Positions 1-33,762 of a DNA stretch of 33,762 bases are shown in pieces. The notes below the pieces were generated by a model. That model did not search any database. It saw nothing but the letters and a program-made list of their open reading frames with translations, and was not told the origin of the DNA. The position numbers and the translations under genes were made by a program. Location: assembly GCA_003223395.1 (NCBI GenBank), contig QHUZ01000064.1:1-33762 (forward strand), in the 5' to 3' direction. Origin of the DNA: Gemmatimonadota bacterium. Its GTDB lineage: Bacteria; Gemmatimonadota; Gemmatimonadetes; Gemmatimonadales; GWC2-71-9. How positions within the stretch are numbered: position 1 is the first letter of the stretch; each line of letters begins with the position of its first letter.

Positions 1-1929
1 GAGCTGTACCGCGGTCCCCTGCTCGACGGGTTCTTCATCTCCGGCGCCGTCGAATTCGAGCGCTGGCTGGACGATGAGCGATCGCGCCGGCAACGTGCCG
101 TCGCGGATTGTGTGCGACGCCTCGTGGAGCAGGCCGAGGCCGACGGCGATCTCGCGGCGGCCGTCGCGTGGGCCCGGCGCGCAGCGCAGTTGGCCCCGCA
201 CGACGAAGACGCCGTCCGCCGGCTCATTACGTTGCTCGATCGGTCGGGCGATCGGGCTGCAGCGGTCGAGATCTTCGATGACTTCGCGAAGCGCCTCGCC
301 GCCGACCTGGACACCGAGCCGGCCGCCGAAACCAAGGCTCTGCTCGCGGCCATTCGAGCCCGCGAGACGGCTGCCCCCGTGCAGCTGGTGGCCTCTCTTC
401 TCAACAATGCGCGGCGGCGGACCTGGCTCGCCTGGGCTGGTGTGGTGGCACTTGCGACGCTCGGGCTGGGCCTGGGGGGCCTGCTCTGGCCGCGTCCCAC
501 GACGCCGGTCAACCGCTCGTTAGCCGTATTGCCCATCGAGAACTTCTCCGGCGACTCACTGCAGTCCTGGTTCGCGGACGGGATGACCGAAGCGCTGATC
601 ACGGATCTCGGGCGCATTAGCGCGTTGCGCGTGCCCTCGCACGGCGCGGTCGTGGAGTTGAAACGCGCCGCGACTTCCCCCCGCGAGATCGGGGCCGCGT
701 TGCATGTGGCCGCGTATCTCGAGGGTGGGGTGCAGCGCTCCGGCGACCAGGTCCGGGTCGATCTCCGCCTCGTGGACGCGGCGTCCGGTTATCAGCTGTG
801 GGCCGGCCGGATCGAAGCGCCGCTCGCCAATCGCTTCGCGATCGAGGACAGCGTCACGCGGCGCGTCGTGGCGGCGCTCCACGTGCCGCTGACCGCGGCG
901 GAGGCGCGCCTGCTCGCTACCGCTCCCACCGCGAGTCCCGAAGCCTACGATCTCTACCTGCGTGGGAGGATTCGCATTCGGCATGAGACTCGGGCGGACG
1001 ACTCGGCGGCGATCGGATTGCTCGAACGGGCCGTGGCACTCGACCCGAGTTTCGCGGCCGCGCACGCCCAACTGGCACGCGCGTACGGACTCCGGGTCAG
1101 TCAGTTCGCGCGCGAGGACACCGCCGCGCGCGAGCAGGCCTACCTCGAGGTTGAAAAAGCGCTCCAGTTGAACCCAGACCTGGCGGAGGCTCATTGGGCC
1201 CGGGCGTTCGTGTTGTGGGACGTCGCGCCGGGTTTCCAACACGAGCGAGCCATTCAGGAGGACCGGCGGGCGATCGCCCTGAACTCGAACCTTGGCGAGG
1301 CCCATCAGCACCTGGGAGTCATCTATCTGCACATTGGGCTCTTGGACCAAGCGGTCGCCGAGTTCCAGCATGCCCTCGCGCTCAATCCCTTCGATGTCAA
1401 CGCGCAACGGCGAATCGGCATTGCCCAGATCTATCGCCTGCGCTACGAAGCCGGGCTCGCTGCCATCCGGCAGGCGGGACCGGAGGCGAACACGGGGTTG
1501 GGGAGTTATCAGGTCGCCTGGGCGTTGCTTTACGTTGGCCGCAAGGACGAGGCATCGGCGTTTATCGAGACGTACCTGCGGGCGCATCCTGAAGACCTTG
1601 GCGGCGTCGTGCGCAGCACGCGAGCGATCCTGCGCGCCCAACTCGGCGATACGCGTGGTGCCGAGGCCGATATCCAGCAGGCCATCGTGTCCGGACGCGG
1701 TTTCGTTCATTTCCACCACGCCGAGTACAACATCGCGTCGGCGTACGCGATTCTCGGCCGGCCGGGACCGGCAGTGGTGTGGCTGCGGCGCGCCGCCGAC
1801 GAGGGGTGGCCGTGCTATCCGTACTTCGTGAATGATCCCAACCTCGCCGCGATCAGGCAGGATCCGGCGTACATCACGTTTATCACACATTTGAAAGCGC
1901 AGTGGGAGCGGCTGCGCGCAACAGAATGA
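1..1929 (+). CDS. BTAD / TolB-like / TPR membrane-anchored regulator-like protein (5' end cut by window)
   Basis: The frame is open from base 1, so the true start lies upstream; 642 residues are visible. Visible residues 1-120 look like a bacterial transcriptional activator domain (BTAD): YRGPLLDGFF near the start, then helical repeats. In this family a winged-helix DNA-binding domain normally precedes BTAD, and here it would fall outside the window. Residues about 141-163 form one hydrophobic segment (TWLAWAGVVALATLG), probably a membrane anchor. Residues about 170-300 resemble the TolB-like/FlgO-like N-terminal domain found in CadC- and adenylate-cyclase-type regulators (SLAVLPIENFSGD, then FADGMTEALITDL). 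The rest is TPR repeats (YDLYLRGR, AIGLLERAVALDPSFAAAHA and later units). Inference: a membrane-bound transcriptional sensor. Its TGA stop overlaps the ATG of the following receptor gene, so the two are probably coupled. An internal GTG at 112 is not the start, because BTAD homology runs through it. Confidence 0.85.
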   Translation, partial: ELYRGPLLDGFFISGAVEFERWLDDERSRRQRAVADCVRRLVEQAEADGDLAAAVAWARRAAQLAPHDEDAVRRLITLLDRSGDRAAAVEIFDDFAKRLAADLDTEPAAETKALLAAIRARETAAPVQLVASLLNNARRRTWLAWAGVVALATLGLGLGGLLWPRPTTPVNRSLAVLPIENFSGDSLQSWFADGMTEALITDLGRISALRVPSHGAVVELKRAATSPREIGAALHVAAYLEGGVQRSGDQVRVDLRLVDAASGYQLWAGRIEAPLANRFAIEDSVTRRVVAALHVPLTAAEARLLATAPTASPEAYDLYLRGRIRIRHETRADDSAAIGLLERAVALDPSFAAAHAQLARAYGLRVSQFAREDTAAREQAYLEVEKALQLNPDLAEAHWARAFVLWDVAPGFQHERAIQEDRRAIALNSNLGEAHQHLGVIYLHIGLLDQAVAEFQHALALNPFDVNAQRRIGIAQIYRLRYEAGLAAIRQAGPEANTGLGSYQVAWALLYVGRKDEASAFIETYLRAHPEDLGGVVRSTRAILRAQLGDTRGAEADIQQAIVSGRGFVHFHHAEYNIASAYAILGRPGPAVVWLRRAADEGWPCYPYFVNDPNLAAIRQDPAYITFITHLKAQWERLRATE

Positions 1930-4900
1930 ATCCCGCCGCACGCGCCCTCGTTCTGCTCCTCCTCGGCGCCGGGCCGCTCGCGGGCCAGGGTGTGACGACG
2001 GCGTCCATTCGCGGTACGGTGCTCGGAACCGACGGCACGCCCATCGATGTCGCGGCCATTCAGATCACCAACGTATCCACTGGGGCGCGCTGGCAGGCCG
2101 TCACGAGCACGGCCGGACGCTATTTCGTCGATGGCGTCGACGTCGGCGGGCCGTATGAGCTGGAGGTGCGCCGCGTGGGCTTTCGGCCGCTGCGGCGGAC
2201 CGGCATCACGCTCAGCTTGGGCCAGCGACTCGTCGCCGACTGGGCGCTGGAGCCCGCTGCTACTGAGCTCGAGCCGGTGACGGTCGAGGCCGCGGCCGAC
2301 CTCATTGGCCGCAGTGGTCGCGCCGGGCCTGTGGTCGTGGTCTCGGAGTCGACGCTCGCACGACTGCCCACGCTCACCCGGAATTTCGCGGACCTGGCGA
2401 TCCTGAGTCCCAACGCGGCGCTGCGGCCCCTGGGCGGAGTATCGATCGGCGGTCAGAATCAGATGTACAACGCCATCCGCATCGACGGCGGCGAGAACGC
2501 CGACCAGTACTACGGGCGGGAGCCGGGCGGCGCGAGCCCGCATGGTGGATTGCCGCAGGTCCTGCCCCGCACCATTTCGCTCGAAGCGGTGCACGAGTTC
2601 CAGGTCCTCGTCACGCCGTTCGACGTGCGCGAAGGAGGGGTTGCGGGCGGTGTGCTTAGCGCGGTGACGCGCTCCGGGTCGAACGTCGCACAGCGGTCCG
2701 TGTTCGTCTCCCTTGCGAGTCAGGACATCGCCGGCGGCGGCGCGGCGGCACCCGACGTCACGACCTGGCAGTGGGCCGGCACGGCGAGCGGGCCCATCGT
2801 GCGCGATCGAGTCCACTACTTCGCGAGCGCCGACATTCAGGCTCGCATGGTGCAGGATCACGGTCCGTTCATCAGCGACACCGCGGGCGGAGCGGACATG
2901 GCGCTGATCGGCATTCCGTACGCGGATGCGGTGCGGTTCCAGCAGATCCTCGCCGACTCGTTCGCTCTGAATCCGGGGACGCTGGGGCCCGTCAACGGGC
3001 GAGTACCTGCGCAGGACTTGTTCGCGAAGGTCACCGCGCAGATCGGCGGCGGCAGTCATCTCGAAGTGTCGCACCACTATGCGCACGCCGCGCGCCGCAA
3101 CTTTCTCGATGCCGGCCTGATCGGCTACGTTCCCGGCGCCATATCTGCTCGCGGCCTCGGCTACTACGGGCTGTCCTCGGTTGGCGAAGAGGACCGCACG
3201 ACGGCGCAGACCTCGCGCCTCATCTGGCACGCCCAGGTGAACAGCCGCTGGTCGAACGAGCTGATCCTGAGCTACGAGTGGCTCCGGGACGACTGCATTC
3301 CGAACGCCACCTTTCCTCGCATTGTCGTGCTGACTGGCGGGAACCAACTCGTCGCCGGCCCCAACTTTTTTTGTCCGACCGACACCGTCACGCAGCGCGC
3401 TTTCGAGTTCACGGACAACGTCACGTTCGCGTTGGGCCGGCATGTCGTGACGCTGGGCACGCACGACGAGCTGTTGCACTTCCATGACGCCATCCTGCAG
3501 CAATCACCAGGCTTCTGGACATTCCCCTCACTCGATTCGCTGGCGGCTGGCCGGGCGCAGCGGTACGAACGCTCACTCCCCGGTCCGTTGGGCGCGGGCG
3601 TCGATTTCTCGGTGCGCCAGGCGGGCGCGTACCTGCAGGATTCGTGGTCGCCGAGCGCGCGGCTCCTGGTGGCAATGGGAGTGCGGCTCGACGTGCCATT
3701 CCTCCCCGACAGGCCCGCAACGATCGCCGCGCTGACGGATTCGTTCGGGGTCGAACCGGGGAGCAAGCCGACAGGCAACGCGCTGTGGTCACCGCGCGTG
3801 AGCGCGACGTACCGCCCCGGAGGCGACGACCGCACGGTGCTGCGCGGCGGGATCGGCTTGTTCGGCGGCCGGCCGCCTTACCGGTGGGTCGGAAACATCT
3901 ACCGCGACGGCGGGCTGCAAGAGGAGCTGCTCGTGTGTCGCCGTCCGGCGGTGCCCGTGTTCAATCCAAGCAACCAACCTGCGAGGTGCTTGGACAGCAC
4001 TGGACCGGTGCCCGCGGTGAGCTTCATCGACCGCGCAGTCAGGTTTCCGCAGAACCTCAAGATCGCCTTGGGCTTTGATCGGGTGCTCACCAGCGGCCTC
4101 CTTGCCACCCTGGAACTGCTCTACACGCACGGCGTCAAGGAGTTGTACTTCGCCGATGTCAACCTTCAGCCGCCGGCCTCGGTGGAAGCGGGAGAGGGCG
4201 GTCGCGCCATGTACGGCACGATCGACCCGAGCGGCAACCCGGCCATCGCGCATCCCTATCGACGTGACACGACGCTGCTTCAGGTGATTCGGGTCTCGAA
4301 CCGGAGCGGGGACCAGGCGTACTCCGTCGCGGCGCGATTGGAGCGACGATTCCGGAGCGGTCGCGTCAGCGCAACCTACGCGTACGCGCATGCGCGCGAT
4401 CTCTTCTCCCTGAACAACTTCAACGCGCGGCCGACCCTGCAGGGCACGCCGCTCGACGGGACGCTCGAAGGCCGGCGCCTGGCGACGTCCTTGTTCGACA
4501 CGCCCCATCGGGTCACGATCACGGCGACGTTCCAACTCCCCTTCAACATCGGGGCGTCGTTGCTGTACAGTGGCAGCTCGGGAACACCTTTCACCTACAT
4601 CGTCAACGGCCACGCGAACGCCGACGGGATGGGGGAGCGGGTTGTCAAGAACGACATCGTGTACGTGCCGCGGAATTCGGGCGACGTCACACTCGCACCG
4701 GGAGCGAGTTACGCCCAGCTCGATTCTTTAATAGAGTCGGAGCCCTGTCTGCGCGAGCAGCGCGGGCGGATCCTGCGGCGTAACAGCTGCCGCAATCCCT
4801 GGGTCGGCGGATTGAACGCACGGCTAACCAAGCTAGTGGGGCTGCGGAACGGACAGTCGTTGGAGATCGGTGCGGACGTCTTCGACGTCCTGAACCTGCT

Positions 4901-5084
4901 CAACGCGCGTTGGGGCCAGTACCGATACACGGTGTTGGGGCCCTCCGTGCAGCTGCTCACCCTGCGTGGCTACGACGCCGCGAACCAGCGCGGTATCTAC
5001 GCACCGATCCGAGTGGTGAGGAATCGGGTCCTCGAGGATGCGTCGCACTGGCGGGCTGTACTCTCCGCGCGGTATCGCTTCTGA
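1926..5084 (+). CDS. TonB-dependent outer-membrane receptor with carboxypeptidase-regulatory-like N-terminal domain
   Basis: The product is 1052 residues from the ATG at 1926, which overlaps the upstream stop as ATGA; an earlier ATG at 1902 in the same frame is less likely. An N-terminal signal peptide (MNPAARALVLLLLGAGPLAG) is followed by a carboxypeptidase-regulatory-like beta-sandwich (SIRGTVLGTDGTPIDVAAI, residues about 25-110). Next comes a plug domain (LPTLTRNFADLAILSPN, then IRIDGGENADQYYG) at about 145-260. The long beta-barrel ends in the aromatic-rich LSARYRF, typical of outer-membrane proteins inserted by BamA. Family knowledge: such receptors take up large ligands such as oligosaccharides, peptides or siderophores, using TonB energy. 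The substrate cannot be told from sequence. The adjacent regulator suggests the pair responds to, and imports, the same nutrient; that is inference. Confidence 0.88.
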   Translation: MNPAARALVLLLLGAGPLAGQGVTTASIRGTVLGTDGTPIDVAAIQITNVSTGARWQAVTSTAGRYFVDGVDVGGPYELEVRRVGFRPLRRTGITLSLGQRLVADWALEPAATELEPVTVEAAADLIGRSGRAGPVVVVSESTLARLPTLTRNFADLAILSPNAALRPLGGVSIGGQNQMYNAIRIDGGENADQYYGREPGGASPHGGLPQVLPRTISLEAVHEFQVLVTPFDVREGGVAGGVLSAVTRSGSNVAQRSVFVSLASQDIAGGGAAAPDVTTWQWAGTASGPIVRDRVHYFASADIQARMVQDHGPFISDTAGGADMALIGIPYADAVRFQQILADSFALNPGTLGPVNGRVPAQDLFAKVTAQIGGGSHLEVSHHYAHAARRNFLDAGLIGYVPGAISARGLGYYGLSSVGEEDRTTAQTSRLIWHAQVNSRWSNELILSYEWLRDDCIPNATFPRIVVLTGGNQLVAGPNFFCPTDTVTQRAFEFTDNVTFALGRHVVTLGTHDELLHFHDAILQQSPGFWTFPSLDSLAAGRAQRYERSLPGPLGAGVDFSVRQAGAYLQDSWSPSARLLVAMGVRLDVPFLPDRPATIAALTDSFGVEPGSKPTGNALWSPRVSATYRPGGDDRTVLRGGIGLFGGRPPYRWVGNIYRDGGLQEELLVCRRPAVPVFNPSNQPARCLDSTGPVPAVSFIDRAVRFPQNLKIALGFDRVLTSGLLATLELLYTHGVKELYFADVNLQPPASVEAGEGGRAMYGTIDPSGNPAIAHPYRRDTTLLQVIRVSNRSGDQAYSVAARLERRFRSGRVSATYAYAHARDLFSLNNFNARPTLQGTPLDGTLEGRRLATSLFDTPHRVTITATFQLPFNIGASLLYSGSSGTPFTYIVNGHANADGMGERVVKNDIVYVPRNSGDVTLAPGASYAQLDSLIESEPCLREQRGRILRRNSCRNPWVGGLNARLTKLVGLRNGQSLEIGADVFDVLNLLNARWGQYRYTVLGPSVQLLTLRGYDAANQRGIYAPIRVVRNRVLEDASHWRAVLSARYRF

Positions 5085-5088
5085 TATC

Positions 5089-6082
<994 letters not shown>

Positions 6083-6097
6083 TTTACGGTCCGTGCC

Positions 6098-7117
6098 TCA
6101 CCCACCCCTCGTATGCATTTCACGATGCGGATCGGCCCGCAACCCTTCGACCGGAAACAACGGCGCGCGATTCACGAGGGCGAGCCGCTCTTCGGCGCCG
6201 CGATCGGTCCGCCCCCGCCACGTCGCCGCGATCAGATCTGCGAGCTCCGCGTCGGTGGCGCCCTTCCGTAACGGCTCACGCAGATCGGTACCCCGCGCCG
6301 CGTAGAGACAGAGGAACCAGGTGCCATCAGCCGTCAGCCGGCTGCGATCGCATGAACGGCAAAACGGGGCGGTTGTAGATGCGACGATCCCGAACGTGGT
6401 GCCGTCCGGCAGCCGGAAACGCTCGGCCGGTGCGCTGATATCGCCTGCGGTGACAGGAGTGATGGCGCCGTAGCGAGCCGACAAAACCTCGAGCATCTCA
6501 CGCTGCGACACGACTTGCTCCGCGGACCATGCGGTGGCGCCCCCGACGTCCATGTACTCGATGAAGCGGACTTCGGCCTTGTGCTTCCTGGCGAATTCGA
6601 TCAAATCCCCCAGCTCGTCATCGTTGACGCCTCGGATGACTACCGTGTTGAGCTTCAGCGAGAACCCCGCCGCCCGAGCTGTCCTAATGCCTTCGAGTAC
6701 GTCGGCGTGCCGGTCCGTGCGGGCCAGCTCGCGCATCCGGTCGGCCCGCAGCGTGTCGAGGCTGACCGTGACGCGACCCAGACCGGCCTGCTTGAGAGGA
6801 GCCGCGTGTCTTGCGAGCAGGACACCGTTGGTGGTCAGGGCGAGATCGCGGACGGCAGTATTTGCGGCGAGCATGGCGGTGAGGGTCGGAAGATCGTGCC
6901 GCAGCAGCGGCTCGCCGCCGGTGAGCCGAATCTTCTCGACCCCCCATGACGTGAAAACGCTCACGAGACGAGCAATCTCCTCGAACGTGAGGATCGACTG
7001 CTTGGGGAGCCAGACGTAGTCCTGCTCCGGCATGCAGTAGCGACAGCGGAGATTGCACCGATCCGTGACCGATACGCGCAGGCTGCCGAGGGGTCTCCGG
7101 AGCTTATCGGTGATCAT
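6098..7117 (-). CDS. moaA: GTP 3',8-cyclase MoaA (molybdenum cofactor biosynthesis)
   Basis: This radical-SAM enzyme converts GTP to 3',8-cyclo-dihydro-GTP, the first step of molybdopterin synthesis. The product is 339 residues from ATG 7117, which has GAGG just upstream; a TTG at 7126 in frame lacks a spaced ribosome site. The N-terminal radical-SAM cluster motif is CNLRCRYC (C-x3-C-x2-C, about residues 21-28). KIRLTGGEPLLR follows, for SAM binding. The C-terminal second 4Fe-4S cluster site is FCRSC plus a Cys 13 residues later (TWFLC). The protein ends in Gly-Gly (MHTRGG), the conserved MoaA tail needed for activity. The start overlaps the end of moaE by 14 bases, giving the order moaD-moaE-moaA. 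Confidence 0.97.
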   Translation of the reverse strand: MITDKLRRPLGSLRVSVTDRCNLRCRYCMPEQDYVWLPKQSILTFEEIARLVSVFTSWGVEKIRLTGGEPLLRHDLPTLTAMLAANTAVRDLALTTNGVLLARHAAPLKQAGLGRVTVSLDTLRADRMRELARTDRHADVLEGIRTARAAGFSLKLNTVVIRGVNDDELGDLIEFARKHKAEVRFIEYMDVGGATAWSAEQVVSQREMLEVLSARYGAITPVTAGDISAPAERFRLPDGTTFGIVASTTAPFCRSCDRSRLTADGTWFLCLYAARGTDLREPLRKGATDAELADLIAATWRGRTDRGAEERLALVNRAPLFPVEGLRADPHREMHTRGG

Positions 7118-7514
7118 GGGCCTCAACCCATTGCTCGCTGCCGTCGCCCCGCAGCTCTTTCTTCCAAATCGGCAACCGCTTCTTCACCGCTTCGATCACG
7201 TGGCGACACGCCGCGAAGGCCGCGTCGCGATGCGGCGCGGCGGCGGCGATGGCGATACTCGCCTCCCCCACGGGAATCAACCCGAGGCGGTGTTGCAGCA
7301 TGACGCGCGCATCGGGCCACCGCTCGTGTGTCTCCGCCAGGATCCGCTCGATTTCCTCGACCGCCATGGCCTCGTACGCCGTGTAGTCGATGCCGGTGAC
7401 GCCCGCGTCGTTCCGCACCGTTCCCAGGAAGACGCACGTGCCCCCCCGCTCCGCGCTTTGGACTTCCGCCAGGAGGTCAGCGACTTCAAGCCGGTGACGC
7501 GTGAGATGCATCAT
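7104..7514 (-). CDS. moaE: Molybdopterin synthase catalytic subunit MoaE
   Basis: The 136-residue product is the large subunit of molybdopterin synthase; it transfers sulfur from MoaD thiocarboxylate to cyclic pyranopterin monophosphate. Family signatures visible are FLGTVRNDAGVTGIDYTAYE near residues 29-48, HRLGLIPVGEASIAIA, and KKRLPIWKKE with active-site lysines near the C-terminus. The ATG at 7514 shares its A with the TGA of moaD (TGATG), so translation is very likely coupled. A second ATG follows immediately at 7511. The 3' end overlaps moaA. Confidence 0.96.
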   Translation of the reverse strand: MMHLTRHRLEVADLLAEVQSAERGGTCVFLGTVRNDAGVTGIDYTAYEAMAVEEIERILAETHERWPDARVMLQHRLGLIPVGEASIAIAAAAPHRDAAFAACRHVIEAVKKRLPIWKKELRGDGSEQWVEAHDHR

Positions 7515-7762
7515 CAGCCACCCGAGAGCGGTGGGAGCAGCGCCACTTCGTCTCCCTCCTTGACGGTCGCGTCGAGTTTCACTTGCCGCTGGTTCAACGC
7601 GGCGAGCGGTCGCGGCGGCATCGCCTGCGTGCCCGGAAAGACTTCCCGCACGCGACTGATCACGTCGGCGACGGTGGCCGGTGTTTGCACGTTGACCGCC
7701 GACCAGCTGCAGCCGGCCAGCTCGGCGTACCGCGCGAAGAACCGCACCGACACCTTGCCCAT
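7514..7762 (-). CDS. moaD: Molybdopterin synthase sulfur-carrier subunit MoaD
   Basis: This 82-residue ubiquitin-fold protein (VSVRFFARYAELAG at the N-terminus) ends in LPPLSGG. The C-terminal Gly-Gly is adenylated and converted to a thiocarboxylate for sulfur delivery to MoaE. The ATG at 7762 has no recognisable Shine-Dalgarno. Instead a perfect TATAAT lies 6 bases upstream, so the gene may be read from a leaderless mRNA. It starts 7 bases after the M61 peptidase stop, so read-through from that gene is also possible. No adenylyltransferase (moeB) is seen in the window. Confidence 0.95.
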   Translation of the reverse strand: MGKVSVRFFARYAELAGCSWSAVNVQTPATVADVISRVREVFPGTQAMPPRPLAALNQRQVKLDATVKEGDEVALLPPLSGG

Positions 7763-7768
7763 AAGCCG

Positions 7769-7797
7769 ATTATAGTCCGGACGCCAGGCCCTGCCAG
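7769..7797 (-). promoter_or_regulatory. Candidate sigma70 promoter for moaDEA, placed for leaderless transcription
   Basis: Reading the - strand: CTGGCA (7797-7792, 4 of 6 matches to TTGACA), a 17-base spacer, then a perfect TATAAT (7774-7769). Six bases separate the -10 from the moaD ATG, so a start site about 7 bases downstream would fall on or next to the initiation codon. The TAA stop of the M61 gene lies inside the -10 hexamer. Seen directly in sequence; function is inference. Confidence 0.5.
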
Positions 7798-9554
7798 ATC
7801 TTGGCCTGCTTGGGCGTCGGATTCGGCGCGCGCGTGAGGGTGACGGTCGATGTCGAGCGCTCCTGCACGCTCCCGTTGAGCGTCAGCGTTCGTCCCGCGC
7901 GCTGGACCGTGATAGTGAGGGGCTGTCCCGCCTTGCCGCGATAACGGGCCCGGAAAGGCCCGCCCCAATCCTGGTCGGCCGTCACCGGGATGCCACCGAT
8001 GTTCGTCAACACGTCGCCCGGCTGCACGCCGGCGACGTCGGCGGAACTTCCCGGCGTGACCGCCTGCACGACCATGCCACCGCTCGGTGCCGGATTCGCC
8101 GAGACGCCGACGAACGGATTGGTGACGACCTCGCGATGAAATACGAGGCCGGCTTTTGCGAACACCGTTTCGTACGGGAGCGAATCACGGCCGTCGATGT
8201 ACCGGCGATAGAATGCGTCGACGTCCGGCATGCCGGCGGTCCGGAGCTCACTCAACAGGTCCGCGGTCAGGAATCCTTTGTTCTGGCGATAGTAGCGCGT
8301 GTACAGCGCGCGCATGACCTGATCGAGATTGTGCGCGTTGTCCGTGGCATCGCGAATCGAAATGTCGAGCAGGAATCCGAGCAGCGAGCCCTTCGGATAG
8401 TAAAGCTGCGAACTGTTGATGTAGACCTCGTGGATCCACGTCGCCTCACTCCCGTCCTCGACGCTCCAGGGCTCCGGCGTGTCTTCCACCTGCTTGATGT
8501 TGGTGATGGCGTTGGCCAGGAACTCATCGGGCGTCCACAGCCCCGAACGCAGATTGGTGAGATCGGCGTAGTAGTCCGTGACCCCTTCCGACCACCACAA
8601 CAGCGGCGTGTACTGCTCTGCGTGATAGTCATACGGCCACATCTCGGCGGGCCGGATGCGCTTCACGTTCCAGAGATGGAAGAACTCGTGTGACAGGAGC
8701 GGATACATGAAGTCGCCGAGTGCGCCGGATGGATCGGCGAATGCGAGCGCGGGCATGATGTCGTATTGCGACGCGCTGTGCTCCAGGCCGCCACCGAAGT
8801 CGATGGGCCCGTGGATGACGTTGAAGAAGACCGTGTACAGGTCGTACGGTGCTTCACCCATGATCCGGTTCTGGACCGGCGCCATCTTGGCGAGGCCATT
8901 GCGGAGATTGCGCGCCACCGCGGGTGTGTAGTCGGCCACCGGCCAGACCGCGATGCGAATCCATTTCCCGTCGGCCTGGAGCGAATCGACGCTGTAGTGG
9001 CCGACGAATGTCATCGCGTCGGCGAGCTCGTGGTAATCGGCGGCCCGATAGACGCCGTTCGTGGGACCTTTGAGCGCGGTTGTCACCTGCCATCCCGCCG
9101 GCAAACTGAAGCGCACTTCCGCCGGCCGTGCCCACTGCCCTTCCTCGAACATGAAGAGATTGGTGCCGAGGAATTGCCCGAAGTCTTGTGCGACGCGCGC
9201 GATGGAGAGATCGATCGAGTCGGACGAGTAGTCGAACTCGACGGTGACGCGATCGGACCGGGCGGTTGCGACGCGCCACGTGTCCTTATCGGCGCGGTCC
9301 CAGTGGAGCGGCTGCCCGCTCGCATTCTTCGCGCGGAAGCCGTGCACGTACCGCGCGTAGTTTTGGATTTCGTAATTCCCTGGACTCCACGCGGGCAGTG
9401 ACACGAAGAGCGTGTCCTTGCCGCCAGTCGGAAACTCGGCGGCGACGTGGAATTCCCCGCGCGCAACGGAGACATTGTAGCGAACCGACTGCGCGCGAAT
9501 GGGCGGCACCGCGACGAGGACCGCGAGAACGAGGCAGTGCGTGAAGCGACGCAT
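7770..9554 (-). CDS. Secreted M61-family (glycyl aminopeptidase-like) metallopeptidase with PDZ domain
   Basis: The 594-residue product has a signal peptide (MRRFTHCLVLAVLVAVPPIR, then Ala-Gln). An N-terminal beta domain of the M61 type contains SLPAWSPGNYEIQNYARYV. The zinc site HEFFHLWN has its HExxH at His289, Glu290 and His293; the following WWSEGVTDYY supplies Glu323 as the likely third ligand. A C-terminal PDZ domain (VVQAVTPGSSADVAGVQPGD, NIGGIPVTADQDW) occupies about residues 490-575. Family knowledge: zinc aminopeptidases of the envelope. ATG 9554 has GGGAG five bases upstream; the ATG at 9557 would have only two. The gene precedes moaD by 7 bases but has no obvious role in cofactor synthesis. 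A 12-bp-stem palindrome sits in its leader. Confidence 0.92.
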   Translation of the reverse strand: MRRFTHCLVLAVLVAVPPIRAQSVRYNVSVARGEFHVAAEFPTGGKDTLFVSLPAWSPGNYEIQNYARYVHGFRAKNASGQPLHWDRADKDTWRVATARSDRVTVEFDYSSDSIDLSIARVAQDFGQFLGTNLFMFEEGQWARPAEVRFSLPAGWQVTTALKGPTNGVYRAADYHELADAMTFVGHYSVDSLQADGKWIRIAVWPVADYTPAVARNLRNGLAKMAPVQNRIMGEAPYDLYTVFFNVIHGPIDFGGGLEHSASQYDIMPALAFADPSGALGDFMYPLLSHEFFHLWNVKRIRPAEMWPYDYHAEQYTPLLWWSEGVTDYYADLTNLRSGLWTPDEFLANAITNIKQVEDTPEPWSVEDGSEATWIHEVYINSSQLYYPKGSLLGFLLDISIRDATDNAHNLDQVMRALYTRYYRQNKGFLTADLLSELRTAGMPDVDAFYRRYIDGRDSLPYETVFAKAGLVFHREVVTNPFVGVSANPAPSGGMVVQAVTPGSSADVAGVQPGDVLTNIGGIPVTADQDWGGPFRARYRGKAGQPLTITVQRAGRTLTLNGSVQERSTSTVTLTRAPNPTPKQAKIWQGLASGL

Positions 9555-9573
9555 CATCACTCCCGGCAAGAAG

Positions 9574-9602
9574 TTGGGCCCCGGCGTCGTGCCGGGGCCC
9601 AA
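9574..9602. repeat. Perfect palindromic element between the HU-like and M61 genes
   Basis: TTGGGCCCCGGC (9574-9585), loop GTCGT, GCCGGGGCCCAA (9591-9602): a perfect 12-bp inverted repeat. It lies downstream of the HU-like stop (9638) and upstream of the M61 start (9554). No T-tract follows on the - strand. It may act as a factor-dependent terminator or processing barrier for the HU transcript, or be a member of a dispersed palindrome family. Confidence 0.78.
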
Positions 9603-9637
9603 GTTCAAGTTAGCCTATGCCAGTGTCGCAGGACGAC

Positions 9638-9952
9638 TTACGATGTAACCTTCGCGCTCGCGTCGGCGACCATCGCGCGCAACTCCTTGCTGGGCTTGAA
9701 GACAGGCACTGGGCGCGCCGCGACTTCGACTGGATCACCAGTTCGTGGGTTACGCGCCATGCGCGTCTTCCGCTGACGGATCTTGAACGTCCCAAACCCG
9801 CGTACCTCAATGTTATGCTGCTCGGCCAGCGCGGCTTTCACGGCATCGAGGAAGGAGTCTACGACCCGCGCACAGTCCTTTTTTGAAATGAGGGGACCAG
9901 CAGTGCGAGCAATTTGCGCGGTGACCTTTTCGACCAGATCAGCCTTCGTCAT
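9638..9952 (-). CDS. HU/IHF family nucleoid-associated DNA-binding protein
   Basis: The 104-residue product from ATG 9952 has a G-rich ribosome site, GGGGGGGACCA, just upstream. MTKADLVEKVTAQIA begins the helical dimerisation part. EVRGFGTFKIRQRKTRMARN and PRTGDPVEV are the beta-arm signature that inserts into the DNA minor groove (arm proline in RNPRTG). FKPSKELR ends the fold. Whether it acts as HU or as one IHF subunit cannot be settled from sequence. A near-consensus promoter inside the end of carA drives it, which fits the high expression expected of a nucleoid protein. An upstream in-frame ATG at 9997 would add 15 residues outside the family and overlap the -10 element. Confidence 0.95.
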   Translation of the reverse strand: MTKADLVEKVTAQIARTAGPLISKKDCARVVDSFLDAVKAALAEQHNIEVRGFGTFKIRQRKTRMARNPRTGDPVEVAARPVPVFKPSKELRAMVADASAKVTS

Positions 9953-9992
9953 TGGTCCCCCCCGAACATCTGCCGGGTCAAAGTCGGGGGCT

Positions 9993-10021
9993 ATCATACG
10001 GGCTTACTTATTTAGTGTCAA
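9993..10021 (-). promoter_or_regulatory. Strong sigma70-type promoter for the HU-like gene
   Basis: On the - strand a perfect TTGACA (10021-10016), a 17-base spacer (10015-9999) and TATGAT (9998-9993, 5 of 6) are seen. The predicted start near 9986 gives a leader of about 34 bases before the ATG at 9952, containing the G-rich ribosome site. The -35 box lies within the last codons of carA. This is the best-matching promoter I found in the window. Confidence 0.75.
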
Positions 10022-11171
10022 GAGCTTGTAGGAATTGTTGAAAGTGTCCCTGGGCGTCATGGGGCCCCGGTGACGCCTCCGGATGGTACTGAACGGCAAA
10101 AATCGGGTACTCCGTGTGCTTGATCCCTTCGACGGTCCCGTCGTTGAGGTTAAGGTGCGTGACCTCAAGCGACTTCGCGCCCGGAACGCCGCTCGTCTCT
10201 CCACGCACTGCGAATCCATGATTCTGTGACGTGATAAGTACTTGTCCTGTCGCAAGATCCCGCACTGGGTGATTCCCGCCGCGGTGACCGTACGGAAGCT
10301 TCACCGTCTCGCCGCCCATTGCCAGGCCGAGCAACTGATGACCGAGACAGATCCCAAAGATCGGGAGCTTCCCGTCGGCCAACGTGCGAATTGTATCGAT
10401 CGCGTAACCGACCGCCGCAGGGTCGCCGGGACCGTTCGACAGGAAGACGCCATCGGGTTTGAGTGCGCGTGTCTCGGCCGCACTGGTCGCCGCTGGGACG
10501 ACTGTGACCCGGCAACCGTGCTGCACGAACAGCCGCAGAATGTTGCGTTTCATTCCGAAATCGAACGCGACCACGTGATGCTTCGCGTCCTTGGGTCCTT
10601 CGCCGTACGCGTTGGCAATCGTCGCGGCGCTGGCGAGATCGAGTCCGTCCATCGAGGGCGACGCCGCGAGCGCAGCGCTGATTGCGTCGCTCGGCTTTTC
10701 ACCGAGCGCCAACACGCCGCGCATCGCGCCTTTGGAGCGAATGTGGCGCGTGAGCTGCCGCGTATCGACGTCAGAGATCAGCGGGACCTTCGCGCTCGCG
10801 AGCCAGTCGAGCAGCGTGCCGGTCGAGCGCCAGTTCGACGGCGTGGCCGCGAGCTCGCGCACGACGACGCCCGCGACGCGCGGCCGATCCGATTCGACGT
10901 CTTCGGGATTGATGCCGTAGTTGCCGATCATCGGCGCCGTCATCACGACGATCTGGCCGAGGTAGGAGGGGTCGGTGAACACCTCCTGATAGCCGCTCAG
11001 ATTCGTGGTGAAAACGACTTCCGCATAGGCCGGTTCAAACGGGAGAGGCGCAGTTCCGGGGAACCAGGCGCCGTCCTCGAGGAGGACGTATGCGGGTGCT
11101 GGACTAGGGCCGGCGATTGCTCGGAGGCTGCGGCGGCGGGGCGGGAGGCGGCGCCGCGGGTTGAGTTTCAA
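10008..11171 (-). CDS. carA: Carbamoyl-phosphate synthase small (glutaminase) subunit
   Basis: The product hydrolyses glutamine and passes ammonia to CarB for carbamoyl phosphate, feeding pyrimidine and arginine synthesis. The N-terminal CarA domain ([32 protein letters not shown]) is followed by a class-I glutamine amidotransferase domain. Its nucleophile Cys is in [10 protein letters not shown], and His and Glu are in [10 protein letters not shown]. The length of 387 residues assumes the TTG at 11171, the only standard start codon before the conserved domain. That start overlaps secG by 68 bases and gives an Arg/Pro-rich leader ([14 protein letters not shown]) not typical of CarA. Conserved sequence begins only at about residue 28, so a non-standard start (an ATC lies at 11117) is possible. 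carB is not in the window. The HU promoter overlaps the 3' end. Confidence 0.93.
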
Positions 11172-11481
11172 TCGGGAGGGTGGTCGGTGCGATTGGCGCC
11201 GGCTGCTGTTGCTGTTGGCCCTGGCCTTCGAGCAGCGGGCGCACCTGCGTGCCCGACTGCGTCATGAACGTCAGCACGAGCGAGAGGAACAGAAAAATCC
11301 CGGCTGTCCACCACGTGACTTTGGTGAGCAACGTGGTCGCCTGACGCCCGCCCATGATCGTTTCGGTACCGGCGCCGCCACCCATCGTGGCGAGCCCGCC
11401 GCCCTGCCCTGCCTGCAGCAGCACAGCGACCGCGAGGATCAGCGAGTCGAGAATCAGGATGCCGACGAAGATTCCGTACAT
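11104..11481 (-). CDS. secG: Preprotein translocase subunit SecG with Pro/Gln-rich tail
   Basis: SecG is a small accessory subunit of the SecYEG inner-membrane channel. The product is 125 residues from ATG 11481; a TTG at 11493 in frame would add four residues. Two hydrophobic segments are visible (about residues 3-24 and 56-77), separated by the SecG loop [18 protein letters not shown]. The C-terminal 45 or so residues are low-complexity: a run of glutamines, then proline- and alanine-rich sequence ending PQPPSNRRP. That tail is longer than in classical SecG and overlaps the presumed carA start. The gene follows tpiA after 17 bases. The pgk-tpiA-secG order is common in many bacteria. Confidence 0.92.
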
Positions 11482-11498
11482 TGCGCGGGGCAAGATAC

Positions 11499-12244
11499 CT
11501 AGGCGGCGGGCGTACGCACAAGTTGCGCCCAGGCACGCGGATCGAGTGACGCGCCGCCGACGAGGACGCCATCCAACTCGTGCTCCGCCAGCAGCTCGGC
11601 GGCATTCTTCAAGTTTACACTGCCGCCGTACAGGATCACGTACGGCGCGGCGGTAACCGCCTGCTTCTTCAACCAGCCTCGAATGGCCTGGTGCACCTCG
11701 GCGGCATCTTTTGGAGTCGCATTACGACCAGTGCCGATTGCCCAGACCGGTTCGTACGCGATCGTCACCCGAGTCTTACCATCGCGCCCACCGAGCGCCG
11801 CCGCGAGCTGGCGGGTGACAACCGCCAGTGTGTCGCCTGCCTCTCGTTGTTCGAGGGTCTCACCCACGCACAACACCGGTTGCAAGTCGGCCGCGAGTGC
11901 CGCGGTGACCTTCTTGCCGGTTTGCTCGTCCGTTTCGCCGAAAACGTGACGCCGTTCGGAATGGCCGATGAGGGTCAACCGCGCGCCGGCCTGCTTGGCC
12001 AGCGCCCCCGAGGTCGCGCCCGTGAACGCACCCTTCGCTTCCCAGTAGATGTCTTGCGCGCCCGCCTGGACGTTCCTGTGACCGGCTATCCCCTGTGCCA
12101 CCGCCTCGATCGACACGGTTGGAGGGAAAAACCACACCGACCGCTCGTGGGGGATCTCACCGGCGGCAAAGAACGCGCGCAGGTATTCGCGGGCTTCGAC
12201 AGGACCAACGTTCATCTTCCAGTTGCCGGCGAAGACCAGTGGCC

Positions 12245-12248
<4 letters not shown>
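11499..12248 (-). CDS. tpiA: Triose-phosphate isomerase
   Basis: The 249-residue TIM-barrel enzyme interconverts dihydroxyacetone phosphate and glyceraldehyde-3-phosphate. Signatures are AGNWKMN (Asn/Lys of the active site), LIGHSERRHVFGE (catalytic His), AYEPVWAIGTGRNAT (catalytic Glu with flexible loop 6), and YGGSVN plus DGVLVGGASL for phosphate binding. The start is GTG at 12248, overlapping the pgk stop as GTGA. Length is normal. It works directly with the two genes before it (gap, pgk) in lower glycolysis and gluconeogenesis. Confidence 0.97.
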
Positions 12249-14965
<2,717 letters not shown>

Positions 14966-15741
14966 GCATCACCTCGACTGGTGCATCTACGCCGGGAAAA
15001 AATCGCTCGAATGCCGCGGCGCCTTGCTGGACCAACACCTCACGGCCGTCCGCGGCCTCGATCCCGCGCTCGCGCAGGGCGTGCACCCACCGCGTCTCGC
15101 CCGGGGCGTACACCAGGTCCAGCGCGCGTTGCACGCCGGGGATGTGGTTGACATCCACCGGGAGCGGATCGTGTCCCGTGAGTCCGAGCGGCGTCGCATT
15201 GATGGCCACGTCAACCTCGATCGGCCCATTGGCGACACTCGTCGACGCGCCGATACCGCTCGCCCACTTGGCGAACGCCTTGGCCCGGGAGGCATCGCGC
15301 GAGCGCACGAACAGCGTCGCGCCGCGGTCCGCCGCGGTCACGGCCGTCGCACGCGCCGAACCGCCGGTGCCGACCACGAGCCACCGTTCCCCTTTGGGGG
15401 TCGCGCCGAGCGTATCGAGCGCCGCGGCGACGCCAACGACATCGGTGTTGTCGCCGACGAGTTCCCCGGCTTCGGTCCAGAACGTATTGCACGCGCCGAC
15501 GCGGGTGCAGACATCCGTTTTCCGCGCGACGGATCGTTCGACTGCTTCCTTATGCGGGACGGTGACATTCCCGGCACCGCCGATCGCGGCCTGCATCGCC
15601 AGCACTGCGGGCAATGACGCTGCCGGGACCTGGAGTGCAACGTAGACGGCGTCGAGCCCGAGGGCACGACACGCGGCGTTGTGCATCGCGGGGGAAAGGG
15701 AGTGGGCCACCGGGTCGCCGATGACCGTCAGCAGACGCGTC

Positions 15742-16212
15742 TTAGCGCTGATCTCCACGCTTGCTCTCAGCCGCGAGTCGATCGGCCACCGCGGCGGAGA
15801 GAGCCTCGAGCTCCTGGCAGGTGTCGCGGTACACGCCGAGATCGCCGCCAAACGGATCGCTCACCTCGTCGCCACCGCGCCCGGCGTACTCGCCGAGCAC
15901 GAACACCCGCCCCTCGCCACCCAGCTCGTCTACCCGCGCGCGGTGATGGCGCGCCATCGTCAGGATCAGATCGGCCTTCTCCACCAGCTCGCGCGTCAGC
16001 AGCCGCGCGCGATGTCCGGAGAGATCGAGACCCCGCTCGAGGCCCACGAGATAGGCGCCCTCGGATGCGGGTGCACCATCCCACGCCCCGGTCCCGGCCG
16101 ACGACACCTCCACTTCGAGACCGCGCTCCTTCAGGGAGCGCTCGAGCAGTGACGCGGCGAGCGGGCTGCGGCAGATGTTGCCGGTGCAGACGAACAGGAC
16201 GTGTTGGATCAT
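15742..16212 (-). CDS. Low-molecular-weight protein phosphatase (LMW-PTP family)
   Basis: The 156-residue cytoplasmic phosphatase has the P-loop VCTGNICRSP, with nucleophile Cys9 and Arg15, and a late DPFGGD with the general-acid Asp. LMW-PTPs act on phosphotyrosine; the YwlE branch acts on phosphoarginine and carries Thr where this protein has Ile13. On that single residue I predict tyrosine specificity. The ATG at 16212 overlaps the tsaC stop (ATGA). A neighbouring Sua5-type gene and LMW phosphatase also occur together in Bacillus (ywlC, ywlE), so the pairing is old. No tyrosine kinase or capsule genes are nearby. Confidence 0.9.
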   Translation of the reverse strand: MIQHVLFVCTGNICRSPLAASLLERSLKERGLEVEVSSAGTGAWDGAPASEGAYLVGLERGLDLSGHRARLLTRELVEKADLILTMARHHRARVDELGGEGRVFVLGEYAGRGGDEVSDPFGGDLGVYRDTCQELEALSAAVADRLAAESKRGDQR

Positions 16213-16862
16213 GGCGCCAGCCGGCCGACGGCGCGACGGAGCTCGTGCACACTCAACGTGCCTTCGCGCACGATCTGCGCCCGCGGCCTGGTGCAGTCAA
16301 CCACGGTGGACGGAGGCCGGTTCCCCAGGACCCCGCCGTCGAGCACCAGCAATTGCCCGGCGGCGACCGCCGGCGCGAAGTCACGGGCGATGGCATCAGC
16401 CCCGGGACCCGGTGGCTGGCCCGGGATATTCGCCGACGTGGACGTGAGCGGCGAGCCGAGCGCCGCCACCAGTGCGGCGATCGCCTGATGCGAGGTCCAG
16501 CGCACCGCGATCCCGCCATCGGGCCCGCGGAGCATATCCGGGAGCCGGCCGGAGCCGCCCGGCAAAACGAGCGTGAGCGGGCCGGGCCAGAACGCGCGCG
16601 CCAGCGCGTCCGCCGACGCATTGAACGCCAGGCCGTGCGCCTCAGCCATGCCGCGGTCGCTGATCAATAAAAGGAAAGGCTTGCTGGCCGAGCGACCCTT
16701 CATCGCGGCCAGCGCCGCGACGTCCGCCTGTACGACCCGTGAGCCGAGTCCGTAGACCGTCTCGGTCGGATAGGCGAGCAGGCCCCCACTCTGCAGATGC
16801 GCGACGACGCGCGGAATCGTCGCCGCGACTTCCGCGGGGGTCTGGAACGCGAGCGGTTTCAC
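16209..16862 (-). CDS. tsaC: L-threonylcarbamoyladenylate synthase (TsaC/Sua5 family)
   Basis: The 217-residue YrdC-fold protein makes threonylcarbamoyl-AMP from threonine, bicarbonate and ATP. This is the first step of the t6A37 tRNA modification needed for ANN-codon reading. Motifs are GGLLAYPTETVYGLG near residues 26-40, AMKGRSASKPFLLL (nucleotide-binding KxR-SxKP), WPGPLTLVLPG, and PLTSTSANIPGQP. It lacks the extra C-terminal Sua5 domain, so it is the short TsaC type, with a modest C-terminal extension ending in VREGTLSVHELRRAVG. It starts at GTG 16862 in a GTGA overlap with ispD and ends in an ATGA overlap with the phosphatase. Confidence 0.95.
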   Translation of the reverse strand: MKPLAFQTPAEVAATIPRVVAHLQSGGLLAYPTETVYGLGSRVVQADVAALAAMKGRSASKPFLLLISDRGMAEAHGLAFNASADALARAFWPGPLTLVLPGGSGRLPDMLRGPDGGIAVRWTSHQAIAALVAALGSPLTSTSANIPGQPPGPGADAIARDFAPAVAAGQLLVLDGGVLGNRPPSTVVDCTRPRAQIVREGTLSVHELRRAVGRLAP

Positions 16863-17590
16863 CGCAGCTCACGGGCCAGCGCCTCAGCGATCCGGAAATC
16901 GTCGGCTGTGGTGATTTTGAAGTTATAGGGCGAATCGGGAATCAACTCCACTGGAAACCCCGCCCGTTCGCAGACCTCCGCGTCGTCACTCGGCGCGCCG
17001 CCGTTGGCGGTGCCGCCGCCGAGCTGCGCGTACGCGTGGCGCAACATCTCCCGCGGGAACCCCTGCGGCGTCTGCGCGCGCCAGATGCGCTCCCGATCGA
17101 CGGTGCGGGTGATGCGTGGTGTCGGCCGATCGGGACCCTGGCCGACTTCCTTGAGCGTGTCGGAGGTTGGGACTGCGGCGACGGCACCGACGCCGGCGCG
17201 CGCGCGTGCGATCACCGCGTCGATGGTCTCGCGGCTGACGAACGGCCGGGCTGCATCGTGGATGAGGATGATGGTCGCGTCGTCAGGAAGCGCTGTGAGC
17301 CCCGAGCGGACCGAATCGACCCGCTGAGCGCCGCCCGACACGAACTCCAGCCGCTCCCCCCGCAGCTTGCCGAGCCAGTCGGGTGGACGCTCGGCGTATC
17401 CCGGCGGCAACGCGACGACGACCTGGCGTACTTCCGGATGGCCGGTGAATGGGCGCAGCGCGCGCAGCAGCATCGGCACGCCGAGGATCGGACGGAATTG
17501 TTTCGGCTCGCCAGGGCCGGCGCGCACGCCCGCCCCCGCTGCCACCACGACCACCCCGACGTCAGGCTGCGAGACGACGGGTGAGCTCAC
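16859..17590 (-). CDS. ispD: 2-C-methyl-D-erythritol 4-phosphate cytidylyltransferase
   Basis: The 243-residue enzyme of the MEP isoprenoid pathway makes CDP-methylerythritol. Motifs are VVVVAAGAGVRAGPGEPKQF (CTP loop with Arg and Lys), ILIHDAARPFV, VPTSDTLKEV, IWRAQTPQGFPREML, SDDAEVCERAG and NFKITTADDF. The GTG at 17590 is taken as the start and overlaps radA by 29 bases; a later GTG at about 17554 is possible, because core homology begins near residue 11. Length is close to the family norm of 225-240. The partner ispF is not in the window, although radA-ispD-ispF is a common order elsewhere. Confidence 0.94.
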   Translation of the reverse strand: MSSPVVSQPDVGVVVVAAGAGVRAGPGEPKQFRPILGVPMLLRALRPFTGHPEVRQVVVALPPGYAERPPDWLGKLRGERLEFVSGGAQRVDSVRSGLTALPDDATIILIHDAARPFVSRETIDAVIARARAGVGAVAAVPTSDTLKEVGQGPDRPTPRITRTVDRERIWRAQTPQGFPREMLRHAYAQLGGGTANGGAPSDDAEVCERAGFPVELIPDSPYNFKITTADDFRIAEALARELR

Positions 17591-18920
17591 CGATTCCCTC
17601 CAGCCCGATCACCTCCATGTCGCTGCTCGTCCCCCGCGAGCGCGCTGACAGGAACACGCGCCGAAATCCCTGGCGTGCCGCCTCGGCCAGCCGCCGCTCG
17701 ACGCCGGCAACGGGACGGATCTCGCCGCCGAGGCCGACCTCGCCGAGGAAGAGCGCGTCGGCGGGCACGGGACGGTCGTGGACTGTCGAGACGAGGGCCG
17801 CAAGAATCGCGAGGTCGGTCGAGGGTTCGATCAACCGGACGCCGCCGGTCACGTTGACGAAGACATCCAGATTCCCGAACGGCAGGCCACCGCGGCGCTC
17901 GAGTACCGCGAGCAGCAGTGCGAGGCGGCGATGATCGAGCCCCGTCGCCACGCGCTGTGGCGTGCCGAATCCCGCCTTCGAGGCGAGCGCCTGGATTTCG
18001 ACCAGCATCGGGCGCGTCCCTTCCATCAGCGCCGTCACCGCCGAGCCGGAGGCGCCGGTGCTGCGGCCGGCGAGGAACGCGGCGGCGGGGTTCGCGACCG
18101 GCTCGAGCCCCGCGCCCGTCATCCGGAAGACGCCGATCTCATCGACCGAGCCAAACCGATTCTTTACGGCGCGCAGGATCCGGTGATCGAGTGTCGTTTC
18201 GCCCTCGAAATACAGGACGGTATCCACGATGTGCTCGAGGGTCTTCGGGCCGGCGATGCCGCCGCCCTTGGTGACGTGGCCGACGAGCACGACGGCGGGT
18301 CCCGACTCCTTGGCGAAGCGCATGAGCCGGGCGGCGCACTCGCGCACCTGGCCCACGTTGCCGGGCGCGCCCTCGAGCTCTTCGGTATAGGTGGTCTGGA
18401 CAGAGTCGAGCAGTACGACGCTCGACTTCAGCTGTGCGGCGTGATGGAGAATCGACTCGAGGCGCGTCTCACCGAGCACGTGAATGCCGCCGGCATCCTC
18501 GTCCAGGCGATCGGCGCGCAGCCGGAGCTGATCGGGCGACTCTTCGCCCGAGACGTAGAGCGTCGACACGCCCTGGCTCTCGAGCCGCGCGGCGCACTGC
18601 ATGAGCAGCGTGGATTTGCCGATTCCCGGCTCACCGCCGACGAGCACGACGGAGCCCGGGACGATGCCGCCGCCCAGGACGAAGTCGAACTCGGCAAGGC
18701 CGGTCTTCCAGCGCGACGTGCTCGTCGATTGCATCTCGGAGAGTCGCACGGGAGACGCACCCGAGGCCGCAGCGTTCCGGCCGTCCGGCCGTCCGGTCGT
18801 CCGGCCGACGGCTTCCTCGATCAGGGAGTTCCACGCCCCACACGCATCGCACTTGCCGCCCCACTTCGGCTGATCCGCGCCGCATTCGGTGCAGCGAAAC
18901 ACGGACTTGCCTTTAGACAC
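17562..18920 (-). CDS. radA: DNA repair protein RadA (Sms)
   Basis: The 452-residue RecA-like branch-migration factor acts in recombinational repair and transformation. Its N-terminal zinc finger has Cys10, Cys13, Cys24 and Cys27 (FRCTECGADQPKW, KCDACGAW). Walker A is GGEPGIGKSTLLMQ and Walker B is SSVVLLDSVQT. The RadA-specific motif AVKNRFGSVDEIGVF and a C-terminal Lon-like domain (FVNVTGGVRLIEPSTDLAI, FLGEVGLGGEIRPV) follow. A variable linker after the zinc finger (about residues 37-57) is encoded by a short tandem repeat. It starts at GTG 18920 and overlaps the dnaB stop by 8 bases. Confidence 0.97.
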   Translation of the reverse strand: MSKGKSVFRCTECGADQPKWGGKCDACGAWNSLIEEAVGRTTGRPDGRNAAASGASPVRLSEMQSTSTSRWKTGLAEFDFVLGGGIVPGSVVLVGGEPGIGKSTLLMQCAARLESQGVSTLYVSGEESPDQLRLRADRLDEDAGGIHVLGETRLESILHHAAQLKSSVVLLDSVQTTYTEELEGAPGNVGQVRECAARLMRFAKESGPAVVLVGHVTKGGGIAGPKTLEHIVDTVLYFEGETTLDHRILRAVKNRFGSVDEIGVFRMTGAGLEPVANPAAAFLAGRSTGASGSAVTALMEGTRPMLVEIQALASKAGFGTPQRVATGLDHRRLALLLAVLERRGGLPFGNLDVFVNVTGGVRLIEPSTDLAILAALVSTVHDRPVPADALFLGEVGLGGEIRPVAGVERRLAEAARQGFRRVFLSARSRGTSSDMEVIGLEGIGELTRRLAA

Positions 18921-20328
18921 CGACGGGAGCCTCGCGCGCGGTGTAATTGTCGAAGCGCGTGTACTCTTTCTTGAAGTGCAGCTTCACGGTACCCGTTGGG
19001 CCGTTGCGCTGCTTGCCCACGATCACCTCGGCGATGCCCTCGATGCTCTCGTTCGTCTTGGGGTCCACCGGGCCGTCGTAGAACTCCTGCCGGTAGATGA
19101 AACAGACGACGTCGGCGTCCTGCTCGATCGCGCCCGACTCGCGAAGATCCGACAGCTGCGGCCGCCGGTGCTCACCGCCGCGCTGTTCGGGCGCGCGCGA
19201 GAGCTGGGAGATTGCGACGACGGGGACATCCAGCTCTTTCGCCAGCGCCTTGAGCGAGCGTGAGATGTACGAGATCTCCTGCTGGCGATTCTCGACGTCG
19301 CCCGGCCCCTGCATCAGCTGCAAATAGTCGACGATCACGAGCGCAATGTCGTGTTCGGCCTTCAACCGGCGTGCCTTCGACCGCATGGCCAGCGGTGTCA
19401 GGGACGGGGAGTCGTCGATCCAGATCGGCGCGGTACCCAGCAAGCCGGCGGCACGCGCCAGTTTCGGATAGTCGTCATCCCGGAGCTGGCCGCGGCGCAG
19501 CCGCTGCGCGTCGACCAGACCCTCCGAGCAGAGTAGCCGCTGCACCAGCGCGTCCTTTGACATTTCGATCGAGAAGAAGGCGACACCCGTGTTGTGCTCG
19601 ATCGCGGCGTGCTGGACGATGTTCAAGGCCAGCGCCGTCTTTCCCATCGATGGCCGGGCGGCGAGAATGACCAGATCGGCGCGCTGGAAACCTGCCGTGA
19701 GACGGTCGAGATCGGCGAAACCGCTTGGCACGCCGGTGACCGAGCCCGCCCCCGACTGGAGCTGCTCGATCCGCTCCATGGTCGGCCAGATGAGCTCTTT
19801 GATCCGAATGAACTCTTCGGCCCGCCGGAATTGCGCGACCTGGAACACCCGGTGCTCAGCGTTGTCGAGCACCTCGCCCGCCGTGCCGTGGCCTTCATAG
19901 ACGTCCTGGATGATCCCGGTCGCGGCTTCCACGAGCCGGCGCAGCACCGCCTTGTCGCGGACGATTCTGGCGTGATAGTCGATGTTGGCGGCCGTCGGCA
20001 CGACGTCGATCAGCGCCGCGATGTACTCCATGCCGCCGGCCCGGTCCAGATCGCCGCGGCGGCTGAGCTCGTCCCGGATCGTCACGGGATCGATGACATC
20101 GCCGCGCTCGGTCAGGGAGATCATCGACCGGAACAGCAGCCGATGGCCCTCGCGGTAAAACATCGTGTCGTCCAGGATTTCCGCGGCTTTGAGCGCCGCG
20201 TCCTGGTCGAGCATCATCGCGCCGAGCACCGCCTGCTCCGCTTCGTTACTCCACGGAGTCTGGCGGCCGGCCCATTCGCCCGCCCCTCGATCAGCTGTCG
20301 AGGAGGCGAGCGGCGATACGGACGTCAT
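18913..20328 (-). CDS. dnaB: Replicative DNA helicase DnaB
   Basis: The 471-residue hexameric helicase unwinds DNA at the replication fork. The N-terminal domain (PWSNEAEQAVLGAMMLDQDA) leads to a linker and the RecA-like core: GFADLDRLTAGFQRADLVIL, Walker A ARPSMGKTALALNI, VAFFSIEMSKDALVQRLL, Walker B LVIVDYLQLM, and LSDLRESGAIEQDADVV with VIVGKQRNGPTG for the arginine finger region. No intein is present. The ATG at 20328 overlaps the end of the glycosylase gene by 38 bases; the first 25 or so residues are poorly conserved, so a slightly later start is possible. Confidence 0.97.
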   Translation of the reverse strand: MTSVSPLASSTADRGAGEWAGRQTPWSNEAEQAVLGAMMLDQDAALKAAEILDDTMFYREGHRLLFRSMISLTERGDVIDPVTIRDELSRRGDLDRAGGMEYIAALIDVVPTAANIDYHARIVRDKAVLRRLVEAATGIIQDVYEGHGTAGEVLDNAEHRVFQVAQFRRAEEFIRIKELIWPTMERIEQLQSGAGSVTGVPSGFADLDRLTAGFQRADLVILAARPSMGKTALALNIVQHAAIEHNTGVAFFSIEMSKDALVQRLLCSEGLVDAQRLRRGQLRDDDYPKLARAAGLLGTAPIWIDDSPSLTPLAMRSKARRLKAEHDIALVIVDYLQLMQGPGDVENRQQEISYISRSLKALAKELDVPVVAISQLSRAPEQRGGEHRRPQLSDLRESGAIEQDADVVCFIYRQEFYDGPVDPKTNESIEGIAEVIVGKQRNGPTGTVKLHFKKEYTRFDNYTAREAPVGV

Positions 20329-21094
20329 CCCAGGTTGGTCTCTTCCAGTTGGGGTTTCGCAGCAACGCGGCCGGATGATACGTGATGATCACCGGGATGC
20401 CGCGGAAACGGTGAACCTGATTGCGTAAAGCGCCAAGCGATTGTTTGGTGCCGAGCAGGCTCTGTGCCGCCGTCCCACCCATCGCCAGAATGACCTTCGG
20501 TTTGACCAGCTCGATCTGGCGGTAGAGGAACGGCAGGCACGACGCGATCTCGTCGTACTGCGGCAGCCGGTTTTCCGGTGGCCGGCATTTCACGATGTTG
20601 CAGATGAACACCTGCTCCCGCGGCAGCTTGATGGCCTCGAGAATCTTCGTGAGCAGCTCGCCGGCCCGGCCGACGAATGGCCGCCCCGTCTCGTCTTCGG
20701 TCCTGCCCGGCCCTTCCCCGATCACGACGAGCCGCGCGTTCGCCGGACCTTCGCCCGGGACGGTGTTCGTGCGGCCATCGCACAGCTTGCACTTGCGGCA
20801 GGCCGCGATGAGGGTGGCGATGTCCTCTAACGACTGAGTCTGCTGGATTGGGTCGACCGCAAACAGATCGCTCGACGGCGGGTCGAAGCTCAGGCCCGCT
20901 GGGGGAAGCTCGGCGGCAATTTGGGTTTTCCCCGGGCTTGCGCCCGGGGTTAGACCTGCGGGGATTGCGGTTGGGTTTTCTGACCCCGGACGCAAGTCCG
21001 GGGTTGGCGAGATGGTCGGGAGAATCACCGAATCTCCCCCCAAGAGCCGCTGCTGTTTCAGGTATTCGATTGCGAGAGCCCGGCTGTCGCTCAA
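20291..21094 (-). CDS. Family-4 uracil-DNA glycosylase (Fe-S)
   Basis: The 267-residue enzyme removes uracil from DNA to start base-excision repair. The N-terminus SRALAIEYLKQQRLLGGD is typical of this bacterial family. Catalytic motifs are VVIGEGPGRTEDETGRPFVG and TYHPAALLRNP. The 4Fe-4S ligands are the CRKCKLC pair, ICNIVKC in the NIVKCRPPENR motif, and SCLPFL. The TTG at 21094 overlaps the coaBC stop as TTGA, and no other start precedes the conserved N-terminus. Between residues about 25 and 75 lies a Pro/Gly-rich linker whose DNA contains two perfect palindromes and a 10-base direct repeat. The core domain is intact. Confidence 0.93.
   Translation of the reverse strand: MSDSRALAIEYLKQQRLLGGDSVILPTISPTPDLRPGSENPTAIPAGLTPGASPGKTQIAAELPPAGLSFDPPSSDLFAVDPIQQTQSLEDIATLIAACRKCKLCDGRTNTVPGEGPANARLVVIGEGPGRTEDETGRPFVGRAGELLTKILEAIKLPREQVFICNIVKCRPPENRLPQYDEIASCLPFLYRQIELVKPKVILAMGGTAAQSLLGTKQSLGALRNQVHRFRGIPVIITYHPAALLRNPNWKRPTWDDVRIAARLLDS
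20921..21004. repeat. Two palindromic elements with a direct repeat inside the glycosylase linker
   Basis: TTGGGTTTTC occurs at 20921-20930 and again at 20971-20980, exactly 50 bases apart. Each copy is next to a palindrome. The first is CCCCGGGC, centre TTGC, GCCCGGGG (20930-20949). The second is ACCCCGGAC, centre GCAA, GTCCGGGGT (20983-21004). The centres are reverse complements of each other. All of it is translated in frame as part of the Pro/Gly-rich linker of the glycosylase. The 50-base spacing is not a multiple of three, so the two copies are read in different frames. Confidence 0.85.
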
Positions 21095-22287
21095 AGCGCT
21101 TCTTCCACCACGTCGAGGATGCGTTCGGCCACGTCGCGTTTGGGCAGCAACGGCAAGTCGACTTGCGTGCCATTGCGTCCCAGAATCGTCACGCGATTGG
21201 TCGTGACCTCGAATCCGGCGCCGGGCTCAGAGGCGTCATTCAGGATCACGTAATCCAGCGCCTTATTCTGCAACTTCGCGCGGGCGTTCGCCAATCCGTT
21301 CCCCGTCTCGAGCGCGAAGCCGACGACGACCATCCCCTTGCGCCGCTGCAGCGAGCCGAGTATGTCGGGCGTCGCTTCGAGCTCGACGGTGAGCGGGCCC
21401 GCCGAGCGCGGGCGCTTCTTGCCCTCGCGACTCTTGGGCCGGTAATCCGCGGGGGCGGCGCTCATTATCAGGGCGTCGGCGTTGGGAACCAGGGTTTGGA
21501 GTGCACGCTGCATGTCTTCGGTCGTCTCGACGTGCGTCGTCGGAAGTCCGGCGGGCGGCGCCAATTCCGTCGGACCGCTCACGAGCACGACGTCTGCGCC
21601 GCGCGCGCGCGCGGCTTCTGCCAGCGCGTACCCCATACGCCCGCTCGACGGATTCGTGATCACCCGCACCGGATCGAGATGCTCGCGCGTCGGCCCCGCG
21701 GTCACGACGACGCGCTTGCCGGACCACTTGCTACTGTTGCTGTGACCGAGCAGACGCTCGGCCGCCGCGAAGATCGCCTCGGGCTCGCTCATCCGTCCCG
21801 GCCGCTCGCTCGGCCCTTCGGCGAGCGCGCCGATTTCCGGGCCCACGAAGTGCCAGCCGCGTGTGGTCAGCGTGGCGATGTTCGCCGTGGTCGCCGGGTT
21901 CGCATACATCGCGTCGTTCATCGCCGGCGCGGCGAGCACGGGCCGGTCCGCGCGCGCGAGCAACAGCGTGGTCAGGAGATCGTCCGCCATGCCCATCGCG
22001 GCGCGCGCCAGCACGCTCGCCGTGGCCGGCGCGAGGATCACGAGATCGGGATGTTTGGCGAGATCGATGTGTGCGAGCGCACGGCCGCGGTCCCACAGCG
22101 ATGTCAGGACCGGCCGTCCGGTGAGCGCTTCGAACGTCACCGGCCGCACGAACTCCGCGGCCGCGGCCGTGAGGACGACATCCACCGTCGCGCCTGCCTC
22201 GGTCAGCCGGCGCGCCAGCGTACAGCTCTTGTAGCAGGCGATTCCGCCCGACACGCCAAGCACAACGTGACGGCCGGGAACCGACAT
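21091..22287 (-). CDS. coaBC: Bifunctional phosphopantothenoylcysteine decarboxylase / phosphopantothenate-cysteine ligase
   Basis: The 398-residue flavoprotein catalyses two steps of coenzyme A synthesis. The N-terminal CoaC part has LGVSGGIACYKS (FMN), ALAHIDLAK (active His), APATASVLARAAMGMADDLL and APAMNDAMY (PxMN motif). The C-terminal CoaB part has VVTAGPTREHLDPVRVITN, SSGRMGYALAEAA, APADYRP and ATPDIL. One oddity: the loop that in E. coli reads ACGDIGPGRM with the active-site Cys is AEGPSERPGRM here, Glu in place of Cys and one residue longer. The ATG shares one base with the rpoZ stop (TGATG), and the stop overlaps the glycosylase TTG. gmk-rpoZ-coaBC is a classic gene order. Confidence 0.96.
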   Translation of the reverse strand: MSVPGRHVVLGVSGGIACYKSCTLARRLTEAGATVDVVLTAAAAEFVRPVTFEALTGRPVLTSLWDRGRALAHIDLAKHPDLVILAPATASVLARAAMGMADDLLTTLLLARADRPVLAAPAMNDAMYANPATTANIATLTTRGWHFVGPEIGALAEGPSERPGRMSEPEAIFAAAERLLGHSNSSKWSGKRVVVTAGPTREHLDPVRVITNPSSGRMGYALAEAARARGADVVLVSGPTELAPPAGLPTTHVETTEDMQRALQTLVPNADALIMSAAPADYRPKSREGKKRPRSAGPLTVELEATPDILGSLQRRKGMVVVGFALETGNGLANARAKLQNKALDYVILNDASEPGAGFEVTTNRVTILGRNGTQVDLPLLPKRDVAERILDVVEEAL

Positions 22288-22502
22288 CAGGCTTCCTGCT
22301 GGCGCCGCCGCCGCACCAAGCGGTACTTGAGGCCGCCGCGGACGAGCTCGTCGAACGCGCGGGTGGTGAGCTTCTCCTCCCAGTCAACCGACCGATCGCG
22401 CGGGAAATCGTTCACGAAGCGCGCGAATTTGGCGGCGACGAGAACGCCCAGATACTTGTTTTGCGTCTGTCCTGCGACTTCTGCTGGTGTCACGATGCGC
22501 AT
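22287..22502 (-). CDS. rpoZ: RNA polymerase omega subunit
   Basis: This 71-residue protein starts MRIVTPAEVAGQTQNKYLGV and continues VLVAAKFARFVNDF, matching the omega pattern of a conserved helix with AAKRAR-like sequence that clamps the beta' subunit. KLTTRAFDELVRGGLKYRLV is the second half. The classic position between gmk and coaBC strongly supports the call. It begins 3 bases after the gmk stop and shares one base with the coaBC start. Confidence 0.92.
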   Translation of the reverse strand: MRIVTPAEVAGQTQNKYLGVLVAAKFARFVNDFPRDRSVDWEEKLTTRAFDELVRGGLKYRLVRRRRQQEA

Positions 22503-22505
22503 GGC

Positions 22506-23171
22506 TCAGCCTTTCTGTTGGTGCAATTCATCATATAGCCGCTGTTTCTCTGTCTCCAGACTGTTCAAGTATCCCTTGAGCCACGCGAAATCGTGGCGAT
22601 CTCGCACCAGCTTGTCGGGACTCTCTTCCACCGCTTTCACGACCGCGCGGATGGCCTCCTCGAGGTCATCATTCCTGATCCAGCGATTGAACGACGTCGC
22701 ATGGCCGAGCTCGTAAATGGCACGGTCCAGCCGCCGCCGAATCTCCTGGAGCGTCTCGCTGCCGCGCTGCACGAGTCGCTGGATCAGGACGCGCGGATCG
22801 CTCGGCAGGATGAAAATGGTCACCGCGCCCGGCTCGAGCAGCCGGACTTGCGCCGCCCCATCGACTTCAATGTCCAGCAGGACATGTCGTCCTGACTTCA
22901 GGATGCGCTCGACGTCGGCCCTGAGCGTACCGTAGAGCTCGCCGGCGTACTCCGCGTGCTCGAGGAATCTCCCCTCGGCGACGCCCTTCAGGAACTGGTC
23001 GGGAGACCAGAAATAGTAATCGATCCCTTCGCGCTCTCCCGCGCGCGGCTTCCGTGTCGTTGCCGACACCGAGAATCCGAACTCATCCGAAAACCGATCT
23101 CGCACCGCTTTCGCGATCGTCGTCTTCCCACCGCCCGATGGCGCCGAGAGGACGACCAACCGCGGGGTCAC
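22506..23171 (-). CDS. gmk: Guanylate kinase
   Basis: The 221-residue enzyme phosphorylates GMP to GDP. The P-loop is LSAPSGGGKTT (residues 8-18). GMP-binding motifs are SVSATTRKPRAGEREGIDYY and FLEHAEYAGELYGT. HVLLDIEVDGAAQVR and IFILPSDPRVLIQRL complete the fold. It starts at GTG 23171, in a GTGA overlap with yicC. A short, charged C-terminal tail (about 15 residues, LNSLETEKQRLYDELHQQKG) extends beyond the usual end. Confidence 0.97.
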   Translation of the reverse strand: MTPRLVVLSAPSGGGKTTIAKAVRDRFSDEFGFSVSATTRKPRAGEREGIDYYFWSPDQFLKGVAEGRFLEHAEYAGELYGTLRADVERILKSGRHVLLDIEVDGAAQVRLLEPGAVTIFILPSDPRVLIQRLVQRGSETLQEIRRRLDRAIYELGHATSFNRWIRNDDLEEAIRAVVKAVEESPDKLVRDRHDFAWLKGYLNSLETEKQRLYDELHQQKG

Positions 23172-24046
23172 TCCAGGTTCTCCAGCTGTTCCCGGAACTT
23201 CTCGAGGTCCCCCTTCATCGCGATCACGGTCTGCGTGATGCGGGCGTCATTCGCCTTCGAGCCCATCGTGTTGACCTCGCGCAGCAGCTCCTGCGCCAGG
23301 AACCCGAGCTGCTTTCCCACCGCCTGATCCGCCCGCAGCGCGGCGCGAGCCGCCGCCACGTGCGAGCGGAACCGCACCAGCTCCTCGGTGATGTCCACCC
23401 GGTCGGCCAGCAGCGCGATCTCGAGTGCCAAACGCTGCTCGTCGATCGTCGTCTGCGCCGTCAGCTCCGCCACCGCCTGCTTGAGCCGCTGGTGCTCCAC
23501 CTTGAGCCGGGCCGGTGCCTGCGCTTCGACCGTCTGCGCCGCCGTTTCGAGCGCGTCGAGCCGCGCATTCAACTCGGTCGCGAGCACCTGTCCCTCCCGC
23601 TCCCGCATGGCCACGACATCTTTCGCGGCCCGTTCGACAATGGGCTGGACATCCGACCACTGTACCGGCTGCTCGCTCGCGCCGTTGGTTGCGGTGAGCA
23701 CGTCGGGCTGCCGCGCCACGAATGCCAGATCGACCGTGCCCTTCAGCTTCAACTTCTTCTTGAGCTGCTGCGCCGCCGCCACCACCTGCTTGGCGCGCGT
23801 CAGGTCGATCGTGACCTCGCGCTCTGGACCAGGCGTTTCGACCCACCGCGCCGTCACGGCCACATGCCCGCGCTCGAGCAGCTGCCGCAGCCGCTCGCGC
23901 ATCTCGATCTCCACGCCGGCCAGATCCGCCGGCAGCTTCAGCTGCGGGTTGAAATAGCGGTGGTTGACGGTGCGAATTTCAATTCGCAACCGCCCGCGAA
24001 GGACTCGATCTTCGGCAGAGCCGAAACCTGTCATACTGCGCGGCAC
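23168..24046 (-). CDS. yicC: YicC family endoribonuclease
   Basis: The 292-residue product has the hallmark N-terminus SMTGFGSAE and the family motifs EIRTVNHRYFNPQLKLP, ERGHVAVTARW, DRVDITEELVRFRSHV and GKQLGFLAQELLREVNTMGSKAND. Family knowledge: E. coli YicC is an RNA endonuclease linked to stationary-phase survival and small-RNA turnover. It starts at GTG 24046 with AAGG upstream; an internal ATG at 24034 begins SMTGFG directly. yicC-gmk-rpoZ is a widespread gene order, so the chain from here to coaBC is ancestral. Confidence 0.95.
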   Translation of the reverse strand: MPRSMTGFGSAEDRVLRGRLRIEIRTVNHRYFNPQLKLPADLAGVEIEMRERLRQLLERGHVAVTARWVETPGPEREVTIDLTRAKQVVAAAQQLKKKLKLKGTVDLAFVARQPDVLTATNGASEQPVQWSDVQPIVERAAKDVVAMREREGQVLATELNARLDALETAAQTVEAQAPARLKVEHQRLKQAVAELTAQTTIDEQRLALEIALLADRVDITEELVRFRSHVAAARAALRADQAVGKQLGFLAQELLREVNTMGSKANDARITQTVIAMKGDLEKFREQLENLE

Positions 24047-24082
24047 AGGGCCTTAAATGTAGTCAGGGGGGGGTGCCCTTAG

Positions 24083-25903
24083 TTAGTTAGTAAAGAACCA
24101 CCGCGCGCCATACTGCTGCACGCTCTTCGGATAGCCCAGTCCGGTCACGTAGCTGGACCGCATGATGTTGATGTTCGTGACGCTCCAGAACAGCGTGACG
24201 CCGGCGAGCTGCATCTCGAGCTGGGTATCGACAAAGCTCGATCCGGTCATGCCGAGCGCCGCTCCGGTGCTGTCGAGGCCGCCGAGCGTCGAGCGGCTCC
24301 ACGATTCCATGGCGACTTCCCCGCGGAGCGCGAAGATGCCGCTCTTAAAGACGCGCCAGAACTTCGAGTAGAACGTCGCCGCCACGCGCGCGTGGCGCGG
24401 CGGCTCGAAGTCTCCGCCTCCGACCACCGGATCGAAGTACCAACCCGAGAGTGTCACCCCCGGCGCGATGTGCAGCGTGGCATGGGCCGCGACGAACTCG
24501 GTGCGGGGCGTGGGGCTGAGTGAGTCCACGCTCTTGATCCCCACCGCAAAGCCGAGCGGCGCGTACGGATCGCGCCGGCCGCGCCCAACCTCGACTGAGA
24601 TGAGACGATTCTCGAAACCCACCCAGCCCGCGACGTCCAGCGTGCGGTGCATCGGATCGGTGGTCACGAGTGCCGCTTGTGCATCTTCCTGCCAGGATAC
24701 GTCGGCCCGCGCGGAGAACCCGAGTGGCAACGTGAGTCCGGCCGTGCCGTTCACGCGCCAACCGTAGCGATGGCCGACGTAGAAGCTTTGCCGGAAGGTT
24801 CCCGCAAACGTGATGGGACGAATCGGCATCCACCCCGCCCGTGCCTCGTATTGCCGCGGAGCGCCGGCGGCGCCGAACCGGGCGAGCGCCGACACGTTGG
24901 CCGAGCGCCACGTCTGACTCACCTCGACGCTCGCGAGGGATTCGTTGCGGCGCGGGACCAGCGTGTCGTGACTGATGGCGCTGGTGCTCAGCGCCGTGGT
25001 GAGTCGCCAGCCGAGCCCGTCATCCCGCTCCGCGACGAACAGGCGGAACAGTCTGTCGCGGCGGTCCTGACGCCACCCGTCCACCCCGACGATGGTGGTG
25101 GTTCCTACGCCCGCCACGCTGTCGGCGGACGCGCGATGCCAGCTCGAGCTCGATACCTGAAACGATGCGCCGACGCGGCCGCCCGGCGGCACGTAGTCGG
25201 CCTTGACCCAGATGTCGCTCGTCCCGAACGGCGGCGTGGTGTTGCCGAGCTGGCCGGTACCGATGCTGGCCCAGTCGGCGAGCATCGACACGCCGAATCC
25301 GGACCGGGTGCGCGTGGCGTAGCCCGCGCGGTAATCCGCGATGTCCTGCCGTCCGGAAACGACGCCGACCTGCGTGCGCGGCGCCGTCGGACGATACTGC
25401 GAGGTAACGAGGAACACCTGAAGCGCGGCCGGCAGCATGATCACGTCCACACGCTCGATCGGTCCGAGCGGAATCCGGGCTGGATCCAGATAGATCGAGT
25501 CGCGGCCCAGCGGCTGCATTGGCATGCCGTCCCAGTAGATCTCGAGCGATGCGGGCCCGCGGCCGCCGTACAAGACGATCTCCGGCGCCCCATACCAGCC
25601 GCCGCGCGCGACGAACACACCGGGGATGTGGACGAGCAGGTCGCTCAGCGTGCGCGCGCTGGAGAGGAGAATCGAGTCGAGGGTGAAGGTGTAGCGGGTG
25701 CCCTTGGGCAGCGGCCCCGGCATGATCGCGGGCTCAAATGTCGGGAGCAGGACGGTCGTTGTGTCGCGTGCAGCCGTCGTATCACGCGCCGACGTGTCGC
25801 GTGCCACCGTCGTGTCGCGGCGTGTGCTGTCCACCTGGGCGGCGAGAGCCGCCGGCAACAGGGCGAGGACCAAGAGCCCTCCCCTCGCCCAGGCAGGAAT
25901 CAA
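24083..25903 (-). CDS. Secreted TonB-receptor plug-domain outer-membrane protein
   Basis: The 606-residue product starts at TTG 25903, overlapping the pepA stop as TTGA; the open frame to 26026 is noise over pepA. The signal peptide ([20 protein letters not shown]) is followed by a low-complexity stretch of RDTT-like repeats. Then comes a plug-like domain: SARTLSDLLVHIPGVFVARG, IVLYGGRGPASLEIYWDGMP, and PIERVDVIMLP. The rest is beta-rich and probably a barrel of 16-22 strands. It is much shorter than the receptor at 1926 and does not end in Phe or Tyr (it ends WFFTN). Its place between pepA and yicC inside a housekeeping chain is unusual, and its substrate is unknown. Confidence 0.82.
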   Translation of the reverse strand: MIPAWARGGLLVLALLPAALAAQVDSTRRDTTVARDTSARDTTAARDTTTVLLPTFEPAIMPGPLPKGTRYTFTLDSILLSSARTLSDLLVHIPGVFVARGGWYGAPEIVLYGGRGPASLEIYWDGMPMQPLGRDSIYLDPARIPLGPIERVDVIMLPAALQVFLVTSQYRPTAPRTQVGVVSGRQDIADYRAGYATRTRSGFGVSMLADWASIGTGQLGNTTPPFGTSDIWVKADYVPPGGRVGASFQVSSSSWHRASADSVAGVGTTTIVGVDGWRQDRRDRLFRLFVAERDDGLGWRLTTALSTSAISHDTLVPRRNESLASVEVSQTWRSANVSALARFGAAGAPRQYEARAGWMPIRPITFAGTFRQSFYVGHRYGWRVNGTAGLTLPLGFSARADVSWQEDAQAALVTTDPMHRTLDVAGWVGFENRLISVEVGRGRRDPYAPLGFAVGIKSVDSLSPTPRTEFVAAHATLHIAPGVTLSGWYFDPVVGGGDFEPPRHARVAATFYSKFWRVFKSGIFALRGEVAMESWSRSTLGGLDSTGAALGMTGSSFVDTQLEMQLAGVTLFWSVTNINIMRSSYVTGLGYPKSVQQYGARWFFTN

Positions 25904-27363
25904 GCGCCGGCGCGTTTGAGCAGAAACTCCGTGAACAACCGGACGCCAATTGCCGTCGGCCCCTTGGCGTGGCTGGGCCCCTCCCCTTCGAGGTACGCGG
26001 TTCCGGCGATGTCGAGATGTACCCACGGGAAGCCGTCGACGAATTCACGCAGGAACCAGGCTCCCGCGATTGTCCCGGCGGCGCGCCCGCCCGAATTCTT
26101 GACGTCAGCGACGTCGGACTTGAGCAGCTCGCGGTAGTCGTCCCACAGCGGCAGCGGCCAGCAGCGCTCGCCGGCACGCTCGCCTGCGTCGCGTACCTCC
26201 GCGAGCAGCGGCTCGTCATTGCCGAGCATGCCGATGGCATGGTGGCCGAGCGCGATGACGACGGCTCCCGTCAACGTGGCGGCGTCGATCGCGGCGACCG
26301 GTTTGAAGCGCCGGGCGTATGAAAGCGCATCGCAAAGAATCAGCCGGCCTTCCGCGTCGGTGTTGATGATCTCGATCGTCTTGCCGAGGTGGCTCTTCAC
26401 CACGTCGCCGGGCTTCATCGCCGTGCCGGAGGGGAGGTTTTCCGTCGCCGGGATCAGCCCTACCACGTTGATCTTGGGCTTGAGCCGTCCCAGCACCTCG
26501 AAGGCCCCGAGCACCGCCGTGGCGCCCGATTTATCGAACTTCATGTCCTCCATGTTCGCCGCCGGCTTGATCGAGATGCCGCCGGAATCGAACGTCACGC
26601 CTTTGCCGATGAGCGCGATCGGCGCGCCGGTGCCGCCGCCCTGGTATTCGAGCACAATGAACCGCGGCTCTTCGGCACTGCCTTGAGCGACGGCAAGCAG
26701 CGCTCCCATCCCTTCCTTCTTTATCTGTGCCTTGTCCAGGACGGTCGCCTTGAATCCGTGCGCCGCCGCCAGCTTCTGCGCCTGCTCGGCGAGGTAGCTG
26801 GGAGTGCAGACGTTCCCGGGCAGCATTTGGAGATTGCGCGTGAACAGATACCCGGCGGCGATGGCATCCCCGATGCGGCGCCCCCGCGCCGCCTGCTCCT
26901 TGTCCGCCGCCTCGATCACCAGCTCGACCGACTCGATATCGGGCTTGGGGTCCTCCGGCTGTTTCTTGAGCTCAGTGAACTGCCAACCGCCCTGCGCCGC
27001 ACCCTCGATCAGCACCTGGGCCAACTCGGCGGCGCCGAGACTGCCCCGTGCTTCTTTTGTGACAGCCAGTGAGAAGGTCTTGGTTCCCAACCCGCGAGCG
27101 CGCCGTGCCGCGATCGCCGCGGCGCGCCGGATCGAGCTGCGCGTGATTTCGTTGGTTTTCCCGATGCCCACGAGCAGGATGCGCTGCGCCTTCCCGCTGC
27201 CGTAGACGAGCAGCGTCTCGTCCTTCTTTCCTTTGTAATCGCCCGCAGCGACCGCACGCTCGACACCGGGGTCGATCGCGGTCGTGGATCCCTGCGCCAC
27301 GATCAGCGCGAGCAGCGGTGTCTCCACGCTCTCGAGCGGCTTGGTCGACATGAGACTCTTCAT
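25900..27363 (-). CDS. pepA: Leucyl aminopeptidase (cytosol aminopeptidase, M17)
   Basis: This 487-residue dinuclear-metal aminopeptidase recycles peptides in the cytoplasm. Metal and active-site motifs are [17 protein letters not shown] (Lys and Asp ligands), [14 protein letters not shown] (Asp), and [14 protein letters not shown] (the family signature with Asp and Glu). [13 protein letters not shown] and [20 protein letters not shown] follow. The N-terminal macro-like domain (about residues 1-165) is more divergent. ATG 27363 overlaps the icd stop (ATGA); a second ATG at residue 5 is also possible. The stop overlaps the plug-protein start. Confidence 0.96.
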
Positions 27364-28601
27364 GCCAGGTGCTCGATGATGGCGTCGGCGAATGCGGAGG
27401 TCGATACCTCGGTTGCGCCGGGCATCTGGCGCGCCAGGTCGTACGTGACACGTTTCGATGCGATGGCGCCCTCCAGCCCGCGCACGATCGCGCGCGCGAC
27501 CTCGTCCCAGCCCATCTCCTCGAACATCATCACGCCCGACAGGATCACGCTGCTGGGATTGATCTTGTCCTGGCCGGCATACTTGGGCGCCGTTCCGTGC
27601 GTTGCCTCGAACACCGCGTAGCCGTCACCCACGTTGCCGCCCGGCGCGAGACCGAGACCGCCCACCTGCGCGGCTGCCGCATCGGAGAGGTAGTCGCCAT
27701 TGAGATTGGGTGAGGCGACGACCGAGTATTCGTCCGGACGCAGCAGCAGCTGTTGGAACATCGAATCGGCGATCCGGTCCTTGATCATCACCTTGCCGGC
27801 GTCCTCCTTGCGTTTGCCTCCCTCCGCCTCGGTCACCGTGAAGTCGCCGAAGCGCTCCTTCGCGATTTCATACCCCCAGTCGCGGAACGCGCCTTCGGTG
27901 AACTTCATGATGTTGCCCTTGTGTACGAGGGTGACGGATGGGAGCCGGCGCTTGATGGCGTGCTGGATTGCCTTCGACACGAGCCGTTGCGATCCGAACT
28001 TGGACATTGGTTTGATGCCGATGGCGCTGCCTTCGCGGATCTTCGCCCCAAAGCGCCGCGTCAGAAACTCGATCACGGCGTCCGCCTCGGCGCTATGCGC
28101 CTTGTACTCGATCCCCGCGTAGACGTCTTCGATATTCTCGCGGAAAATGATGATGTTGAGCTTGCCGGGATCCTTCATCGGCGACGGGACGCCCTCGAAG
28201 TAGCGCACCGGTCGAATGCAGGCGTAGAGGTCGAGGATCTGGCGCAGCGCGACGTTGAGCGAACGGATGCCGCCGCCGACCGGCGTGGTCAACGGTCCTT
28301 TGATCGCGATGCGATGCTCGCGAATCACACCCAGGGTTTCCTCGGGGAGCCAGCTGCCGGTCTCGTTGAAAGCTTTCTCGCCTGCCAGCACTTCGCGCCA
28401 CGCCACGCTGCGCTTGCCGCCCGAGGTCTTTGCAACGGCCGCGTTGAACACCTTGGCCGACGCCCGCCAGATGTCGGGTCCGGTGCCGTCGCCTTCGATG
28501 AACGGAATGATGGGATGGTCGGGAACGATCCACTGGCCGTCCTGGAAGTCGATTTTGGCACCGACGGCGCCGCCGCGGCGGCCTTCAGCCTGTATTGGCA
28601 T
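27360..28601 (-). CDS. icd: NADP-dependent isocitrate dehydrogenase
   Basis: The 413-residue enzyme oxidatively decarboxylates isocitrate to 2-oxoglutarate in the TCA cycle. Motifs are [35 protein letters not shown] (the Ser is the residue that IDH kinase phosphorylates in E. coli), [44 protein letters not shown] and [15 protein letters not shown]. Lys-Tyr after Pro in the last motif, and Tyr/Arg in [10 protein letters not shown], indicate NADP rather than NAD. ATG 28601 gives the family length; the open frame to 28688 runs into the promoter region. A TAAACT 7 bases before the ATG could make the message leaderless, or the GGGGG between them could be a ribosome site. Confidence 0.96.
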
Positions 28602-28705
28602 GGCCCCCAGTTTACCACAAAAAGGTGACCTGAGGGAACCGCGCCGGGTAATAATTGGTAGACACGCCATAATCAGAGGATGGGACATTCCGTCAGGGGG
28701 TCGCT
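28602..28705. promoter_or_regulatory. Divergent promoter region between icd and the Ig-like lipoprotein
   Basis: This 104-base AT-richer space must hold promoters for both strands. For icd (- strand) TAAACT lies at 28614-28609, 7 bases before the ATG, with no good -35. For the + strand gene, CATAAT at 28668-28673 is a possible -10 with a poor -35, about 32 bases before the ATG. AGGGGG (28695-28700), 5 bases before ATG 28706, is a good ribosome site. The hexamer calls are tentative. Confidence 0.4.
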
Positions 28706-29143
28706 ATGCGTATTCCACGCGCGCACGTCATCGGAGCCCTGCTCCTCCTGGTCGCCGCTGGCTGCCTCGGCGGCACGGGCTCCGGTCTGGTCGGTATTTG
28801 CTGTGGTGGCAATGGCGGCAACGGCGGCAACGGCACACCGGGCCTGGGGTTTTTCGTGCAGCCGAATGCCGCGGATGTCGGTCAGGCCATTACGCCGCCG
28901 GTCGAGGTCGTCGTGCGCGATACGCTCGGCGGCACCGACAGCTCATTCACCGCCAGCATCACGATCAACCTCGCATCCAATCCGACGGGCGCGACCTTGA
29001 GTGGGACTACCGTGGCGCGGCCCGTCAACGGGATCGCGAGTTTCAGCAACCTCGCGATCGACAAGGCCGGCACCTACACGCTGCAGGCGAGCGCGAGCGG
29101 CGTCTCGGTGACGAGCAACGGGTTCACGATCAACGCACCCTAG
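28706..29143 (+). CDS. Small lipoprotein with one bacterial Ig-like domain
   Basis: The 145-residue product has a lipoprotein signal peptide ending LLLVAAGC, with lipidated Cys at residue 20. Next is a Gly/Asn-rich spacer (CCGGNGGNGGNGTPG) encoded by repeated GGCAAC triplet pairs. One Ig-like beta-sandwich of the bacterial type fills about residues 48-145: FFVQPNAADVGQAITPPVEV, VVRDTLGG, TATLSGTT-like GATLSGTTVARPVNGIASF, and LAIDKAGTYTLQASASG. Such domains usually come in arrays in large adhesins; a single copy on a lipid anchor is small. Function unknown, location probably outer membrane or periplasm. The TAG stop shares the CTAG palindrome with the stop of the convergent gene. Confidence 0.85.
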   Translation: MRIPRAHVIGALLLLVAAGCLGGTGSGLVGICCGGNGGNGGNGTPGLGFFVQPNAADVGQAITPPVEVVVRDTLGGTDSSFTASITINLASNPTGATLSGTTVARPVNGIASFSNLAIDKAGTYTLQASASGVSVTSNGFTINAP

Positions 29144-31125
29144 AGCCGATAGCCTGCCAACGTCCCACTTGTAGTCTGTAAAAAAAGCATCCCCGAAATA
29201 TCGTCCACCGCATACACCGGCTCGCGTTGTTTGCCGAGGTCCACACGCGAGCGCGGTTGACCGGTGTCCTTGTCGATTTGGAGCAGGACGTTGCCGTTGC
29301 CATCCGGCGACCGCGTGAGCACGAATACGGAGCTCGGCGTCGCGAGTGAGGCCTTAAAACGCTTCGACGCCAAGGCGCCCGCCTGTTGTGAATAACCGCT
29401 CAGTTGTACCCCGCCCTGCGAGTACGCCGTTGCTAGCTGGCTGGTGATGCGTTTGGCTGTCGTATCGGTCGCGTTGCGCGAGGCTTGTGCAAAGGCGTCG
29501 CCATAGGCGGACGCCGCGGCGCCGTACAGCCCCGCGCGTACCGAGTTGATCCGGTACAACGCTCGCAGCAGTCCCGGCAGCTGCGGCGCCGGGTTGTAGA
29601 CCTGTTGTTTGATCTGCCCGTCTCGAGCGACGGTGGCGAGGTTCTGTGACGAGATCAACACGATCCCTCCGGGGCGGAGCTCGATCGCCGTCGGATCTTC
29701 GCCTCCCTGGAACTTTATCTCACCGCCGAGCGCGCGATATGTGCCGTCCTGTCGATTCACGGCATAGAGATGATGGTCTCGGCCCGCGAAGACATAAAGG
29801 GTCGATCCTTCGACGACGTGGAGCAGCCCCTCGCCCGGCGCCTTACCACCCTCGATCGCGTCCTTGAATTTCTGCTCGCCTCTCGCCAGGTCGATCACGT
29901 TTACTTCGCCGTTTGTCGCCGGATCCGAGCGCGAGATGTACAACAATCCCGCGGGTGTCAGCTCGGCGTAGTCCAGCCGGCCCTTGATCTTCACGTCCTT
30001 CTGCAGCCGCACGGTCGCCGTGGCGACGTCCAGGACATTCACGAACGTGCGCGACTCGGCATCGACGGCGAGCACGGCGGATCCGCCCGTGATGATGGCA
30101 TCCGTCACCGTGCCGCGCATGTGGAGCGGCTTCTCGGCGAGCGTCGTCCCATCTTCATAGCGCGCGATGTTGAGGCCGGTCTGCACCACGCCGTTGATGA
30201 TGCGCACGTTGCCCGTCGCTTCATCCGGCGGTGGTGACTCCGGCAGGATGATGATCCCGGCGGGATGTTGCACGATGCCGTGAACCCAGCCCTGGATGAT
30301 TGCGGGCTTGGCCCAGAGCGCCTGACCATCGGCAAGCCGGTACGCCATGAGCCGATCGTCGAACCCGACGTAGATGCGGTCGGGCTTGTCGATCGCCGGG
30401 AAGAGCCGCACGTGCTTGGCGGGATTGCCGGCGCGCGCCGTGGGGAGAGTCGCCGACCAGCGCGTCGCGCCGGTGTGCGCGTCGAGCCCACGCAGGCTCG
30501 TCAGCGTGTTGACGACGATGACGTCCGGACCGGCCTGGAGGACCTCGAGCTGCGTGCCCTCGGAAGCGACGCGCACGAGGCCCTGCATCAGCCCGCCGAG
30601 TCCACCTTTCTTCGGACCGCTCTGCTGGAACAGCGATTCGCTGACCCAACGCTGATTGCCGGTCTTGAGGTCATACAGCGCGACCACCGGCGGGCCGGAC
30701 GCGCGCCTGCCATGCACGATGAGCGTCCCGGTCTGCGGCAGCACCCGGCGCGTGACGACGCGCGTGAGACCCAGGCGCCGCGAGTCGAACAGCTCGGTCC
30801 CGGTGACGGGGTCGAAGATGACCGAGAGTCCCGGCTTTGCGGCTTCCATCAGCAATGACCCTTCGACCATGCGAACGCTGTCCACCGGGAGGCCGCCGAG
30901 CTCCGGCTTTTGCCAGACGATCTGACCGCGCTCGACATCGACGCCCGCGAGAGCGCCGTCGCTCGAGACCAGGAGCGCGCCCGCAGGGGTGATCTGCTGC
31001 CACCGGATGTCGCCGTTGAAATGGAGTGTCCAGGCCGCGACGGACCCGACGGGAGTCTGCGCGGGCGGGGGCGGCGTTGTCGGGTGAGCAGCCTGAAGCA
31101 GCGCGAGGAGCAGCGGCAGAGCCAT
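29140..31125 (-). CDS. Secreted PQQ-like beta-propeller protein
   Basis: The 661-residue product from ATG 31125 has an excellent AGGAGG (31137-31132) 6 bases upstream; the open frame to 31530 is not coding. A signal peptide (MALPLLLALLQAA) and a Pro-rich stretch lead to propeller blades of the PQQ/BamB type: WTLHFNGDIRWQQITPAGAL, LVSSDGALAGVDVERGQIVW, VALYDLKTGNQRWVSES, VNTLTSLRGLDAHTGATRW, and YAVNRQDGTYRALGG. A C-terminal helical part (about 520-600) precedes a last blade ending TTSGTLAGYRL. The blade folds around a ring and may bind ligand or scaffold envelope complexes; the real role is unknown. BamB itself is shorter and has a lipobox, absent here. Confidence 0.85.
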   Translation of the reverse strand: MALPLLLALLQAAHPTTPPPPAQTPVGSVAAWTLHFNGDIRWQQITPAGALLVSSDGALAGVDVERGQIVWQKPELGGLPVDSVRMVEGSLLMEAAKPGLSVIFDPVTGTELFDSRRLGLTRVVTRRVLPQTGTLIVHGRRASGPPVVALYDLKTGNQRWVSESLFQQSGPKKGGLGGLMQGLVRVASEGTQLEVLQAGPDVIVVNTLTSLRGLDAHTGATRWSATLPTARAGNPAKHVRLFPAIDKPDRIYVGFDDRLMAYRLADGQALWAKPAIIQGWVHGIVQHPAGIIILPESPPPDEATGNVRIINGVVQTGLNIARYEDGTTLAEKPLHMRGTVTDAIITGGSAVLAVDAESRTFVNVLDVATATVRLQKDVKIKGRLDYAELTPAGLLYISRSDPATNGEVNVIDLARGEQKFKDAIEGGKAPGEGLLHVVEGSTLYVFAGRDHHLYAVNRQDGTYRALGGEIKFQGGEDPTAIELRPGGIVLISSQNLATVARDGQIKQQVYNPAPQLPGLLRALYRINSVRAGLYGAAASAYGDAFAQASRNATDTTAKRITSQLATAYSQGGVQLSGYSQQAGALASKRFKASLATPSSVFVLTRSPDGNGNVLLQIDKDTGQPRSRVDLGKQREPVYAVDDISGMLFLQTTSGTLAGYRL

Positions 31126-31131
31126 GGGTGA

Positions 31132-31137
31132 CCTCCT
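31132..31137 (-). promoter_or_regulatory. Consensus Shine-Dalgarno fixing the start of the beta-propeller gene
   Basis: AGGAGG on the - strand, 6 bases before ATG 31125. It decides the start against the 135-residue upstream extension of the open frame. Confidence 0.85.
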
Positions 31138-31181
31138 GGGGAGGGCACATATCCCCCCATGGCGCCGTTCCGCGCAAGGGC

Positions 31182-32195
31182 CTACGGCGGGGGTGGCTCC
31201 CGGCGGAAGCGAATCTCGACGGTTCGCTGAGTGTCGATCCTGGTTTGCCGGCCGTAACGATAGGAGGTTACGACGGTCAACGAATCCTGGAGCGGCACGC
31301 CGCGCGCGATGTTGCGAAAGCGCGTGCGAAACCGCATCGCGCGCACGTCGGCCAACCGGGATCGTTCGGGCCGGGTGAGCAGGGTCTCGGTGTAGCGCAG
31401 CTCGTACGTCATCGGGTCGAGGTACGCGGCGCCCGCCATATCGGCCGAGCCGAGTCGGATCGCGGGCTCGAAATCGATGCGCACCAGCGTGTCCCCACCG
31501 ATCGTGTCGCGCCCTGCCAGCAGGAAACAATGACTCGCGACGAAGTCAGCATTGCCCAGGTCCTGCAGTTCGGCGCTATGGATCACGACGAAGCTGTCGG
31601 GATTGCCCCACGGTCCCCATGCGGGTTCGACGACGCGACCGACCGCGTAGGGATGATTCTCCTTGCTGGAAAGTCGCAGCCTCCGCAGCTGCGGCCCGCT
31701 CGTGTCGCCGCGTGCATTCACTTCGCGCGTTGCGATCTCCAGGTCGTAGTCGAACGGGTAGGAGTTCGCCAGCAGCTCGAGGCGGCGGGCGTTTTCCTGG
31801 AGTTGATCGAAGACGGCGAGTAGCGCGGCGTCACTCGAGTCGGGGCGGCCGGGCCGCGTGCACCGGGGAGCGGCGATCGTGACGGGAGGCAGCTCGATCG
31901 CGAGATGGCGGAGCGCGATTCGTACCCTGGTCGTAGTGTCGCCGCCCATGACGATCTGCGTGTCGAGCGGCGTGTAGCCGATTTGGCGGACGCTGAGCAG
32001 GTACGTGCCGGGTTTGGTTTCTCCGAACACAAACGCACCGGCGCCGTCGGTGAATTGCCGCCCGACGTTCGGATGCAGCGTGACGATGCTGAAGCCCAGT
32101 GGCTGCCCAGTTTCGGCGCTGACCACGGTGCCGCGGAGCGAGGGTTGCTGTGCGGTGGCGACTTGGACGAAGGCGAACCACGGGAGCCAGTTCAT
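31182..32195 (-). CDS. Secreted protein with carboxypeptidase-regulatory-like domain
   Basis: The 337-residue product has a short signal peptide (MNWLPWFAFVQVATAQ). A CarboxypepD_reg-type beta-sandwich follows (SLRGTVVSAETGQPLGFSIV, GRQFTDGAGAFVFGETKPGT, YLLSVRQIGYTP; residues about 18-105). The remaining 230 residues have no family I can name. They contain a conserved-looking PRCTRPG, a charged helix (LLAVFDQLQENARRLELLA), then beta-rich sequence with RLSSKENHPYAVGRVV and FLLAGRDTIGGDTLVRIDF. Proteins of this layout occur in Gemmatimonadota and Bacteroidota envelopes without known function. It lies 9 bases after the small lipoprotein stop, so the two are probably cotranscribed. The Shine-Dalgarno is weak. 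Confidence 0.8.
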   Translation of the reverse strand: MNWLPWFAFVQVATAQQPSLRGTVVSAETGQPLGFSIVTLHPNVGRQFTDGAGAFVFGETKPGTYLLSVRQIGYTPLDTQIVMGGDTTTRVRIALRHLAIELPPVTIAAPRCTRPGRPDSSDAALLAVFDQLQENARRLELLANSYPFDYDLEIATREVNARGDTSGPQLRRLRLSSKENHPYAVGRVVEPAWGPWGNPDSFVVIHSAELQDLGNADFVASHCFLLAGRDTIGGDTLVRIDFEPAIRLGSADMAGAAYLDPMTYELRYTETLLTRPERSRLADVRAMRFRTRFRNIARGVPLQDSLTVVTSYRYGRQTRIDTQRTVEIRFRREPPPP

Positions 32196-32204
32196 CGCCA
32201 GGGG

Positions 32205-32783
32205 TCAAAGTGGAGGAACTGTCATCAGCGCATAGCTTTGGGCGGCGCGCCAATCCAGCAGTTGAATCAGCGCCAAGCACGGGCGGCTCGTTCCCGTGCA
32301 GAGGCGTCCGTCGAACGTCAGCAGGGCTTTCCAGCGACCGCGCGCGGTGCTGAATTCCGCGATGCCCCGGTGACTCGCTTCATTCACGCCGTGCGGATCC
32401 ATGCGCACATGTCTCGTGCGCGCCCATTGCTGCGCCATGACATCCAGCTGCTTGTCGAAAATCACATCCCGTCCCGTTCCATGCTCCGACTTGTCCGGCG
32501 CGAACGACAAGTAGAGGACGCGGCCGTCGGGACCCGCCACGGCTTCGAGTCGACCCCAGATCCAGCTCGTGTGGCGTTCGCAACGCCGGAAGCGGTTGCC
32601 GAGGTCCTCGCATTTTCCCCAGGGGACATTGTCCTGCCTGATGAGGAACTGCTCGACGCTGTCGAGCTGCATTCCCGGGCGCATCCCCCACAGGAAAAAT
32701 GGCGAGAGCTCGGCTTTGTCCGGGTCGGAACAGGCGAGTAGCAGGGCGGCTATGCCGAGGACGCCGGCGGTGCGGGCGGACAA
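32205..32783 (-). CDS. Small lipoprotein of unknown function
   Basis: The 192-residue product from TTG 32783 has GGAGG (32793-32789) 5 bases upstream; the GTG at 32789 overlaps that ribosome site and is rejected. A lipobox LLLACS puts the lipidated Cys at about residue 18. The rest has no family I recognise: WGMRPGMQLDSVEQFL resembles the start of small domains that score a stored value against a threshold, followed by GRVLYLSFAPDKS. Four cysteines are spaced as two pairs (KCEDLGNRFRRC, LCTGTSRPC), which suggests disulfides in the periplasm. Downstream of tRNA-Leu by 28 bases, in the same direction. Confidence 0.75.
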   Translation of the reverse strand: MSARTAGVLGIAALLLACSDPDKAELSPFFLWGMRPGMQLDSVEQFLIRQDNVPWGKCEDLGNRFRRCERHTSWIWGRLEAVAGPDGRVLYLSFAPDKSEHGTGRDVIFDKQLDVMAQQWARTRHVRMDPHGVNEASHRGIAEFSTARGRWKALLTFDGRLCTGTSRPCLALIQLLDWRAAQSYALMTVPPL

Positions 32784-32811
32784 GGTCACCTCCGCGACAG
32801 AATTAGCGAGA

Positions 32812-32895
32812 TGCCCGAGGAGAGAGTCGAACTCTCATGGGGTTGCCCCCGACGGATTTTGAGTCCGTTGCGTCTGCCATTCCGCCACTCGGGCT
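32812..32895 (-). tRNA. tRNA-Leu (anticodon CAA)
   Basis: The 84-nt class II tRNA has acceptor arms GCCCGAG and CTCGGGC with discriminator A. The D-arm region is GCGGAATGGCAGACGC. The anticodon stem ACGGA/TCCGT holds the loop CTCAAAA, anticodon CAA, reading UUG leucine codons. A long variable arm (CGGGGGCAACCCCA region) and T-arm GAGAG-TTCGACT-CTCTC follow. The 3' CCA is not encoded. It reads the UUG codon in elongation only and has no role in TTG initiation. Confidence 0.96.
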
Positions 32896-33168
32896 GGGGC
32901 GCGGAAATATAGTCACGCCGGTCCTACCGCGGAGATGCTCGAACCCCTCGCAGGGTAACGCACCGGGACGTAACGCCAGCTGACCACAGATTTCGTGGTC
33001 GCCGACGGTCCACACGCATGTCGGCCTATCGCCACAGACCAGCACCCGTGCTTCGTCCGTCGTGCGTGCATGTCTCCCATTCACTCGGCACACGGCTTGC
33101 CGTGCCAAGAGCGAACCGGAAGCTCCTCCAGTTCAGGCAACCATCTTCATGCAAAGGAGAAGCGAATC
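32896..33168. other. Intergenic region between tRNA-Leu and the terminal lipoprotein
   Basis: This 273-base divergent space contains the tRNA promoter at its left end, a perfect 6-bp inverted repeat (GACCAC, 7-base loop, GTGGTC; 32982-33000), and the ribosome site AAGGAGA at 33154-33160. An open frame on the - strand (32803-33108) is a translation shadow of the tRNA. I see no further gene. Confidence 0.6.
32907..32912 (-). promoter_or_regulatory. Candidate -10 element of the tRNA-Leu promoter
   Basis: TATATT on the - strand lies 11 bases before the mature tRNA 5' end (32895), preceded by GTGAC. No convincing -35 hexamer is visible 17 bases upstream. Position is right for a short leader. Confidence 0.4.
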
Positions 33169-33762
33169 ATGCGTACGAGCGCGTTCCTCGCCCTTGCGGG
33201 CGCCTTTCTCCTGACCGGCGCGTGTCGCGAGAATTCACGCCAGCCGCTCGCTCCCTCGTTTGCCTCCTCGTCGTCCCTGCCCCACATCAACATTACCGAG
33301 CTGTCGTTACCTGTGAGTGTGAAGGCCGCCCTCACGGTCACGGACTGCAGCAACCACCCCGGCCCGAACATCACGCTCGATGGCCTGGCCGCGTTCGGTG
33401 GGTTCGGCGTGGAGATGACCTTCAGCAATAACCTGAAGGGCACGCACGACTATACCGTCGACAAGCAGGTGGACATCGCGCTGCAGCCCCCGGGGCAAAC
33501 GATGACGATCCCGAAGCAGCCGGTGCTCGGTGGTGTCGGCGGCAACCCGTTCATCTGGGTGCAGTTCGTGAACGCCGCCGGGAAGCCGACCAGCGACGAG
33601 ATCTACCTCGGGCGCTGCGTGCAAGGTTCCCGTTACGGCTTCACACACGCGGAGGTTACGACGGGATCGGCGTTCGCTGAGTTCGGGATCACGGGGTGCG
33701 AAAACAGCCCAGGCCCGTTCATCAGTATTGACGCCAGCCTGGCGTACGAGGGTCTCGGCGCG
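33169..33762 (+). CDS. Lipoprotein with an internally duplicated domain (3' end cut by window)
   Basis: The ATG at 33169 has AAGGAGA 8 bases upstream, and the frame stays open to the window end, giving 198 residues. The lipoprotein signal peptide MRTSAFLALAGAFLLTGAC puts the lipidated Cys at residue 19. A Ser-rich spacer leads to two copies of a beta-rich unit. Copy one carries CSNHPGPNITLDG at Cys60 with GGFGVEMTF; copy two carries CENSPGPFISIDA at Cys177, cut by the window. The period is 117 residues. I do not recognise the family. Surface or periplasmic location is inferred from the lipobox. Confidence 0.8.
   Translation, partial: MRTSAFLALAGAFLLTGACRENSRQPLAPSFASSSSLPHINITELSLPVSVKAALTVTDCSNHPGPNITLDGLAAFGGFGVEMTFSNNLKGTHDYTVDKQVDIALQPPGQTMTIPKQPVLGGVGGNPFIWVQFVNAAGKPTSDEIYLGRCVQGSRYGFTHAEVTTGSAFAEFGITGCENSPGPFISIDASLAYEGLGA

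Follow-up and report, generated by a model that had tools for sequence, protein, structure and literature searches.

The regulator gene at the start of the stretch of DNA analysed here belongs to a family whose main partner is a head-to-head lipoprotein gene, not the TonB-dependent receptor gene that follows the regulator in this genome; coupling to a receptor is real but occasional. The stretch, referred to here as the window, has 33,762 nucleotides (G000:C55:1-33762) and comes from a genome of 3.41 Mb in 123 contigs. As judged from modelled folds, the regulator is a SARP-CadC chimera among the transmembrane transcription regulators. The preferred reading, with a probability of roughly 0.6, is that one transmembrane protein acts as a local switch; it would primarily control the head-to-head lipoprotein gene, and its operon would have gained a receptor gene in some lineages.

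Locus and gene extent

The features of the window that are relevant here are the following.

1..1929, + strand: regulator gene, 5' part outside the window (642-aa ORF running in from the window's 5' edge)
4..357, + strand: BTAD domain, making up the SARP head's C-terminal half (Pfam PF03704; AfsR SARP fold match on the L036 orthologue)
421..492, + strand: single predicted transmembrane helix (hydropathy scan; arginines on its N-terminal side)
508..879, + strand: periplasmic alpha/beta subdomain, CadC-like (model of window 496-1926; NCBIfam CadC below cut-off)
895..1923, + strand: periplasmic TPR region, terminating in a TPR end-of-group domain at about 1723-1884 (Pfam, NCBIfam, model)
1926..1929, + strand: ATGA, in which the receptor start and the regulator stop overlap (ATG 1926-1928, TGA 1927-1929)
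1926..5084, + strand: Oar-like TonB-dependent receptor, 1052 aa (Pfam; tree)
2004..2249, + strand: CarboxypepD_reg domain of the receptor (Pfam, E 1.8e-16)
3309..4904, + strand: OMP_b-brl_4 (PF25183) barrel part of the receptor (Pfam, E 8.8e-39)
5098..6027, - strand: malate-dehydrogenase-like gene (named by eye), a synteny anchor common to L041 and L047

The 5' end of the regulator gene, 354 bp long, lies on contig C33 of the same genome (L005 506 down to 153, minus strand). Over the window's initial 152 bases, 151 positions agree with the minus strand at the end of C33, which is 99% identity, while the next best genomic match of the window start has 69%. From this overlap, with its one mismatch, we infer that C33 and C55 are to be joined, which gives a regulator of 760 residues from the ATG at L005:506. 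The eight best orthologues of this protein (58-68% identity) all align from residue 1, and seven of them reach residue 759 inside one contig, the eighth, L043, being cut by a contig end. Identity is similar on the two sides of the join, 72%/68% to L036 and 77%/55% to L041. The gene run in L041 is the same as in the window's genome, with an sdh-like gene, lipoprotein/regulator units and an mdh-like gene (sdh and mdh named by eye).

Tandem arrays of two or three lipoprotein/regulator units are seen in L036, L038, L041, L045 and L046 as well as in C33 plus window 1-6027, and in L041 and the window's genome the array is flanked by the sdh-like and mdh-like genes. Contigs C7, C33, C55 and C66 of the genome all end within genes of this regulator family; the assembly therefore tends to break at such genes.

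Domain organization and fold of the regulator

The first-pass annotation had described a protein with one transmembrane segment, BTAD on one side and TolB-like plus TPR domains on the other. Its BTAD and TPR parts stand: Pfam finds BTAD at residues 2-119 of the window ORF (E 1.5e-14) and several TPR families above cut-off, and the hydropathy scan finds one hydrophobic segment, at residues 259-282 of the joined protein, immediately after three arginines. The position of these arginines, N-terminal of the helix, suggests that the N-terminus is inside. The TolB-like part has been replaced, since Pfam returns no TolB domain at E<=1 and the region is CadC-like by profile and structure; the CadC fold accounts for the region, which may still bear some likeness to TolB.

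A DNA-binding domain upstream of the window had been left as a point to check, and it is present on the C33 side, as part of a SARP head supported by profile and fold. A profile of 19 heads matches EmbR (E 1.9e-7) and AfsR (E 3.7e-6) across the whole head. In the model of the L036 orthologue (mean pLDDT 86.1), the stretch 1-246 superposes on the AfsR SARP domain 8k60_J with Z 17.4 over 231 aligned residues at 4.5 A. The BTAD match over cut-off, together with this fold match on the orthologue, corresponds to the SARP anatomy of an OmpR-type winged helix followed by BTAD; Pfam Trans_reg_C by itself gives no match in the joined window protein and stays under its cut-off in L026. For the part of L036 after the transmembrane helix, the top match of all rows is the CadC periplasmic domain 3ly8 (Z 23.8, 302 aligned, 3.8 A). 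The window's own periplasmic half, modelled with pLDDT 88.8 and pTM 0.88, has CadC 3lya as its first match (Z 22.5, 296 aligned, 3.5 A), and the next unrelated structure rows, at about Z 20, cover the TPR part only.

The DNA-binding domain and the transmembrane segment thus occur in one protein with a periplasmic CadC fold, the anatomy of a transmembrane transcription regulator, and the first-pass proposal of a one-protein membrane regulator holds for this single 760-aa chain of SARP head, one transmembrane helix and periplasmic part. The NCBIfam CadC equivalog NF007540 reaches E 2.4e-6 but only 26.7 bits against a cut-off of 400; the regulator has the CadC sensor fold and is not CadC. A match of the NCBIfam 'antisigma' model NF052375 over the BTAD region was dropped at 25 bits against a cut-off of 100, and no sigma or anti-sigma gene is seen by eye beside the regulator, as the first-pass annotation had supposed.

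Two relatives have departures of their own. In L028:7762-9954, a regulator with the same head family carries an FGE-sulfatase domain in place of the TPR sensor. The C89-type regulator of a congener (L065 / L218) lacks the usual first residues, and operator-like sequence continues directly into the head; the missing start is either a deletion or an assembly error.

The head-to-head lipoprotein gene

The family was represented by 89 distinct TM-type regulators, which came from the window's genome, from scanning named genomes for similarity and from a family survey of 26 genomes. Rows whose head stretches are identical entered the counts a single time, so that a near copy like L050, on the same contig as L040, is not counted twice. 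Six rhizobial and Chloroflexi TM-type rows were set aside before the neighbour count, leaving 83, of which 77 have the upstream gene in view. Gene calls, lipobox calls and TM calls were made by in-house rules, not by SignalP or TMHMM.

The upstream gene is divergent in 61 of the 77 regulators, against 75/236 other large genes in the same loci, and it is divergent with a lipobox in 41/77 against 13/236 (41/83 with the six set-aside rows); the other 36 regulators have no divergent lipobox gene under the rules used. Among non-redundant regulators (<60% head identity), 26/54 have such a gene. The partner of the window regulator is a head-to-head PD40 beta-propeller lipoprotein gene that starts at L005:652, 145 bp away. 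This gene and the L027 lipoprotein gene were missed automatically and found by eye, and the count of 41 excludes both.

When 45 partners were scanned, beta-propellers were found as PD40 in 8, Kelch in 5 and RCC1 in 1; the rest are subtilases, fn3 proteins or proteins with no match, and many match nothing. Because of this spread, with so few propellers among 45 partners and many unmatched, the idea of a split TolB, in which the regulator would hold a TolB-N-like domain and the PD40 partner the propeller, was dropped. In the rhizobial relatives (L087-L096, L102), the facing gene often encodes a secreted protein whose VWA-like DGSGS motif was recognized by eye, and several of these relatives have two GTTA boxes 11 bp apart.

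Predicted operator and promoter

Nine orthologous intergenic regions have a common TTTGCC - TA[CG]CTT pair oriented toward the regulator. Between this pair and the regulator start codon, CGTCACC/CGTGACC/CGTCACC are spaced at 11 bp, with the first copy degenerate in the window. The window regulator has three predicted repeats at 11 bp beside its gene. The heptamers of other subfamilies differ in sequence, and their pitch is mostly also 11 bp. At least three GTNA at 11 bp occur in 27/85 regulator upstream regions (four of the 89 rows were left out for want of upstream DNA) against 1/417 clean control regions and a mean of 0.01/85 in Markov shuffles; the remaining 58 regulators have no run of three. 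Runs of three are absent at spacings 9 and 10 and occur once at spacing 12. In the non-redundant set, at least three repeats are found in 10/56 and at least two in 20/56, against 2/56 with at least two at 10 bp.

A -10-like element resembling TAAACT/TAACTT lies toward the lipoprotein gene, about 8-10 bp from the operator edge. The cited part of PMC10936776 gives as a rule for SARP promoters that a -10 lies to one side of the repeats, at a distance of about 8-10 bp, and that of PMC5930380 describes three heptamers with 4-bp spacers for PimR; the predicted operator and its -10-like element fit both. No promoter geometry toward the regulator/receptor operon was found downstream of the repeats. 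The window's own lipoprotein-side -10 is poor, with GAGTTT where the orthologues have CAAACT, and this weakens the operator claim for the window locus.

In a scan of the window's genome with the window's repeat, the only exact match was the site itself, and one site with one mismatch lies beside the L027 regulator. A wider regulon was considered and rejected, five two-mismatch sites against one control match being taken as noise. Control by the regulator would thus be local, not global.

The receptor and its coupling to membrane sensors

The window receptor has both CarboxypepD_reg and the OMP_b-brl_4 barrel over cut-off, as expected of an Oar-like receptor, while TonB_dep_Rec_b-barrel is weak and below its cut-off. 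Neither the STN domain of FecA-type receptors nor the TonB plug PF07715 is among the Pfam families returned at E<=1; the plug is returned for the relative L059. In 60 other genomes, nine congeners included, there is no relative of the receptor above about 51% identity.

The receptor gene overlaps the regulator gene by four bases, as the first-pass annotation had described. The same genome has five PF25183 receptors, and two of them, in the window and on C89, come directly after a TM regulator, both with an ATGA overlap. An ATGA-type overlap is also present in a congener, and the C89-type pair recurs in G030 and L054. A survey of how often such regulators abut receptors, suggested at the outset, showed that they do so occasionally. 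A receptor is directly downstream in 6/74 TM-type regulators against 1/482 control genes, so the adjacency is more than chance (Fisher p 2.9e-5, with related loci treated as independent). L065 (same contig as L218/G030:C407) is excluded from the six, and the sole control gene with a receptor next, L157, which encodes a kinase-TPR protein at a 78-bp gap, was retained in the control count. On the other side, the six closest orthologues of the window regulator with the next gene in view have no receptor there; its place is taken by a thioredoxin-like gene (by eye) or a gene for 319 aa. In L041 and L047, regulator units at the same locus are directly followed by the mdh-like gene, and tables of BTAD against PF25183 for 26 genomes, read by eye, show tight regulator-receptor pairs only in the window's genome.

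Seen from the receptor side, 40 receptor genes were examined (the window's not among them), and 5 of the 38 with the upstream gene in view lie directly after a one-TM sensor. Two of these sensors are of the SARP type (L218, L026) and three are Ser/Thr kinases with TPR matches (L216, L217, L175), which substitute for the regulator. These one-TM kinases (L216:4042-7290, L217:3733-6336 and L175:9192-12248) are three in one genome and lie 4-7 bp from, or overlap, an Oar-like receptor gene. A tree of 36 rows places the SARP-coupled receptors from the window's contig C55, C89, G030 and L054 in one group (100/100), and its sister is the G013 group holding the three kinase-coupled receptors (100/100). 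The L050 receptor is elsewhere in the tree, outside the main group, and two changes are therefore required to account for SARP coupling.

A different neighbour is found before 13/38 receptors, which directly follow an amino-acid-permease-like gene (L220, L221, L223-L226, L229, L232, L234, L235, L237, L240, L241). The APC label was borne out by a permease search for 13/14 genes, with Pfam checked for L220 alone; the label of L222 in the receptor tree was not confirmed. This adjacency is a hint that Oar-like receptors of that class may take up peptides or amino acids. In L056, a 1131-aa downstream gene considered as a receptor proved to encode a tricorn-like protease: at L056:9995-16134, a regulator of the family overlaps this secreted protease gene by 4 bases.

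Proposed mechanism and alternatives

In the switch proposed here, a periplasmic signal, sensed directly or via the lipoprotein or the receptor, would alter the regulator's periplasmic domain. The SARP heads would then bind the 11-bp-spaced heptamers and turn on the lipoprotein promoter, and the same binding, at sites downstream of the regulator's predicted promoter and ahead of its start codon, would restrain the regulator operon. The receptor, an occasional addition to the unit, would be translated by coupling from the regulator mRNA, so that receptor and sensor stay matched.

The first-pass annotation had instead suggested the regulator's own receptor as a target. If the receptor were the main target, the regulator would report nutrient or receptor traffic and drive its own operon, receptor included. 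The shared operon with its ATGA overlap fits this, as do the recurrence of the coupling in L054, L050/L040, L055, L066 and G030 and the kinases found in the sister receptor clade; in L149, L059 and L083 the receptor is itself the divergent gene, and in L149 four consecutive 11-bp repeats separate regulator and divergent receptor. However, with a receptor in only 6/74, none next to the six closest orthologues in view, and no promoter-like arrangement beyond the repeats that faces the operon, this reading is doubtful; the conserved partner is the divergent lipoprotein gene, and it is for this gene that the predicted operator is placed. The receptor might also be a chance neighbour that landed in the gap separating the regulator from the mdh-like gene, with its transcription due merely to read-through from the regulator promoter. 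Such an arrival would explain the receptor-free units of L041 and L047 and the lack of close relatives of the receptor in the 60 other genomes, but a second pair with the same overlap in the same genome, its recurrence in G030 and L054, the kinase sensors in the regulator's place in the sister clade and the enrichment make it unlikely. Finally, the contig break within the gene, the mismatch in the overlap and the several regulator paralogues of the genome might raise the suspicion of a broken regulator or a contig-end artefact, for example two paralogues wrongly joined. This is very improbable given the gap between 69% and 99% identity for the start, the similar identity to orthologues on either side of the join, and the sdh-like and mdh-like anchors that match L041.

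Beyond the local switch, a more general arrangement is put forward tentatively: a sensor-receptor cassette with exchangeable outputs, in which one-TM sensors with periplasmic TPR, bearing either a SARP or a Ser/Thr kinase head, would be translationally coupled to one Oar-like clade and would read receptor state or cargo, with the beta-propeller lipoprotein as a co-sensor in the SARP form. If true, it would represent a trans-envelope signalling route apart from sigma/anti-sigma signalling. With a receptor clade in which the sensor output differs, transcription factor in one case and kinase in the other, the question whether TonB receptors are able to signal in the absence of a sigma/anti-sigma pair can be put directly. 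Soils commonly harbour Gemmatimonadota, whose regulation has been little studied. For their expanded regulator family, the local switch offers a testable prediction: the DNA site would be heptamers at 11 bp and the target the head-to-head lipoprotein gene.

Comparison with known systems

In FecA/FecR/FecI surface signalling, a TonB-dependent receptor is genetically linked to an inner-membrane regulator. The window has the same kind of linkage, but its receptor has no STN match and no sigma or anti-sigma gene is seen adjacent by eye. SusR-like and hybrid two-component regulators of Bacteroides, as described in the cited part of PMC3878776, are likewise periplasmic-sensing membrane regulators that adjoin TonB-dependent uptake genes. 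In contrast to them, the window locus has no SusD, glycosidase or histidine kinase part, and its DNA-binding domain is a different one; SusR sites in the same account are 67 or 77 bp apart, unlike the spacing of the window repeats.

The regulator is similar to CadC and ToxR-type proteins in having a cytoplasmic N-terminal DNA-binding head, one transmembrane helix and a periplasmic sensor (PMC10269533 and PMC9214523, in the sections cited), and by structure match its periplasmic fold is that of CadC. It differs in its head, a SARP head of winged helix plus BTAD where theirs, in those sections, is a winged helix alone, and in the longer TPR tail of its sensor. Its partner is the divergent lipoprotein, not a co-operonic protein of the ToxS/VtrC kind described there. 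No paper found in a search of the open-licence literature describes a CadC-type sensor that carries a SARP head.

With SARP activators such as AfsR and PimR, to the extent covered by the cited portions of PMC10936776 and PMC5930380, the regulator shares the head fold, the direct heptamers at 11-bp pitch and the one-sided -10, predicted here, at about 8-10 bp. The heptamers themselves are different, and the gene is outside a biosynthetic cluster. The large SARPs in these accounts carry cytoplasmic ATPase/NOD or TPR domains, whereas the window regulator is membrane-anchored and carries a periplasmic sensor.
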